Below are positions 1 to 64,000 of a stretch of DNA of 64,000 bases, in pieces. The notes under the pieces were generated by a model. That model was not told the origin of the DNA. It saw only the letters and a list, made by a program, of their open reading frames with translations, and made no database searches. The position numbers and the translations under genes were made by a program. The stretch is from Candidatus Planktophila limnetica (GTDB taxonomy: Bacteria; Actinomycetota; Actinomycetes; Nanopelagicales; Nanopelagicaceae). The DNA lies in assembly GCF_002288365.1 (NCBI RefSeq), contig NZ_CP016782.1:310001-374000 (forward strand). Reading direction: 5' to 3'. Each line of letters starts with the position of its first letter. Position 1 is the stretch's first letter.

Positions 1-1
1 T

Positions 2-757
2 GTTTCAGTTCAAAACTTAGGTCTTACTTACACAACTGCTATCGATCGCAGGCCAACACTTAAGGCACGAGTTAAAGCAGTAGGTCGCGGTACAAAACAA
101 ACTCGCGTTGTTCAAGCTTTGGAAAATGTAAATCTGGATGTCACATACGGCCAAGTGCTCGGTGTGATCGGCACAAATGGAGCTGGTAAATCCTCTCTGA
201 TGCGCACAATCGCTGGAATTATTCCGCCATCAACTGGTCGCATTGAAGTATTTGGAAGTGTGAGCACATTGTTGGCCCTTGGAGTTGGATTTAATCCTTC
301 CTTATCCGGTCGAGCAAATGTTTATTTGGGCGGCTTGGCCGCAGGAATGACTCGAAAAGAAATTGAATATCACTTTGATGAAATTGCAGAATTTTCTGAG
401 TTAGGCGATGCCATAGATGCTCCTATGCGTACATATTCTTCTGGAATGTATGCACGACTTGGATTCTCAGTTGCTGCAACAGTTCAGCCAGACATTTTAA
501 TTGTTGATGAAGCGCTCAGTACGGGAGATGCGCACTTTAAAGAAAAAAGCTTTAACAGAATTAAAGAGCTACGAAGCGAAGATCGTGCGTTGATATTAGT
601 AAGCCACGCCATGGGTACGCTGCGCGAAATTTGTAACGACGTAGCCTGGTTACATAAAGGCAAACTCGTTACACGCGGAAATCCGAACCAAGTTATTGAT
701 GAGTATCAAGAATTCTTGCATCTAGGAAAGAGCTCTGCAATTGATGAGGATTTCTAA
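2..757 (+). CDS. ABC transporter ATP-binding protein, polysaccharide/teichoic acid export type (5' partial)
   Basis: The reading frame is open from the left edge, so the true start lies outside the window; the first internal start-like codon (TTG at 119) falls inside the nucleotide-binding domain and is not the start. Walker A reads GTNGAGKSS, the signature region is YSSGMYARLGF and Walker B is ILIVDEAL followed by a switch histidine in LVSHAM. The short signature and the insertion before it resemble the Wzt/TagH/RfbE group that powers export of lipid-linked polysaccharides across the inner membrane. A permease partner should lie upstream. The 3' end overlaps the next gene by 14 bases. The substrate cannot be read from the sequence. 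Confidence 0.88.
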   Translation, partial: VSVQNLGLTYTTAIDRRPTLKARVKAVGRGTKQTRVVQALENVNLDVTYGQVLGVIGTNGAGKSSLMRTIAGIIPPSTGRIEVFGSVSTLLALGVGFNPSLSGRANVYLGGLAAGMTRKEIEYHFDEIAEFSELGDAIDAPMRTYSSGMYARLGFSVAATVQPDILIVDEALSTGDAHFKEKSFNRIKELRSEDRALILVSHAMGTLREICNDVAWLHKGKLVTRGNPNQVIDEYQEFLHLGKSSAIDEDF

Positions 758-1991
758 AACCCTCTTAGTAATCTTTACACTCCTGCTTTCGATTACTCCT
801 GCCAAAGCAATTGAAGTTCCAGCAACATTTAATTTTCAAGGAACCGGATATGGGCATGGAGTGGGTTTAAGCCAAATCGGAGCACGCGGTAAAGCACTAG
901 CTGGAGAATCAGCGAATTCAATACTTTCATATTATTACTCTGGTACTCAGATTGTTTCGCTCTCCGATAATCAGAACATTCGGGTCAACATTGGGCACTT
1001 GCTGCCACAAGCAACACTTAAGTCTGGTGTCCAAGGTTCTGTACTTAATCTATATGTAGGCGATGTTGGCGAAGACCTCCTTGCAATTCCCGCCGCATCT
1101 CTCACATCAAAATCTGGTATTTCATTTATTCAACAAGGCTCGAAAGTTTCTGCCTATATTGTTACGGGAAAAAACTCTCAACTAATTGGAACAAGTCCAA
1201 CATGGAGTACTCGTTGGTCAGGCACGCGTTATTTGGAAGGTGCGCCATCAACTGTTTCATTAAAAGTAAATTCAAAGAGCGTGAAATACAGATACGGCCA
1301 AATTCAAGTTAAATCCGTGAAAGCACCAATAATTGGTCACAGAATGGAAATCACAAACACTGTTCGAATTCATGATGAGTATCTCTTTGGAATCAGTGAA
1401 GTTCCTTCATCGTGGCCAACGCAAGCTTTAATTGCGCAGGGCATCGCTTCTAGGTCCTATGCATTAAGTAAAGTTGGAATACCAAAGCGAGCGTGTGACT
1501 GTAATGTCTATAACAATATTTCAGATCAAGCATTTGTAGGTATTTCAAAAGAAATCGAACCCATTTATGGGCCAATGTGGAAAGCCGCTGTCCAAGCTAG
1601 CTCGACATCTGAAAGTACAGGCGAAGTGATTACATTAAATAACTTACCTATCACGGCGTTTTTTACCTCATCTAGTGGAGGGCAAACAGAAACAAGTGTG
1701 AACGCATGGGGCCAAGAAAGAAGTTTTACTACTAGCGTTGCCGATCCTTATAGCCAAGACCCTGTACTTAACCCTCGGTTTTTCACATGGAATCGTGCCT
1801 TAGATCAGGCAATTCTTGCAAAAGCATTCTTACTCATAGATGTTGTCTCACTAAGCATTAATTCTCGAAATACCACCGGAACTGTTGCCACAATTACAGC
1901 AACATCTAGCGATGGAAAAACTTCTACATTACGTGGAGAAACTTTTAGAAGCAGAACGCAATTGCCATCTGCATGGTTTAACTTAATTTAA
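744..1991 (+). CDS. SpoIID/LytB-domain secreted protein
   Basis: About 415 residues. ATG 744 is preferred over the adjacent TTG 741. The N-terminus is a typical signal peptide (basic start, hydrophobic core, cleavage near TPAKA). [15 protein letters not shown] near residue 36 is the conserved SpoIID/LytB motif, and the central part with [13 protein letters not shown] and TSSSGGQTE follows the SpoIID family, whose members are lytic transglycosylases acting on denuded peptidoglycan. In non-sporulating actinobacteria such proteins are secreted and cell-wall directed; that role is inferred. It overlaps the ABC gene, suggesting cotranscription, and its stop overlaps the convergent dapD stop by 4 bases. 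Confidence 0.82.
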
Positions 1992-2911
1992 TTAGAGTGT
2001 AAAACTGAGTTCAATCCGCCCCATGAACCACTTCGCATAATTGCCTCAAGGCAGCCATCGAGTGAGTTACGTCTAAACAAAAGATCATTGGCCCCCGATA
2101 ACGTAGAGGCTTTAACTATTTCGCCATCAGGCAATCTAACTTTTGCAGCAGCTGTTATATATGTTCCTGCTTCAATTACACAGTTATTACCAAGTGAAAT
2201 GCCAAGTCCAGAGTTTGCACCGAGTAGACACTTTTCTCCTACAGAAATAATTTCTTTTCCACCACCGCTAAGAGTGCCCATGATTGATGCCCCGCCGCCA
2301 ACATCGGTTCCATCACCAACTACTACTCCAGCTGATATGCGTCCTTCAACCATTGACGTTCCAAGGGTTCCGGCATTGAAATTAACAAATCCTTCATGCA
2401 TAACAGTTGTGCCTGAAGATAGGTGAGCACCGAGTCGAACTCGATCGGCATCGGCAATGCGTACTCCTGATGGAATGACGTAATCAACCATTCGTGGGAA
2501 TTTATCAACAGCTAAAACAGTTATCGCGCCATATTTTTGCTTGAGCTTTGCACGTGTGATTTCGAAATTTTCAACAGGACATGGTCCAACGGAAGTCCAG
2601 ACCACATTATTTAGAATTGCAAAGATGCCATCAACATTCGCACCGTGAGGTTTAATCACTCGATGAGAAAACAAGTGGAGTCGAAGGTAGGCATCACTAA
2701 CAGATTCGGGCGCTTTATCTAAATCAATTTCAAGTGAGACAACTTCACGCTTTACTCCGCGGATCTCATCAACACCTGCGAGGGCGGAAAGGAATGGAAG
2801 AACTGGGTTTGAAAGATTTCCCAACATCGGTTCTGGAAACCAGGTATCCAAAACGGCTCCGCTGAGAGAAATCGTTGCGAGACCGTGACCCGATGCTATG
2901 CGTTGTGACAT
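1988..2911 (-). CDS. dapD: 2,3,4,5-tetrahydropyridine-2,6-dicarboxylate N-succinyltransferase
   Basis: 307 residues, the usual size of the actinobacterial DapD class. The C-terminal half consists of hexapeptide repeats of a left-handed beta helix ([19 protein letters not shown], then [14 protein letters not shown]). It transfers succinyl from succinyl-CoA to tetrahydrodipicolinate in the lysine and meso-diaminopimelate pathway; dapC for the next step is at about 22.3 kb. There is no Shine-Dalgarno sequence. A TACGCT hexamer on the minus strand (2918-2923) sits exactly six bases before the ATG, as expected for a leaderless mRNA. It is divergent from the LOG gene with 30 bases between the starts. 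Confidence 0.93.
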
Positions 2912-2941
2912 GGGCTAAGCGTAACGCCTATTCTTGCGTCC
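2912..2941. promoter_or_regulatory. Divergent leaderless-type promoters of dapD and the LOG gene
   Basis: Only 30 bases separate two start codons. On the minus strand TACGCT (2918-2923) lies six bases from the dapD ATG. On the plus strand TATTCT (2929-2934) lies seven bases from the ATG at 2942. Neither gene has a ribosome-binding site, so transcription most likely begins at or next to the A of each ATG. The -35 regions would fall in the opposite gene's 5' coding sequence. This is prediction from spacing and motif only. Confidence 0.5.
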
Positions 2942-3484
2942 ATGCCATTGCGAATTTCTGTCTATTGCTCATCTTCTCCAACGATTGATAAGAAATATCA
3001 AGAGTTAGCATTCGAACTCGGAGAAGCAATAGGCGCGCGTTCTTGGAATCTAGTTTCCGGTGGTGGACACATTTCAATGATGGGCGCAGTTGCGCGTGGA
3101 GTAAGAAAATCTGGCGGCCACACCATTGGCGTAATTCCACAATTACTCGTAGATATTGAATTTGCCGATAAAGATAGCCATGAACTTCAGGTGGTTGGAT
3201 CGATGCGTGAGCGCAAAGGCAGGATTGAAGAGTTAGGTGATGCATTTATTGCATTACCTGGCGGCCTCGGAACCCTAGAAGAGTTATTTGAAATATGGGT
3301 TGGGCGTTTCTTAAATTTTCACCAAAAACCAGTGGTCGTTCTTGATCCATTTGGTTTGTATGACCCACTTAAAACGTTGATAGATCATCTAGAAGTCGAA
3401 GGCTTTGTGAAACCTGGTCAACGTGAGTTACTACATTGGTGCACAACAATCGATCAAGCATTGGACATTTGTGGTGGCCGATAA
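2942..3484 (+). CDS. LOG-family (TIGR00730) nucleoside monophosphate phosphoribohydrolase-like protein
   Basis: 180 residues with the Rossmann-like LOG fold. SGGGHISMMGAVARG binds the nucleotide, and PGGLGTLEELFE is the hallmark PGGxGTxxE motif. Family members cleave ribose 5-phosphate from (cytokinin or adenine) nucleoside 5'-monophosphates; the bacterial physiological substrate is usually uncertain. The mycobacterial homologue Rv1205 is also close to dapD, supporting orthology. A -10-like TATTCT sits seven bases before the ATG and no ribosome-binding site is seen. The following gene starts within the last codons. Confidence 0.9.
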   Translation: MPLRISVYCSSSPTIDKKYQELAFELGEAIGARSWNLVSGGGHISMMGAVARGVRKSGGHTIGVIPQLLVDIEFADKDSHELQVVGSMRERKGRIEELGDAFIALPGGLGTLEELFEIWVGRFLNFHQKPVVVLDPFGLYDPLKTLIDHLEVEGFVKPGQRELLHWCTTIDQALDICGGR

Positions 3485-3923
3485 TTACATTGCTTTAACA
3501 CTTACATTACCTTGCGATGCCCAACGCGCATGGTATGAAATAACTGATTGGAATAAGCAAGGCAAGTGGATGCTACAAACATCTGTGTGGCTAACTTCTG
3601 AAATTGAAAGTGGACCCGGTACCGAGATTGCGGCATTTACTGGTCCATTTCATAAATTTTTTCCGCGATTAAAATTTCTCGGAGTTTTAGACACCATGGT
3701 CGTGACTAACTGGCAACCACCATTTATATGCGATGTTTTACATACGGGTAAAATTATTAAAGGCACTGGAAGATTTGAAGTAGTTGCAATAAATGATCAG
3801 AAATCTCAATTTAATTGGTCAGAAATCATCTGGGCGCCACGTGCAATATTTTTGATACTTAAACCTGCTCTCTACGTTGGAGTATGGATTTCTCTGCGTA
3901 GATTCGCTCGAACTCTTAGATAA
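3471..3923 (+). CDS. SRPBCC (polyketide cyclase/START-like) family protein
   Basis: About 150 residues. The start is taken as one of two adjacent GTG codons (3471 or 3474), which overlap the LOG stop by 11-14 bases; an in-frame ATG at 3423 would give a much longer and unlikely overlap. The pattern with PCDAQRAWYEITDWNKQGKWM at the N-terminus and a GTGRFEV strand later fits the helix-grip SRPBCC fold, which binds hydrophobic ligands. No catalytic residues can be assigned. It is probably cotranscribed with the LOG gene. Confidence 0.65.
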   Translation: MVADNYIALTLTLPCDAQRAWYEITDWNKQGKWMLQTSVWLTSEIESGPGTEIAAFTGPFHKFFPRLKFLGVLDTMVVTNWQPPFICDVLHTGKIIKGTGRFEVVAINDQKSQFNWSEIIWAPRAIFLILKPALYVGVWISLRRFARTLR

Positions 3924-3985
3924 CTCTCACGATAAGTTGGCTATATGCGGGGGATTGCTGCCCGTCTGCACAGTAAACTTGGCGT

Positions 3986-4177
3986 ATGAGCGAACCCAAA
4001 ACTTTGTCAGAAGTTCTGTCTTCGCTGCCGGAGGAAGAAAGAATTATTTTGACGATGCATTATTTGCGGTCAATGTCACCGAGTGAGATTGCTCAAAAAT
4101 TGGGCGTTCCTGAGCGCTCTGTTACGGCTGTGATCGCCATTGGAAAGGCCCGCCTGAGCAAAACTCTGGGTTTATAA
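3986..4177 (+). CDS. Small helix-turn-helix protein resembling sigma-70 region 4
   Basis: 63 residues. The core, SLPEEERIILTMHYL then SPSEIAQKLGVPERSV, matches the helix-turn-helix of sigma factor region 4, but there is no region 2, so it cannot be a complete sigma factor. It could bind DNA or an RNA polymerase partner, or be a remnant of an ECF sigma gene. TAAACT at 3974-3979 lies six bases before the ATG with no ribosome-binding site, suggesting a leaderless transcript. Mycobacteria have the ECF gene sigE further along this gene block, between the O-methyltransferase and htrA, where none is seen here. Confidence 0.65.
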   Translation: MSEPKTLSEVLSSLPEEERIILTMHYLRSMSPSEIAQKLGVPERSVTAVIAIGKARLSKTLGL

Positions 4178-4271
4178 GCCTGCTTTCTCGATTTCATATA
4201 TTCGCTCTAAATACGAGATACTTCTCCTCTTACAGAACACTCTTCGATTTATTTCCCTAAGGAGTCTCCAG

Positions 4272-4451
4272 ATGGCAGCTATGAAACCCCGCACTGGTGA
4301 TGGTCCTATGGAGGTCACAAAAGAGGCTCGCTCACTCGTGATGCGTATTCCTCTTGAAGGCGGCGGACGTCTCGTAGTTGAAATGAATGCAGAGGAAGCT
4401 AATAACCTCAGCGCTGCATTACATGCCGCAGTTTCCCTCGTCAAGAAATAA
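4272..4451 (+). CDS. DUF3117 family small conserved actinobacterial protein
   Basis: 59 residues, starting MAAMKPRTGDGPMEVTKE and containing the conserved GGGRLVVEM block; this matches the actinobacteria-specific DUF3117 family (Rv1211 in M. tuberculosis), whose function is unknown. A strong AAGGAG (4259-4264) precedes the ATG by seven bases. Its position between the LOG gene and the O-methyltransferase agrees with the Rv1205-Rv1220c order. A minus-strand reading frame over the same bases is a shadow. Confidence 0.9.
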   Translation: MAAMKPRTGDGPMEVTKEARSLVMRIPLEGGGRLVVEMNAEEANNLSAALHAAVSLVKK

Positions 4452-4487
4452 GACGCATTTCTACCTTTTTTAGTTAGCCTTTGCGCT

Positions 4488-5969
4488 ATGCCTTACGCCC
4501 AACTCAATAGCATCGAACCTTCGCTAGAAGACATTGTCAGCGCAGATGCGATTGCAGTTGGATTTGTTAAGTCCGAAGACTCCACATTTGAATTAGTTGG
4601 CAACATCAACGCGATATCTACAATCGAAAAATTCTTTGACATTGATCTCATTGATGAAATTTCATTCTTTCAACCTGGTGGCAAAGCTGGAGAAATTCTA
4701 GAAATTCCAATTAGCCAGAAGGCAACAAAGGCAGATCGAGTTTTCGTTATTGGTTTAGGCGATCAGAGTAGGCAATCTCATCGACTAGCAGCAGCAAGCC
4801 TTGGAAGAAAATTACGCGGCAAGAAGATAACTGTTTCAACTTTACTCGCGACAGACTCTGCAGATATTAGAGCCCACGCTATTTCGGTGGTTCTGGGTGC
4901 CTACACATGGACACTCAAAAGTGACTCCACTTCAGATCAACCAACATTTAATATTGTGAGTAAAGACGAAAAGATAATTCGTAGAGCCGAAGTTATTGCT
5001 TACTCCGTTTGTCGCGCTCGCGACTTAGTCCACACGCCTTCGAATATCAAAAATCCTTTGTGGATGGCTAATCAGGCACAAAAGGTTGCCAAAGAAGGCA
5101 AACTTTCAATCAAAGTTTTAGCGGGCAAAGAGCTTGCTCAATTTGGCGGGTTACGAGCAGTTGGTAACTCTTCCCCCAAGCCAGGACCGCGATTTATTCA
5201 AATAACTTATTCACCAAAGTCAACTGGTAAACGAATTGCCCACGTAGTTCTTGTGGGTAAAGGAATCACATTTGATACCGGTGGTGTTTCACTCAAACGT
5301 CCATACGATCTGATGATGGCAATGAAGAGTGATATGGCTGGCGCAGCTGCAGTTCTAAATGTTGTTGGCGCGTTGCCAGAATTAAAACCACGCGTCAAAG
5401 TCACAGCTTTATTGATGTGTGCAGAAAATGCTCTCTCTGGAACTTCACAACGCCCCAGTGATGTTATTACTCACTACGGCGGCACCACCGTAGAAGTACT
5501 AGATACCGATGCTGAAGGTCGTTTGGTTTTAGCTGACGGATTGGCATATGCGGATGCAAAACTCAATCCAGATTATCTAATAGACATTGCAACGCTAACG
5601 GGTTCGGCAACACTCGGACTTGGGCGCCAATATGGTGCCATGTACACACGTGATCGTGCTCTAGCATCTGAGTTAGTTGCTGTCGGTGAATCATCTGGAG
5701 ATCGTTTGTGGCACATGCCGCTCATTGATGATTACCAAGATTCACTCGAAAGTGACATTGCAGATTTTAATCACACGGCAGATAAAGGTGATTACTCTGC
5801 TGGCTCTGTTACGGCTGCACTGTTCTTAGAAAAATTCACTGGAAAAAGAAAATGGGTTCATTTAGATGTTGCAGGAACTGCGCGTAGCGAAAGTGATGCA
5901 GGAGAGTCACCAAAAGGTGGCACAGGATTTGGTGTTCGCGTTCTCATTGATTGGATTATGAGTTTATGA
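4488..5969 (+). CDS. pepA: Leucyl aminopeptidase (M17 family)
   Basis: 493 residues, the normal length. The C-terminal catalytic domain carries the two-metal site with GKGITFDTGGVSLK, MKSDMAGAAAV and the family signature (N/D)TDAEGRL, here DTDAEGRLVLADGL. It removes N-terminal residues from peptides in the cytoplasm and recycles amino acids. A TAGCCT hexamer (4475-4480) lies seven bases upstream of the ATG, with no ribosome-binding site. The stop codon overlaps the next start as ATGA, so pepA and the methyltransferase are translationally coupled. Confidence 0.94.
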   Translation: MPYAQLNSIEPSLEDIVSADAIAVGFVKSEDSTFELVGNINAISTIEKFFDIDLIDEISFFQPGGKAGEILEIPISQKATKADRVFVIGLGDQSRQSHRLAAASLGRKLRGKKITVSTLLATDSADIRAHAISVVLGAYTWTLKSDSTSDQPTFNIVSKDEKIIRRAEVIAYSVCRARDLVHTPSNIKNPLWMANQAQKVAKEGKLSIKVLAGKELAQFGGLRAVGNSSPKPGPRFIQITYSPKSTGKRIAHVVLVGKGITFDTGGVSLKRPYDLMMAMKSDMAGAAAVLNVVGALPELKPRVKVTALLMCAENALSGTSQRPSDVITHYGGTTVEVLDTDAEGRLVLADGLAYADAKLNPDYLIDIATLTGSATLGLGRQYGAMYTRDRALASELVAVGESSGDRLWHMPLIDDYQDSLESDIADFNHTADKGDYSAGSVTAALFLEKFTGKRKWVHLDVAGTARSESDAGESPKGGTGFGVRVLIDWIMSL

Positions 5970-6595
5970 TGAAAATTGATCCACATACTTACGCAGAAGG
6001 ATTCATTTCAGAAGATGAATTCCAAATTCGTGCCAGAGCGCGAGGCGTTGAAGTTGGGGCTAAAGATGCCTCAACGGGCGTTGGTTCTTTTCTTCGCGCA
6101 CTTGCTCACCAACTCTCAGCACAATCAGTAGTTGAAGTAGGAACAGGTTCTGGGGTCGGAAGTCTGTGGTTGCTGGGCGGAATGATTACAAGTGGCACCC
6201 TGACTTCTATTGATGATGAAACAGAGCATTCAAGAATTGCGCGTATTGCCATGCAGGATGCAGACATTGCACCATCTCGCTACAGACTTATAACTAATTC
6301 AATTATGGATGTGATGACTAAGTTAACTGATCGTGCATATGACTTAGTTGTGTTGCGTCACAATCCTGAAGATTTGACATACACAGTGGAAGAGGCGCAT
6401 CGAATACTACGTAGCGGTGGAGTAATGGTTATCGATGGATTCTTTGGTGGTGGCAAAGTTAGTGATCCGTCACAGCGAGATCCGCGAACAATTGCCCTGC
6501 GCGAAGCTGGTAAATCTGTGAAGGGTGCCACAGATCTTTGGGTAAGCACACTCATTACCGTTGGCGATGGTTTGTTAATCGCAACAAAGTTGTAG
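5966..6595 (+). CDS. SAM-dependent O-methyltransferase (Rv1220c-like)
   Basis: About 209 residues. ATG 5966 overlaps the pepA stop (ATGA), which fits operon arrangement better than the in-frame TTG at 5951. SAM-binding motif I is VEVGTGSGVGSLWLL, followed by the acidic loop SIDDETEH and DLVVLRHNPEDL where the family has its metal-binding DxxK region. It belongs to the class I O-methyltransferase family found beside sigE-htrA in mycobacteria. The substrate is unknown. Confidence 0.8.
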   Translation: MMKIDPHTYAEGFISEDEFQIRARARGVEVGAKDASTGVGSFLRALAHQLSAQSVVEVGTGSGVGSLWLLGGMITSGTLTSIDDETEHSRIARIAMQDADIAPSRYRLITNSIMDVMTKLTDRAYDLVVLRHNPEDLTYTVEEAHRILRSGGVMVIDGFFGGGKVSDPSQRDPRTIALREAGKSVKGATDLWVSTLITVGDGLLIATKL

Positions 6596-6608
6596 CAAGA
6601 TAGGTGCT

Positions 6609-7742
6609 ATGAGTTTTCTTTCCCGAAAATCGCGTGCTCGAGATGATGCACCTTGGTGGAACTCTCAGGATTTTTCACAATCGCGCAGAGGCGTGAGTCC
6701 AGGCTCTGTTGTTGTACTGGCCATCATTGCCGGAATAGTTGGTGGCGTACTCGGAATTAATGCAACTGGTGGATTCTTTGGTGGCAATGCAAATCTAGTT
6801 TCTGCAACTAACGCCGTTGAACGCAAACCAGATTCAGTCGCTGGTTTAGCAAATAGAGTCCTGCCATCAGTAGTTTCTATAACCACAGGGTCAGGAAGTA
6901 GTGGTTCAGGATTTATTATTGATAGTTCTGGTTTTATTCTCACGAATAACCATGTTGTTGAGCAAGCAGCACTCTCTAAAGCAAAAATTATTGTCACCCT
7001 CAACAATGGTGAAGAGTTTGAAAGCAAAATTGTTGGTAGAGATGCATCATATGATTTAGCGGTTCTGAAGATTCTTGCAACTGGATTGCCAGCACTTCAA
7101 TTTGGCGATAGTGATAAAGTCGCTGTGGGCGATGCTGTTATTGCAATTGGATCACCGCTTGGTCTATCTGGCACAGTTACATTAGGAATTATTAGTGCAA
7201 AAGATAGAGCTGTAACAGCTGGTGGAACCGCCGGTGAAAACTCATTTATCAACGCGCTGCAGACAGATGCTGCGATTAATCCAGGAAATTCTGGTGGTCC
7301 ACTCATTGACACAACAGGAGCAGTAATCGGAGTTAACTCCGCAATTGCAACACTTAGTGGTGCATCGACTAGTCAGGCTGGATCAATTGGATTGGGTTTT
7401 GCGATTCCAATAAATCAAGCAAGAAAAACTGCAGATCAATTGATTAAGACTGGAAAAGCTTCTTACCCTGTTATGGGAGTTTCAATTGATATGAATTTTG
7501 CTGGACCAGGTGCGAAAGTGACTACTGCTGATGGAGCAATTCTTCCTGGTGGTCCTGCGCAGAAAGCAGGATTGCAACCCGGAGATCTCATTATCGAATT
7601 TGCAGGTAAGACAATAAATAATGGTGATGAACTCATTGTTGCTATCAGATCAAAAAATATTGGTGATCGAGTTGAGATCAAGTACAAACGCGGCAGTAGC
7701 ACACGCACAGCAACGGTCGTTCTCGCTGCTGGCAAGAACTAA
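6609..7742 (+). CDS. HtrA/DegP-like membrane-anchored serine protease with PDZ domain
   Basis: 377 residues: a short cytoplasmic tail, one membrane helix (about 31-50), a trypsin-like domain and a C-terminal PDZ domain (about 280-375). The catalytic triad is visible as His115 (TNNHVVE), Asp149 (ASYDLAVL) and Ser228 (GNSGGPL). It degrades or chaperones misfolded proteins outside the membrane. tatB follows directly, as in Mycobacterium (htrA-tatB), but the usual sigE and rseA genes before htrA are absent here. Confidence 0.92.
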   Translation: MSFLSRKSRARDDAPWWNSQDFSQSRRGVSPGSVVVLAIIAGIVGGVLGINATGGFFGGNANLVSATNAVERKPDSVAGLANRVLPSVVSITTGSGSSGSGFIIDSSGFILTNNHVVEQAALSKAKIIVTLNNGEEFESKIVGRDASYDLAVLKILATGLPALQFGDSDKVAVGDAVIAIGSPLGLSGTVTLGIISAKDRAVTAGGTAGENSFINALQTDAAINPGNSGGPLIDTTGAVIGVNSAIATLSGASTSQAGSIGLGFAIPINQARKTADQLIKTGKASYPVMGVSIDMNFAGPGAKVTTADGAILPGGPAQKAGLQPGDLIIEFAGKTINNGDELIVAIRSKNIGDRVEIKYKRGSSTRTATVVLAAGKN

Positions 7743-7768
7743 TCAGAAACAACCACTAGGCTAAAAAC

Positions 7769-8068
7769 ATGATTTTTGGGATAGGTCCAGGCGAATTCAT
7801 TGGGCTGGCGTTAATCGCAATTATCTTTGTAGGACCAGAACGCTTACCTAAGTTTTCCTCCGATGCTGCAAAGTTCTTAAAAAAAGTAAAGAATTTAGCC
7901 AATACAGCAACTGCGGAATTACGTGAAAACCTTGGACCGGGATTCGAAGATTTACAGCCATCAGATTTGAATCCAAAAACTTTCATTAAAAAGCAATTGG
8001 CAGGTGCACTCGATGAAGACAAGCCAAAAACATCGGCACAACCTAAAATTGATCCGGATTTGCTATGA
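7769..8068 (+). CDS. tatB: Twin-arginine translocase subunit TatB
   Basis: 99 residues: one N-terminal membrane helix (about 6-22), the conserved GPERLPK hinge, then an amphipathic helix and a polar tail. TatB binds twin-arginine signal peptides together with TatC and passes folded substrates to TatA. The length and its place after htrA favour TatB over TatA. TAGGCT (7757-7762) lies six bases before the ATG and no ribosome-binding site is visible, so it may be leaderless. It overlaps the Mrp gene by 4 bases (ATGA). Confidence 0.85.
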   Translation: MIFGIGPGEFIGLALIAIIFVGPERLPKFSSDAAKFLKKVKNLANTATAELRENLGPGFEDLQPSDLNPKTFIKKQLAGALDEDKPKTSAQPKIDPDLL

Positions 8069-9186
8069 CCATCATTGAATCAATACATGCAGCTCTAGCA
8101 ACTGTAGAAGATCCAGAAATTCATCGCCCACTTCCTGATTTAGGAATGGTTGAATCTGTTCAAGTCGACGCAGGAATTGCTCAACTCAAGATTTTGCTCA
8201 CGATTTCGGGCTGTCCAATGCAAGATCGTTTACGCAGCGACATTTCAAAAGCAGTTATGGCTGTTGAAACTATCTCCTCCGTTGAAATTACCTTTGGTGT
8301 GATGAATGAAGAGCAACGTGGAAACCTGAAATCTTTATTACGCAATGGTCGCGAAAAAATAATTCCATTTGCTCAGCCAGAATCTCTTACACGAGTAATC
8401 GGAATTGCATCTGGTAAAGGGGGAGTTGGAAAATCTTCGCTCACCGTTAACTTGGCAGTAGCAGCAGCCCAAAAAGGCTTGCGCGTAGGAATATTAGACG
8501 CTGATGTTTACGGTCACTCTGTACCAAGATTGATGGGTTTAATCGGTCAACGTCCCACAGCCATTGATCAAATGTTTATTCCACTGGAGTCATATGGCGT
8601 AAAAGTTGTTTCCATGGAGATGTTCAAACCAGAACGTTCAGACGCTGTTGCATATCGAGGACCACTTTTGCATAAGGTTTTAGAACAATTGCTCTCAGAT
8701 GCATACTGGGGTGATTTAGATTTGTTACTTATTGATTTACCACCAGGAACTGGTGATCTTGCAATTTCATTAGGCCAACTCATTCCAACTTCAGAAATTC
8801 TTGTTGTTACAACGCCACAAATTGCTGCCGCAGAAGTTGCTGAACGAGCTGGTCGTATTGCCCATCAAATTAAGCAACATCTTGTAGGCGTAATTGAAAA
8901 TATGTCTGACTTTCCGTGCCCTAACTGTGACGACATGATTTCTTTATTTGGCTCTGGTGGCGGAGAAGAAACAGCAAAGAGACTCTCAGAATTAGCAGGA
9001 ATTAATGTGGCATTACTTGGAAAGGTTCCATTCAGTCCTGATTTGCGTACTGGTGGAGATAACGGTGCACCTGTAGTTGTTCAATATCCTGAAAGTGCTG
9101 CAGCTAAATCAATCATTGCAATTGTGGATCAATTAGTAGTTAGAAAGAAATCACTTCTCGGTGTCAGGCTGGGTGTTTCCACGTAA
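8065..9186 (+). CDS. mrp: Mrp/NBP35-type iron-sulfur carrier P-loop ATPase
   Basis: 373 residues. An N-terminal MIP18/DUF59 domain (about 1-85) precedes a MinD-like ATPase with deviant Walker A GKGGVGKSS and the CPNC motif that coordinates a transferable Fe-S cluster. It is inferred to act in Fe-S cluster assembly. It overlaps tatB by 4 bases at its start. Its 3' end runs 36 bases into the convergent DUF1003 gene, a large overlap for two core genes. The M. tuberculosis order mrp-DUF1003-MgtE-like is kept. Confidence 0.92.
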   Translation: MTIIESIHAALATVEDPEIHRPLPDLGMVESVQVDAGIAQLKILLTISGCPMQDRLRSDISKAVMAVETISSVEITFGVMNEEQRGNLKSLLRNGREKIIPFAQPESLTRVIGIASGKGGVGKSSLTVNLAVAAAQKGLRVGILDADVYGHSVPRLMGLIGQRPTAIDQMFIPLESYGVKVVSMEMFKPERSDAVAYRGPLLHKVLEQLLSDAYWGDLDLLLIDLPPGTGDLAISLGQLIPTSEILVVTTPQIAAAEVAERAGRIAHQIKQHLVGVIENMSDFPCPNCDDMISLFGSGGGEETAKRLSELAGINVALLGKVPFSPDLRTGGDNGAPVVVQYPESAAAKSIIAIVDQLVVRKKSLLGVRLGVST

Positions 9187-9651
9187 TTCTTTGAGAACTT
9201 CTTCGAGCATGTCACCAAGTTCATTGCGCAAGAAATCTCTCGTAGCAACTTCACCTAAAGCATTGCGAAGGCTCGCAAGTTCACGAGTGAGATATTCAGT
9301 ATCTGCAATTGAGCGCTCATTGCGAGCACGATCTTCACTTACTTGAATTCGATCTCGATCTGCTTGGCGATTTTGTGCAAGCAGAATGAGAGGCGCAGCA
9401 TAAGAAGCTTGTAGTGACAAGATCAGAGTTAAAAAGATAAATGGGAAATCGTCAAAGCGAAGATCAACTGGAGCAAAGGCGTTCCACAAAACCCAACTCA
9501 ATACAAAGACAGTCATATATACCAAGAACCCTGCAGTTCCTAGGAAACGTGCAAATCGTTCTGATAAGCGACCAAATGCTTCAGGATCAAAGTTTGGACG
9601 AAGTGTGCGACCTGCCTCACGAGGAGTATCTAAACGGTTGTTGCGTGCCAT
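9151..9651 (-). CDS. DUF1003 membrane protein
   Basis: 166 residues with two predicted membrane helices (about 37-57 and 67-92), followed by a charged, probably coiled-coil tail rich in Arg and Glu. The helix pair with WNAFAP and the AAPLILLAQNRQ segment are typical of DUF1003. Function is unknown. It lies just downstream of the MgtE-N/CBS gene on the same strand (2-base gap), as in mycobacteria, suggesting a shared magnesium- or membrane-related role. Its C-terminal codons overlap the end of mrp. Confidence 0.85.
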   Translation of the reverse strand: MARNNRLDTPREAGRTLRPNFDPEAFGRLSERFARFLGTAGFLVYMTVFVLSWVLWNAFAPVDLRFDDFPFIFLTLILSLQASYAAPLILLAQNRQADRDRIQVSEDRARNERSIADTEYLTRELASLRNALGEVATRDFLRNELGDMLEEVLKELRGNTQPDTEK

Positions 9652-9653
9652 TT

Positions 9654-10961
9654 TTATCTCTCGCTCTCTTCTGTATTGATTAATTCTTCATGCTCTAGAA
9701 CATTTACTGTCTTTGAATTATCACGATGATCATGACGCCAGTTTTCTGGCAACAAGTGATCGAGTACGTCATCAACTGTTACTGCGCCTAACAAACGCTC
9801 GTTTGCATCGACTACTGGCAGCGATAACAAGTTATAACTAGCTAAGTATGACGAAACTTCATTCAGTGATGCTTGGGGATTTAATCCTTGAGTATCAGTA
9901 TCAACCATTGATCCTAAAAGCCTAGATGGGGCCTCGCGCAATAGGCGTTGATAATGTGCAATTCCAATAAATCTGCCAGTAGGAGTTTCTAGTGGAGCAC
10001 GGCAGATAAATACTTGTGAGGCAAGGGCTGGCGAGATTTCACTCTGTCGAACTGCAGCCAGTGCTTCTGCCACAGTGTTATCTGCAGTCATCACAATTGG
10101 TTCTGTTGTCATCATGCCGCCTGCTGTGTAATCCTCGTAATTCATTAAGCGACGAACGTCTTCAGCATCTTCTGGCTCCATTAATTCAAGAAGTGCCTGC
10201 GCGCGCTCTTGCCCAACTTCACGGAGCAAGTCGGCAGCATCATCTGGATCCATTTCACCTAAAACATCGGCGGCGCGTTCACCTTCTAGTTCTGCTAACA
10301 ATTCAACGCGCTCTGCTTCATCCATTTCTTCAAGCACATCTGCCAGACGTTCATCATTGAGTGCACGTGCAACTTCAACGCGACGCTTTGGTGCCAAGTC
10401 GTGCATAACGGTTGCAAGGTCAGCAGCTCGAAGTGTGCTCAGAGTTGCAAGTAAGTTTGCAACCCCTTGGTTGTGTTCAGAAGTTGCAAAGCCTGAAACT
10501 TCTTCCCACGTAACTGTTGAGGTGGCTCCTTTACGGCGCAATCCTGTGCCGCGACGCATGACGTGTACTCGCGTGATGAGCCAATCACCAGTTCGGTTTT
10601 GTTCCATGCCCATATCTTCAACAACAACTTTTTCTCCAGTTTCGACCAGCGAAATGGAGCGATCAAGCATTTCTCCTAGAACTAAAACTTCGCCAGTGCG
10701 AGATTCGAAACGACGCATGTTAAGTAGGCCAGTGATAATTACTGTTCCACTTTCAATTGATGTCACACGTGTAATTGGTACAAAAACTCTACGACGTAGT
10801 GGAACTTCAACTACTAAACCTAAAATTCTTGGTGGTTGATTATTGGCACGCAGGGTCGCCAAAGCATCTCGCACCTTTCCTACTGGATCACCATTTGGAT
10901 CAAAGACCGCGGTACCTGCAAGACGGGCGAGAAATACTCGATTAATCAAGTTTCCGCTCAT
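9654..10961 (-). CDS. MgtE N-terminal domain/CBS domain protein with PRC-barrel, lacking the transporter part
   Basis: 435 residues: an N-terminal PRC-barrel-like region (about 1-170), an MgtE intracellular N domain rich in DVLEEMD, AADVLGEMDPDDAADLL repeats (about 180-285), and two CBS domains (about 290-420). No membrane helices are present, so it is not the full magnesium channel. The architecture is the conserved Rv1232c type and may sense Mg2+ or nucleotides. TACCCT (10968-10973, minus strand) lies six bases before the ATG; the sequence from the -10 to the ATG is identical to that before the gene at 40370. Confidence 0.82.
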   Translation of the reverse strand: MSGNLINRVFLARLAGTAVFDPNGDPVGKVRDALATLRANNQPPRILGLVVEVPLRRRVFVPITRVTSIESGTVIITGLLNMRRFESRTGEVLVLGEMLDRSISLVETGEKVVVEDMGMEQNRTGDWLITRVHVMRRGTGLRRKGATSTVTWEEVSGFATSEHNQGVANLLATLSTLRAADLATVMHDLAPKRRVEVARALNDERLADVLEEMDEAERVELLAELEGERAADVLGEMDPDDAADLLREVGQERAQALLELMEPEDAEDVRRLMNYEDYTAGGMMTTEPIVMTADNTVAEALAAVRQSEISPALASQVFICRAPLETPTGRFIGIAHYQRLLREAPSRLLGSMVDTDTQGLNPQASLNEVSSYLASYNLLSLPVVDANERLLGAVTVDDVLDHLLPENWRHDHRDNSKTVNVLEHEELINTEESER

Positions 10962-11032
10962 GGGCTAAGGGTAACGCGTCAAAGGACCTCGATGCTTTCG
11001 CTTAAATTCTATGAAATAGATACTTTTGCCCT

Positions 11033-11941
11033 ATGCCAGAGCAGAAGTCCCTCATCAATAGTCATACAGCTATGCCTGGCCGCAAAGATTTAATTCGCCT
11101 TGGTATTGGAATTATTGGAATTGGAGTTTCCGGTCCACTCATTGCTCTGAGCACAATGCCTGTCGTTACTTTAATTTTTTGGCGAAATCTTGGAGGGGCC
11201 TTAGTTATTGCTCCATTCGCTTATAAGCATCGCAAGAATCGTGATGCAATGCCATGGGCGGTATTAGGAGGATTCGTTCTGGCTATGCATTTCATCGCAT
11301 TCTTTTTAGCAATGCGCCTGACAACAGTTGCAGCAGGCACAGCACTTGTTGCCCTGCAACCAATATTTGCAGCTTTGTTTCTACGCATCAGAGGTGGACA
11401 TATTCCATCTCGTGCATGGTTAGGAATGGTTGTCAGCTTTTCTGGGGTGCTCTTAATTTCTGGGGTGGATTTAACTATTTCTTTGCGATCATTTGCAGGA
11501 GATGTTGCAGCAATAATTTCTGCAGCCCTTGCAGCAATTTATGTGCTCATTGGATCCAAGGCGCAACAGAGCCTGGAAACCAGCTCGTATACAGCAATTT
11601 GTTATGCAACGTGTGCGTTAACAGCATTGCCGATTATGTTAATTGGTGGATTCAAAATTTGGAACTTTAGTGGCAACGAATGGTGGCTGGTCATTGGCTT
11701 GATAGTTTTTGCTCAATTACTTGGTCATAACATGTTCAACTCTGCTTTAAAGAGAGTTTCACCCGCTGTTGTCTCGCTCATTATTTTCTTTGAAGTTCCC
11801 GTTGCTTCAGTTCTGGCTATTTGGTGGTTAAATCAAACTCCACCTATTGCGATCTTGCCAGGCATTATTTTGATTCTTGGTGGATGCGCATTAGTTGTTT
11901 TGCGTACTCGTCCTTTAAAGGCGGAACTCTTACATGATTGA
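11033..11941 (+). CDS. EamA/DMT-family transporter
   Basis: 302 residues from ATG 11033; a second ATG at 11072 is possible and would remove a hydrophilic 13-residue tail. About ten hydrophobic helices arranged as two EamA repeats are visible. The conserved features (PVVTLIFWRNLGG, then YKHR) fit the drug/metabolite transporter superfamily, but the substrate cannot be inferred. The stop overlaps the PHP gene start by 8 bases, so the two are likely cotranscribed. Confidence 0.85.
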   Translation: MPEQKSLINSHTAMPGRKDLIRLGIGIIGIGVSGPLIALSTMPVVTLIFWRNLGGALVIAPFAYKHRKNRDAMPWAVLGGFVLAMHFIAFFLAMRLTTVAAGTALVALQPIFAALFLRIRGGHIPSRAWLGMVVSFSGVLLISGVDLTISLRSFAGDVAAIISAALAAIYVLIGSKAQQSLETSSYTAICYATCALTALPIMLIGGFKIWNFSGNEWWLVIGLIVFAQLLGHNMFNSALKRVSPAVVSLIIFFEVPVASVLAIWWLNQTPPIAILPGIILILGGCALVVLRTRPLKAELLHD

Positions 11942-12779
11942 TTTACATACACACACAAATTGCAGCGATGGAACCGATTCACCCGCCCAGCTTGTTAATA
12001 AAGCAATCGCAGAAGGATTAACAGTGCTGGCGCTAACAGATCACGACACTACTTCCGGGTGGGAGAGTGCACAAAAGACTCTGCGCGGAGATTTATCACT
12101 AGCACTTGGCGCTGAAATTTCTTGTCTGACAAATGATGGAATTAGTGTGCACATGTTGGGTTTACTCTTCGATGGCGCACATAGTCAGATGCAAGAAATG
12201 CTGGAAAATACCCGAGATGGCCGTATTCCACGAGCACTTAAGATTATTGAATTACTCAATGCTGGCGGGATAAAAATTTCAATAGAAGATGTCGAATCAG
12301 TAAAGCCTGCGGGTGCAACGCTAGGCAGGCCACATATCGCTGATGCACTCGTTAAAAACGGAGTTGTCTCTTCACGAGATGAAGCATTTACAGATTTACT
12401 TCATAACAATTCGCCATATTACGTGGCACATCTTGCGCCCACACCAGAGGATGCAATTTCCATGATTCGAAGTGCTGGTGGAGTTGCAGTAATTGCACAT
12501 CCTTTTGCTTCGCTTCGTGGAAAAGTACTCTCAGCTGCAGATTTTTTGCCACTAAAAATTGCAGGCTTAAACGGCATTGAAGTTAATCATCGAGACCACA
12601 GCAATGATGAGCGCAGCGCTTTGGCAGATATCGCTCGTGAATTGGATTTAGTTATTACTGGTGCAAGTGACTATCACGGAACTGGAAAACTTAATTCATT
12701 AGGCGAAAACCATACCCATCAGGGACAATGGGAACGTCTTGAATCAGAGGCGGATAAGCGAAGGGTCATCAGAGCATGA
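11934..12779 (+). CDS. PHP-domain phosphoesterase (TrpH/RNase AM-like)
   Basis: 281 residues. The metal-binding residues of the PHP fold are present: DLHTHTNCSDG at the N-terminus, LTDHDTTSG, then IAHPFA and a late ASDYHG. The family hydrolyses 3',5'-nucleoside bisphosphates and RNA 5' ends (the E. coli YciV/RNase AM group). Length is normal for the group. It begins inside the last codons of the transporter gene and overlaps the MarC gene by 4 bases, so it sits in a coupled run 11033-14861. Confidence 0.85.
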   Translation: MIDLHTHTNCSDGTDSPAQLVNKAIAEGLTVLALTDHDTTSGWESAQKTLRGDLSLALGAEISCLTNDGISVHMLGLLFDGAHSQMQEMLENTRDGRIPRALKIIELLNAGGIKISIEDVESVKPAGATLGRPHIADALVKNGVVSSRDEAFTDLLHNNSPYYVAHLAPTPEDAISMIRSAGGVAVIAHPFASLRGKVLSAADFLPLKIAGLNGIEVNHRDHSNDERSALADIARELDLVITGASDYHGTGKLNSLGENHTHQGQWERLESEADKRRVIRA

Positions 12780-13393
12780 ACATGGGCGAAATCACCGCCG
12801 TAACATTTGCACTGCAAGCTTTCGTAACTCTCTTTGTCATCATGGATCCACCTGGTGCGACACCAATTTTTCTAGGATTAGTCTCTGATAAATCTCCTGC
12901 CACGCGCCGCAAACTCGCATGGCAAGCAGCAGCGGTTTCATTCGTTGTAATCACCACATTCGCACTCTTTGGTCGCCTTGTACTTTCTTACTTAAATATT
13001 TCACTTGAATCACTTCAAGCAGCAGGGGGTCTTTTGTTGCTAATTGTGTCCCTTGAATTGTTAATGGGCGGACGACCAGGTTCAGAAAATCGCAAATCAA
13101 ATAACATTGCATTAGTTCCCCTGGGCACCCCTTTACTTGCGGGACCAGGTGCAATCGTTGCAACGATGATTTATGTACAAAAAATAGAAAATGTTGGACA
13201 AGGAATTGGACTAGCTGTTGCTGTAATTGCTGTTCACCTTGCGATAGCGATTACTTTGATGGCTTCAACAACCATTCTTAAGGTAATTAAAGATACTGGC
13301 GTAAATCTTGTTGCCAGCATCGCAGGTCTATTACTAGCAGCAATCGCAATTCAAATGATTGCAGATGCAATAAAGGCATTCACTGCAGCATGA
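12776..13393 (+). CDS. MarC-family integral membrane protein
   Basis: 205 residues with six hydrophobic segments. The early motif DPPGATPIFLGL and the later LVPLGTPLLAGPGAI are signature segments of the MarC (UPF0056) family, whose transport role is unproven. Start and stop both overlap neighbouring genes by 4 bases, consistent with a coupled operon with the PHP gene and the MpaB-like gene. Confidence 0.88.
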   Translation: MNMGEITAVTFALQAFVTLFVIMDPPGATPIFLGLVSDKSPATRRKLAWQAAAVSFVVITTFALFGRLVLSYLNISLESLQAAGGLLLLIVSLELLMGGRPGSENRKSNNIALVPLGTPLLAGPGAIVATMIYVQKIENVGQGIGLAVAVIAVHLAIAITLMASTTILKVIKDTGVNLVASIAGLLLAAIAIQMIADAIKAFTAA

Positions 13394-14178
13394 GTTCAGA
13401 ATTTGGCTTGTTTTCACCCCAGAGCGTTGTATGGAAAATTCACAGTGATCCATCAATGGTTGTTGGCGGAATCAGAGCACTCTTACAGCAAGCGTTGCAT
13501 CCCGTTGCCATGGATGGCGTAGCGAAGAACTCAAATTTTCGTGAAGATACTTGGGGTAGATTGCAACGAACCGGAGATTACGTTGCAACATTGAGTTTTG
13601 CTCCACGCAAAGACGCAGAAGCCCTTGCAGCAAGAGTGCGTTCTGTTCATACAAAATTAGGCCTTGATGATCCACATCTACTTTTGTGGGTGCATATGGC
13701 ACTGGTTGATTCATTCTTAGATGTTGCAATTCGCTCTGGAATGCCATTAGCCCCACAAGATCAAGATCAATACATAAAAGAAATGGTTGATTTTGCTCGT
13801 TTAGTAGGAATTAATCCCGAAACAGTTCCATCAAACAGAGAAGAACTTAAATTATATTTTGAAAATATTGCACCAGAGCTTTATGCCAGTGATGATGCAA
13901 AACGTGTAGCACTATTTCTCACCTTTCCTCCGATGCCAAATACCATTCGATTTGCGACTCCAGCAGCACCTGCGTGGGCATCTCTCAGCGCTTTGGCAAC
14001 AGCAGCTCTTCCACTATGGGCTCGCAAACTTTATGCAATTCCATCGTTACCAGGCCAAGATGTACTTACAAATGCTGCGCTAACTGCAACTCGTTCAACG
14101 CTAAAACTCGTACCCGAAAACATTTTTCAGCCACCTATTCTCAAGCAAGCCCTCATTAGGTGGGGGGTTGCTTCATGA
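13390..14178 (+). CDS. Oxygenase MpaB family protein (DUF2236)
   Basis: 262 residues. GGIRALLQQALHP and the LLWVHMALVDSFL helix belong to the DUF2236/MpaB-like family, which includes heme-binding latex-clearing and ER-bound oxygenases. A histidine in the HPVAMDGVA region and another in WVHMALV could be ligands; this is inferred. No signal peptide is seen, so the protein is probably cytoplasmic or peripheral. It overlaps MarC and the ParA-like gene by 4 bases each. Confidence 0.78.
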   Translation: MSSEFGLFSPQSVVWKIHSDPSMVVGGIRALLQQALHPVAMDGVAKNSNFREDTWGRLQRTGDYVATLSFAPRKDAEALAARVRSVHTKLGLDDPHLLLWVHMALVDSFLDVAIRSGMPLAPQDQDQYIKEMVDFARLVGINPETVPSNREELKLYFENIAPELYASDDAKRVALFLTFPPMPNTIRFATPAAPAWASLSALATAALPLWARKLYAIPSLPGQDVLTNAALTATRSTLKLVPENIFQPPILKQALIRWGVAS

Positions 14179-14861
14179 TTTCAGTTATTGCCGTAGCTAA
14201 CATTTCTGGTGGAACCTATAAGAGCACGACTGCGCACTCACTCGCAGTTGCAAGTGTTGAATACGGAAAGAAAGTCTTGTTAATTGATTTAGATCCCAGG
14301 TCAGAATTAACCTTTGTTTTAGGTTATGAAAAAGCAAGAGAAACAATCACTGATTTGCTACAAGGCAAAACGCTTTCACAGAGCAATGACATCACAACTG
14401 CTGAAAGATTTGATTTCATTGGCGCAGACTCAAGACTCGCCTCATTTAATGACACGAAAGCGCTTAAAATATTTTTGACTTCTTTAGCAGTTAGCTACGA
14501 TGTTGTAATCATTGACACACCAGCTCAGATTGATTCACGGCTGGCTATGGCACTCGTTGCCGCAGATGCTTTGGTTGTTCCAACAAGTGCATCGATTCAC
14601 AGTCTGCGCGGAGCAATTAGTACTTTAAAAGTTGATTCTGCAGCTAAAAAATTCATACTTGCCATTGATGGATTTGGAGCAGATCAGGCAAAACTCTTTG
14701 AAAATGCCATCTTGCTTGATGCACACATTCCAATTGCATCAGATATTGATGCAGCCACTTCGCAAAAGCGCAGCGTGCTTTCTACAGATAAGAGTTCAGA
14801 TTTTGCTGAAGCGTACCGAGAAGCGGCATACAGCCTTCTCGAGCACCTTAATCATTTTTAA
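14175..14861 (+). CDS. ParA/MinD-like ATPase with deviant P-loop
   Basis: 228 residues starting at ATG 14175, which overlaps the previous stop (ATGA); an in-frame ATG at 14160 is less likely. The fold is ParA-like: NISGGTYKSTTAHSLA, LLIDLDPRSEL, VVIIDTPAQ. Compared with the canonical KGGVGKTT, the first signature lysine is Ser and the residue before the P-loop lysine is Tyr, while the P-loop lysine stays. It has no ParB partner or plasmid context, so it is an orphan, and its role is unclear. It overlaps the convergent helicase gene by 14 bases. Confidence 0.75.
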   Translation: MISVIAVANISGGTYKSTTAHSLAVASVEYGKKVLLIDLDPRSELTFVLGYEKARETITDLLQGKTLSQSNDITTAERFDFIGADSRLASFNDTKALKIFLTSLAVSYDVVIIDTPAQIDSRLAMALVAADALVVPTSASIHSLRGAISTLKVDSAAKKFILAIDGFGADQAKLFENAILLDAHIPIASDIDAATSQKRSVLSTDKSSDFAEAYREAAYSLLEHLNHF

Positions 14862-16158
14862 ATTTCTTAGTTCGAGTACGTTCACGTTTTTCCGTCATCC
14901 GTTCAACTTTAGGTGGTGCATCAACCTTTACAGTTTTTGCTTTAACCATTCGCCCATTTGAGCCAGCAGGAATTTTCATTACTTCATAGAGATGTTCTGA
15001 AGATGAGTATGTTTCTTCTGGTTCTGGTAAACCAAGCTTGAGAGCCATATCAATCATCTTCCAGCGAGCCAATTCGTCCCAATCAACAAAAGTGACTGCG
15101 ATTCCGTGGGCGCCTGCACGTGCAGTACGTCCAATTCTATGAACGTATGTTTTCTCGTCCTCTGGGCACTGATAATTAATTACGTGAGTAATTCCATCAA
15201 TATCAATTCCGCGCGCCGCAACATCGGTAGCAACAAGCACATCTGTTTTACCCGCCTTGAAGTCATTGAGTGCTTTCTCTCGGGCAGTTTGAGCAAGATC
15301 TCCATGAATGGTCGCAGATCTAAATCCTCGTTCGAGTAGATCATCTGCTGTCTTTTGGCATGTTCGTTTAGTGCGACAAAAAACGATTGTGGGACCACGA
15401 CCATCTGCTTGCAGGATTCGTGCCAACATCTCAATTTTATCCATTGCATGTGCACGATAAACATGCTGCTCAATTTTTGAAACTACAGCGCCTTCATCTT
15501 CATTATCTTGCGTGCGAATGTGAATTGGTTGATTCATAAATCGGCGTGCAAGGCTCAGAATATCTCCAGGCATAGTCGCTGAAAAAAGCATTGTTTGCGA
15601 ACGTTTTGGTGTGCTTGTAAAAATCTTTTCAACATCTGGCAAGAAACCAAGGTCGAGCATCTCATCTGCTTCATCTAAGACAAGTCGTGAAACTTCTTTG
15701 AGTTTAAGGTGTCCTTGGCGATATAGGTCTAATAGTCGTCCAGGAGTGCCAACAACAATTTCGATACCTGCGCTGAGTGAATCTATTTGTGGTTCGAATG
15801 CTCGTCCGCCGTAGACGGCTAACGTTCTAATTCCACGATTATTTGCTAATTCATCAATGTCTTTTGCAACTTGAATACATAGTTCGCGAGTGGGTACAAC
15901 AACTAATACTTGAGGTGCACCTTTATGTTCCAGTCCTTGCCACTCTGAGTCATTTGGTGCGATGACTCGTTCAATCAGAGGGATACCAAATGCAAGTGTT
16001 TTTCCAGTACCAGTTTTGGCTTGGCCAATGACATCACCATCTGCGAGCGCAATTGGTAAAACCATTTCCTGGATGGGAAAAGGCGAAGCAAAACCATGCT
16101 CCTTAAGAGCAGCCTTTGTTTCTTGGCGAAGTGGAAGGTCTTCGAAAGTTAGTGACAC
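14848..16158 (-). CDS. DEAD-box ATP-dependent RNA helicase
   Basis: 436 residues. All core motifs are readable: Q motif (GFASPFPIQ), motif I AKTGTGKT, Ia PTREL, II DEAD, III SAT, V and VI ending HRIGRTARAG. The C-terminus is short and basic (RTRTKKFKND), which suits RNA binding. It belongs to the RhlE-like group that helps ribosome assembly and RNA turnover in the cold. Its neighbours DUF3107, TetR and MoeZ reproduce the Rv3211-Rv3206c order. The stop of the DUF3107 gene abuts its start. Confidence 0.92.
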   Translation of the reverse strand: MSLTFEDLPLRQETKAALKEHGFASPFPIQEMVLPIALADGDVIGQAKTGTGKTLAFGIPLIERVIAPNDSEWQGLEHKGAPQVLVVVPTRELCIQVAKDIDELANNRGIRTLAVYGGRAFEPQIDSLSAGIEIVVGTPGRLLDLYRQGHLKLKEVSRLVLDEADEMLDLGFLPDVEKIFTSTPKRSQTMLFSATMPGDILSLARRFMNQPIHIRTQDNEDEGAVVSKIEQHVYRAHAMDKIEMLARILQADGRGPTIVFCRTKRTCQKTADDLLERGFRSATIHGDLAQTAREKALNDFKAGKTDVLVATDVAARGIDIDGITHVINYQCPEDEKTYVHRIGRTARAGAHGIAVTFVDWDELARWKMIDMALKLGLPEPEETYSSSEHLYEVMKIPAGSNGRMVKAKTVKVDAPPKVERMTEKRERTRTKKFKND

Positions 16159-16416
16159 TTATTGGGCGCCGAAACCGACACGACGATCGGTTTGTTCGCC
16201 AATTTCTACGTAACCAATTTTGTCTGCAGGAACCATCACGACCCGACCGCGAATATCTTCCAGAGTTAAAGCTTCACCTGATTTAAGGGCTGCATTCACA
16301 GCGCCTTGAATTTCGGCAGCTCCGAGTTCGCTCTCAAAATTTAAATCTGAATTTACGTTAGTTACAGAGATTCGAACCTGAACTTTTTTAGCGCTATCGC
16401 TTTTCTTTGTACTCAT
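16159..16416 (-). CDS. DUF3107 family protein
   Basis: 85 residues, rich in charged residues, with the VQVRISV start of the fold, IQGAVNAALKSGEALTLED, and the C-terminal VPADKIGYVEIG segment that define the actinobacterial DUF3107 family (Rv3208A/TB9.4). Function is unknown. It sits between the helicase and TetR gene as in mycobacteria, and no bases separate it from the helicase gene. A TAGGAT hexamer lies eight bases before its ATG on the minus strand. Confidence 0.88.
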   Translation of the reverse strand: MSTKKSDSAKKVQVRISVTNVNSDLNFESELGAAEIQGAVNAALKSGEALTLEDIRGRVVMVPADKIGYVEIGEQTDRRVGFGAQ

Positions 16417-16459
16417 AGTTGCTAATCCTACCGATTAAATACCATGTGGGTTTCCTCAA

Positions 16460-17077
16460 TTATTTGCTGGGAAAGCCTGAAATTCCTCGCCACATGAGAT
16501 TTTCAACTAAATCCACGGCTTGCTGACGGGTTAATTTGCTATCGCGCTCTAGCCAATGACGAGCAGTAACTTGTGCGCTACCGATTAAACCAACGCCTAG
16601 CAACATGGCAACTTCTTTAGGTAGACCGGTATCGAGGGAAATGATCGCACTCACGGCTGCAGCGCAGTCATAAGTCATGCGATTAAGCCTTTCAGCAACT
16701 GAGGGTTCAACACTCATGTCGCTTTCAAAGAGCAGACGAAATGCTTCGCCTTCACTTTCGATGAATCCAAAATAAGCATCGACTGTAGCGCGTACTCGGT
16801 TTGCGTTATCTGGCGTGGATGAAATTGCTTTTTGGATTTCATAAACAAGTGAATCGATATGAAGATCTAAAACTGCTAAATAAAGTTCTAACTTAGATGG
16901 AAAGTGCTGATATAAAACTGGCTTGCTTACTCCCGCACGATCTGCAATTTCATCCATTGCGGCAGAGTGATATCCGGCAGCAGTGAAAACTTCGAGGGCG
17001 GCAGATAGCAAAAGCGCACGGCGTTCATCGCGTGGTAAGCGAGGTTTGTTATCTCGCAGATTGGCTGAAGTACTCAT
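16460..17077 (-). CDS. TetR/AcrR-family transcriptional regulator
   Basis: About 205 residues from ATG 17077 (a GTG at 17080 is an alternative; TACGAT precedes it by five bases). The N-terminal helix-turn-helix follows the TetR pattern, with ALEVFTAAGYHSAAMDEIADRAGVS and LYQHFPSK. The C-terminal half is the ligand-binding domain. The position matches Rv3208, a regulator next to DUF3107. The target operator and ligand are unknown; its own neighbourhood, including moeZ across the divergent gap, is a plausible target. Confidence 0.88.
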   Translation of the reverse strand: MSTSANLRDNKPRLPRDERRALLLSAALEVFTAAGYHSAAMDEIADRAGVSKPVLYQHFPSKLELYLAVLDLHIDSLVYEIQKAISSTPDNANRVRATVDAYFGFIESEGEAFRLLFESDMSVEPSVAERLNRMTYDCAAAVSAIISLDTGLPKEVAMLLGVGLIGSAQVTARHWLERDSKLTRQQAVDLVENLMWRGISGFPSK

Positions 17078-17173
17078 CACGGCTAATCGTAGAGGCAAAA
17101 GCCTTCAAATTGGCAGTGCTCTCCTGAGTACGGCAGAATAAGCGCATTGTCGTACTCCACATTCAGGACGGTT

Positions 17174-18355
17174 ATGAATATCCCACCATTGGTTGATAAA
17201 GGTCGCGCACTCACAGTTGATGAAGTGCGTCGATACAGCCGTCACCTAATAATTCCTGATGTGGCAATGGCAGGCCAGCAACGATTGATGAACGCAAAAG
17301 TACTCTGCGTTGGCGCCGGAGGACTTGGCTCTCCTGCACTTATGTATCTTGCAGCCGCAGGTGTTGGCACACTCGGTATCGTCGAATTCGACACTGTCGA
17401 TGAATCAAATTTACAACGACAAATTATTCATGGACAAAGTGATATTGGAAAGAGCAAGGCAATTTCTGCAAAAGAGAAAATTGCAGAGATCAACCCAAAT
17501 GTGAATGTAATCGTGCATGAGCTTCGCCTAGATACTGACAATGTTATGGAGATATTTTCACAATACGATCTCATCGTTGATGGCACGGACAATTTCGCAA
17601 CCCGTTACTTAGTAAACGATGCATGCGTGTTGTTAAAAAAGCCATATGTATGGGGTTCGATTTATCGCTTCGACGGACAAGCAAGTGTTTTCTGGGCTGA
17701 ATACGGTCCTTGCTACCGTTGTTTATATCCAGAACCACCACCACCTGGCATGGTTCCAAGTTGTGCCGAAGGTGGAGTGCTCGGTGTTCTCTGTGCGTCC
17801 ATTGGATCTATTCAAACCACTGAGGCAATTAAATTAATTGCTGGAATTGGCGAACCACTAATTGGCCAACTAATGATTTATGACGCACTCGAAATGTCAT
17901 ATCGAAAGATTAAAGTGCGCAAAGATCCCAAGTGTCCATTGTGCAGCGACAAACCAACACAAACCACATTGTTGCCAGATTACGAAGCTTTCTGTGGAGT
18001 TCTCTCCGATGCAGCAGAAGTAGCCGTTAAGGATTCGACAATTTCAGTTACCGAACTCAAAGCAAAGATTGATAATAATGACAAGTTCCTACTTATTGAT
18101 GTGCGCGAACCAAGTGAGTTTGAGATAGTGAAAATTCCAGGTGCGGTATTAATTCCTAAGCAGGGTTTCTTAGATGGAAGCGCTCTGGCTGGCTTGCCAC
18201 AAGATAAGCCAATCATTCTGCACTGCAAATCTGGCGTGCGCTCGGCAGAGTGCTTGGCGATCCTTAAGAGTGCTGGATTTGCAGATGCGACACACGTCAG
18301 CGGCGGAGTTGTTGCTTGGGCCAAACAAATTGATACCTCTTTGCCGGTGTACTAA
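17174..18355 (+). CDS. moeZ: Adenylyltransferase/sulfurtransferase MoeZ (MoeB-rhodanese)
   Basis: 393 residues from ATG 17174; the upstream in-frame TTG at 17147 is unlikely. The ThiF/MoeB domain carries GAGGLGSPALMYLAAAG (nucleotide binding) and zinc cysteines in CYRCLYP and CPLCSD. A C-terminal rhodanese domain has the active cysteine in LHCKSGVRS. Such proteins adenylate and sulfurylate the C-terminus of small sulfur carriers (MoaD, ThiS, CysO-like). No carrier gene is in the window. mshB starts immediately after the stop. Confidence 0.9.
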   Translation: MNIPPLVDKGRALTVDEVRRYSRHLIIPDVAMAGQQRLMNAKVLCVGAGGLGSPALMYLAAAGVGTLGIVEFDTVDESNLQRQIIHGQSDIGKSKAISAKEKIAEINPNVNVIVHELRLDTDNVMEIFSQYDLIVDGTDNFATRYLVNDACVLLKKPYVWGSIYRFDGQASVFWAEYGPCYRCLYPEPPPPGMVPSCAEGGVLGVLCASIGSIQTTEAIKLIAGIGEPLIGQLMIYDALEMSYRKIKVRKDPKCPLCSDKPTQTTLLPDYEAFCGVLSDAAEVAVKDSTISVTELKAKIDNNDKFLLIDVREPSEFEIVKIPGAVLIPKQGFLDGSALAGLPQDKPIILHCKSGVRSAECLAILKSAGFADATHVSGGVVAWAKQIDTSLPVY

Positions 18356-19225
18356 GTGCTAGATAGTTACAAAGGCTTTCGCTTACTTTTAGTGCACGCA
18401 CATCCTGATGATGAAACCATTAATAATGGCGCAACAATGGCAATGTATGCAGACCTTGGAGCGCAAGTAACACTTGTTACCTGTACGCGCGGGGAAGAAG
18501 GCGAAGTTTTAATCTCAGATTTAAGCCACCTAGCAAGTACTCACACCGATTCACTCGGTGAGCATCGCGAGATCGAACTCAAAGATGCAATGGATGCACT
18601 TGGCATTAGTGATTTTCGTTTTCTCGGTGACAAATCAGTTAAGTTTCGAGATAGCGGCATGATGGGCACAGAACCAAATAACCGTCCGGATGTTTTTTGG
18701 CAAGCAGATTTAGATGGCGCTTCAGCGCATCTAGTCAAAGTTATTGAGGAAGTTAAGCCTCACGTACTAGTTACATATGATGAAATCGGGGGATATGGCC
18801 ACCCAGATCACATTCAAGCCCATCGTGTGGCAATGAGGGCAAGTGAATTAGCGCAATGGAAAATTTCTAAAATTTATTGGAATGCAATGCCAAAATCTGT
18901 TTTAGCTGAAGGTATAGCAAAGATGAGAGAAATCGGATCAGATTTCTTTGGGGCCGACAATGTTGATGATCTCCCATTTGCTAAAGACGATGCGCTTGTG
19001 ACAGCAATGATTGATGGAACAACTTATGTTGACCTAAAGATGAAGGCCATGGCTGCTCACGCAACCCAAATTGAATTAGATGGTCCATTTTTCGCACTCT
19101 CAAATAATCTTGGACAACAAGTGTGGGGCCACGAGTATTACTCACTTGTCCATGGCAAAAAGAGTGAACCATTTGATGCCAATGGTCGAGAGACAGATTT
19201 ATTTGCTGGAGTAACCCAGGCATGA
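18356..19225 (+). CDS. mshB: Mycothiol biosynthesis GlcNAc-inositol deacetylase
   Basis: 289 residues with a GTG start directly behind the moeZ stop. The PIG-L/LmbE fold metal motif [12 protein letters not shown] is at residues 13-24 and a second histidine set is in [13 protein letters not shown]. It deacetylates GlcNAc-Ins in the cytoplasm, the second step of mycothiol synthesis, and is separated from Mca (mycothiol conjugate amidase) by length and by its position before the small membrane protein and fdxA (Rv1170-Rv1177 order). Mca cannot be excluded without a tree. Confidence 0.8.
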
Positions 19226-19533
19226 AGTTTATTTATTCAGCTGCGCTTGGAATTTTGGCGGGAATCGCAGCAGTTTTGCTTCATGTTTTTTATCCACCAA
19301 TTGGTTTGGTTCTGGCACTTGTTGGTTCTGCAGCAACTATTTGGGCCATTGGTCGTCAATTCGGGGCAAGAAAATACAAATTGGTTGCATCCCTTGCATG
19401 GGGATTTATTCTCTGGCGGGCATCAACATTTGGCGTTGGAAACGAACTATTAGTTCAGGGCAATGCTCAAGGCAGCGCACTTGTATTTTTAGGACTCATA
19501 TCTTTATTTATTGTTATGGCAATGCCCGCGTAA
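19222..19533 (+). CDS. Small integral membrane protein (DUF6113-like)
   Basis: 103 residues with four hydrophobic helices separated by short loops. It begins inside the mshB stop (ATGA), so it is translationally coupled. A similar small membrane protein follows mshB in mycobacteria (Rv1171). No motif gives a function. The 3' end abuts the convergent cysteinyl-tRNA synthetase gene with no bases between. Confidence 0.6.
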
Positions 19534-20898
19534 CTAGCGCCAGCTCCAACTTTGTCCTGAAGAAGAATCTGAAATCTCTAAGCCTGCATTTTCAAGTCGC
19601 ACACGTAAATCATCACTCAGAGCCCAATTCTTGGCAGATCGCGCGGACTCGCGTTGGGCTAAGAGATCTATTAACTCTGGTGTGAGTTCTTGAACTTCTT
19701 GTGTGCGTGAAAGTTCGAGACCAAGCACCTGATCTGCAAAGAGGAATGCATTAGCTTTTTGGGCATCAGTTAAATTGTTATCTTTTTCAACGCTACGTAG
19801 GTAGGTGGTTACTCGAGGGGTATCTAAATCATTTTCAAGGACAGCCAGAATCGTTGAATCAATTTCAATACTCCGGGAAGCACCCCAGATGGCAATTTTG
19901 GTGCGCCAACGTTTGATTGTGTCGTGGGCTGCCGAAATTGATTGCCACGATAAATCCATCTGTGATCTGTAACGATTTTCAAGAAAACATAAACGCAAGG
20001 CAAGTGGATCAAATCCCTTTGCGATTACATCATCTAGAAGCACAACATTTCCAGCACTCTTTGACATTTTTCGACCTTCAAACAAAAGGTGTTCGCCGTG
20101 AACCCAGAGATCCACACTTTCGTTTCCGGTAATCGAATTTGATTGTGCGCGCTCGTTTTCGTGATGTGGAAAACGTAAATCGATTCCACCCACATGAACA
20201 TTGATGTGGCCGTGCAAAAACTTTAATGACATTGCAGAACATTCAATGTGCCAACCTGGAAAACCAGGCCCCCATGGTGAATCCCAGACCATGGCTTTTC
20301 TATCTCCGGCAGGTTTCCACAGCGACCAATCAGCATGAAACTTTTTCACTCCATCTTCCACGTATTCATAGCGGTGGCCAGGCTTGAGTGATTCCAATCG
20401 GTTGCCACTGATGTGCCCGTATCCAGGAAAAGATTGTGCGTCGAAATAAACAGTTCCATCTTCACCAACATAGGCAGCGCCTTTAAGAATTAGCGCTGAA
20501 ATCATTTCAAGCATGAGCTCAATTGACTCACTCGCACGTGGATATTTTTGTGCAGGAACAATATTTAAATTCGCAAGATCTATGTGAAAACGCTCTTCGT
20601 ATTTGCGCGCAATGTCGAATGGATCAATCTTCTCTTTCTTAGATTGCTCAAGCATTTTATCTTCTTGAAAATCATCAGACATATGTCCTACATCTGTAAT
20701 ATTTTGAATCATTTCAACGCTCAGCCCGCTTAAACGAATCGTGCGAGCGATGAGATCACTTAATAAGAATGTGCGTAAATTGCCGACATGAGCATCGCGA
20801 TAAACCGTGGGCCCACAGCAGTACATAGTGACCACCCCGTTAAGGGAGGTAATCGCACTCGGTTTGCGGGAGAAAGTGTCATAAATGGATAGGACCAT
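19534..20898 (-). CDS. cysS: Cysteinyl-tRNA synthetase (class I)
   Basis: 454 residues from ATG 20898, which overlaps the GNAT stop by one base (TGATG). Zinc ligands are expected in CCGPTVY and HIECSAM and in FPHHENE; the HIGH-like motif is HVGN and the KMSKS loop is GRKMSKSAGN. FPHHENERAQS and the length favour CysS over the mycothiol enzyme MshC, which is a shorter paralogue. Its placement next to mshB is notable because both supply cysteine-dependent chemistry. It charges tRNA-Cys. Confidence 0.85.
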   Translation of the reverse strand: MVLSIYDTFSRKPSAITSLNGVVTMYCCGPTVYRDAHVGNLRTFLLSDLIARTIRLSGLSVEMIQNITDVGHMSDDFQEDKMLEQSKKEKIDPFDIARKYEERFHIDLANLNIVPAQKYPRASESIELMLEMISALILKGAAYVGEDGTVYFDAQSFPGYGHISGNRLESLKPGHRYEYVEDGVKKFHADWSLWKPAGDRKAMVWDSPWGPGFPGWHIECSAMSLKFLHGHINVHVGGIDLRFPHHENERAQSNSITGNESVDLWVHGEHLLFEGRKMSKSAGNVVLLDDVIAKGFDPLALRLCFLENRYRSQMDLSWQSISAAHDTIKRWRTKIAIWGASRSIEIDSTILAVLENDLDTPRVTTYLRSVEKDNNLTDAQKANAFLFADQVLGLELSRTQEVQELTPELIDLLAQRESARSAKNWALSDDLRVRLENAGLEISDSSSGQSWSWR

Positions 20899-21854
20899 CA
20901 GCAGCACTCCTGGGAAATTAAGTTTAAAGTTTTTTGATAGCAGCGATACACATATTCGTGATGAAATGAAAAACCAAGGGATGAATAAAGGTGGATCGCA
21001 ATAGTATTTTTCGAATCTACCTGGAGCACAGATTTTTTTATTCCTGCCTCAAAGGATGCGCCAAGAAGTGCGTTCACAACTAACTTACTGACTCCTTGGC
21101 CGCGATAGTTAGGTTCGACAAAAACTCGCGAAAGAGCGCTCCAGCCATCTGCATGCGAGGTGCGGCCAACGCCAATGAGTTTTTCACCGTCGAAGACAGA
21201 TGCATAGAGAGCGGGATATGCGCGCATGAGGTCAGCAACGCCGTGATCTTCTTGTAAGGCAAGCCACTCATCATCGAATGATTCTGAAATGGAAAGTGTA
21301 AATTGAGATTTACTCAGATCGCGGTGTGCGATATCGGCAACCATGACGTGCGCGCGAACCTTTTCAATCCAACCGTTATCAAAAAGTTTTGAATCTAATT
21401 CTTGATACGTTGGAAGAGGAATAGCAAAAGTAGGAACCAGTCCCGCCTTTTCATAATGCGCAATTACATGTGCAATTGCTTCATCAATTTCTTGTGGCGG
21501 CTCACCATAAGGAGCTTTTCCGCGAGGCAAAACCGAGTTAGCTCGCATCGTGAATTTTCCAGATGTTCGCAATAACCATTTTCCAAATAATTCCTGTGTA
21601 AGCGGTGGCCACGTGGCGGTCAATACATTTTCTAGTTCTTCAATGCGCAATGAAAGTGGAGCGCCATGTCCGGCTAGATGCGTAATCTCTTCTATGACTT
21701 TATAAACAGCAATCTTTTCGCGATCAAATTCAATGAGTTCACCGTGTCGATTACGAAGAGTATTTTCGGACTCCAAATATCCAACCAGGTCCCGAAATCC
21801 ACCTTCGGGATCATGGAAGCGAATACTGACTCGCGCGCCAATAGGAGCCTTCAT
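20898..21854 (-). CDS. GNAT-family N-acetyltransferase (cg3035/Rv0428c type)
   Basis: 318 residues from ATG 21854. The N-terminus (APIGARVSIRFHDPEGG, GYLESENTLRNRHG) is an SH3-like domain typical of the Rv0428c group. The C-terminal GNAT domain has the acetyl-CoA motif YRGQGVSKLVV and a final YSSLGFSFHHEY strand. The substrate is unknown. TATCGT lies seven bases before the ATG on the minus strand. It is divergent from fdxA. Confidence 0.8.
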   Translation of the reverse strand: MKAPIGARVSIRFHDPEGGFRDLVGYLESENTLRNRHGELIEFDREKIAVYKVIEEITHLAGHGAPLSLRIEELENVLTATWPPLTQELFGKWLLRTSGKFTMRANSVLPRGKAPYGEPPQEIDEAIAHVIAHYEKAGLVPTFAIPLPTYQELDSKLFDNGWIEKVRAHVMVADIAHRDLSKSQFTLSISESFDDEWLALQEDHGVADLMRAYPALYASVFDGEKLIGVGRTSHADGWSALSRVFVEPNYRGQGVSKLVVNALLGASFEAGIKKSVLQVDSKNTIAIHLYSSLGFSFHHEYVYRCYQKTLNLISQECC

Positions 21855-21970
21855 AGGTGTAACGATAATCGCCCACGCCAAAGTCGCGAGTTACAGGCGC
21901 TTCGCATTACAATCGCGCTATAGAAATGGCTACTTAAGCCACATGAATGAGTTTCAAGGAGGCCAAGCTC

Positions 21971-22291
21971 GTGACATATGTGATTGCCCAACCATGTATC
22001 GATGTGAAGGACAAGTCCTGCATCGAAGAGTGTCCAGTGGACTGCATTTATGAAGGCAATCGCATGTTGTACATCCAGCCAGATGAGTGCGTTGACTGTG
22101 GCGCGTGCGAGCCTGTGTGCCCTGTTGAAGCAATTTATTATGAGGATGATGTTCCAGGCCCATGGAAAGACTTTCAAAAAGTTAATAGTGAGTTTTTCGT
22201 AGAACTTGGTTCACCTGGTGGCGCTGCCAAAGTTGGCCCAACTAGTACAGATCACGCCGACGTCATTGCTGCTGCAGCAAAGAGCGAGTAA
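21971..22291 (+). CDS. fdxA: Seven-iron ferredoxin
   Basis: 106 residues, GTG start placed eight bases after a perfect AAGGAGG (21956-21962). Cysteines 9, 17 and 50 would hold the [3Fe-4S] cluster, and 21, 40, 43 and 46 the [4Fe-4S] cluster; the extra Cys25 is also conserved in 7Fe ferredoxins. It carries electrons for cytoplasmic redox enzymes. fdxA followed by dapC is the same pairing as Rv1177-Rv1178. The dapC reading frame begins 11 bases after the stop. Confidence 0.93.
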
Positions 22292-22302
22292 AGGCGCGTG
22301 CA

Positions 22303-23373
22303 CTGAAACTTCCTGATTTTCCGTGGGATGCATTAGCGCCCTTTGGAGATCTAGCACGTCAACACCCTGCAGGAATTATTGATCTATCCCAAGGAACTCC
22401 GGTAGATCCAACTCCAGATTTTATTCAGGAATCTTTATCCGAACATTCAAATTCTCCGAGTTACCCACTGACAGCCGGAACGCCGCAATTACGCGAAGCG
22501 ATTAAAAAGTGGGCAGCAAAGAATTTAGGTGCCACGGGCGAATTCGATGTTTTGCCATTAATTGGATCTAAGGAATTTGTTGCATGGCTACCAACTTTTC
22601 TGCAATCCAAAAAAGTGATAATTCCGAAAATTGCTTATCCCACTTATAACGTTGGAGCAATTCTTGCAGGAGCCGAAGCAATTACAGTTGATCTTGATAC
22701 CCAACAGTGGCCACAGGCAGATTTAGCGTGGATTAATTCACCATCTAATCCCACTGGTCGAGTCCATACAGAAGCCGAACTTAAGTCTGCTATTGAATAT
22801 TCTAGAAAAAACAATACTCCAGTGGTCTCTGACGAATGTTATTTGGAGTTTGGTGACTCCGTAACGCCCACTTCAATTTTAAATTACACCCAAGGAAACA
22901 ATTCAAATATTTTGGCTGTTCTTTCACTCTCTAAACGATCTTCAATGGCCGGGTATCGAGCAGCCTTTGTTGTTGGTGATTCAGAATTAATTAGGAAGAT
23001 ACTTGAAATTAGAAAACATGCAGGAATGATGGTGGCACTTCCAATTCAGCACGCCATGATTGCAGCCCTTGGGGATTCAAATCACGTAAGCGAACAACGT
23101 GCTCGCTATAACACTCGTCGCAAAACTTTGTCACCAGCTCTGCAATCAATTGGTTTCACAATCGAACACTCAGAAGCGGGGCTCTATATCTGGTGTACAC
23201 GAGGCGAAGATGCCTGGAAATCAGTTGAAGCGCTCGCGAAATTAGGAATTTTAGTAACACCCGGAATTTTTTATGGAGCAGATGGTTCACAGCACGTTCG
23301 TATTGCAATGACAGCTACAGATGCTGCCATTGCAGATGCAGCTGCGCGCATTACATCTTCACAGGCGCAATAG
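22303..23373 (+). CDS. dapC: Succinyldiaminopimelate transaminase, probable CTG start
   Basis: 356 residues as drawn. The conserved N-terminus LPDFPWDALAPFGDLARQHP is fully encoded, but the frame holds no ATG, GTG or TTG between the preceding in-frame TAG (22243) and TTG 22552, which lies about 80 codons inside the domain. CTG 22303 sits eight bases after AAAGG, so it is the best start; a one-base deletion next to GTG 22298 is the alternative. The PLP lysine is in LSLSKRSSMAG. The enzyme converts N-succinyl-2-amino-6-ketopimelate in lysine/DAP synthesis, after DapD. Confidence 0.82.
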   Translation: MKLPDFPWDALAPFGDLARQHPAGIIDLSQGTPVDPTPDFIQESLSEHSNSPSYPLTAGTPQLREAIKKWAAKNLGATGEFDVLPLIGSKEFVAWLPTFLQSKKVIIPKIAYPTYNVGAILAGAEAITVDLDTQQWPQADLAWINSPSNPTGRVHTEAELKSAIEYSRKNNTPVVSDECYLEFGDSVTPTSILNYTQGNNSNILAVLSLSKRSSMAGYRAAFVVGDSELIRKILEIRKHAGMMVALPIQHAMIAALGDSNHVSEQRARYNTRRKTLSPALQSIGFTIEHSEAGLYIWCTRGEDAWKSVEALAKLGILVTPGIFYGADGSQHVRIAMTATDAAIADAAARITSSQAQ

Positions 23374-24342
23374 ATGACTCTAGGAATTCTTCTCGTAGGC
23401 GGAATGGGCACGCGCCTGATGCCTTTGACTCGCGATACTCCTAAGCCGATGCTTCCAATCGCAGGTTTACCAGTAACAGAACATCAATTAATGGCTGCAA
23501 AGCGTGCAGGTGTTACAACTATCGTCTTGGCTACTTCGTATTTATCAGAAATTTTCACACCCTATTTTGGCGATGGATCACGATGGGGAATCAATATTGC
23601 CTATGCAGTGGAAGAGACTCCACTTGGCACAGGCGGTGCAATCAAAAATGCTGCTGCAGCATTAAATCTTCCAGCAGGTTCTGATGAACCAATCGTTATT
23701 TTCAACGGCGATGTTTTAAGTTCGCATAATTTGGCCAAGCAAATACAAGAACATATTGCGCATAAAGCAGATGTAACACTGCACTTAACCCATGTAGCAG
23801 ATGCCAGGGCCTATGGCTGTGTCCCAGTTGATGAAAATGGGCGAGTAACTGCATTCTTAGAAAAAATGGAAAATCCAATTACCAACACAATAAACGCGGG
23901 TTCTTACGTTTTTCATCCATCTGTCATTGACACAATCACAGCCAATACTGTGGTCAGCGTTGAACGAGATGTATTTCCTGCACTGGTCGCAGCCGGTAAG
24001 AAAATTTATGGCTACGTTGAGGATTCATATTGGCTCGATATCGGAACACCGGCAGCACTGCTTGCAGGATCACAGCATTTAGTGGGGGCAGATTTCAAGG
24101 TAGCTGCGACATCTCAGATTGCACCTACGGCCCAATTAAGTGAAGGCACCAGCGTGGGGCAGGGATGCACAATTGAAGGTGGCGTCGTAATTCGTGGCAG
24201 CATCATTTGCGCCGATGTACACATTGGTGCGGGGTCAGAGGTTGTAAATAGTTTTATTGCATCAGGTACTCGCGTTGCAGCCAATACGAAAATTATTGGA
24301 AATTACTATTCAAATGAGTTAATTTCGCCCTTAAATCTTTAA
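23374..24342 (+). CDS. NDP-sugar pyrophosphorylase, probable mannose-1-phosphate guanylyltransferase
   Basis: 322 residues. The nucleotidyltransferase signature is GGMGTRLMPLTRDTPKPMLP at the N-terminus; a short left-handed beta-helix follows at about 245-315. It makes GDP-mannose or a related NDP-sugar from sugar 1-phosphate and NTP. Its place before whiB2 and a glycosyltransferase matches Rv3264c (manB/RmlA2) in mycobacteria, and a phosphomannomutase is at 29.6 kb, so GDP-mannose is the likely product. It begins directly after the dapC stop. Confidence 0.82.
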   Translation: MTLGILLVGGMGTRLMPLTRDTPKPMLPIAGLPVTEHQLMAAKRAGVTTIVLATSYLSEIFTPYFGDGSRWGINIAYAVEETPLGTGGAIKNAAAALNLPAGSDEPIVIFNGDVLSSHNLAKQIQEHIAHKADVTLHLTHVADARAYGCVPVDENGRVTAFLEKMENPITNTINAGSYVFHPSVIDTITANTVVSVERDVFPALVAAGKKIYGYVEDSYWLDIGTPAALLAGSQHLVGADFKVAATSQIAPTAQLSEGTSVGQGCTIEGGVVIRGSIICADVHIGAGSEVVNSFIASGTRVAANTKIIGNYYSNELISPLNL

Positions 24343-24381
24343 ATTTTCTGTATTTCACGCTCAATAGTGCCTGCCTCGGAC

Positions 24382-24410
24382 TTGACTTACAGGGATTACA
24401 AGCGTGTAAT
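24382..24410 (+). promoter_or_regulatory. Promoter of whiB2 with overlapping palindrome
   Basis: TTGACT (24382-24387) and TGTAAT (24405-24410) are separated by exactly 17 bases, the best -35/-10 pair in the window. The -10 forms one arm of a perfect inverted repeat ATTACA (24395-24400), spacer AGCG, TGTAAT. A dimeric regulator bound there would cover the -10. The expected leader is about 55 bases and ends with AAGGAG (24457-24462) before whiB2. Confidence 0.6.
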
Positions 24411-24472
24411 TCTCTTCTAGTAGGCCACATCCATGAGGGATGAAGCCATGAATTACAAGGAGAATCGACACT

Positions 24473-24784
24473 ATGCCGATCCGCCCACAAGATTCACAGA
24501 AGCAGGCACCTACTTCCCCTCTTAGCTCCGGCCCAATCATTCAACTCATCTCTGGTGAGAGCGTTGAGTTGTCGTGGCAAGAACGCGCACTCTGCGCACA
24601 AACAGACCCAGAAGCATTTTTCCCAGAAAAAGGCGGATCAACTCGCGAAGCAAAGCGAGTCTGTCTCTCATGTGATGTGCGTTCACAATGTTTGGAATAC
24701 GCACTGGCTCATGATGAACGTTTCGGAATTTGGGGCGGACTTTCAGAACGTGAACGCCGCCGTCTGAAGCGCCGTCCTGCTTAA
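24473..24784 (+). CDS. whiB2: WhiB-family regulator, WhiB2/WhmD type
   Basis: 103 residues. Four cysteines (41, 64, 67, 73) ligate the Fe-S cluster, in the arrangement C-X22-CLSC-X5-C; the GIWGG turn and basic C-terminus (SERERRRLKRRPA) follow. WhiB2 (WhmD; WhiB of Streptomyces) acts with WhiA in septation and cell division. The WhmD-like text around WQERALCAQTDPEAFFPEKGG and the neighbours (guanylyltransferase before, glycosyltransferase after) support this subtype over others. AAGGAG lies ten bases before the ATG. Confidence 0.92.
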   Translation: MPIRPQDSQKQAPTSPLSSGPIIQLISGESVELSWQERALCAQTDPEAFFPEKGGSTREAKRVCLSCDVRSQCLEYALAHDERFGIWGGLSERERRRLKRRPA

Positions 24785-24823
24785 TCGCGCTCGCGCGATC
24801 CTGAACGAAAAACAGGTTTGCTT

Positions 24824-27800
24824 ATGGCTGTAACAGCCGCAGAAGATTTACGACACGTAAGCGCAATTCTTGTCGTACATGATGGTGCGTTGTGGTTACC
24901 ACAAGTAGTTGCATCATTGACTTCGCAAAATCGTTTGATTAATCAAATTCTTGCAGTAGATACTGGTTCAACTGATTCATCAGTGGCACTACTTAAAGGT
25001 GCAAAAATTCCAGTGCTTTCTCTTGATCGCGAATCAGGTTTTGGTGATGCGATTTGGGCAGCGATTCAAACATTGCCAGCACCCACTTCGCCAGAAAATG
25101 AATGGCTATGGATTTTGCATGATGACTGTGCAATGCATCCAGAAGCTTTGGAGAAGTTACTTGAAGCGCTGGAGCAAAAACCACAAGCGATTATGGCTGG
25201 TCCAAAATTATTGGGATGGCACGACAAATCACACTTACTTGAAATTGGTATCAGCATTGCATCCGATGGCGCTCGCTGGACCGGACTTGAACCACGCGAA
25301 TATGACCAAGGACAGCACGATGGAGTTCACGATGTTCTTGCAGTAAGTACCGCAGGCGCCTTGGTTCGCCGTGATGTTTTTGTTGAACTTGGCGGTTTCG
25401 ATCCTAATCTTTCACTCTTTAGAGATGATGTTGATTTTGGTTGGCGCGCAAGAGTTGCCGGACACTCAGTCATTGCAGTCAGTGAAGCTAAAGGTTTTCA
25501 TGCACAAGCTGCAGCATCTGAGCGAAGATCAGCTGATGTGAAGGAAGCTTTTTTGCACCGTCCACTTTTACTTGATCGCAGAAACGCCGCTTATGTTTTG
25601 CTCGTCAATTCTTCATGGTGGATGTTGCCATGGGTTGTTTTGCAATTACTTGGTTCGGCTACGGCTCGCGCCATTGGATTCTTACTTGCAAAGTTACCGG
25701 GATATGCAAGTGATGAACTACTTGCTTTAGCAACTCTTGTTATTCACCCACGTGAACTAGCAAGTGCCCGTAAGTTTAGAAAATCTCACAGACTCTTATC
25801 TGCTCGCGCAGTAAAGGAGTTCATTCCGCACCGTCGTCATCAACTTCGGGCGGGAGTCGAAAGATTATTTGATTCAATTCGAAGTACATTGCTTCCGACA
25901 GTGGAGCAAACAAGCACTGCCCTTGATCCATTAAATGAAGATGAAGATTTATTAACTCCTGCCACAACTGGGCGTTGGTGGACAATATTTAAACAACCTA
26001 AAGCCCTTGCAGGTTTTGCTATTTTGATTTTGATTGCAATTTGGTCACGGCATAGATACGGCCCCTTAGTTGGCGCAGCACTTGTGCAAACACCTGAAGG
26101 TGCTAGAGATTTGTGGCGGATGTATTTTGAATCATGGCATCAAATCGGAATGGGAACTGATCAGAGCGCGCCAGCATGGATTGCTGTAGTTGCACTTGGT
26201 TCAACGATTTTATTTGGAAAAGCTAGCCTCTTTATTTCACTTCTCTTCTTCCTAGCTCCACTGATTTTTATGCTTGCCAGTTTTAGGCTCTTTGCAAGAA
26301 TAACTTCACACAATTGGTTACGGGTCACGGCAAGTTTCTTATACGCAATTTCACCAGTGGCAGTAGCCAGCATCAACTCAGGTCGATTAGGAACCGTCGT
26401 AACCCTCATGCTCTTGCCTTATATCGGCTTGCTGATAAGTGATTGGCTCACCATTGAACACTCTTCATGGAGAAAGATTTTTCTTTTATCCTTAGTACTC
26501 TCTATTTCCTTCATGTTTTCGATGCAAGTTTTTGCCTATGTCCTAGTTGCTACGCTCATAATTTCAATTATCGATTTTGTTAAATATGGAAATATTCGTT
26601 ACTTCCACCAACGACTCGCACGGCGTCTGACTCTAGTGATCGCACCACTTCTTGTTGCAATTCCTTGGTCAATTCAAACTATACTTAACCCAAAGAATCT
26701 TTTGCTCGAACCAGGTTTAGCTATTGCAGGTGGTGGACCTAATTTTGCATTGATTGCTAATCCTGGTGGCACTGGTGCTTTGCCATGGTGGTCACTGAGT
26801 CCAGTTTCGCTAGTACTTTTTGTGGCGCTTTTTTCTTCCACTAAAGCACGAGTTATTTCTTATTTTGGAAGCGGCGCACTCGCTGCGGCTGTGCTCATCG
26901 GTTCACTCTCTATTTCTGGCCATGGTAATTCATCACCAGTTCGCACATGGACTGGTTCACTCATATCAATTGCAACTATCTGTTCGGTAGCCGCTGGAAT
27001 TTTAGTTTTAGATCGGTTGCGCGAAGTTCTGGTTGTGACAAATTTTCATTATCGCCACATTCTCGCTGGCTTACTCGTCATCGTCACAACACTCTATTCA
27101 GTCTCAACAATTTCTTGGCTTGTAACAGCAGGCGCCGATTCACCGATGCGAGCAACTGATTCTAAAATTTTGCCAGCATTTCTTGGAGTTGAAGATGGCG
27201 TTAAAACACTAGTTCTGCGTCAAGTGAAAATTAATGACGTTAACACCATGCAATATTTTCTCGCTCGAAGCCATGATGTTCTCTTGGGAGAACCTGACAT
27301 TTCACCACCAGAATCACCAGCAGTAACTAACGCCATTAAAGAAATTGCCGATGGCACTGGAATTTCTGCCTCTAAAGTTCTTGGTCGCCATGGAATTAAG
27401 TATGTTTTTGCAAAGAGTCCAACGAATAAGGAAGTAGTTCGAACTATTGATGGCCTTGGTGGGTTCGTCCGAGCATCTGCCACTGGCGCTGGAATCGTTT
27501 GGAAAGTTAGCAATGCTTATAGTCGGATCAATTTCATAGACACAAGTGGAAAAGTTTCCGAAATCTTAAGTACGAGTGTGGGATCGCGCACACAGATCTA
27601 CTCACCAGGAACAATTCTGCTCACTGATTCTTACAGCAAATATTGGAAAGTGTTCCAAAATGGACAGACACTTGAACGAACAAAAGATGAAAATGGGTTT
27701 ACGCAATTTAGTGTTACAGAACCAGGAGAAATTTCACTGCTCCATGATGGAACCAATCGTCGTGGCTTGTTATCGTTGCAATTTATCTTTCTTGTGACTC

Positions 27801-27865
27801 TCATTGTCCTTGCTGCGCCAGCAGGGCGCAGGCGTCGAGAAATGTCAGAAAGTGAGCTGACATGA
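24824..27865 (+). CDS. Large membrane glycosyltransferase (GT2 domain plus polytopic region)
   Basis: About 1013 residues from ATG 24824. Residues ~10-250 form a GT-A domain with VDTGSTDSSVAL, LHDDCAMHP (metal-binding acidic pair) and LFRDDVDFGWRAR. About a dozen membrane helices follow (roughly 275-295, then 395-770), and the C-terminus (~780-985) is mainly soluble. Homologues sit at this place in many actinobacteria, near the mannose genes, and are thought to build cell-envelope polysaccharide. The acceptor is unknown. It overlaps the DUF5719 gene by 4 bases. Confidence 0.85.
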   Translation: MAVTAAEDLRHVSAILVVHDGALWLPQVVASLTSQNRLINQILAVDTGSTDSSVALLKGAKIPVLSLDRESGFGDAIWAAIQTLPAPTSPENEWLWILHDDCAMHPEALEKLLEALEQKPQAIMAGPKLLGWHDKSHLLEIGISIASDGARWTGLEPREYDQGQHDGVHDVLAVSTAGALVRRDVFVELGGFDPNLSLFRDDVDFGWRARVAGHSVIAVSEAKGFHAQAAASERRSADVKEAFLHRPLLLDRRNAAYVLLVNSSWWMLPWVVLQLLGSATARAIGFLLAKLPGYASDELLALATLVIHPRELASARKFRKSHRLLSARAVKEFIPHRRHQLRAGVERLFDSIRSTLLPTVEQTSTALDPLNEDEDLLTPATTGRWWTIFKQPKALAGFAILILIAIWSRHRYGPLVGAALVQTPEGARDLWRMYFESWHQIGMGTDQSAPAWIAVVALGSTILFGKASLFISLLFFLAPLIFMLASFRLFARITSHNWLRVTASFLYAISPVAVASINSGRLGTVVTLMLLPYIGLLISDWLTIEHSSWRKIFLLSLVLSISFMFSMQVFAYVLVATLIISIIDFVKYGNIRYFHQRLARRLTLVIAPLLVAIPWSIQTILNPKNLLLEPGLAIAGGGPNFALIANPGGTGALPWWSLSPVSLVLFVALFSSTKARVISYFGSGALAAAVLIGSLSISGHGNSSPVRTWTGSLISIATICSVAAGILVLDRLREVLVVTNFHYRHILAGLLVIVTTLYSVSTISWLVTAGADSPMRATDSKILPAFLGVEDGVKTLVLRQVKINDVNTMQYFLARSHDVLLGEPDISPPESPAVTNAIKEIADGTGISASKVLGRHGIKYVFAKSPTNKEVVRTIDGLGGFVRASATGAGIVWKVSNAYSRINFIDTSGKVSEILSTSVGSRTQIYSPGTILLTDSYSKYWKVFQNGQTLERTKDENGFTQFSVTEPGEISLLHDGTNRRGLLSLQFIFLVTLIVLAAPAGRRRREMSESELT

Positions 27866-29151
27866 AATTAAGAAGGTTTTTCATAATTGTCATTACTTTG
27901 GGCTTACTTATTGGCGCATCAAATACATTGAGTGGATCAATTTCTGGTCAGCAGTTTTCGACGAGTTATCCATCTGTGGTCTGTCCTTCAACTGGCACTT
28001 CTTTAACATCTCAAGTTTCTGTGGGTTCACAAGATACGAAGATTCGTCGAGTTGGTTCAACATCTGCAAAATTTGTAAAATCTCGCGCTCTTCGTTTCCC
28101 CGTTCCCACCGATCCAATTCTTGTTGATGCGCAGGGCATTACACCGATTGTTTGGCAGAGTCGGCCAGGATCGTGGGCTGGCGGAACTATTTGTTCTGAT
28201 CCAGCTGCAAGCCAATGGTTTGTTGGCGGTTCAGCCGATATCTCTGCTCGCGGAAAATTAATTCTTGTAAATAGCGGACTCAGTGAATCAGTTGCAGATG
28301 TTTTCATTTGGAGTGGAACATCTGCTGCCAGCACTAAAGCGATTACTGTGAAAGCAAATTCATTTGAGGCAGTGGGACTTGATTCACTCGCACCTGGTGA
28401 ATCTTCCATAGTGGTTCGAGTAGTTTCTAGATCTGGTCGGTTGAATGCATACATGGTCGATGAACGAGGAAAAGGCCTTCGTGCGTTAGGCGGAGATTTG
28501 GTAAGTCCGGGTATTGCGCCAGCGAAGCAAATTTACATTCCTGCAATTCCTCTTCAACCAAAAGTTAAGAATGCACCAGCGCAACAACTGCGGTTATTGG
28601 CGCCGGGGGATGCCGATGCAAATATAAGCGTTGAAGTTATATCTGGAGATGGACGTTTCACACCTGTTGGCTTTAATGAGATTTTACTTAAAAAAGGTCA
28701 GGTGATGAATTTTTCATTATCACCAAAAGTGAGTTCATCGGTATATGGAATAAGAATTGAATCTGATGAACCAATTGTTGCCGGAGTCTTTGCCAATGTT
28801 GGAAAAGATTTCGTCTGGAGTTCTTCCGTTCCGCCCTTGAGCCCCCTCACCATTGCCCTGACCGGGATGTCACCAATATTAGTTTTCATAGGTGAGCGCA
28901 TCAATGTGGATCTCGAACTCGGGGTTGCCGGTGGGAAAAAGCTTCGTAAAACTATTAATGCAAGCGACATCGCTTTCTGGCGGGTTCCTGATAATGCTCG
29001 GAATTTAACCTTCTTACGAGTAAGTGCCAACACCTACGGTTCCGCTCTGCAAGCATCAGTAAATGGCTTTGGGTCAATTCCATTAATAGCGGGAAGCGTT
29101 CTGACAAAATCGGCCATCCCTACTGCAAACATTCGCGTTTTAAATCCCTGA
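27862..29151 (+). CDS. DUF5719 family secreted or membrane-anchored protein
   Basis: 429 residues: an N-terminal hydrophobic segment (about 7-24) that is a signal peptide or anchor, then an extracellular beta-rich region full of Ser, Ala and Gly. It is coupled to the large glycosyltransferase by a 4-base overlap (ATGA), as DUF5719 genes are in other actinobacteria, so it is probably an envelope partner of that enzyme. No catalytic motif is seen. Confidence 0.7.
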   Translation: MKLRRFFIIVITLGLLIGASNTLSGSISGQQFSTSYPSVVCPSTGTSLTSQVSVGSQDTKIRRVGSTSAKFVKSRALRFPVPTDPILVDAQGITPIVWQSRPGSWAGGTICSDPAASQWFVGGSADISARGKLILVNSGLSESVADVFIWSGTSAASTKAITVKANSFEAVGLDSLAPGESSIVVRVVSRSGRLNAYMVDERGKGLRALGGDLVSPGIAPAKQIYIPAIPLQPKVKNAPAQQLRLLAPGDADANISVEVISGDGRFTPVGFNEILLKKGQVMNFSLSPKVSSSVYGIRIESDEPIVAGVFANVGKDFVWSSSVPPLSPLTIALTGMSPILVFIGERINVDLELGVAGGKKLRKTINASDIAFWRVPDNARNLTFLRVSANTYGSALQASVNGFGSIPLIAGSVLTKSAIPTANIRVLNP

Positions 29152-29193
29152 TAATCCCAAGTTTTTAGTACACACCCCACTAATCTTGTATGC

Positions 29194-29559
29194 ATGAGTA
29201 CACGATATGGGCGCGCATGTTCGCGAACGAGTTGTCGTCTCACTGCAACTATGACTTTGACCTATAACTACGCAGACTCAACTGCAGTACTTGGTCCACT
29301 TGCAACTTTTTCCGAACCACATGCATATGACTTATGTGAAAAACATGGAGAGCGTCTCACTGTTCCAAATGGTTGGAATGTTATTAAGGCATCTATCAAT
29401 TCACACGATAACGGCCCGACTCACGATGATTTAATGGCAATCGCGGATGCGGTTCGTGAAGTGGGATCAAAAGAAATTAGCACTCAGAGCCCACAGAGCA
29501 GCGCTAGCGCTGCAACATCACTCGGTCGTAGAGGACACTTGCGCGCAGTTCCGTCCTAG
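29194..29559 (+). CDS. DUF3499 family protein
   Basis: 121 residues. Cysteines near the start (ACSRTSC) and again with a His in HAYDLCEKHGERL form a likely zinc site, followed by a strand and a low-complexity Ser/Ala tail. This is the actinobacterial DUF3499 family (Rv3258c), of unknown function, found between whiB2 and the phosphomannomutase gene as here. TAATCT (29181-29186) is seven bases before the ATG, with no ribosome-binding site. Confidence 0.88.
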   Translation: MSTRYGRACSRTSCRLTATMTLTYNYADSTAVLGPLATFSEPHAYDLCEKHGERLTVPNGWNVIKASINSHDNGPTHDDLMAIADAVREVGSKEISTQSPQSSASAATSLGRRGHLRAVPS

Positions 29560-29568
29560 ACTTAGCAC

Positions 29569-30933
29569 ATGGGTTCGGCTGAAATTCCAAATATTTTTAA
29601 AGCGTATGACATACGCGGTTTAGTTGGTACGCAGTTAACTCCTGATTTTGCATTTGTAACAGGTGCGGCATTTGCTCGATTTATCATTCAAGAACGTGAA
29701 CCTGGAACAGTTCTTATTGGTGAGGATATGCGCACTTCTTCACCTGAACTCGCTGATGCATTCTCAGCAGGAGTTACATCTCATGGCTTAGATGTAATCC
29801 GTCTAGGCCTTGCATCGACAGATATGTTGTATTTCGCAGCTGGAAAATTAAACATGCCGGGTGCCATGTTTACAGCTAGCCATAATCCTTCTGAATACAA
29901 TGGAATTAAGTTATGCCTCAGCGGTGCCAGACCTATCGGGAAAGAATCTGGTTTGCTCACAATAGAAAATTTCGTTCGATCAGGCTCTCCAGTCTCTTTT
30001 GGAAACATCGGAAAAGAGAGCGCCCGCAATGTTCTCTCAGATTACGTTAAACATTTGCACACCCTTGTGGATGTATCGGCAATTAGAAAACTAAAAATAG
30101 TTATCGATGCAGGAAATGGCATGGCCGGATACACAGCCCCAGCCATTTTTGAAGGTTTAAATCTAGAGATAATTCCTATGTTTTTTGAACTTGATGGATC
30201 ATTTCCAAACCATGAAGCCAATCCAATTGATCCTAAAAACCTTAAAGATTTGCAAAAAGCTGTCAAAAAACACGGAGCAGACCTTGGCCTAGCTTTCGAT
30301 GGCGATGCCGATCGGTGCTTCTTGGTGGATGAAAATGGGGCAACGGTCAATCCTTCTGACCTAACAGCGCTTATTGCCCAGCGCGAACTAAAAATTCATC
30401 CTGGATCTTCAATTATATATAATCTCATTTCATCGCGATCAGTTGCGGAAGTTATAGAAGATAATGGGGGCGTAGCTCTTCGATCACGCGTTGGACACTC
30501 ATACATTAAAGCGATGATGGCGCAGAGCGGTGCAGTTTTTGGCGGCGAACATTCAGGACATTTTTATTTCAAAGAGTTTTGGAAAGCAGATTCAGGGGCA
30601 CTTGCAGCCCTTCATGCGATTGCAGCCCTTGGAACTTCTAAGGGATCACTTTCAAAGTTGCTTAAACCGTATCAACGATATGTTTCAAGTGGTGAAATAA
30701 ATTCAAAAGTTAAAGATGCCCAAAAAGCCATGAGCATTATTGAACAAAAATATGCAGAGCAAGCCGATGTGAGCATCGACCACCTTGATGGCCTGACCAT
30801 CAATGGTGATACCTGGTGGTTTAACCTGCGCCCCTCAAACACTGAGCCGCTACTTCGACTCAACGTTGAAGCAAAGGACCGTGCCCGCATGGAAAAAATC
30901 AAAGATGAGGTACTCGCCACAGTTAGAAAATGA
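29569..30933 (+). CDS. manB: Phosphomannomutase/phosphoglucomutase
   Basis: 454 residues. The active phosphoserine loop is TASHNPSEYNGIK, the metal loop is DGDADR, the sugar-binding loop GGEHSGH and the phosphate-binding loop RPSNTEPLLR, in the usual four-domain order. It interconverts mannose 6- and 1-phosphate, supplying the guanylyltransferase at 23.4 kb. TAGACT (29557-29562) lies six bases before the ATG and contains the DUF3499 stop codon (TAG). The order DUF3499-manB matches Rv3258c-Rv3257c. Confidence 0.92.
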   Translation: MGSAEIPNIFKAYDIRGLVGTQLTPDFAFVTGAAFARFIIQEREPGTVLIGEDMRTSSPELADAFSAGVTSHGLDVIRLGLASTDMLYFAAGKLNMPGAMFTASHNPSEYNGIKLCLSGARPIGKESGLLTIENFVRSGSPVSFGNIGKESARNVLSDYVKHLHTLVDVSAIRKLKIVIDAGNGMAGYTAPAIFEGLNLEIIPMFFELDGSFPNHEANPIDPKNLKDLQKAVKKHGADLGLAFDGDADRCFLVDENGATVNPSDLTALIAQRELKIHPGSSIIYNLISSRSVAEVIEDNGGVALRSRVGHSYIKAMMAQSGAVFGGEHSGHFYFKEFWKADSGALAALHAIAALGTSKGSLSKLLKPYQRYVSSGEINSKVKDAQKAMSIIEQKYAEQADVSIDHLDGLTINGDTWWFNLRPSNTEPLLRLNVEAKDRARMEKIKDEVLATVRK

Positions 30934-30954
30934 GAGCCTGAGTTCTCACTTTCT
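30925..30954 (+). terminator. Hairpin across the manB stop codon
   Basis: AGAAAATGAGA (30925-30935) pairs with TCTCACTTTCT (30944-30954), ten Watson-Crick pairs plus one G-U, loop eight bases. The stop TGA is in the 5' arm. No T-run follows, so it may be a weak or factor-dependent terminator, or an mRNA end-protecting hairpin. Confidence 0.45.
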
Positions 30955-32345
<1,391 letters not shown>

Positions 32346-32346
<1 letters not shown>

Positions 32347-33029
32347 TGACCTTGGTATTGGTCGTCGATGACGACCAGGACCTAGCAGAGATGCTTGGCA
32401 TTGTTTTAAATGGTGCCGGAATAGATGTTGATTTAGTAAGCAGAGGTGACGAAGCTCTGGAGGTATTTAGAAATAATCCTCCAGACTTAGTCCTTCTAGA
32501 TGTAATGCTTCCAGGATTAGATGGAATTGAAGTTTGCAAACAAATACGCGCCGAATCTATGGTGCCAATCGTGATGCTCTCAGCAAAGGGAGATACTCAT
32601 GATGTTGTTCGCGGGTTAGAAGCTGGCGCCGATGATTACATGGTTAAACCCTTTCGCCACCAAAGTGAGCTAGTCGCAAGGATTAAAACTCGCCTACGTA
32701 AAACAAACACTGATATTGCTGGACTGCTTAAAATTTCAGATTTATCAATTGATTTTAACGCTCATGAAGTAAGCAGAGCGGGCAAAGTTATCGCCCTCAC
32801 TCGTCTGGAATTTGATCTTCTAGTTGCACTTGCTCGCGAACCCGGAAGAGTTTTTAGTAGAGATGCGCTCTTGAGCGAAGTATGGGGTTACAGACACTCA
32901 ACTGATACACGGTTGGTTAACGTGCACGTACAAAGACTGCGCGCCAAAATTGAACATGATCCTGAACATCCTGAAATAGTTTTAACCGTTCGTGGCGTTG
33001 GGTATAAAGCAGGAAATCAAAGTAAGTAG
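32346..33029 (+). CDS. mtrA: Response regulator MtrA
   Basis: 227 residues from ATG 32346, which overlaps the ahcY stop by one base (TAATG). OmpR family: acidic pocket VVDDD, phosphoacceptor Asp52 in LLDVMLPG, switch Thr/Ser in MLSAKGD, Lys in DYMVKPF, and a winged helix from about 130. MtrA governs DNA replication, cell-wall hydrolase and septation genes in actinobacteria. ahcY-mtrA-mtrB order supports the name. The lpqB gene normally behind mtrB is not present. Confidence 0.93.
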
Positions 33030-33031
33030 CG

Positions 33032-34585
33032 ATGGGCTCAATGACTAATCGCCTGAGAACTTCCTTAGCATTGAGAGTCTTGCTCTCAACAATTCTTCTT
33101 TCATCTGCCGTTATTTGGCTCTCAGGGTCTATTTTAAATTCCCGAGTAGCCGCGGATGTAAAACAGGTAAACCTTGATTCATCGATCAACGAAGCCCGTT
33201 CAACAATTGTGAGTGCGCGATATAGATTAATTCTTGCCAAAAGTGGTTCACAAAAAGAGGTAGATGAACTCATTGGAGAAATTCTCAGCGCAGCAACAAC
33301 TGTCGGCGCCCGTGCAAGTGGACGTGAGCTTGCATTGTTAAGAGGCCCAATGGCAAACCCATCCGAAAAAGACTTTACGACAACTTCAAATCTTGTAGAT
33401 CCTGGATCTTTGCCAGAGAAATTCCGTGAAAAGGTACGAAGTACATCAGAGCTGCATTGGAGTTACATCACCATTAAATATGCAGGATCTTTGCAAGTCC
33501 CCGCAATTGCGGTAGGCGACATAGTTTCTATTCCAAGATCTGGAAAATATGAACTGTATTTATTATTTCCTTTAACAAATCAGAATAAAACTTTGAGTTT
33601 AATTTCGCGCTCTATTATTTTAGTAGACGTAGCGCTGGTATTTCTGATCGGGTTAATTACGTGGTTAGTTGCGCGTCAGGTAGTCAGGCCAGTACGTGAG
33701 GCAGCGCGTGTGGCTGAAAAATTCACATCAGGAGATTTTAACCAACGAATGAAAGTCACCCGTAAAGATGAAATTGCAACCCTTGGGCTTTCATTTAATG
33801 AAATGGCTGCCTCGATTCAACAACAAATCATGCGGCTAGAAAACCTTTCACGCGTGCAACAACGATTTGTTTCTGACGTTTCTCACGAACTAAGGACGCC
33901 ACTGACGACTTTGCGTATGGCATCTGAAGTGATTTATTCATCACGCAGCTCTTTTGATCCACAGGTTGCACGAAGCGCCGAATTACTCATTGGCAATATC
34001 GATCGATTCGAACGTTTACTCGAAGACCTATTAGAAGTCAGCCGATTTGATGCTGAAGTAGCTGTTCTTGAACCTGTTGATTTCAATCTAATCTCCCTGA
34101 TCAATGGGTGTATTAATGATTTAGATTTGGTTGCAAAGGAAAAGGGCACACAGATAATTTTCACGCCATATAGTCAAGATTTATCAATCAACGCCGATGT
34201 TCGGCGTGTAGAACGAATATTGCGAAATTTATTTAACAATGCGATTGATCACGCAGATTCAAAGCCAATAAACGTGCAAGTGGAATACAACGATAATGAT
34301 GTCGCCCTTGCAGTGCGAGATCATGGCATTGGGATGGATGAAAATTCACTTCTGCGCATATTTGATCGTTTCTGGCGCGCAGATCCGTCGCGTTCTCGAA
34401 TTCGTGGCGGCACAGGACTTGGTCTTTCCATTGCGCTAGAAGATGCTCGCTTGCATGATGGAGAGCTCGAAGTGTGGGCGCGTCCAGATAAAGGCGCTCA
34501 CTTTGTTTTGACTCTGCCACGAGTTGCTGGCAATCAGATTCAATCTCGCTTAATTCGCTTGGAACCAAAAGATATATCGATTTAA
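33032..34585 (+). CDS. mtrB: Sensor histidine kinase MtrB
   Basis: 517 residues: two membrane helices (about 12-32 and 190-210) flanking an extracellular domain, HAMP, then HisKA with SDVSHELRTPLTTLR and an HATPase with NLFNNAIDHA and GTGLGLSIA. It starts three bases after mtrA; ATG 33041 is an alternative start. It phosphorylates MtrA. The extracellular sensor usually works with the lipoprotein LpqB; no such gene follows. Confidence 0.92.
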   Translation: MGSMTNRLRTSLALRVLLSTILLSSAVIWLSGSILNSRVAADVKQVNLDSSINEARSTIVSARYRLILAKSGSQKEVDELIGEILSAATTVGARASGRELALLRGPMANPSEKDFTTTSNLVDPGSLPEKFREKVRSTSELHWSYITIKYAGSLQVPAIAVGDIVSIPRSGKYELYLLFPLTNQNKTLSLISRSIILVDVALVFLIGLITWLVARQVVRPVREAARVAEKFTSGDFNQRMKVTRKDEIATLGLSFNEMAASIQQQIMRLENLSRVQQRFVSDVSHELRTPLTTLRMASEVIYSSRSSFDPQVARSAELLIGNIDRFERLLEDLLEVSRFDAEVAVLEPVDFNLISLINGCINDLDLVAKEKGTQIIFTPYSQDLSINADVRRVERILRNLFNNAIDHADSKPINVQVEYNDNDVALAVRDHGIGMDENSLLRIFDRFWRADPSRSRIRGGTGLGLSIALEDARLHDGELEVWARPDKGAHFVLTLPRVAGNQIQSRLIRLEPKDISI

Positions 34586-34618
34586 ATATCCACAATCTTC
34601 ATAAATCTTTAAAGTTAG

Positions 34619-35293
34619 ATGTGTGGCTTTTGCCATCATAAAGCAGTGCTTAAACCTAACTCATTAAGTGAGATTTTATTTCCATCTCGCTGTTTTGGAT
34701 GTCGAGCTTTGGGTCCAACTATTTGCTCTAAATGCAGATCACTCTGGAATCCACATCTCTATCGAAGCACATTAGATTCAATGCATGTTTACTCTGCAGT
34801 TCTGTATTCACCAGTTGCAAAGCGCATAATACTTTCGGCAAAAGAAAATGGGATCAAAGCAGCAGATGAACTAATCATTGAGGCACTGAGGCATTCTTTA
34901 CATTTACTATCACGAGATTTTGAATTGGGAATACTTGTTCCCGCACCATCTCGGAAGAGTTCAAATCGAAAAAGGGGTAGAGATTTTCTCTCCGAGATCA
35001 CGCATTCAATTGCTCAAAGTGAATCACTTGAAAGTATGGACTTGTTGATTCATACGAGAAGGGTAAGAGATCAATCAGGGCTCAGTGCCCATGACCGTAG
35101 TGAAAATATTTATCAAGCATTAGCGATTAACAGGAATAAACTGCCCGGACTTGGAGTTGATACTGATGTGATTCTTGTCGATGACTTGCTCACAACGGGT
35201 GCAACACTTCTTGAAGCCCGACGGGCTCTGAAAGTGCGTGGGATTAGGGTGATAGCGGCAATTACTGCCTGCCTCTCGCCACCGCTAAGATAA
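34619..35293 (+). CDS. ComF family phosphoribosyltransferase-like protein
   Basis: 224 residues. N-terminal double zinc finger (CFGCRALGPTICSKC), then the PRPP-binding motif VILVDDLLTTGATLLEA. ComF proteins help DNA uptake in competent bacteria, but in actinobacteria the role is uncertain. It is in the mtrB-lpqB-comF-hpf-secA arrangement of mycobacteria (Rv3245c-Rv3240c) with lpqB and hpf missing: only 33 and 47 bases separate it from mtrB and secA. Confidence 0.85.
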   Translation: MCGFCHHKAVLKPNSLSEILFPSRCFGCRALGPTICSKCRSLWNPHLYRSTLDSMHVYSAVLYSPVAKRIILSAKENGIKAADELIIEALRHSLHLLSRDFELGILVPAPSRKSSNRKRGRDFLSEITHSIAQSESLESMDLLIHTRRVRDQSGLSAHDRSENIYQALAINRNKLPGLGVDTDVILVDDLLTTGATLLEARRALKVRGIRVIAAITACLSPPLR

Positions 35294-35340
35294 CCCAGTT
35301 ACTTAGACCGGACGCTTTAAACCTTTGAAAGGGTGATTCG

Positions 35341-38010
35341 ATGCCAGCCTTTTTTGATCGCATTCTGCGCGCGGGCGAAGGTCGAATCCTTAAAGATCTC
35401 AGCAAATTAGTTGTTCAAATTAATGCGCAAGAATCTCGAATGATCGCAATGAGCGATGACGAACTGCGCGAGCAAACTCAAACTTTTAAGAATCGTTACA
35501 CACAAGGCGAAACTCTCGACCAGTTACTTCCAGAAGCATTTGCTGCGGTGCGAGAAGCTGCAAAACGAACTCTTGGACAACGTCACTATGACGTTCAACT
35601 TATGGGTGGAGCCGCACTACATCGCGGAAACATTGCTGAAATGCGAACCGGTGAAGGTAAAACTCTTGTTGCAACTCTTCCCTCATATCTCAATGCACTG
35701 GCAGGTCGCGGTGTTCACGTCGTAACTGTCAATGACTATTTAGCAGAGCGCGATAGCGAATGGATGGGACGTGTCCATAGATTCCTTGGCTTAAATGTCG
35801 GAGTAATTCTTGCAAACATGACACCCGCAGAGCGTCGCGAGGCATATGGCGCAGATATTACATATGGCACAAATAATGAATTTGGTTTTGATTATCTACG
35901 TGACAACATGGCATGGAATATGGTTGATTGTGTACACAGAGATCATTACTTCGCTGTAGTTGACGAAGTTGACTCTATTTTAATTGATGAAGCAAGAACT
36001 CCTCTGATTATTAGCGGACCTGCTGATAAAGCAACCAAGTGGTATATGGAATTTAGCCAAATTTCACAAAAACTTGAACGTGGTCGCCACTATGAAGTAG
36101 ATGAAAAAAAGCGCACCGTTGGAATTCTTGAAGAAGGTGTGACTCAAGTAGAACAGCTACTTAAGATCGAAAATCTTTACGAAGCAGCCAATACACCGAT
36201 GATTGGCTACCTCAATAACTCAATTCGCGCTAAAGAGCTCTTCAAGCGCGATAAAGATTATGTTGTTATGAATGGTGAACTACTAATCGTTGATGAACAC
36301 ACAGGCCGTATTCTTGCCGGACGTCGCTATAGCGAAGGTATGCACCAAGCTCTAGAAGCTAAAGAACGTATTGAGATCCAAGATGAAAATCAGACTTTGG
36401 CGACAATTACTCTTCAGAATTACTTCCGCTTATACGAAAAACTTTCAGGTATGACTGGTACAGCGATGACTGAGGCTTCTGAATTTCATCAGATCTACAA
36501 GCTCGGTGTAGTGCCTATTCCTACGAACCGCTCCATGGTTCGAATTGATCAAGCAGATTTAGTTTATAAATCAGAAGAAGGAAAATTTGCGGCAGTGACT
36601 GCAGATATTGTGCAGCGCCATCGCAAAGGTCAGCCAGTCCTGGTTGGAACTGTTAGTGTTGAAAAATCTGAAGAGTTATCGGCCTTGCTTAAGAAAAATG
36701 GAGTGCCTCACGAAGTTCTCAATGCAAAACATCACGAACGTGAAGCAGCAATTATTGCAAGAGCAGGTGTTGTCGGAGCTGTAACAGTTGCTACCAATAT
36801 GGCAGGACGCGGTACCGACATTATGCTCGGCGGTAATCCAGAATTTATGGCTGACTTTGAATTACAACGTAAGGGATTATCTCCAGTTGATAATCCACAA
36901 GAGTATGAAGCAGCTTGGCCAGATGAAATAGCAAAGCAAAAGGCTGCTGTTTCAAAAGGACATGATGAAGTAAGCGAACTTGGTGGGCTCTATGTTCTCG
37001 GAACTGAGCGCCACGAATCACGGCGCATCGATAATCAGTTGCGTGGACGATCTGGTCGCCAAGGCGATCCAGGTGAGTCTCGTTTCTACCTCTCATTACA
37101 AGATGAACTCATGCGCAGATTTAATTCAGGCTTGGTTGAACGTTTCTTATCAGCTGCTGGAATTCCAGATGATGCACCGATTGAATCAAAGATGGTTTCC
37201 AATGCGATTCGTTCGGCTCAGACGCAAGTAGAAGCTCAGAACTTTGAAATCCGTAAGAACGTTTTAAAATATGACGATGTCATGAATCGCCAACGCGAAG
37301 TAATTTATGGTGAACGCCGCCTTGTATTAGAAGGCAAAGACATTAAGGATCAAGTTGCTGAATTCATGGGCGAAACCTTGGATGCTTACGTTGATGCCGC
37401 GACAGCAGAAGGATTCGCTGAAGATTGGGATCTAGAAAAACTCTGGACAGCCTTAAAAGTGATTTATCCAGTCTCATTTACAGTTGAAGAAATTGAAAAA
37501 GAAGTTGGTTCCCGAGCAGGACTAGATTCTGATTTTTTACGCACTCGAATTCAAGATGATGTGAGCGCCGCGTATCAAAAACGTGAAGAGAGCCTAGGTA
37601 CTGAAGTAATGCGTGAGTTAGAGCGCAAAGTTTTGCTCTCGGTCCTTGATCGCAAATGGCGTGAGCATCTCTATGAGATGGATTATTTGCAAGAAGGAAT
37701 TGGGCTTCGTGCTATGGCACAACGTGACCCACTCGTTGAATACCAGCGTGAAGGTTTCGATCTTTTCACAGCCATGATGGATGCAATTAAAGAAGAGATT
37801 GCTAGTTATTTGTTTAACATCGAAGTTCAAGTTGAAGGTGGAAACAAGGTTCAAGCAAAAGGTCTAGAACAACCAGAGGCACCAGCAGCAGCGCTTAAGT
37901 ACACCGCAGCTGATGAAGATGGTGTTACACGTTCAACAGATGTTTCCAGAAATGGACCATGTCCTTGCGGGTCGGGTAAGAAATTCAAACGTTGCCACGG
38001 CGCCGCTTAA
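35341..38010 (+). CDS. secA: Preprotein translocase ATPase SecA
   Basis: 889 residues, full length. Walker A is MRTGEGKT, Walker [14 protein letters not shown], helicase motif [16 protein letters not shown], and the C-terminal zinc domain [13 protein letters not shown] is kept. It drives export through SecYEG at the membrane. GAAAGGG lies about eight bases before the ATG. The hpf gene usually preceding secA is absent. The 3' end lies four bases from the convergent Rv3235-like gene. Confidence 0.97.
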
Positions 38011-38014
38011 TTTC

Positions 38015-38533
38015 TTAAAGTAAGTCCAAAGCAGTACATAGCCAACGATTATCAACACCTTCAAATCGAACTGATAACGCGCGCAAACGTTCTCCGAATC
38101 TAACTGTCACCACAGATTCACAAATGCCATCTAAGGGTTCGCTTTGATGAATTGTTCGAAGTTTTCCTACCTCTTTAAATGTTCCAGCGCGAGCGTGTAA
38201 TTCAGTGAAAATTTTTCGATGACACATGCGAGTTAATTGCGAAGGTGAACGACGCCCAGCCCAGATCTCAAGAACACTGACAACAAAGCGCATGGTCCAC
38301 TCGTGTAACTCTGGCAGATCACTTGCAGAAGTTGGTTGTGGTGAGAAATCAGGATCGAATTCATCATCAAAAGTTGAAGGAATTAAGTAAAGCCGAGCCT
38401 TTTGTTTTTCATGCTCTTCTACAATTGGTCGAAATATTTCCAACATCGGGTGTTGCCAATCTTCGGCTTCACAACTAGAAACTTGCGCATAAGTAACGGG
38501 TTTGATTAATGAAATGCTCTCTAAGGTTGTCAT
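38015..38533 (-). CDS. Rv3235 family protein (DUF6459)
   Basis: 172 residues from ATG 38533; a longer in-frame start at 38665 would overlap the divergent SAF gene and is less likely. The C-terminal part (FVVSVLEIWAGRRSPSQLTRM, then VRFGERLRALSVRFEG) is the conserved core of the actinobacterial Rv3235 family, whose members are close to secA as here. Function is unknown. Between this start and the SAF gene lie 124 bases of divergent promoter space. Confidence 0.8.
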   Translation of the reverse strand: MTTLESISLIKPVTYAQVSSCEAEDWQHPMLEIFRPIVEEHEKQKARLYLIPSTFDDEFDPDFSPQPTSASDLPELHEWTMRFVVSVLEIWAGRRSPSQLTRMCHRKIFTELHARAGTFKEVGKLRTIHQSEPLDGICESVVTVRFGERLRALSVRFEGVDNRWLCTALDLL

Positions 38534-38657
38534 AAGCTGAGATTGGCTCAGATGTGCAGGGGGTGAAACAGATAAAGAGATGAATGCCAACTCATCAAAA
38601 AGTATGAGTGTGGAGTACTGATGGATGCGATTCTTTTCTAGCGTTGAGTACCTTCCT

Positions 38658-39257
38658 ATGGCCAACTACAAAAAATCATCACGCGGACGTTTAGTTCTAG
38701 CAATCACCCTCATCGCTGCCTCGCTTATCAGCGCTTTTATATTTTCTTCCCTAGCAAATCAAAAAACTAACATGATTGTCTCCACAACTTTCTTATTACC
38801 TGGACATCAAATAATTGAAAGCGACCTCACTCAGATTCAGGTTGCACTCGGAGAAGTCGCAGATAATTACGTAAGTGATACATCACAAATTGTGGGCACC
38901 TTCACACAAGTTAGAATTGAAGCTCATGAGTTGATTTCAAAGAGTGCAATCGCATCGCAATCTGAAGCGATTTCATTGAGTTCTGTTCCACTCAGTATTC
39001 GATCAGCCGATGCCCCTGATGGACTCAGTCCAGGTGTCGCAGTTGATATTTACTGGGTTCAAGATGACACAAATGCTGAGATGCAACTAATTCCAGAGTT
39101 AGTTGTTGTGGGCGCGCATGTTCTTGCGATAACTAAGAGTGGTTCAAACTTTGGAAGTGAAATTGGTTTAACCGTGGCCGTGAGCTCTGAAGATGTGCTC
39201 TTACTTCTTGGTGCAACATCTCAAGGTCGCGTGGTACTTGTGAGCGCTCATGGCTGA
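38658..39257 (+). CDS. SAF-domain protein of the CpaB/RcpC type
   Basis: 199 residues from ATG 38658. One N-terminal membrane helix (about 11-32), then a SAF domain (about 38-105: TFLLPGHQIIESDLTQIQVA). CpaB proteins sit at the periplasmic side of Flp/Tad pilus machines, but no secretin, TadA ATPase or pilin gene is present here. It overlaps the CpaE-like gene by 8 bases, so the two probably act together. No good ribosome-binding site is seen. Confidence 0.75.
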   Translation: MANYKKSSRGRLVLAITLIAASLISAFIFSSLANQKTNMIVSTTFLLPGHQIIESDLTQIQVALGEVADNYVSDTSQIVGTFTQVRIEAHELISKSAIASQSEAISLSSVPLSIRSADAPDGLSPGVAVDIYWVQDDTNAEMQLIPELVVVGAHVLAITKSGSNFGSEIGLTVAVSSEDVLLLLGATSQGRVVLVSAHG

Positions 39258-40350
39258 AATTGCACTGCCCGTCATAGTCACCGCAATTTCTAACCCTGAT
39301 CAAGAAAGTTTCATCGCCGCGACCTTGTTTACACAAGGGTGGAGTGTCATTCATAGGGCAGTAGATTTTGAATCTCTTGTTGAATTCGCTACTCACCATC
39401 AAGAACAAGCTAGTACCGCGCTTTTACTGTATTCACCTGACTTAAACGATTTTGACCCCATAGCATTTCAAACGCTCTCATTAAGGTTTCGACAAATAAT
39501 TGGATTCGCTTCATCGACTACCGTGCGTAGCGACGATGATTCGTTGCATGAGATTCCAGCAACAGCTCCACAACTGGCGACATTTATCCGCGGTTATGTG
39601 AGGTCGCCGTTGATTAGAAAACTTAAGCCATTGATTCAACCCGAAAAGCGAGCACGTGTCATTGCAATTTCATCGGCAGGATCATGCACAGGTGCAAGCA
39701 CTGTAGCTATTAATTTAGCCTATGAATTAAGTTTACAATCAAAGAAAATCTTGCTCATTGATGCGAATTTAGCTGATTCAAATATTGCAGTGTATTTAGA
39801 TCAAAGAAATCTCGTTGACGAGGAGTTATGGAGGCTCTCATCACCCTTTCTTTATGTGAAAGAATTAACACGTCAAAGAATTAGCGAATTTGATTCGTTT
39901 ATTGAAAAAGCAAACCTTGAATTTGACTTCATAATCCTAGATATTGGAAGAATCAATGATCTGTCTTCACAGTTATCGGATAGACGAGCAGATTCATTGG
40001 TTATTACATGGGTGGGAGATCATGCTGATGATTTATGGATCATTGCTAGACCCGATCGAATTGGACAGGTGCGCTTTAAGAAAGTTACATCAATTCTTAA
40101 TAGAACCTCACTCACTTCTTCAGTAACTTTCATACTTAACATGCGTTCGAATGGACGAAAGGGACAAGAAGAAGAGAAAGCATTTCTAGCAATAGCTACG
40201 ACTCATAAAGCCCAGCATTTATATGTTCTACCTGCCGATGCCCGAAACACGGCAGAGTCTTCACAATCTCGGGGCACTCTTGCCGAGGTCAATGAACGAG
40301 GAATTCTGCGAAAAGCGTTGGCCGCCATCGCAAGTGAAATGATTTCATAA
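39250..40350 (+). CDS. CpaE/ParA-like protein with Walker A lysine lost
   Basis: 366 residues. An N-terminal receiver-like region (about 1-120) precedes a MinD/CpaE fold: ISSAGSCTGASTVAINLA, LLIDANLADS, FIILDIG. In the P-loop the G-K-S/T step is G-A-S-T, so the ATP-binding lysine is replaced by alanine and normal ATP hydrolysis is unlikely. It is coupled to a SAF/CpaB-like protein. It may be a localisation or regulatory relic of a Tad-type system. Confidence 0.75.
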   Translation: MAEIALPVIVTAISNPDQESFIAATLFTQGWSVIHRAVDFESLVEFATHHQEQASTALLLYSPDLNDFDPIAFQTLSLRFRQIIGFASSTTVRSDDDSLHEIPATAPQLATFIRGYVRSPLIRKLKPLIQPEKRARVIAISSAGSCTGASTVAINLAYELSLQSKKILLIDANLADSNIAVYLDQRNLVDEELWRLSSPFLYVKELTRQRISEFDSFIEKANLEFDFIILDIGRINDLSSQLSDRRADSLVITWVGDHADDLWIIARPDRIGQVRFKKVTSILNRTSLTSSVTFILNMRSNGRKGQEEEKAFLAIATTHKAQHLYVLPADARNTAESSQSRGTLAEVNERGILRKALAAIASEMIS

Positions 40351-40369
40351 ACTCTTATACCCTTAGCCC

Positions 40370-40735
40370 ATGCGTGCATATCTGCCTTTGACGATTGATG
40401 AAGTCAAGGATTTTTATCTTCAAAAAACCTTCGCACCTGAAATTATTTATGCTCCAACCATTAAATTCATCACTGCTAACCCAGAGCTAGATGAAGAAGA
40501 AGCTGAGTATGAAATTTCAATGATTGCAGCCCGGGCATCTGGTGGATTTGTCATCGCAGTTGAATTAGCTGAAAAAGAAGTTTTTCAACATAATGAGGAA
40601 ACCATTGAGATACTTAATGAAATTATCTGGGAAAACGTTGAAGCACTCTTTGAATATGACTCAGTCGAGGATGAATTAACGTGGTATGCAACGCAGGAGA
40701 TTGGCGATTATTTACAATCCGTAGGTAGCAAGTAA
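40370..40735 (+). CDS. Conserved hypothetical, DUF6912-like
   Basis: 121 residues, acidic, beginning MRAYLPLTIDEVKDFY with a middle DEEEAEYEISMIAARASGG stretch. This resembles the short actinobacterial DUF6912 proteins. No motif gives a function. TACCCT (40358-40363) is six bases before the ATG, and the whole stretch to the ATG equals that before the gene at 10961. It ends within one base of the pdtaS start. Confidence 0.6.
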   Translation: MRAYLPLTIDEVKDFYLQKTFAPEIIYAPTIKFITANPELDEEEAEYEISMIAARASGGFVIAVELAEKEVFQHNEETIEILNEIIWENVEALFEYDSVEDELTWYATQEIGDYLQSVGSK

Positions 40736-42204
40736 TGGCTCGCCTGGAAGATCTTGTTCACGGCAGATCACCGCTTACCGGCCAACATATTCATCGAATT
40801 CAAGAACTTGTTGCAGATTGGCAACTATTAGCCGATTTATCTTTTGCGGATTTAGTTCTCTGGGTTCCGCTGCGTAAAGATTTCAAAAGCTGGCCAACTG
40901 GATACGTTGCAGTCGCTCACATCCGTCCAACAACTGCGGCAACTATTTTTTCTCACGATGTAATAGGCGATGAAATCGAGTGGGGATCGAAACCACTGAT
41001 TGACCAAGCTCTTTCACATGGTGAAATTATTAGAGATTCAGAGCCAGAATTAGATGGCGAAATAATGATAAAAGTTGAAACAGTGCCAGTGATATTTGAA
41101 TCTCAAGTAATCGCTGTTATTTCTCGACATAGAAGTGCAGAGTCAATGCGAACTCCAAGCCGCCTTGAACTCAATTACCGAGAAATTGCACACAAGTTAT
41201 ATGCCATGGTTTGCGAGGCAACGTTCCCATATCCAGGTGCTCATGAATACCTAGATCCCGCACCACGTGTTGGAGATGGATTAATTAGATTAGATGTCAA
41301 CGGAGTTACTTCTTTTGCAAGCCCGAATGCACGTTCTGCATATAACAGACTTGGATGGGATAACGATCTTGAGGGCTTTAACCTCGGGGAAATCAGTGAA
41401 AAACTAAATAAGAATAATCATGATGCTGATGATCACGGATTACGAAGTCGTCTCAGCGGTAAGAATTTACAACGTGCTGAGTGTGAAAATGATGGGGGAA
41501 CAATTGATTTAATTGTGCTGCCACTCTTGGCAAAGGGAGATCGCATCGGAGCGATTGTTTTGATTCAAAATGTCACCGAATTGCGCCGCCGCGAACGTGT
41601 AATTGTGACTAAGGATGTAACAATTAAAGAGATCCATCATCGAGTAAAAAACAATCTACAGACAGTATCTGCGCTACTGCGATTACAAGCACGACGCATT
41701 GAAGATCCCAGCGCCAGTGCAGCCCTTGATGAAGCAGTACGTCGCATTGCATCTATTGCCTTGGTTCACGAAACGCTTTCAACTAGCTCAGAGGCAAGTG
41801 TTGCCTTTGATCAAGTATTAGATTCACTTATTACCCATGCCTTAGATTTAAGCCCCCGAATGAGTGAGTTAAAAATTACTCGTACCGGAGAAATTTCATC
41901 CCTTGATCCCCGTATTGCAACACCGCTTGCCTTAGTAATCACAGAGTTAATTCATAATGCACTCGAGCATGGTTTGGCTACAAAAGGCTCTGGGTTACAC
42001 ATAACCATCAACCGATCAAGCAAAGATTGCGTTATTGAGGTTTCAGATGATGGCGTTGGCTTGCCTAGCGATTTTGACTTTAATACATCATCTAATTTAG
42101 GACTTCAGATTGTAAGAACCCTGACAGAAAATGAGTTAAAGGGTTCTATCGAGTTAAAATCAACACAAAATTCAACTGTTGCAAAACTTACTTTTCCGCT
42201 TTAA
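40735..42204 (+). CDS. pdtaS: Sensor histidine kinase PdtaS
   Basis: 489 residues, no membrane helix. N-terminal GAF-like and PAS-like sensor regions (about 1-290), then HisKA_2: IHHRVKNNLQTVSALLRLQARR, and HATPase with ELIHNALEHG. PdtaS phosphorylates the ANTAR-type antiterminator PdtaR (encoded elsewhere) and senses cyclic-di-GMP, NO and copper in mycobacteria. The tail-to-tail neighbour whiB1 is the same as for Rv3220c-Rv3219. Confidence 0.9.
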   Translation: MARLEDLVHGRSPLTGQHIHRIQELVADWQLLADLSFADLVLWVPLRKDFKSWPTGYVAVAHIRPTTAATIFSHDVIGDEIEWGSKPLIDQALSHGEIIRDSEPELDGEIMIKVETVPVIFESQVIAVISRHRSAESMRTPSRLELNYREIAHKLYAMVCEATFPYPGAHEYLDPAPRVGDGLIRLDVNGVTSFASPNARSAYNRLGWDNDLEGFNLGEISEKLNKNNHDADDHGLRSRLSGKNLQRAECENDGGTIDLIVLPLLAKGDRIGAIVLIQNVTELRRRERVIVTKDVTIKEIHHRVKNNLQTVSALLRLQARRIEDPSASAALDEAVRRIASIALVHETLSTSSEASVAFDQVLDSLITHALDLSPRMSELKITRTGEISSLDPRIATPLALVITELIHNALEHGLATKGSGLHITINRSSKDCVIEVSDDGVGLPSDFDFNTSSNLGLQIVRTLTENELKGSIELKSTQNSTVAKLTFPL

Positions 42205-42479
42205 GCAGGATTATTTATTTGATTCTGCTCTTGCAGACGGGCGCGATTTCTAGCAGCACGGCGCTTGAGTGCACGACGTTCATCTTCTGAGAGTCCGCCC
42301 CACACGCCAGCATCTTGACCACTTTCTAGCGCCCAAGCCAAGCAAGGTTCTTTAACAATGCAGCGGTTACAAACTTTTTTTGCTTCTTCAATTTGCGTAA
42401 TTGCTGGTCCAGTGTTTCCAACAGGAAAGAAGAGCTCTGGATCCTCATCTCGACAAGCAGATTGATGACGCCAATCCAT
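42201..42479 (-). CDS. whiB1: WhiB-family regulator, WhiB1 type
   Basis: 92 residues. Cysteines 9, 37, 40 and 46 ligate the [4Fe-4S] cluster, GVWGG turn follows and the C-terminus is basic (SEDERRALKRRAARNRAR). WhiB1 binds sigma-A region 4 and is NO-sensitive and essential in M. tuberculosis. An AAAGGATGG site precedes the ATG. Its convergent 4-base overlap with pdtaS and this gene pair order support orthology with Rv3219. Confidence 0.92.
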   Translation of the reverse strand: MDWRHQSACRDEDPELFFPVGNTGPAITQIEEAKKVCNRCIVKEPCLAWALESGQDAGVWGGLSEDERRALKRRAARNRARLQEQNQINNPA

Positions 42480-42657
42480 GACAGATCCATCCTTTCCACA
42501 TGAGAAATTTTCGAAAATTACTAAATACGAGGCATTAATGCCATCGCAACGCGTTAATTATCTCGTGTATTCATTACTTAAACAAGGATGTACGGCAAAA
42601 GATTTCTGTGAATTAGGTGATTTAAGTCGCCATCTATCTCGATTGATTGCTTATGCG

Positions 42658-42729
42658 TGCCCCCGGCAGGAATCGAACCTGCGCACCAGCCTTCGGAGGG
42701 CTGTGCTCTATCCCCTGAGCTACGGGGGC
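42658..42729 (-). tRNA. tRNA-Arg (anticodon CCG)
   Basis: 72 bases fold as a full cloverleaf: acceptor GCCCCCG with CGGGGGC, D-stem GCTC/GAGC, anticodon stem CAGCC/GGCTG with loop CTCCGAA (anticodon CCG, reading CGG), T-stem GCAGG/CCTGC, discriminator A. No CCA is encoded. The 178 bases between it and whiB1 contain no gene I can support; an open frame there runs through this tRNA. Confidence 0.96.
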
Positions 42730-42786
42730 GCATACGCAAGGTTATCAGCGCGTGCATGAACACAAGCGAGGTGCGAGAATTCAGAG

Positions 42787-43317
42787 ATGAGCGCACAGAT
42801 CGCATATTTTGCAACTGGATGTTTTTGGGGTGCCGAAAAACGATTCTGGAATTTAGATGGAGTTATCCAAACAAGCGTTGGTTACATGGGCGGAACGATT
42901 GCCAATCCATCGTATGAATTAGTCTGCACAGGCAGAACTGGACATACAGAGGCGGTCAAAGTTTCATTTGATCCGAGCAAGATTTCTTATTCACGGTTAT
43001 TAAAAGAATTCTGGGAGATGCATGATCCAACCTCGATGGATCGGCAAGGAAATGACATAGGTTCGCAATACAGAAGTGCGATTTTTACGACATCAGATGA
43101 ACAAAGAGATGAAGTCCAAAAATCTCTAAGTATTTATCAGAGCGCACTGGATGCGAACTCCATTGGCAAAATTGTTACTCAAGTTTTGCCAGCGAGTGAG
43201 CACGAGTATTTTGAAGCTGAGGGGTATCACCAGCGCTATCTAGAGAAGAACCCAAATGGGTATGACTGCCACTCAAGCACAGGTGTGAATTTTCCAGAGA
43301 CTGCCGTGAATGCATGA
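42787..43317 (+). CDS. msrA: Peptide-methionine (S)-S-oxide reductase
   Basis: 176 residues. Active-site motif ATGCFWGAEKRFW is near the N-terminus; MHDPTSMDRQGNDIGSQYRS is the conserved substrate loop. It reduces the S epimer of methionine sulfoxide in proteins using thioredoxin. It overlaps msrB by 4 bases (ATGA), so both stereoisomer reductases are coupled in one transcript. Confidence 0.95.
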   Translation: MSAQIAYFATGCFWGAEKRFWNLDGVIQTSVGYMGGTIANPSYELVCTGRTGHTEAVKVSFDPSKISYSRLLKEFWEMHDPTSMDRQGNDIGSQYRSAIFTTSDEQRDEVQKSLSIYQSALDANSIGKIVTQVLPASEHEYFEAEGYHQRYLEKNPNGYDCHSSTGVNFPETAVNA

Positions 43318-43718
43318 GTAAGAAAATTGAAATTGATGAGGCTGCACTTAAAGCACAGTTAGACCCACTTTCATATGAAGTACTGCGAAAGGGTGCAACT
43401 GAACGACCATTTATAGGCGAGTACACCGATACCGAAACTATGGGTGTTTATAAGTGCAAGGCGTGCCAATCTGAATTATTTAGAAGTGAAACAAAGTTTC
43501 ATTCAGGATGCGGGTGGCCGAGTTTTTATGCACCAACTGAAAATGATGCGGTCACACTTATTGAAGATCGCTCCCTTGCCCCTCGCGTCAGAACTGAAGT
43601 GCGATGCGCCGCTTGCGACTCACATCTTGGACATGTTTTTGAAGGCGAAGGTTTTGATACACCGACAGATCAACGTTGGTGTATTAACTCTGTTTCACTC
43701 ATTCTTGAATCAAAGTAA
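43314..43718 (+). CDS. msrB: Peptide-methionine (R)-S-oxide reductase
   Basis: 134 residues. Zinc ligands are the CKAC and CAAC pairs; the SGCGWPSF block and the catalytic cysteine in RWCINSVSL are present. It reduces the R epimer of methionine sulfoxide. It follows msrA in the same operon and is 21 bases before the flavoprotein gene. Confidence 0.95.
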   Translation: MSKKIEIDEAALKAQLDPLSYEVLRKGATERPFIGEYTDTETMGVYKCKACQSELFRSETKFHSGCGWPSFYAPTENDAVTLIEDRSLAPRVRTEVRCAACDSHLGHVFEGEGFDTPTDQRWCINSVSLILESK

Positions 43719-43739
43719 ATTGAGAAATACAGTTCAATT

Positions 43740-45269
43740 ATGAAATATGACGTCATTGTCATGGGCGCAGGTCACAATGGTTTAGTAGCCGCGGCCTACC
43801 TGGCAAAGGCCGGCAAAAGTGTTCTCATGCTAGAAGCTGCCCAAGAAATTGGTGGAGCAACGGCAAGTGTTCGAGCATTTACAGAATATGACGCACTACT
43901 TTCTCGCTATTCATATCTAGTAGCACTTTTGCCAGATCAAATTGTTAAAGATTTAGGTTTGAACTTTAAAACTATTTCACGAGAAGTTTCCTCTTTTACG
44001 CCTTACAAAAAAGATGGCAGAGATCTAGGTTTACATATTTCTAGAGTGTGGGATAAGCAAACCGAAGAGTCATTTATCGAACTCACTGGTTCTTCAGATG
44101 AAGGTATTGCATGGCAGAAGTTCTATTCTGAGGTAGAAAAGTTCGCACAAAAAATGGCACCAACTTTTCTAGAACCACTGCGCACCAGAAGTCAGATGAA
44201 AGCATTGATTGCCCAAGATAAAACGTGGGAATATCTGGTTGAAAAGCCAATGGCGCAGATTATTGGCTCCACTTTTAAAGATGATCTAGTTCAAGGCGTC
44301 GTGTTAACAGATGCACTGATTGGAACATTTGTTTCGGCTAATTCGATCCAGGCAAATATTTGTTTTTTGTATCACCTCATGGGAAATGGCACAGGGGAGT
44401 GGAAAGTTCCACATGGAGGAATGGTTGCACTCGTCAACGAATTAGAGCGAGTTGTTCGATCCCATGGTGTTGACATCAAGACAAATTCTGAAATAACAAA
44501 GATTTCAACAGATGCGCATGGAGTCACGGTGCAGACGGTGATGGGGGAGAGTTTTACAGCCGAATATCTCTTGAGTAATGCTGCGCCAGCACACTTAGAT
44601 CGCCTTCGTGGAAAGAACAGTGAAAGCTCGCTATCTGGATCACAGCTAAAAATTAATATGTTGCTTCGAAAATTGCCGCGCTTAAAATCCGGGGCAGACC
44701 CAGCGAGAGCTTTTTCAGGAACTTTTCATATTAACGAGAGTTATTCAGAGTTAGAAGATGCCTATGTCACTGCTAAAAATGGTGAGATACCGAAGCATGC
44801 TCCATCAGAAATGTATTGTCACACTCTTACTGATCCAAGTATTTTAAGCGAAGAATTAGCGCACAAGGGTTTTCATACTCTTACTCTCTTTGGTTTACAC
44901 ACCCCTGCAGAGTTGTTTGAAAAAGATCCTGAAGCGGCTAAAAAAGTTGCAGCCCAGCGCTGCCTGGATGCGCTTAATTCATATTTGCTCGATCCAATCG
45001 AAAGTGTGCTTGCTCTTAATAGTGATGGATCAATGTGCATTGAAATTAAGAGTCCATTAGACCTTGAAAAAGATGTGCGCTTACCTGGAGGCAATATTTT
45101 TCATCGAGATTTAACTTTTCCATTCAAAGAAGAGGAGAGCTCTCAAATCTGGGGTGTGGAAACTGATGATCCACGAATCCTTATCTGCGGAGCAGGTGCG
45201 CAACGCGGAGGCGGAGTCAGCGGAATACCTGGACATAATGCTGCCATGGCAGTGCTTGCAAAGGGTTAG
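43740..45269 (+). CDS. FAD-dependent oxidoreductase, phytoene dehydrogenase/PYROXD2-like
   Basis: 509 residues. The dinucleotide fold is VIVMGAGHNGLVAAAYLAKAG followed by the glutamate in MLEAAQEIGGATASV; the C-terminal GAGAQRGGGVSGIPGHNAA closes the FAD site. The protein belongs to the NAD(P)/FAD amine-oxidase-like group that includes carotenoid desaturases and mammalian PYROXD2. With no carotenoid genes nearby, an isoprenoid substrate cannot be assumed. It is probably read with msrAB. Confidence 0.78.
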   Translation: MKYDVIVMGAGHNGLVAAAYLAKAGKSVLMLEAAQEIGGATASVRAFTEYDALLSRYSYLVALLPDQIVKDLGLNFKTISREVSSFTPYKKDGRDLGLHISRVWDKQTEESFIELTGSSDEGIAWQKFYSEVEKFAQKMAPTFLEPLRTRSQMKALIAQDKTWEYLVEKPMAQIIGSTFKDDLVQGVVLTDALIGTFVSANSIQANICFLYHLMGNGTGEWKVPHGGMVALVNELERVVRSHGVDIKTNSEITKISTDAHGVTVQTVMGESFTAEYLLSNAAPAHLDRLRGKNSESSLSGSQLKINMLLRKLPRLKSGADPARAFSGTFHINESYSELEDAYVTAKNGEIPKHAPSEMYCHTLTDPSILSEELAHKGFHTLTLFGLHTPAELFEKDPEAAKKVAAQRCLDALNSYLLDPIESVLALNSDGSMCIEIKSPLDLEKDVRLPGGNIFHRDLTFPFKEEESSQIWGVETDDPRILICGAGAQRGGGVSGIPGHNAAMAVLAKG

Positions 45270-45278
45270 GCTTAACAC

Positions 45279-46391
45279 ATGAGCGATCCCAAGTTAAGTC
45301 CAGAGACGATAGCGATTTCAGCTGGACGTCCTGCAGTTAAAAAAGATGGATCACTTAATCCAGATATTTCTTTGAGTTCTACATATCACGCCGGCGGAAC
45401 TGTTGGTTATGGTCGCTCAGGAAATGAAACGTGGAGCGCTCTTGAAAGTGCGATTAGCGAATTAGAAGGCGGACAGACCCTTGCATTCGCATCGGGTAAT
45501 GCTGCAATTAGCGCTGTCTTTGCATTGCTACCAATTGGTGCACCAGTTGTGGCATCTGATCAGGGATATAGCGGAACAATGGCGATGCTTACATCTTTTC
45601 AAGAAAGCGGTCGCTTAGAAGTTCGATTTGTAGATATCGCTAATACTGATGCAGTTATTGCTGCAATGAGTGGGGCTGCATTTCTCTGGCTTGAATCACC
45701 AACTAATCCAGGACTAGAAGTTGCCGATATGCCAACTCTGATAGTTGCAGCGCGTAATTTAAGTGTTGGAGTTGGTGTTGATAACACTTTTGCAACTCCA
45801 CTGATTCAAAATCCATTGCAAATGGGCGCAGACATCGTTATGCACTCTGTAACAAAGTATTTTGCTGGCCACAGTGATGTGCTTATGGGATCGCTTTCAA
45901 CAAAGATCCCAGAACTGCACTCACGTCTTCAAGAAATACGAAAAATTCATGGTGGCGTTCCAGGCCCGTATGAGGCATGGCTTGCACTTCGCGGACTGCG
46001 CACATTCCCATTGCGCTTTGAATGCGCCCAGCGCAACGCCCTTGAATTGGCAAAGCGCTTAAGTAAGCACCCAGCTATTTCCAGAGTTCGATACCCCGGC
46101 TTACCCGAAGATTCACAGCACGCGCGAGCTAAGAGTTTCATGCGCGGTTTTGGTGCGGTCGTTTCATTTGAAGTTAAGGATGGCCCTGAAAAAGCAGATC
46201 GAATCTGTGAAAGTTCAGAGTTAATAACCCATGCAACAAGCTTGGGCGGGATCGAAAGTTTGTGGGAACGCCGCAGACGTTGGCCAGCCGAGAGCAAGCT
46301 GACCCCTGAAAACCTTATTCGCTTATCTGTTGGCTGTGAAAATGTTGAGGATTTGTGGCGAGATATTGAGCAGGCGTTTACCAACTCGTAA
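45279..46391 (+). CDS. Cys/Met metabolism PLP-dependent enzyme (cystathionine synthase/lyase-like)
   Basis: 370 residues. Fold-type I PLP enzyme: phosphate loop ASGNAAISAV, the aspartate in LWLESPTNPG, and the PLP lysine in HSVTKYFAGHSD. The family covers cystathionine gamma-synthase, beta- and gamma-lyases; the sequence alone does not choose. TAGGCT (45267-45272) lies six bases before the ATG, suggesting a leaderless mRNA separate from the flavoprotein gene. Confidence 0.85.
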   Translation: MSDPKLSPETIAISAGRPAVKKDGSLNPDISLSSTYHAGGTVGYGRSGNETWSALESAISELEGGQTLAFASGNAAISAVFALLPIGAPVVASDQGYSGTMAMLTSFQESGRLEVRFVDIANTDAVIAAMSGAAFLWLESPTNPGLEVADMPTLIVAARNLSVGVGVDNTFATPLIQNPLQMGADIVMHSVTKYFAGHSDVLMGSLSTKIPELHSRLQEIRKIHGGVPGPYEAWLALRGLRTFPLRFECAQRNALELAKRLSKHPAISRVRYPGLPEDSQHARAKSFMRGFGAVVSFEVKDGPEKADRICESSELITHATSLGGIESLWERRRRWPAESKLTPENLIRLSVGCENVEDLWRDIEQAFTNS

Positions 46392-46436
46392 TATTTAAAT
46401 GGTGCAAAAGTAGAAAAAGAAGAGTATTTTTAGCAT

Positions 46437-46586
46437 ATGTTCAAAGCCATTCGACGACTAGCCGCAGCAATCGCTGTTGGCCTTTTGGCGTTCAAGGCTG
46501 TTGCATCCTTCTTATCGTGGGTTGAACGCCAAGAAGATTCCACAGCAGAAGCGTGGATTGATGAAGACGAATTTGAAGACGCGTAA
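46437..46586 (+). CDS. Small protein with an N-terminal hydrophobic helix and acidic tail
   Basis: 49 residues: a basic start (MFKAIRRL), a hydrophobic helix (about 9-27) and an acidic end (AWIDEDEFEDA). TATTTT (46425-46430) is six bases before the ATG. The next gene starts directly after the stop. It could be a small single-pass membrane protein; conservation must be tested because the frame is short. Confidence 0.5.
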   Translation: MFKAIRRLAAAIAVGLLAFKAVASFLSWVERQEDSTAEAWIDEDEFEDA

Positions 46587-46970
46587 GTGAGTACCGCGCA
46601 ATACATCCCAGGTTCTTGCAATATTGGTAAAGGCGAAATTCGACAACGACAAATCGTTGCACTTATTGGTTTAGCAATTTCTATCTCATCACTTATCGCA
46701 CTTATTTCAACTAGTGCACCTCGGGGAGCACGTCTAGGAATTTTCATTCCGCTAGCCGTTGCAAGTATCGGTTGGGTTCAGTCTCGAAAGAAGTTTTGCT
46801 TAGCCTATGGATTTATGGGCACATTTAACTTTGGAAAACTCGGTCAACTCTCCAAAGTTGCAGATAGTGCAAGCAGAGCCGCAGATAGAAAAACTGCACT
46901 CAGCATTCTGATTCAATCGGGTGCATATGCAGTGGTTGGCACTGCAATAATTTACTTGTTACCGCTTTAA
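46587..46970 (+). CDS. Hypothetical membrane protein
   Basis: 127 residues, GTG start directly behind the previous stop. Three hydrophobic helices are visible (about 23-42, 48-66 and 104-126), with the conserved-looking FCLAYGFMGTFNFGKLG between them and a Ser/Ala-rich helix after. Function is unrecognised. The stop overlaps the convergent terC stop by 4 bases. Confidence 0.55.
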   Translation: MSTAQYIPGSCNIGKGEIRQRQIVALIGLAISISSLIALISTSAPRGARLGIFIPLAVASIGWVQSRKKFCLAYGFMGTFNFGKLGQLSKVADSASRAADRKTALSILIQSGAYAVVGTAIIYLLPL

Positions 46971-47878
46971 ACTATTTCGCTTCCATCTTTACGAGTTGCT
47001 GTAAGGCTGGCAACTGTCGTAATTGTTAATGCGGTAACAATAAATCCTAAGCTCACAGCCAGTGGAACGTGAGGAATCTCAATTCCTGCAACATCATGTA
47101 CTCCCACTGAATGGAGTGCTTCGAAGATCATCTTTACGCCAATAAATCCGAGAATTGCAGATAAGCCCAAGGATAGATAAACCAAGCGCGCGATCAGTCC
47201 TTGGAGCAAGAAGTAGAGCTGACGAAGACCCATCAGAGCAAAAATATTTGCTGTCGCAACAATGTATGGATCTCGAGTGATACCAAAGATTGCAGGGATT
47301 GAGTCGAGTGCGAATACAAGATCGGTCACACCTAAGGAAATAAGTGCGATGGTAAATGTACTCGCACCTTTGCTCTTTAGGTATGTTTCGACTTTGCTCT
47401 CTTTTATCTCTTCGTCATGACCACTTTCGCGCACGAGCTGAATCGCTGTGAAGATAAGGAAAGCTCCGAAGAGGAAAAACACACTTTGGAAGCGAGAAAT
47501 AATTGCAGCACCTGCTGCGATAAATCCACCGCGTAACACTAAAGCAATGATGATTCCTAGAAGAAGTACTAGTTGCTGCTTCTTAGAATCAATCTTTAGA
47601 CGTGAAAGAATAATTACAAAGACAAAGATGTTATCTACAGAGAGTGCATATTCAGTGAGCCAGCCTGCAAAGAATTCAGGGCGGGCCGTAGGTGAATCAA
47701 CCCAGTTTGGCATCAGAATTCCAAAGGCAATTGCGGCGCTGACATAAATCACAGTCCAGATCGCAGACTCAGTAATTGTGGTCTCTTTGTTGCGGCGCAA
47801 AATTGCCATCATCAAGTCAAAGGCTATGACGAGTGAAAGGATTCCTATTGTTGTCACCCAAACGGTTGTAGATTCCAA
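46967..47878 (-). CDS. TerC-family integral membrane protein
   Basis: 303 residues with a TTG start preceded by AAAGG nine bases away. Seven to nine membrane helices; the conserved acidic patches WLTEYALSVDNIFVF and LVFALDSIPAIFG are family signatures. TerC proteins are linked to metal-ion (Mn2+) efflux coupled to secretion or to tellurite resistance; manganese handling is the likely role here. Confidence 0.9.
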   Translation of the reverse strand: MESTTVWVTTIGILSLVIAFDLMMAILRRNKETTITESAIWTVIYVSAAIAFGILMPNWVDSPTARPEFFAGWLTEYALSVDNIFVFVIILSRLKIDSKKQQLVLLLGIIIALVLRGGFIAAGAAIISRFQSVFFLFGAFLIFTAIQLVRESGHDEEIKESKVETYLKSKGASTFTIALISLGVTDLVFALDSIPAIFGITRDPYIVATANIFALMGLRQLYFLLQGLIARLVYLSLGLSAILGFIGVKMIFEALHSVGVHDVAGIEIPHVPLAVSLGFIVTALTITTVASLTATRKDGSEIV

Positions 47879-47974
47879 TTACTTAACCTTTTCTTCTAGT
47901 TGTTTCATACTTCTATGAACGTCTGCAGAGATTACCTCAAATTTAAGCAATTCTCTTTCCTTAAATAGGTGTGG

Positions 47975-48397
47975 CTATGGCTTCAATTCTTTTCGTCGCT
48001 CCATAGGAGGCGTAGGAAGTGGACCTAAGGCAGCAAGTGCGGCATCTCGAAGTAGAACGGCAGATATTCGAGCTTTTTTCAAAGTATTCATAACAACCAT
48101 TTTTTGTTCTGCAGTTGCTGCGTTAGCAAGAGCAATTTTCGCATCATTTGTTGCTTTTCTAATTGTTGCCTTAAAAATTTCATTTATTTCTTCACGAGCT
48201 TCTTCACGAGCTTGCATTGCAGCCTTGTAAGCATCTTTTTCAAAGTTAAATTTCTCTTTAGCGTTTTTAAATTCTAATTTAGCCGCAGGTTTAGGTTTCA
48301 AACGATCATCTTCTGCTAACGCTGGGTTGAGATTGGAAATACAAAGGGCAGCACTCATAAGAGTTGCTAATCCGATACGGACGGCGCTAGTTGCCAT
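47975..48397 (-). CDS. Secreted Lys/Glu-rich coiled-coil protein
   Basis: 140 residues from ATG 48397. A signal peptide with cleavage after NPALA is clear, and the mature part is a highly charged helix with repeated FNFEKDAYKAAMQAREEAREEINEI. It is divergent from a two-component pair with a 100-base gap, so it may be regulated by it. Long in-frame extension to 48661 would cover the regulator gene and is rejected. Confidence 0.65.
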   Translation of the reverse strand: MATSAVRIGLATLMSAALCISNLNPALAEDDRLKPKPAAKLEFKNAKEKFNFEKDAYKAAMQAREEAREEINEIFKATIRKATNDAKIALANAATAEQKMVVMNTLKKARISAVLLRDAALAALGPLPTPPMERRKELKP

Positions 48398-48497
48398 GGG
48401 CAAAAGTGTAGGAGAAATCTTTGTGAACCTTCTGTGAGATGCTGAGAAAACGCCCAAAGTTAGATACAGATTAGCGTTGATGTGCAAAGGTATAGCC

Positions 48498-49181
48498 ATG
48501 GCTCCCCAAATTATGGTCGTAGACGATGAAGCAGGTGTTCGCGAATTAGTGTGCGATGCCTTACGCATTGCAGGATTTGAGACCCTACAAGCAAGTGATG
48601 GCATGTCAGCTCTCACTGCACTACGAACCGCTAAGCCGGACTTGCTGATTATCGATATCAATATGCCATTGATGGATGGTTTTGATTTAGTCGAGCGCTT
48701 GCGCTCTCAAAATGATTTAACTCCCGTGCTTATGCTTTCGGCCAGAAGTGATCGAGCAGACATCACACGCGGTTTGTCCTTGGGCGCCGATGATTATGTA
48801 ACAAAACCTTTTGGACTAGAAGAGTTATTACTTCGCGTCAAAGCAATTCTGCGCAGAACTTCAAAGGTATCTGCAACAGCTACAACACTTTCATGCGGTC
48901 CAATCACGCTCAATGAAGAGATTCATCAAGTAACATTTAATGCAGACGTTGTTGAACTTTCGCCAACAGAGTTTCGATTACTGGCCATTTTGCTCGAGAA
49001 CAAAGGTCGCGTTCTATCTAAATCGGTCCTCTTAGATGATGTATGGGGCATAACTTTTGAATCTGAAACCAGCGTTGTCGATACCTACATCTCATATTTG
49101 CGCAAGAAACTACATCGCGATGGATTCGATGGCATTAAGACAATCCGAGGAGTTGGATTTCAAATATTGGAACCAAAGTAG
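48498..49181 (+). CDS. OmpR-family response regulator
   Basis: 227 residues from ATG 48498 with AAAGG about nine bases upstream; an in-frame ATG at 48480 is less good. Receiver with VVDDEAG, phosphoacceptor Asp53 (IIDINMPLMDG), switch Ser in MLSARSD, and VTKPFG; C-terminal winged helix DNA binding from about 130 with TEFRLLAILLENKGRVLSKSVL. It pairs with the kinase starting 3 bases later. The system resembles TcrX/TcrY-type pairs; the stimulus is unknown. Confidence 0.9.
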   Translation: MAPQIMVVDDEAGVRELVCDALRIAGFETLQASDGMSALTALRTAKPDLLIIDINMPLMDGFDLVERLRSQNDLTPVLMLSARSDRADITRGLSLGADDYVTKPFGLEELLLRVKAILRRTSKVSATATTLSCGPITLNEEIHQVTFNADVVELSPTEFRLLAILLENKGRVLSKSVLLDDVWGITFESETSVVDTYISYLRKKLHRDGFDGIKTIRGVGFQILEPK

Positions 49182-49184
49182 CTG

Positions 49185-50396
49185 ATGAATCAAAGATTCC
49201 GGGTTGCCTTTTTTTCTCTCCTCATCACGACATTGGTATCCCTTGGAATCGGTGGATTTGCTCTGCAAGATTCCCATAATGCTGCAATTCGCCAAGTTGA
49301 TTCACGACTAAATTTTGTCATTCAAACGGCACTGCAAAATCAAAGTGATTTATTAAACGCTGCTTTGTTCGCACTCGATGCCGGAAGAATTGACGCATCG
49401 ATTGTTCTTGTGACTCCACGGGGTGAACCGATTTCATTAACTGAGGCGTCACAGCGATTTGATGTGGATACATCGATTAAAAACATTACATCTTCGGTCA
49501 TTCGAGCTATTTCTATTAACTCTAAAAATCCTTATCGAATGCGTTCGATCCCTCTTCCAGAAGAAGAATTCCTAGTTGTTGCCATTTCAACTGCGGACTT
49601 GGAAAGTGATTGGCGCGAAAATATCGCTCGACTCTTAGTATTCCTCTTCTTTGCCAATTCACTTGCGATCGCTCTTTCTTTCTTACTCTTGCGTAACAAT
49701 TCTCGAAAGCTTGAGCAACAATCATTACTTCGCATGCAAAGATTTCTCAGTGACGCGGCCCATGAGTTAAGAACTCCGCTGACTGTCATAAAAGGGTATT
49801 CAGAGTTACTAGGTGCGCACAAAATTGAGACAAAGCAAGATCAAGAAAAGGCATTTGCCCGAGTAGATCACGAAGTAAAGCGAATGGAATCGCTCATAAA
49901 CGACTTGCTGCTCAGTGCAGAACTCAATGAAGCAACCCACCTTGATTTCGAGTCATATGACATTTCTTCAGAACTTCGCACTCACCTTCGCGACTTTGAA
50001 ATACTTTCACCAGATCGCACGATCGAAAATTTCATAGAACCGGGGCTCCAGATTAAAGCTTCTGGAGATCATATAGATCGCATGATTCAAAACATTTTTT
50101 CAAATATAAGACGCCATACTCCATCGATTGCACCAGTTAGCGTGCAACTCAAAAGCAAGGGTAAAGAAGTCCAGTTACGTATTGAAGATGGAGGTCCGGG
50201 TCTACCCGATGATGCTTATAACAAAGCAAGTTATGAGTTTGAGCGTTTTGATCGCTCTCGTTCACGCGATTCCGGTGGCAGTGGACTTGGGTTAAGCATC
50301 ATTGCTGCAATTGTTAAGGAACACTCAGGAAGCATTTCTTTATCGAAAAGCGCTCTCGGTGGACTCGCAATTTACATACAACTACCAATTAAATAA
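49185..50396 (+). CDS. Sensor histidine kinase
   Basis: 403 residues: membrane helices at about 8-27 and 149-168 with an extracellular domain between, HisKA with DAAHELRTPLTVIKGY, and an HATPase with EDGGPGLP and GSGLGLSII. Partner of the preceding regulator. The divergently transcribed secreted coiled-coil gene is a plausible target. No HAMP domain is obvious. Confidence 0.9.
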   Translation: MNQRFRVAFFSLLITTLVSLGIGGFALQDSHNAAIRQVDSRLNFVIQTALQNQSDLLNAALFALDAGRIDASIVLVTPRGEPISLTEASQRFDVDTSIKNITSSVIRAISINSKNPYRMRSIPLPEEEFLVVAISTADLESDWRENIARLLVFLFFANSLAIALSFLLLRNNSRKLEQQSLLRMQRFLSDAAHELRTPLTVIKGYSELLGAHKIETKQDQEKAFARVDHEVKRMESLINDLLLSAELNEATHLDFESYDISSELRTHLRDFEILSPDRTIENFIEPGLQIKASGDHIDRMIQNIFSNIRRHTPSIAPVSVQLKSKGKEVQLRIEDGGPGLPDDAYNKASYEFERFDRSRSRDSGGSGLGLSIIAAIVKEHSGSISLSKSALGGLAIYIQLPIK

Positions 50397-50412
50397 GCAT
50401 TACACTTGAGCA

Positions 50413-51570
50413 ATGTCGCTCGAGCTCGCATTCGCTAAAGCCACAGAATTAATTAGCGATCAGAATAATTTTGTTCGTGCAGTGCTCTCAGGGCGTCGCA
50501 GAAATATGCAGACAGAGTACGAACGTATCGATATTCGCCCAGTTCAACTTAAAGACGGCTTGAGATTACAACTTATCTTGAGCGAGGAAAAGCAAGATAC
50601 AACTAAAAACATTGGCATCGATGCTGACAAGATCCTTGAATTACTCAATAGTGGCTATGCAAATGTCTTAGTTGAATTCACAACAGGTTCTTATTCATTG
50701 CGAATCACCAAAAAAGGAGAAGCTCTGATTCATGAAGCCAAAGGAGTCTTTGAACGCTCTGTAAGCCATGACAGAACAAAAGAGAGATTGCTAGATGCCA
50801 GTGATCCGTTCTTAATCGAAGTGGGAATATCTGATCACAAAGGATCTATAAAGCCCTCGATGCAAGATAAGTATCGTCAGGTTGAAGAGTTTCTAAGAAT
50901 TCTTGAACCGGCTTTACCTGAGAAAAAAGAGAAACTTTCTATTGTTGACCTCGGTTGTGGTCATGCGTATTTAACCTTTGCAACGCATCAGTACTTACGC
51001 AAGTCAGGCATTGATGCGCACGTCATAGGTATTGATGTTCGCGAGAATTCGCGAGATAGAAACAACGCAATTGCAAAAAAACTAGGAATAACGGATTCCA
51101 TAGAATTTCGCGCTGAAGAGATTTCTGAGACGAAAATTGAATCTGCAGATATTGCAATCGCGTTACATGCCTGCGACACCGCCACAGATGATGCAATTGC
51201 ATGGGGCGTCCAGCATGGCGTGCAGCTTCTATTAATTGCACCGTGTTGTCATCACGATTTACAGGTACAGATACAAGATATCCCTGAGCCATGGCCAATG
51301 CTTACTCGCCATGGAATTATGCGAGAGCGCCTTGGAGATTTACTTACTGATTCATTTCGAACTCAGATTTTAAAGTTACTTGGATATCGAGTAGATGCTA
51401 TTGAATTTGTTGGGGGAGAGCACACGCCTAGAAACCTAATGATCCGCGCTACAAAAACTGGCGCAAAACCAGAGCCCGTAGATATTGCTAGATATAAAGA
51501 AATGCTTGCGCAGTGGAATGTGAACCCCGCCCTTGCACAGCGCCTCGCAAAAGAATTAGGCGCAATCTAG
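50413..51570 (+). CDS. SAM-dependent methyltransferase (Methyltransf_32 type)
   Basis: 385 residues. N-terminal RNA-related-looking domain, then the SAM fold with VDLGCGHAYLTFATHQYL, the HACDTATDDAI loop and APCCHHDLQ, the cysteine-cysteine-histidine motif of the METTL25/GSTCD-like group. The target is likely RNA, but unproven. TACACT (50401-50406) lies six bases before the ATG, with no ribosome-binding site. Confidence 0.75.
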   Translation: MSLELAFAKATELISDQNNFVRAVLSGRRRNMQTEYERIDIRPVQLKDGLRLQLILSEEKQDTTKNIGIDADKILELLNSGYANVLVEFTTGSYSLRITKKGEALIHEAKGVFERSVSHDRTKERLLDASDPFLIEVGISDHKGSIKPSMQDKYRQVEEFLRILEPALPEKKEKLSIVDLGCGHAYLTFATHQYLRKSGIDAHVIGIDVRENSRDRNNAIAKKLGITDSIEFRAEEISETKIESADIAIALHACDTATDDAIAWGVQHGVQLLLIAPCCHHDLQVQIQDIPEPWPMLTRHGIMRERLGDLLTDSFRTQILKLLGYRVDAIEFVGGEHTPRNLMIRATKTGAKPEPVDIARYKEMLAQWNVNPALAQRLAKELGAI

Positions 51571-51586
51571 TCCGCCTCACCGTTAG

Positions 51587-52933
<1,347 letters not shown>

Positions 52934-53674
52934 TTAGAAATTAAGGGCGAATTTAAGCCCGGCAATTATTAACACCGCACCTAGTGCACGCTTTACACCC
53001 ACTGAAGAAAATCGAGAAATACCAAGACGAGTACCTATGAGTGCTCCGATAATTACTGCGCCAAGAAATAGAGGCAATGTCTCTGGCAATTCAGAGGTCG
53101 ATCTGTAATTACCTAAAAGCCCGGCAACAGAATTAACAAAAATGAAGGCTGCCACGGTTCCACTGGCTTGTTTAACGTGATTCCAACCAAGCCAAATAAT
53201 CAGCGGTGAAAGAAAGATTCCGCCACCAGTACCAGTGATACCTGCGAGGAATCCGATGGATGCGCCCATCACTATTGCCAGTAAGTAATTAACGGGCGTT
53301 AATTCACGATCTCGAGATGCGGCTAAAAAGATAAACCGAAGTCCAGAGAGAATCAGCAGAACTCCCACAATCGGTTTATAGATTTCGCTAGGCAGATTTA
53401 TATGTCCACCAAGGAATGCGGCGGGTATTGCACCGAAACTCAAAACAAAAAAGAGTTTCTTATCAAAGTACTTATTACGGATATAGCGCATGCTTGCATA
53501 AGCAGAAACTGCGATGTTAAGAGTCAATGCAGTTGGTCTGATGACCGTGGTTTGAAGATTAAACAGAGCCATGATGGCGATATATGCCGAGGAACCAGCA
53601 TGGCCCACAGATGTATAAAGAACTGCGCCAAAGAATAAGCAGAGCGCAATTACTAGGTTAGTTAATTCGAGCAC
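52934..53674 (-). CDS. TSUP-family (TauE/SafE) membrane permease
   Basis: 246 residues with about eight hydrophobic helices. GHAGSSAYIAIMAL and GITGTGGGIFLSPLIIW are typical for the TSUP family, which exports sulfite, sulfoacetate or other small organic anions. GTG start with AGGAG about six bases upstream. The C-terminus abuts argG with no gap. Confidence 0.85.
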   Translation of the reverse strand: MLELTNLVIALCLFFGAVLYTSVGHAGSSAYIAIMALFNLQTTVIRPTALTLNIAVSAYASMRYIRNKYFDKKLFFVLSFGAIPAAFLGGHINLPSEIYKPIVGVLLILSGLRFIFLAASRDRELTPVNYLLAIVMGASIGFLAGITGTGGGIFLSPLIIWLGWNHVKQASGTVAAFIFVNSVAGLLGNYRSTSELPETLPLFLGAVIIGALIGTRLGISRFSSVGVKRALGAVLIIAGLKFALNF

Positions 53675-53681
53675 TTAACTC

Positions 53682-54278
53682 CTATAAAGAAAATGAAGGG
53701 TATTCATCCGTGACTAGGATAATTGCATACCCATAGATTCGATTCCAGTATTGGCTCACACGAACAATGATGTCGGCGCAGGTTTGCGGCATTGATCCCG
53801 TGAATAAAATGTTAAACCAAGCCAGCAGCAACATGATGAAACCGTAAATAGAGTAAACAATTCCTACGATATATAAAGGAATGGCTAAGAACCACTTAAC
53901 TAATGGAAGCCCGCGGCTCAGAGTTTTTCCACCATCTACTTCTGGATAGGTAATTCGAACAACACCGCTTTCTTCGATAGATGGATATTCATCAGTCAGC
54001 AGAGCGATATATGCCCAGACACGATTAACAAGTCCAAAGAGTGCTTTGTTAAAGGTCAAGACATAACTTGGGTACACGCCACGAAATAGAAGAGCAAGGA
54101 TGACAGGCAAAATTAATAGTCCGTAGGTCTGCATAGGGTTATCACTGAAGAACGTTTCAATAGAGAAAGATGAGACAAACATAAAGACTGGAAAGGCAAT
54201 AACGACCCGGGCAAAAGCTGTGGCGCGATCACGGTTATCTAGTTGGACTTGGAATGAAGTTTCTATTTGGTTGCTCAT
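53682..54278 (-). CDS. DUF4389 membrane protein
   Basis: 198 residues with two N-terminal helices (about 23-42 and 50-68) and two later ones (about 130-165). The TYPEVDGGKTLSRGLPLVKWFLAIPL block and NRIYGYAIILVTDEYPSF are repeated-type segments seen in DUF4389. Function is unknown. TAGAGT on the minus strand (54285-54290) is six bases before the ATG and overlaps the -10 of the next, divergent gene. Confidence 0.7.
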   Translation of the reverse strand: MSNQIETSFQVQLDNRDRATAFARVVIAFPVFMFVSSFSIETFFSDNPMQTYGLLILPVILALLFRGVYPSYVLTFNKALFGLVNRVWAYIALLTDEYPSIEESGVVRITYPEVDGGKTLSRGLPLVKWFLAIPLYIVGIVYSIYGFIMLLLAWFNILFTGSMPQTCADIIVRVSQYWNRIYGYAIILVTDEYPSFSL

Positions 54279-54300
54279 GTTCGTACTCTACTATTGAGAC
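54279..54300. promoter_or_regulatory. 22-bp divergent promoter with overlapping -10 elements
   Basis: Between two ATGs lie only 22 bases. Minus strand: TAGAGT (54285-54290) then six bases to the DUF4389 start. Plus strand: TACTAT (54289-54294) then six bases to the TRIC-like start. The hexamers share two bases. Both transcripts must be leaderless if these are the promoters, and polymerase cannot occupy both at once. Prediction only. Confidence 0.5.
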
Positions 54301-54915
54301 ATGGATTTGCTTCACGGGCTCGATTTACTCTCCACCTTTGTATTTGCTTTGGTTGGAGCGCGTGTAGCAGCTGATAAAGGTTTGGATTACGGCGGCATCG
54401 CATTTATAGCTGCAATTGCATCTGTTTCAGGTGGAACTCTCAGAAACGTATTTCTTGGCCTTAAACCGATTTGGATTACAGATCCATCAATTATCACCGC
54501 TGTAATTCTCGCTGTTTTCATCACGCTTGTACTTAGACGAGTAACTCATATCGGCAAAACCTTGTTGGTAATGGACACATTTGGATTGGCGATTGCAACA
54601 ATCTCTGGAACACAGTTAGCGTTCGAGCAAAACATTGATTGGTACAGCGCAATCCTTTTAGGCGTAATAACGGCAGTCACTGGTGGGTTATTGAGAGATG
54701 TCCTCTGTCAGCTCGAACCTGTGTTGCTACACCGCGAAACAATTGGAACATCATCGTTAATGGGTGCAATTACATTTGTTGTGCTTACAGAACTAAGTGC
54801 TGCAAATAGCATTAGTGCGATTTTGGCCGGAAGTGTTGTAGTACTGACACGGGTGCTTTCAATCCGTTTTGATCTACATCTACCTAAGTTCAGTTCAAAG
54901 AGCAGAGATAATTAA
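54301..54915 (+). CDS. Trimeric intracellular cation channel (TRIC/YadS) family protein
   Basis: 204 residues, six to seven hydrophobic helices in two repeats (about 5-85 and 90-165). Each repeat has the conserved glycine-rich turn, ASVSGGTLRNVFLG in the first and AVTGGLLRDVL in the second, the hallmark of the prokaryotic TRIC/UPF0126 family. It is probably a monovalent cation channel. It overlaps the monooxygenase stop by 4 bases on the opposite strand. Confidence 0.85.
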   Translation: MDLLHGLDLLSTFVFALVGARVAADKGLDYGGIAFIAAIASVSGGTLRNVFLGLKPIWITDPSIITAVILAVFITLVLRRVTHIGKTLLVMDTFGLAIATISGTQLAFEQNIDWYSAILLGVITAVTGGLLRDVLCQLEPVLLHRETIGTSSLMGAITFVVLTELSAANSISAILAGSVVVLTRVLSIRFDLHLPKFSSKSRDN

Positions 54916-56267
54916 TTTATTTTTGAAAAATCCTTATAACGTTTTGCATTACCTACAGGCGGATTTCCAATATTCACACCAGCCTGCTTGAGCTCTTTCT
55001 TGAGTTCACTGCGGAAAGTGTGGAAATCAACTTCCATGGCATGACGTTGGCCTGGACCAAAATCAAAGTGCCTATTGTTTAACTCATGATCAATCGCAGC
55101 CTTCATATCTTTTGGCCGTTGATATTTACCAAGAATTTCTAGGCACGCTAATTTGGCTTGATAGTCGGCAAGTGGCCAGATACAACCGATAGGTTGAAAC
55201 AGACCGATGAAGTAAAGATTTTTGTGTTTTTCATGCATCATCTTTTTATAAAGCGGAATCTGCACTAAACCCTTAAAATTAATTAATTCCTCATTAAAGA
55301 ATGGGAAAGTAGTCCAATACCCTGTTGCGGCACAGATGATGTCGAAATCCTTCCTTGTGCCATCTAAGAATTCAACTGTTAAACCGTTCCACGATTTGAT
55401 TGCAGGCATCGGTTTAATACGACCATGCCTAATGAAATCCATTAAATCTGAATTTAATGTCGGGTGAGTATTGAGTGGCAGAGTTGTGTTTTCAGGAAGG
55501 CCATATCGACTATATGGACCTTGAATAAGTCGAACGAGAGTCTTTAAACCGTATTGACGCAATTTCTTGGGTAGCCACTTACTTCTAGCTGCAAAAACAT
55601 CACCTGGTTGTCCGAATATGAATTTAGGAAAGAACCACTGTGGGCTTCGCATAGACATGTGAACTGTCTTAGTCGCACGAGAAGCTTCAACTGAGATATC
55701 ACACGCTGAATTACCGGCACCAATTACAAGCACCTGCTTATCACGCCAACTTTCATCGACACCCTTAAAGTCATGCGAGTGCAAGAACTTGCCTGTGTAT
55801 TCACCGGGATAGGTTGGATACTTTGGCACATTGTGGTGACCATTTGAAACCATTAAATAATCGAATACTTCAGTTTTTTCAACTCCAGAGTTATCAATAA
55901 AAGTAACTGACCAACCATTTGCACCTACGGGCTTTGCATCAATAACCGTGTGATCAAACTTAACTCTGTCCAAAACTCCAAAATGTCGGGCGTAAGATTC
56001 AAAGTAATTTTGGAGCTGCACGTGACTTGGATAATCCGGAAATGAACTTGGCATTGGGTAGTCTTCAAACTCTGACCAGGTTTTGGAGCTAATTAAGAAA
56101 GTATTCTCATAAACACTTGAGTGACCGGTTTTAGAGTTAAAAACCCAGTTTCCGCCTACTTTGTCATTTTTTTCAAAGACGATTACGTCTAGTCCATTTT
56201 GAATGCAATTCTTAGCAGCCGTGATTCCACTTGGCCCGGCGCCGATGACACATACCCGATTACCCAT
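54912..56267 (-). CDS. Flavin-containing monooxygenase-like oxidoreductase
   Basis: 451 residues. FAD site GAGPSGITAAKN at the N-terminus, NADP site VLVIGAGNSACDIS, and the FMO fingerprint region GKFLHSHDFKG. The family oxidises nucleophilic N- or S-containing compounds, such as trimethylamine, with NADPH and O2. CATAAT (56274-56279, minus strand) is six bases before the ATG. Transketolase genes are divergent. Substrate is unknown. Confidence 0.88.
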   Translation of the reverse strand: MGNRVCVIGAGPSGITAAKNCIQNGLDVIVFEKNDKVGGNWVFNSKTGHSSVYENTFLISSKTWSEFEDYPMPSSFPDYPSHVQLQNYFESYARHFGVLDRVKFDHTVIDAKPVGANGWSVTFIDNSGVEKTEVFDYLMVSNGHHNVPKYPTYPGEYTGKFLHSHDFKGVDESWRDKQVLVIGAGNSACDISVEASRATKTVHMSMRSPQWFFPKFIFGQPGDVFAARSKWLPKKLRQYGLKTLVRLIQGPYSRYGLPENTTLPLNTHPTLNSDLMDFIRHGRIKPMPAIKSWNGLTVEFLDGTRKDFDIICAATGYWTTFPFFNEELINFKGLVQIPLYKKMMHEKHKNLYFIGLFQPIGCIWPLADYQAKLACLEILGKYQRPKDMKAAIDHELNNRHFDFGPGQRHAMEVDFHTFRSELKKELKQAGVNIGNPPVGNAKRYKDFSKIN

Positions 56268-56390
56268 TGAATAATTATGGACTAAAACCTACGACGAATG
56301 CGAGGGACTCGAAAATACTGTTGTGCTGGCTCTAACGCTCTTAATGTAGAGTTCTGAACGTGATGTAAGCGGTTCAAATGGGAGAGCGCA

Positions 56391-57278
56391 ATGACGAATA
56401 AGAGCGCGGCAGAAGTTGCTCGTGATATTCGCGTCTCTGCAGCGCGTTGGACTATTCGTGCAAATGGTGGATATCTAGCCCAAGCGTGTGGATCGGCTGA
56501 AATCTTTGCTTCTTTGTATTGCAATGTTCTAGACCTGGGCCCAAGTAAGGGGCCGATGCAACCTCCAAAATTTGTAAGCGTTCCAAATAAATCGCGCCAA
56601 GAAATTAATGGCGAACTCTGGCTCGGTGAAGGACCAGATCTTCTTGTTCTTTCTCCTGCCCACTATGGCACTGCGCAGTATTGCGCACTCGTTTCAATTG
56701 GTCGCCTCGATGAGAGTGCACTTATTAGCGAGAGCAGTGATGGCGGGCTACTAGAACTAATTGCAGCAGAACACTCACCGGGTGTTGTTGTATCTGCCGG
56801 TTCACTTGCAACAGCTCTGGGTATAAGCGTTGGTCGCGCGATGGCGCGTCGCCTACAGAAAAAGGCTGGCGATATCTGGGTATTTCTCTCTGATGGCGAA
56901 TTGCAAGAAGGTGCCACATGGGAATCACTTCAACTTGCAAGTGCCGAAGCACTAACGAATCTCAAAGTAATCGTGGATATCAACGGCATGCAAGTAGATG
57001 GTCCAATGAAGGAGATCATGCCGATAGAACCAATCGGAGATAAGTTCGCAGCATTTGGATGGCAAGTCTTTGAAGTAGATGGCAACGATGTCGATGCAAT
57101 TACAGCAGCGTGCAAGAAAGCTCAGAGTTCAGATAAGCCTGTTGCAATCTTGTGTCGAACAAAGCCATGGACAGGATTTACCTTCTTAAAAAAGCGGTGG
57201 GATGATAAAAAACTTCACTTCATCCGATTAACAGAATCAGAGCGCGATGACCTTGAGAAAGAGATGGCCACCAAATGA
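56391..57278 (+). CDS. Transketolase, N-terminal (TPP-binding) subunit
   Basis: 295 residues. The TPP-binding region is FLSDGELQEGATWESLQLA with catalytic residues in VDINGMQVDG. GGGAGA-type ribosome-binding site lies about six bases before the ATG. It overlaps the C-terminal subunit gene by 4 bases, so the two are coupled, a split arrangement that is common in bacteria. It may serve the pentose-phosphate pathway or an isoprenoid or other transketolase reaction. Confidence 0.9.
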   Translation: MTNKSAAEVARDIRVSAARWTIRANGGYLAQACGSAEIFASLYCNVLDLGPSKGPMQPPKFVSVPNKSRQEINGELWLGEGPDLLVLSPAHYGTAQYCALVSIGRLDESALISESSDGGLLELIAAEHSPGVVVSAGSLATALGISVGRAMARRLQKKAGDIWVFLSDGELQEGATWESLQLASAEALTNLKVIVDINGMQVDGPMKEIMPIEPIGDKFAAFGWQVFEVDGNDVDAITAACKKAQSSDKPVAILCRTKPWTGFTFLKKRWDDKKLHFIRLTESERDDLEKEMATK

Positions 57279-58270
57279 ACGAGATTATCTCAAAGCCATT
57301 TGCAGCAGCACTTGTCGAGCACGGCAAGAAACATAAAGATGTCGTTGTCATCACCAATGATTTAACTGCCAGCTGCGAAGCTGATGAATTTGCAGCAGCT
57401 TTTCCAGATCGTGCATTTAAAGGTGGAATGGCTGAACAAAATCTTGCCCTGACTCTCTCTGGTTTTGCACGCGAGGGTATGCGCCCGATCTATCCAAGCT
57501 TTGCAGTCTTCACAACGCGCAGACCTTACGAACAGATTGCGCTTTCTATTGCTTATCCAAACTTGCCTGTTCGCCTCGTTGGGTTTCTCCCAGGTCTTAC
57601 AACCCCAGGAGGTGTTTCACACCAAGCAATCGATGACATCGGTTTGATGAAACAACTTCCTAATATGACCGTCATCGAAGCATCTGATGCCAGCGATATG
57701 TCATCGATTCTTGAACAGACGTATTTAATTGATGGACCTGTCTATATAAGAGCCCTGCGCGGCCTTGTTCCCAAACTGCACCAGAACCCAATTTCTATCG
57801 GCCAATCACGAGAGATCTTTCAAGGCGGCAAAGTACTTGTGCTTGTCAGTGGCTCACTAACAGCTGCTGCAATCAATGTTGTTTCTGAACTAAGAAAAGA
57901 ATTTGCTGATCTTGCGCTGATTAACATCAATACCATCAAGCCATTTGGAGATCCGCACCTCTTTGCACAAATTAAAGCGGCGCAGACCGTTATTACATAT
58001 GAAAATCACCTCGTAACAAGCGGGCTTGCAAGTGAAGTTGCTATGCACCTTGCACAAAATCCTGGACCACGATTGATTCCTGTTGGTATCAACGACACCT
58101 TCACCCACGGTGGTGGACTTGATTACTTATTAAACTTCTATGGCATCGACGCGGAAGCTCTGAAGAACGCTATTTATGTTGCCTATGGCAAGGCTGGCAC
58201 ATCAACGAAGAGTTCAGATCACATCGGTGGCAAGATTGAACTTAATAAAGGTGTTGCTGAAGGGCTGTAA
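57275..58270 (+). CDS. Transketolase, C-terminal subunit
   Basis: 331 residues: the pyrimidine-binding domain with KGGMAEQNLALTLSGFAREG, then the C-terminal domain with VITYENHLVTSGLASEVAMHLA. It contains no TPP diphosphate site of its own and needs the preceding subunit. It ends nine bases before the left end of the tRNA-Lys element, so the element lies directly behind it. Confidence 0.9.
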   Translation: MNEIISKPFAAALVEHGKKHKDVVVITNDLTASCEADEFAAAFPDRAFKGGMAEQNLALTLSGFAREGMRPIYPSFAVFTTRRPYEQIALSIAYPNLPVRLVGFLPGLTTPGGVSHQAIDDIGLMKQLPNMTVIEASDASDMSSILEQTYLIDGPVYIRALRGLVPKLHQNPISIGQSREIFQGGKVLVLVSGSLTAAAINVVSELRKEFADLALININTIKPFGDPHLFAQIKAAQTVITYENHLVTSGLASEVAMHLAQNPGPRLIPVGINDTFTHGGGLDYLLNFYGIDAEALKNAIYVAYGKAGTSTKSSDHIGGKIELNKGVAEGL

Positions 58271-58278
58271 AAACCTAC

Positions 58279-58322
58279 GTGGGTTGTGAGGGACTCGAAC
58301 CCCCGACCCGGTGATTAAGAGT
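58279..58322. repeat. Left attachment-site repeat, copy of tRNA-Lys 3' half
   Basis: 44 bases identical to 62437-62480, beginning GTGGGTTGTGAGGG and ending with the anticodon region GATTAAGAGT. It spans the acceptor 3' strand, T arm, variable loop and half of the anticodon loop. The bases outside differ on both sides, which defines the repeat limits. Confidence 0.92.
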
Positions 58323-58398
58323 GGGTCAGGCAAATATCGCTAACGCTCTATCTTGCCTCACCTCACTTACAAGACTCGCTTACGCTCGCTATGTAAGT
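58323..58398. repeat. Two hairpins with near-identical loops inside the left tRNA remnant
   Basis: First hairpin: GGGTCAGGCAA (58323-58333) with TTGCCTCACCT (58353-58363), one mismatch and one G-T pair, loop 19. Second: ACTTACA (58365-58371) with TGTAAGT (58392-58398), perfect, loop 20. The loops contain TCGCTAACGCTC (58337-58348) and TCGCTTACGCTC (58376-58387), 11 of 12 identical. Possible recombinase or accessory-factor sites. Confidence 0.6.
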
Positions 58399-58494
58399 CA
58401 CCTGCTCTACCAACTGTCCTTCACATCCAAATTTACCCAATATCTGCTGAGAAAACAATGTAAAAGCACTCAGTTCTGCAAGTACATTTACCCT

Positions 58495-59025
58495 ATGAAT
58501 TTCTTTATAGGCATAAAAAAACTAATGCCTAAGATAATCATCACCTGTTCAGTTCTACTGTTCCTAACTTCCTGCTCCAGTAATTCAGACACAATTTCAA
58601 GCACCTCGGAACCAGTTGTTGGTCCTAGCGCTTCCCCTTTCAAGAAGCCTCCAAGTTTTGCCGCCTTTCAAACTTGCTTTCCTCAAACTGCAATTAACGA
58701 CTTAAAAAGGATTTTAGAGGACGTAAATGAAGGAATGCTTTCAATTCAAGATTTAGCAGAACCTCTAATGCAAGTTTCAACTGCCGCTGGGTTATCCCGA
58801 ATGCTTCTGGATGGGGCTGATGTTTACCAGAAGTATCCAGAATTAGGAGAAGTCATACCGGAAAATAAAATGTCCGATTATCTTTCGATTATGAGTAAGG
58901 AAGAAATATTTTTCGCAAAGATAAGAGTAAAACTCATTGATTCAGAAACATTAAATTTAGAAGTTCTAAATCAAGAAATTGATTTCCTATCAAATTATTT
59001 GCGCCCATTCTGCAAAATTGATTAA
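58495..59025 (+). CDS. Element-encoded lipoprotein
   Basis: 176 residues from ATG 58495 (ATG 58525 is an alternative). The start reads as a lipoprotein signal peptide with a lipobox LTSC at its end, then a Ser/Thr-rich linker. The mature part (about 40-176) is helical and acidic with no recognised domain. TACATT (58482-58487) lies seven bases before the ATG. It is the first gene inside the element and has no known relative I can name. Confidence 0.65.
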   Translation: MNFFIGIKKLMPKIIITCSVLLFLTSCSSNSDTISSTSEPVVGPSASPFKKPPSFAAFQTCFPQTAINDLKRILEDVNEGMLSIQDLAEPLMQVSTAAGLSRMLLDGADVYQKYPELGEVIPENKMSDYLSIMSKEEIFFAKIRVKLIDSETLNLEVLNQEIDFLSNYLRPFCKID

Positions 59026-59065
59026 GAAGAGTAATGCCATCCGCTTACTAGTGAAAGGTGACCAA

Positions 59066-59947
59066 ATGAAAGTTCAATTCAATACAAAATTTCTTGCAGC
59101 CCTTGGCACTGCTCTTTGGACGTGGCATCTTTTTGCTCCAAATTCACTGGGGGGAAATCTGAATTATTTCACACAGGACTTCAAGTTCTCATATTTACTT
59201 GATGGGCTTATTTGGGATGCAACAATTTTCATCCTTTTAGGATTAATCATCTCAATGACAATTCCAAATCAAAGAATATTGTGGCTAGAACTTGGGTTGA
59301 TTACGAGTTACTTTGGAAAATTGGTAGTTTTCTTTATCCAAGATTTATCCATTCAAACTTGGGTTTTATTTGGCGGATTCCTTTGTTATCTGGCTCATTT
59401 CGTACTGTCAACTGATATCAAATTATTTTTCAGAAAAGGTAATGAATTAGTAGATAGAATTATTTCATATGTTGCACTTATTCCTTTGGCATTGTTGATA
59501 ATAAGTTGGGCTTTACCTTTCACTAAAACAACGTATCAAACTAATGGTCAAATGACATTTAAAGGTACTGGAACTGATACCTTTATTGAGACGTGTTGTA
59601 CCGCCTTTGAAACTGGTTGGCAAAACAATGTAATTGCAATTTTTAGATTCGTATCAATTTTGTTTTTTCTCTTGCTTATTATTCTTGGGTTTAATATAAG
59701 TAAAACTGTTTTTATTCCTGCTTTATATTTTAGTACGTACAGTGTTGCTATTTGGATTTCTGGCTGGGGCCAGCAACCTGCTGAACCGTTTTCAGAGTGG
59801 ACTCAGGAATTGATTGATAAGTATCTACTCACAATAAAAGTTACTGGAATGCTTGGTGGATTTTTATATACATTTGCTTTGATTGCACTATTCGTCATTT
59901 TCTTGTTTCCAAGCGTGATTTCGGACAGAAAGAAAATCAGCGATTGA
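59066..59947 (+). CDS. Element-encoded polytopic membrane protein
   Basis: 293 residues from ATG 59066 with GAAAGG about eight bases upstream; the in-frame ATG at 58979 overlaps the lipoprotein. Eight or so hydrophobic helices are spread through the sequence, with an extracellular-looking loop containing CCTAFETGWQNNVI and another with WGQQPAEPFSEWTQ. No transporter motif is recognised. It follows the lipoprotein gene closely and may work with it at the cell surface. Confidence 0.6.
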   Translation: MKVQFNTKFLAALGTALWTWHLFAPNSLGGNLNYFTQDFKFSYLLDGLIWDATIFILLGLIISMTIPNQRILWLELGLITSYFGKLVVFFIQDLSIQTWVLFGGFLCYLAHFVLSTDIKLFFRKGNELVDRIISYVALIPLALLIISWALPFTKTTYQTNGQMTFKGTGTDTFIETCCTAFETGWQNNVIAIFRFVSILFFLLLIILGFNISKTVFIPALYFSTYSVAIWISGWGQQPAEPFSEWTQELIDKYLLTIKVTGMLGGFLYTFALIALFVIFLFPSVISDRKKISD

Positions 59948-60015
59948 ATAAGCGAACGAATCAACTGACTGATTGATTATCAGTAGGGCTTGTACTTATA
60001 TGTCAACAAAAAACT

Positions 60016-61173
60016 TTATAACAAATCTAAGAATTCAATAACAGAAATCACTGTTATTCCATAATCTCTGGCTTTCTTAGTTTTACCGGACATGGAAGAT
60101 TTATCTGCCGCCACTAGTAAGTCACAAGTTTTCTTAGTCACACTTGACACAGGTACTAAGCCGGCCTTGATTGCAAATGACTCTAAAGTTTCTCTTGATA
60201 ACTCCTCTCCATTTTTTCCAATTGCAGTTCCTGTGAAGCAAACCTTCAGACCAGGTTTTAAGGCCATCTGACTTCCGGTTACATCAGATTCTGTAGGTTG
60301 GTTATAGACAAGGCCTAACGTACTTGCCGCTTTTTCTATAAGCGCTTGCTCGGTTACAGAAACGTAACTGTCTCTCTTTGCTGCTGCGATTATCTGATTG
60401 AGAAACGCATCGTGAATCTCGTTCTGCTTATTTGCTGCGATACCTAGTGTCTGAGCCCATCCGTTTAGATAATTCAATTCATCCGCAGTTATCTCAAAGT
60501 CACTCATTACGGACGATAAAGCGTCCCAGTAGGAAAGTTCAGGACCAGTCTCCTTTGATTGGCCGAGGCCATGAATGATTCGGCGAAGGTTTTGTTGACC
60601 TGGTTTATGGTCTGCGGACATCGCTGCCCGTGAGACTAGTTGTGGAGATTTTGCCTGTGTGTCATGGAGAACTGAAATTGGAGTCAAACCCCTTTGATTG
60701 GCTGTAGCTTCTTGGAAGACCTTCAAAAAGATTAATGCCGTAGCCCGTGCATCAGTGAGGGCACGGTGGGCTGAAACATTTGTAATCCCATATTCCTGAC
60801 ACGCCATTTCCAATTTAAGTTTTGTGGCCTGTAAAGTACAAAAGCCTGAACCCAGGTCTATTTCTTTTTTTATTCTTGAAAATTCTTGCTCTAGCATCCT
60901 TTGGTCAAAGGACAGATTATGCGCAACTATGAATGTTCCATTGATAAGCCTTGATAATTCTGAACTAATTTCCTCGAATGTAGGAGCTAAAGATACGAGT
61001 TCGGGAGTTATGCCGTGAATATTTGAATTCGCGATATCTCGTTCCGGATTGATTAAGGTTTCCCATTCCTGGACGATTTCACTTCCTTCAACAAGTACCA
61101 CAGCAATTTCTACTACGCGGTCTTTTTTCCCAAAACCAGTAGTTTCCGTATCGATAACCGCAAATCTTTCCAT
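60016..61173 (-). CDS. DnaQ-like 3'-5' exonuclease with C-terminal BRCT domain
   Basis: 385 residues. DEDDh exonuclease (about 1-170): DTETTG, HNLSFDQ, HRALTDARAT with the last His-Asp pair in place. A middle helical region (about 215-300) resembles TerB-like domains (inferred). A C-terminal BRCT domain (about 305-385) shows LKVCFTGTAIG and the aromatic end. Such exonuclease-BRCT proteins occur in actinobacteria and their mobile elements, possibly in DNA repair or element maintenance. TAGATT (61180-61185, minus strand) lies six bases before the ATG. Confidence 0.85.
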   Translation of the reverse strand: MERFAVIDTETTGFGKKDRVVEIAVVLVEGSEIVQEWETLINPERDIANSNIHGITPELVSLAPTFEEISSELSRLINGTFIVAHNLSFDQRMLEQEFSRIKKEIDLGSGFCTLQATKLKLEMACQEYGITNVSAHRALTDARATALIFLKVFQEATANQRGLTPISVLHDTQAKSPQLVSRAAMSADHKPGQQNLRRIIHGLGQSKETGPELSYWDALSSVMSDFEITADELNYLNGWAQTLGIAANKQNEIHDAFLNQIIAAAKRDSYVSVTEQALIEKAASTLGLVYNQPTESDVTGSQMALKPGLKVCFTGTAIGKNGEELSRETLESFAIKAGLVPVSSVTKKTCDLLVAADKSSMSGKTKKARDYGITVISVIEFLDLL

Positions 61174-61397
61174 TTGCGTAATCTACTCCCGGGCTACGTG
61201 GATGAGAAGGGCTATGACCCTAGGTAGTTAAATTTGAGCGTGTGCTAAATAAATAGAGCCTCTTCTAAATTTTTTCGTACAAAAGCACTCAGTCAAATAC
61301 CCTCAGTGCCGTACGACAGTACGGACAGTTTTTCATATGATGTTGTTTACCAAAAGTTCACACAAAAAAGTGTTCGTTTAGCCTGTTTGAACGGATT
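61174..61397. other. Non-coding region of the element, left part
   Basis: Between the exonuclease start and the structured block lie 224 bases with no supported gene. They hold the exonuclease promoter, a perfect 6-bp hairpin CCGTAC/GTACGG (61309-61324) followed by CAGTTTTT, and short A/T tracts. The T-run makes a weak intrinsic terminator on the plus strand possible. TTGACT occurs on the minus strand (61291-61296). Confidence 0.45.
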
Positions 61398-61539
61398 AAT
61401 ACATATAGAGGCTATTTATTTTTAGCAAATTCATAGCCTGGAATTTGCTCAGTCAGTAGATTCAGTACTGCGCAAATCTATAGAAGATTTGCGTTACAGA
61501 AATCTGTACAACTGGTTACTGACTGCCTCTATCTATATT
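61398..61539. repeat. 142-bp nested palindromic block, possible structured RNA or recombination/replication site
   Basis: Outer arms AATACATATAGAGGC (61398-61412) and GCCTCTATCTATATT (61525-61539) pair at 13 of 15 positions. Inside: AGCAAATTC (61424-61432) with GAATTTGCT (61441-61449), perfect 9 bp, loop 8; CAGTCAGTA (61450-61458) with TACTGACTG (61517-61525), perfect 9 bp; within it CGCAAATCT (61471-61479) with AGATTTGCG (61485-61493), perfect 9 bp, loop 5, and TACAG (61495-61499) with CTGTA (61504-61508). No reading frame fits. The whole forms a multibranched fold on either strand. Confidence 0.7.
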
Positions 61540-61587
61540 GACATGGGATACCTATGCCAAAATTGGCGGCTTTGAGCAAAGGCAAAA

Positions 61588-62340
61588 CTATAAATTTTTC
61601 AGATACTTTTCCAGGGCCACTCCTGCATCATCAATCTCACTGTCCAGCACTGAGGTGTATACCTTGAGAGTCATTAGTGGGTCGGAATGTCCAAGTAATT
61701 TCTGAGCGGTGGTTACGTGAATTCCTTGTGTCTTAAGTAGGTAGGCATATGTCCTTCTAAAACTATGGACAGTGACACCGTGCTTATTTGCGCACTGCTG
61801 CAGAGGCTTGTAACTAAGAGGAAGTTGCTTGAAATGTCCGAGGTAAGGAACCTTTCTCACACTCGACTTGGATTTACAGGGACCATTGACAGTTTTGTGT
61901 ACGAATACAAAGCCATCTCGAATATCCATCTCTCGAAGGGCAGCAGCTTCTGACCATCTCAATCCGTGAAGGGCTAAGAATCTAATCTGTTCGTTATACC
62001 GACCCCAATCCAACGCATCCACATCTTCCCAAGGCAAGAACTTTTTATCTGCTACTTGGATAGGTGCAGTCCGCAATCCTTCAGCAGGATTGGCAGAGGA
62101 AACTTTATAAATCCGTGCTTCTCGGTACAGGGTTTTAACCAACATTAAACAGTGACGAGCAGTTTGTGGCGGAAGTGAAATCAACTTTTGTTGAAGCACA
62201 ACAGAGTCCACATCATCGAGGCTCATAAGCCCGATGACGGGCGCTAAATGGCGCTTATAGAGTCGCTTGTAATCGTGCAGAGTCTTTGGTCGAACATTCA
62301 AAACGTTCCAGGCAGTCTCTGCCCATTCATTTACTAACAT
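61588..62340 (-). CDS. Tyrosine recombinase (phage-type integrase)
   Basis: 250 residues, shorter than most tRNA integrases. N-terminal core-binding domain (about 1-85: ETAWNVLNVRPKTLHDYKRLYKRHL). The catalytic domain has the first Arg in LHGLRWSEAAAL, HSFRRTYAYLL (HxxR), LLGHSDPLMTLKVY with the tyrosine nucleophile. The usual arm-binding N-terminal domain is missing or tiny. It lies next to the tRNA-Lys site it would target. Its ribosome-binding site GGAAGG is eight bases before the ATG and is held in a hairpin. Confidence 0.9.
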   Translation of the reverse strand: MLVNEWAETAWNVLNVRPKTLHDYKRLYKRHLAPVIGLMSLDDVDSVVLQQKLISLPPQTARHCLMLVKTLYREARIYKVSSANPAEGLRTAPIQVADKKFLPWEDVDALDWGRYNEQIRFLALHGLRWSEAAALREMDIRDGFVFVHKTVNGPCKSKSSVRKVPYLGHFKQLPLSYKPLQQCANKHGVTVHSFRRTYAYLLKTQGIHVTTAQKLLGHSDPLMTLKVYTSVLDSEIDDAGVALEKYLKNL

Positions 62341-62348
62341 TGAAATTA

Positions 62349-62365
62349 CCTTCCCTAAAGGAAGG
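62349..62365 (-). promoter_or_regulatory. Hairpin sequestering the integrase ribosome-binding site
   Basis: On the minus strand CCTTCC (62365-62360), loop TTTAG, GGAAGG (62354-62349) form a perfect 6-bp stem. GGAAGG is the Shine-Dalgarno sequence, eight bases before the integrase ATG. Folding would block translation, so a protein, RNA or ribosome event may be needed to open it. Confidence 0.6.
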
Positions 62366-62420
62366 ACCTACTGATTCATACTCACCAAGTCATTGACTAA
62401 AAGTAAGTATTTCTTCAGAG

Positions 62421-62440
62421 CCACTTACGCTCCTAAGTGG
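62421..62440. repeat. Hairpin at the right attachment site
   Basis: CCACTTA (62421-62427), loop CGCTCC, TAAGTGG (62434-62440), perfect 7 bp. It overlaps the tRNA-Lys 3' end and contains CTTACGCTC (62424-62432), also present in the loop of the second left-end hairpin. It may be tRNA transcript 3' processing or termination signal or a recombinase site. Confidence 0.55.
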
Positions 62441-62480
62441 GTTGTGAGGGACTCGAACCCCCGACCCGGTGATTAAGAGT
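62437..62480. repeat. Right attachment-site repeat within intact tRNA-Lys
   Basis: 44 bases identical to 58279-58322. It forms the 3' half of the functional tRNA-Lys and the inner boundary of the element. Confidence 0.92.
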
Positions 62481-62510
62481 CACCTGCTCTACCAACTGAG
62501 CTAACAACCC
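62438..62510 (-). tRNA. tRNA-Lys (anticodon CTT)
   Basis: 73 bases, full cloverleaf: acceptor GGGTTGT/ACAACCC, D-stem GCTC/GAGC, anticodon stem GGTGA/TCACC with loop CTCTTAA (anticodon CTT), T-loop TTCGAGT, discriminator A, no encoded CCA. Its 3' half is repeated at the left end of the element, so it is the integration target. Confidence 0.97.
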
Positions 62511-62592
62511 ATTTGAAGTGGGTGACTTCAAATGCTTGGCAGACCCTATCAGCGCGTGGACTGTAATTACCACTTGCTGATAAGCGCCTTAT

Positions 62593-63078
62593 TTAATGTG
62601 AATCCTGATATCTCTTATATGACGCGTTGATTTCAAGCTCTGCGGCGTCGTGGCCAACCCATTCTCCGCCGTGGACTTCTTTGCCTGGTTCTAGGGTTTT
62701 ATAGACTTCAAAGAAGTGCTTAATTTCTTCTAATTCATACATCGGAACATCTTTAAGATCAGTCAAACTTGATTTGCGGATATCACCGGCTGCAACACAG
62801 AGAAGTTTGTCATCGCCACCTTTTTCATCAGTCATACGAAACATTCCGATGACTCGACATGAAACAACACAGCCAGGAAATGTTGGTTCATCGAGCATGA
62901 CTAGCGCATCGAGTGGATCGCCATCATTTGAGAGTGTGTTTTTCACGAAACCATAATCATGTGGAAAGCGAGTTGCTGTGAAGAGCATTCGATCGAGTCG
63001 AACTTCTCCTGTGCGATGATCGATTTCATATTTGTTGCGACTACCTGCAGGAATTTCTACAACGACATCGAATATCAC
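62593..63078 (-). CDS. ppa: Inorganic pyrophosphatase (family I)
   Basis: 161 residues from GTG 63078, which follows AAGGAG by eight bases; upstream in-frame codons to 63114 are not used. The active-site signature DGDPLDALVMLDEP and the RNKYEIDH and ATRFPHDYGF blocks are intact. It hydrolyses pyrophosphate released by biosynthesis, in the cytoplasm. Between it and the tRNA-Lys is a short non-coding gap; tRNA-His is upstream. Confidence 0.96.
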   Translation of the reverse strand: MIFDVVVEIPAGSRNKYEIDHRTGEVRLDRMLFTATRFPHDYGFVKNTLSNDGDPLDALVMLDEPTFPGCVVSCRVIGMFRMTDEKGGDDKLLCVAAGDIRKSSLTDLKDVPMYELEEIKHFFEVYKTLEPGKEVHGGEWVGHDAAELEINASYKRYQDSH

Positions 63079-63124
63079 GGTGGCGCTCCTTAAAGTGTAA
63101 TTAATGCAGGACAAGAAATAGTGG

Positions 63125-63198
63125 GGTGAGCGACGGGGCTCGAACCCGCGACATCCCGGACCACAACCGGGTGCTCTACCAGCTGAGCTACGCCCACC
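63125..63198 (-). tRNA. tRNA-His (anticodon GTG)
   Basis: Acceptor GTGGGCG/CGCTCAC with G-1 at 63198 and discriminator C at 63125, as tRNA-His requires. Anticodon stem CCCGG/CCGGG with loop TTGTGGT (anticodon GTG). CCA follows the discriminator on the minus strand (63124-63122), so the end may be encoded, unlike the other two tRNAs here. Confidence 0.96.
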
Positions 63199-63212
63199 AT
63201 GAGGTGCTAATA

Positions 63213-63815
63213 CTACCCGCCAATGCGATCGGCTATCTCCTTTAATTGTGCGGACTCTGGGCCAGGGGCTGCAACAAATACTGCTTCTCGGTAGTACTTC
63301 AACTCAGCAATCGAATCTTTAATGTCGCCAAGGGCGCGATGATTGCCTGTCTTTGCAGGGGCTGCGAAATAAACTCGCGGAAACCAACGGCGTGATAACT
63401 CTTTAACCGAAGACACATCGATGGTGCGATAGTGCAAGAAGTTATTTAACGCGGGCATATCGCGGGTGATAAATGAGCGATCAACGCTTACAGAGTTTCC
63501 AGCCAGTGGCGACTTACCTTCGGCAGCTCCTGATGCAATCAGGTATGCAAGCACTTGTGCTTGCGCATCGGCCACAGAAATTCCTTGAGGGATCTCGGTG
63601 ATTAATCCGGAAGCAGTGTGCATATCTGTTACGTATTCATTCATCGCAGCCAACTGCGCATCAGTTGCTTTGATGACAACGTCTACTCCATCGCCGATAA
63701 CGTTGAGTTCGCTATCGGTGACAAGGACGGCAATTTCGACCAAAACGTCTTTTTCGAGGTCTAGGCCCGTCATCTCACAATCAATCCAGATCAGATGCGG
63801 GTGCTCAAGTGCCAT
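63213..63815 (-). CDS. orn: Oligoribonuclease
   Basis: 200 residues, DEDDh exonuclease fold: DCEMTGLDLEKD at the N-terminus, the middle Asp in DRSFITRDMP and the final HRALGDIKDSI. It degrades 2-5-base RNA fragments, including pGpG. TACATT (63822-63827, minus strand) lies six bases before the ATG, with no ribosome-binding site. tRNA-His is immediately downstream. Confidence 0.94.
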   Translation of the reverse strand: MALEHPHLIWIDCEMTGLDLEKDVLVEIAVLVTDSELNVIGDGVDVVIKATDAQLAAMNEYVTDMHTASGLITEIPQGISVADAQAQVLAYLIASGAAEGKSPLAGNSVSVDRSFITRDMPALNNFLHYRTIDVSSVKELSRRWFPRVYFAAPAKTGNHRALGDIKDSIAELKYYREAVFVAAPGPESAQLKEIADRIGG

Positions 63816-63926
63816 TGGGCAAATGTATCGGCCGCAGCGCTGATCGGCCTTAATTTCACCACCCGTTCACCTTCTCGTAACCATCCATCTGCCCATTTTC
63901 TCTGGAGAAATAGCATTATCACCCTC

Positions 63927-64000
63927 GTGAACACATCCGCACCGACCTTGCCGCCAAAGCGCGAGATCACCACGGTCCCACGATTTTCGGACAAAGTTTT
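63927..64000 (+). CDS. Start of an unknown gene (3' partial)
   Basis: An open frame from GTG 63927 to the window end would begin VNTSAPTLPPKREITTVPRFSDK, which has a plausible soluble-protein composition. CATTAT (63914-63919) lies seven bases before the GTG, consistent with a leaderless start. The overlapping minus-strand frame 63791-63994 seems less likely because it overlaps orn. Too short to name. Confidence 0.35.
   Translation, partial: MNTSAPTLPPKREITTVPRFSDKV

Follow-up and report, generated by a model that had tools for sequence, protein, structure and literature searches.

A palindromic unit in a tRNA-Lys element of Candidatus Planktophila limnetica matches a site upstream of phage terminase genes and suggests a minimal phage satellite

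A satellite that carries a site of its helper phage is an already known kind of mobile element. Among PICIs, EcCICFT073 and some SaPIs carry the cos site of the helper, according to the accessible part of the source (PMC6092414), which also gives the layout of lambda-type cos as cosQ-cosN-cosB. P4-like satellites, as far as the accessible text goes, have their packaging site (the cos of P4) next to the integrase, in a region that doubles as a hotspot for defence genes (PMC8628076). PICMIs, which in Vibrionaceae are inserted beside fis, are about 6.1 kb long, have core proteins of their own for excision and replication, and are packaged as 8-copy concatemers with random ends; the accessible part of their description reports that no packaging site was identified (PMC10803314).

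The window analysed here is a 64,000-nucleotide stretch of the Candidatus Planktophila limnetica chromosome (NZ_CP016782.1, positions 310,001 to 374,000). It contains a 4158-bp unit bounded by perfect 44-bp direct repeats, and the repeat includes the 3' end of the tRNA-Lys gene (see the table). The palindromic block studied here lies between the integrase and exonuclease genes of this element, which confirms the gene order of the initial annotation. Gene-content scans (Pfam, PHROGs) covered the four ORFs of 234-385 aa rather than the shorter ones, and none of the four was recognised as a structural, packaging or replication-initiation gene. The features of a phage satellite that were found are an integrase between att repeats, the lack of an own capsid or tail gene among the four ORFs, and a cis site in common with a candidate helper phage, as described below.

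Measured against what the accessible texts say of the described systems, the element is like PICIs in being an integrase-borne island with a short cis site in common with a phage, but PICIs have their own replication module and regulators, which were not recognised here; neither an AlpA-type regulator nor a primase or replication module was detected among the four ORFs. The location of the site beside the integrase and a possible defence gene recalls P4-like satellites, but the unit is 4.16 kb long and none of its four ORFs matched psu, sid, alpA or any other core gene of P4. The element shares with PICMIs the very small size, about one-eighth to one-ninth of a helper genome, and the lack of capsid-remodelling genes. 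It differs from them in residing in tRNA-Lys and in having the integrase as its sole recognised core function.

The exonuclease matched the PADLOC profile PDC-S48 over residues 1-385 (profile positions 1-405 of 411; E 8.3e-100) and is a candidate defence cargo. A relative with 77% identity is encoded elsewhere in the same genome (G000:C1:1168530-1169681; L284, L285), and relatives occur in just two other genomes of 296, namely G108 (49%) and G068 (42%) (loci L286 and L287 in all); the relative in G068 lies near ORFs that resemble an ATPase and a methylase by eye. The exonuclease and the two other cargo ORFs had no match in the viral loci compared. The integrase matched chromosomal loci only among the loci compared, and a scan of viral contigs yielded no relative of it.

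Features of the tRNA-Lys element and of its palindromic unit (positions of the window)
Feature	Position	Strand	Remarks
Far att end, 44-bp direct repeat	58279..58322	+	
ORF, 234 aa	58321..59025	+	no Pfam, PHROG, PADLOC or NCBIfam match
ORF, 322 aa, hydrophobic by eye	58979..59947	+	no family match
DEDDh/RNase T exonuclease, 385 aa	60016..61173	-	PADLOC PDC-S48 match
Whole conserved unit	61345..61552	+	left flank, core, palindromic block, right stretch
Core of phage-type site	61372..61401	+	GTTC-N13-GAAC dyad plus GGATTAATA; pattern, alignment
Outer stem, 61405-61412 with 61525-61532	61405..61532	.	encloses the hairpins
Hairpin H3, 9 bp, 61424-61432 with 61441-61449	61424..61449	.	fold
Middle stem, 61451-61459 with 61516-61524	61451..61524	.	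fold
Hairpin H2, covarying, common to phages	61471..61493	.	alignment; fold pairs 61470-61479 with 61485-61494
5-bp hairpin	61495..61508		fold
GTTACAG/CTGT-type boxes, H2 to right edge	61495..61525	+	two CTGT/CTGG boxes in the window
Tyrosine integrase, 250 aa	61588..62340	-	
Near att end, 44-bp direct repeat at tRNA-Lys 3' end	62437..62480	+	
tRNA-Lys (CTT), integration target	62437..62510	-	

Folding reproduced the nested palindromes that the initial annotation had described at 61398-61539, with the stems at the positions given there, save that a 9-bp stem placed at 61450-61458/61517-61525 is present with a shift of one base (middle stem in the table). The 142-bp block has a minimum free energy of -49.7 kcal/mol, corresponding to z values of -6.94 on the plus and -6.68 on the minus strand, and none of 200 shuffled sequences folded equally well on either strand. 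A search of the whole window with Rfam 15 at gathering thresholds returned three tRNAs and no other structured RNA. A pseudoknot between ATAGCCT (61433-61439) and AGGCTAT (61409-61415) had also been proposed. Both motifs are present, but the complementarity is lost, as judged by eye, in the second chromosomal copy described below, and the pseudoknot is therefore unsupported. The block is a single copy in its 1.33-Mb genome, which led us to reject a repeat or a MITE.

The conserved unit proved to be larger than the box 61398-61539, which does enclose the palindromes. It extends to the left and spans about 61345-61552, where the right limit was set by eye on the alignment. The second copy matches the window from 61345 across the block and on into the integrase gene, the near-invariant core GTTCGTTTAGCCTGTTTGAACGGATTAATA lies mostly to the left of the box, and the rightmost stretch is still phage-like up to about the start of terL. 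The arms of H3 start with GCAAAT, like those of H2; H3 was seen in both chromosomal copies and in none of the phage rows inspected.

Exact patterns for the core and for H2 hit 16 and 8 IMG/VR contigs, respectively, and 22 of the 24 loci found in this manner carry the core (L068 and L069 are without it), the closest being that of L059 with 95% identity over 60 bases. In L062, L072 and L066, the unit is located just upstream of a large protein. Those of L062 and L072 were compared with PHROGs and matched the terminase large subunit, PHROG 38 (E 4e-61 for L062 and 1.5e-62 for L072); their N-termini gave weaker matches to the small-terminase families PHROG 4044 and 1482. The best 80 of at least 587 terL relatives comprised 78 loci in which the terL start was covered (L084 and L109, which matched without it, were dropped). 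A pattern with up to five mismatches placed the core at -100 to -180 from terL in 63 of these 78 loci, most commonly near -146, and a looser pattern found it within 195 bp upstream in 74 of the 78. Three of the remaining four loci, L108, L143 and L155, begin inside the region; L137 is without a core. This last locus has terL and the hairpin region, and L107 has a core and no H2.

For 23 of 220 loose core matches, terL was missing from the following 700 bp. Seven of these are the two chromosomal copies, listed under different locus names; in six the sequence ends 39-199 bp past the core, and ten are loose matches elsewhere in the locus that we judged to be chance. Of 210 viral loci, which overlap in part, 201 contain a single core under a stricter pattern, one contains two and 8 contain none. 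The site thus adjoins the terminase gene in phages, as a packaging site would. Because the block matches this phage site before terL, we suggest that the element is a particle-borne phage satellite. The ends of whole contigs near the core were not stacked at one base: 6 of 51 fall within 250 bp upstream of it, a weak excess over the 1.9 expected. On the downstream side, the same distance holds 2 of 51, which is no excess over 1.9. A second conserved hairpin (GGGGTC..GACCCC-like, then TTTAA/ATTAA) is located about 150 bp upstream of the phage core; it was seen within the first 120 bases of L096, L128, L130, L132, L140 and L150 and near position 2799 of L078, and several contigs begin 45-71 bases before it.

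A tblastn search with the L062 terminase identified OX376640 (E7) and OX376641 (F5) at 62% identity. E7 (39.1 kb) and F5 (38.9 kb) were isolated on 'Ca. Planktophila' (PMC10202952) and are the two isolated phages of 'Ca. Nanopelagicales'. The place of the window's genome in this order agrees with the link to E7 and F5. Before terL, both contain a diverged site, GTTCGGTTTT(A/G)GTACTTTGAACGGGTTA, with the hairpins AAAGATTA/TAATCTTT and GGATTAACC/GGTTAATCC and then repeats of the CAGTTAC type. As in the window, a core dyad GTTC..GAAC is followed by GGGTTA, two perfect hairpins and GTTAC-type repeats; unlike in the window, the site is within a phage beside terL, and the hairpin sequences differ. 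In blastn against the phage records, the block gave one 26-base match at chance level and the L062 site none, E7 and F5 being too diverged. Each of the two whole genomes has one core, which is not repeated elsewhere in it. The function of the site is not described in PMC10202952.

The order of symmetric core, repeated boxes and terminase genes is reminiscent of lambda-type cos, as far as this is described in the accessible text of PMC6092414. The phage-type site differs in having a covarying hairpin between the core and the boxes, and the E7 and F5 records look circular or permuted. The end and the start of the E7 record are neighbours in F5, as would be the case for permuted or circularised DNA; a fixed cos cut would therefore be no more likely than headful (pac-like) packaging, and cos-joined DNA could assemble in the same manner.

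Among 296 genomes of the host family, a core pattern allowing up to three mismatches was found in two, that of the window (G000) and G074; the order-wide core scan covered the same 296 genomes. Both chromosomal cores adjoin related integrases and neither has an adjacent terminase gene. The G074 contig (SXRC01000104.1) gave the sole long match to the block in the family genomes (76% over query bases 3-181), all other listed matches having E values of at least 0.0018. Its copy is positioned directly downstream of an integrase 80% identical to that of the window, folds with a z value of -10.5 and is cut by the contig end. The consensus fold of the two copies, which belong to different genera, comprises 46 pairs, 6 of which are changed on both sides, so that the stems are kept despite the changes; in the outer stem, the pair 61411/61526 is G-C in the window and A-T in the second copy. 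ARAGORN detected no tRNA on the 6.2-kb G074 piece, and the integrase there adjoins an ORF that resembles argininosuccinate synthase by eye (L021, 4780-5000). Because of this neighbour and the lack of a tRNA found nearby, the integration site of the G074 copy may differ from that of the window.

These two copies bear on the view that the element is a decayed prophage that has retained the region before terL by chance and has no present function. The stretch to the right of the block, phage-like to about the terL start, is what such a remnant would leave. However, copies in two genera preserve their stems through changes on both sides and have H3 in common, no terL match is located within 700 bp downstream of either copy, and sibling elements of 5.7-5.9 kb have the same small att-bounded layout. 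We consider a remnant very improbable.

A relative of the window integrase is present in 25 of the 296 family genomes. Seven sibling elements with integrases 65-82% identical to that of the window (G066, G172, G219, G110, G130, G091 and G147; some are cut by contig ends) yielded no core. What they have in common with the window element is mainly the integrase region, together with the att ends in G066, G172 and G110. Accordingly, an integrase or att site was rejected as an explanation of the block. The initial annotation had considered a role in element mobility, a recombination or replication site, or a regulatory RNA; mobility does fit the findings, but the tie to the integrase does not, the site being a phage feature upstream of terL. 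The elements of G066 and G172, which are 5.7-5.9 kb long and have the same att repeat, carry different cargo, so that there is a family of mini-elements with exchangeable cargo (loci L266-L272). Non-coding sequence at 61212-61283 has weak matches of 60-69 bp (70-73%) near the far end of the G066 and G130 siblings. The G130 sibling contains a strongly nested palindrome without a core downstream of its integrase (L270, about 5430-5620; best 150-nt fold -56.2 kcal/mol). A comparison of the siblings with the sites of other phages gave one weak blastn match, between the L268 element and L166, and this idea was dropped. If the siblings are satellites, they would use other helpers or other sites.

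Covariation was analysed in a 41-row alignment consisting of the window and 40 of 63 segments, all belonging to the class in which CGT(T)AC follows H2. The initial annotation had stated that homologues without the stems, or without covariation, would argue against a functional structure; the homologues do keep H2, with changes on both sides. In the 41 sequences, 98.7% of the H2 cells are paired and five of the eight pairs are changed on both sides. Pairing is complete (100%) in the core dyad, one pair of which is T-A in 34 sequences and C-G in 7. For three helices taken jointly, the covariation score was 0.237, compared with 0.119 in shuffles (0 of 500 reached 0.237) and 0.052-0.115 when the helices were slid. 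The numbers of paired cells and of cells with both sides changed were also above all shuffles; the number of pairs changed on both sides (7 versus 7.3) and of further pair types (15 versus 15.8) were not above shuffles. The third stem (columns 102-106 with 145-149) was discarded, with just 67.2% of its cells paired.

The type of base pair in H2 is informative as to the nature of the structure. RNA stems that switch from G-C to A-U commonly pass through G.U intermediates. A best-stem search over 43 distinct H2 hairpins, a set that includes the L051-L066 class outside the 41-row alignment, yielded 335 Watson-Crick pairs, 1 G.T, 0 A.C and 11 T.C or C.T, where the search scores no G.T or A.C and may miss such pairs at stem ends; at fixed columns, H2 has 4 G.U and 3 A.C cells. 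Because H2 covaries almost without G.U pairs, an RNA fold seems to account for these data less well than a hairpin or cruciform formed by the DNA, or a correction of DNA templated by the hairpin. A regulatory RNA thus appears disfavoured; as a regulator of the integrase or exonuclease in particular it was rejected, since the unit is a phage feature situated before terL and its main hairpin shows almost no G.U.

The same counts weigh on a reading of the site as a candidate late promoter with a structured leader RNA of the terminase operon, through which the satellite would sense or disturb late expression of the helper; the dyad might then bind a repressor or activator, or the leader might act in antitermination or processing. 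The site separates early-type ORFs that run leftward from the terL operon, which runs rightward, cores of the L062 class hold TTGACC-N16-TATATA by eye, and E7 and F5 both encode a sigma-70 factor, along with a WhiB-like factor (PMC10202952). Sister phages differ in dyad specificity, a switch that operators can also show. Against this stand the near absence of G.T and A.C in the 43 hairpins, the occurrence of the core at one place only in E7 and F5, and the orientation in the element, where transcription from the site would be antisense to the integrase. We regard a late promoter as quite doubtful.

A replication origin of the helper, at which hairpins and boxes would recruit helper replication proteins to the 4.16-kb circle after excision, would by comparison be well served by a DNA structure such as H2 suggests. 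Packaging would then follow without a special site. Since none of the element's genes was recognised as a replication gene, an origin, too, would be needed in cis and one served by the helper would be useful; a single copy per phage genome fits an origin equally. The site is, however, tied to terL at a near-constant distance, and in L062 the ORFs for primase and helicase, assigned by eye, are 7-9 kb from the core. An origin therefore seems unlikely to us; the GC skew of E7 was uninformative about its position.

Between H2 and terL, 52 distinct segments together contain 149 copies of CTGT, compared with 53.4 in shuffles; since the segments are homologous, this count is descriptive and not independent evidence. 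The window and the G074 copy have two CTGT/CTGG boxes each. Phages whose terL proteins are 97-99% identical, including the pairs L153/L156, L148/L149 and L120/L122, can have either GTTC..GAAC or GTCC..GGAC as their core dyad and also differ in the core centre. The dyad flips at a terL identity of 98.9% and no terL residue was found that tracks its type; terL therefore probably does not read the flipping base pair.

On balance, we think it somewhat more likely than not that the block is the packaging-initiation (pac- or cos-like) site that a family of phages of about 39 kb has before terL, residing here in a minimal phage satellite. The parallels with PICIs, P4 and PICMIs favour such a site, as does size: nine 4158-bp units amount to 37.4 kb, close to the 38.9-39.1 kb of F5 and E7. 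A satellite would be expected to copy sites that must be present in cis. From these comparisons we infer the satellite life style, the use of a helper, the packaging function, the headful mode and the recognition of a DNA hairpin. Infection by a related helper phage would cause the element to excise via its 44-bp att repeats and to be amplified as concatemers. The helper terminase, with an N-terminus that resembles the DNA-binding domain of small terminases, would then recognise the core, the hairpin and the CTGT boxes and would start packaging there, filling helper capsids with about nine 4.16-kb copies. Weak points of this proposal are the small number of chromosomal copies (two), the siblings and L137, in which no core was found, the dyad flip that terL does not follow, and contig ends that show no more than a weak excess on one side of the core.

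More tentatively, the block may represent a new site for starting packaging, or packaging and replication, that is read partly by DNA shape and has been captured by a 4-kb satellite of freshwater-type actinobacteria. In a site of this kind, the sequence of the hairpin or cruciform stem could change as long as Watson-Crick pairing is maintained, and the symmetric core could flip between sister phages; the added hairpin H3 might help the satellite to compete with its helper.

A literature search on satellites and integrative elements of 'Ca. Nanopelagicales', judged from the listings, returned nothing on the subject. If the packaging-site proposal is right, it would be the first proposed satellite-helper link for bacteria of this type within the literature so searched; new within the material searched are the host group, the site family and the covarying, DNA-like hairpin. 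'Ca. Nanopelagicales' are numerically dominant in freshwaters worldwide (PMC10202952). Found in dozens of uncultured and two cultured phages, the site provides a sequence-level handle for linking satellites to their helpers, and E7 and F5 offer a means of testing what it does. The near lack of G.U pairs in the covariation also opens to direct testing the idea that a packaging or replication site is recognised by its DNA structure.
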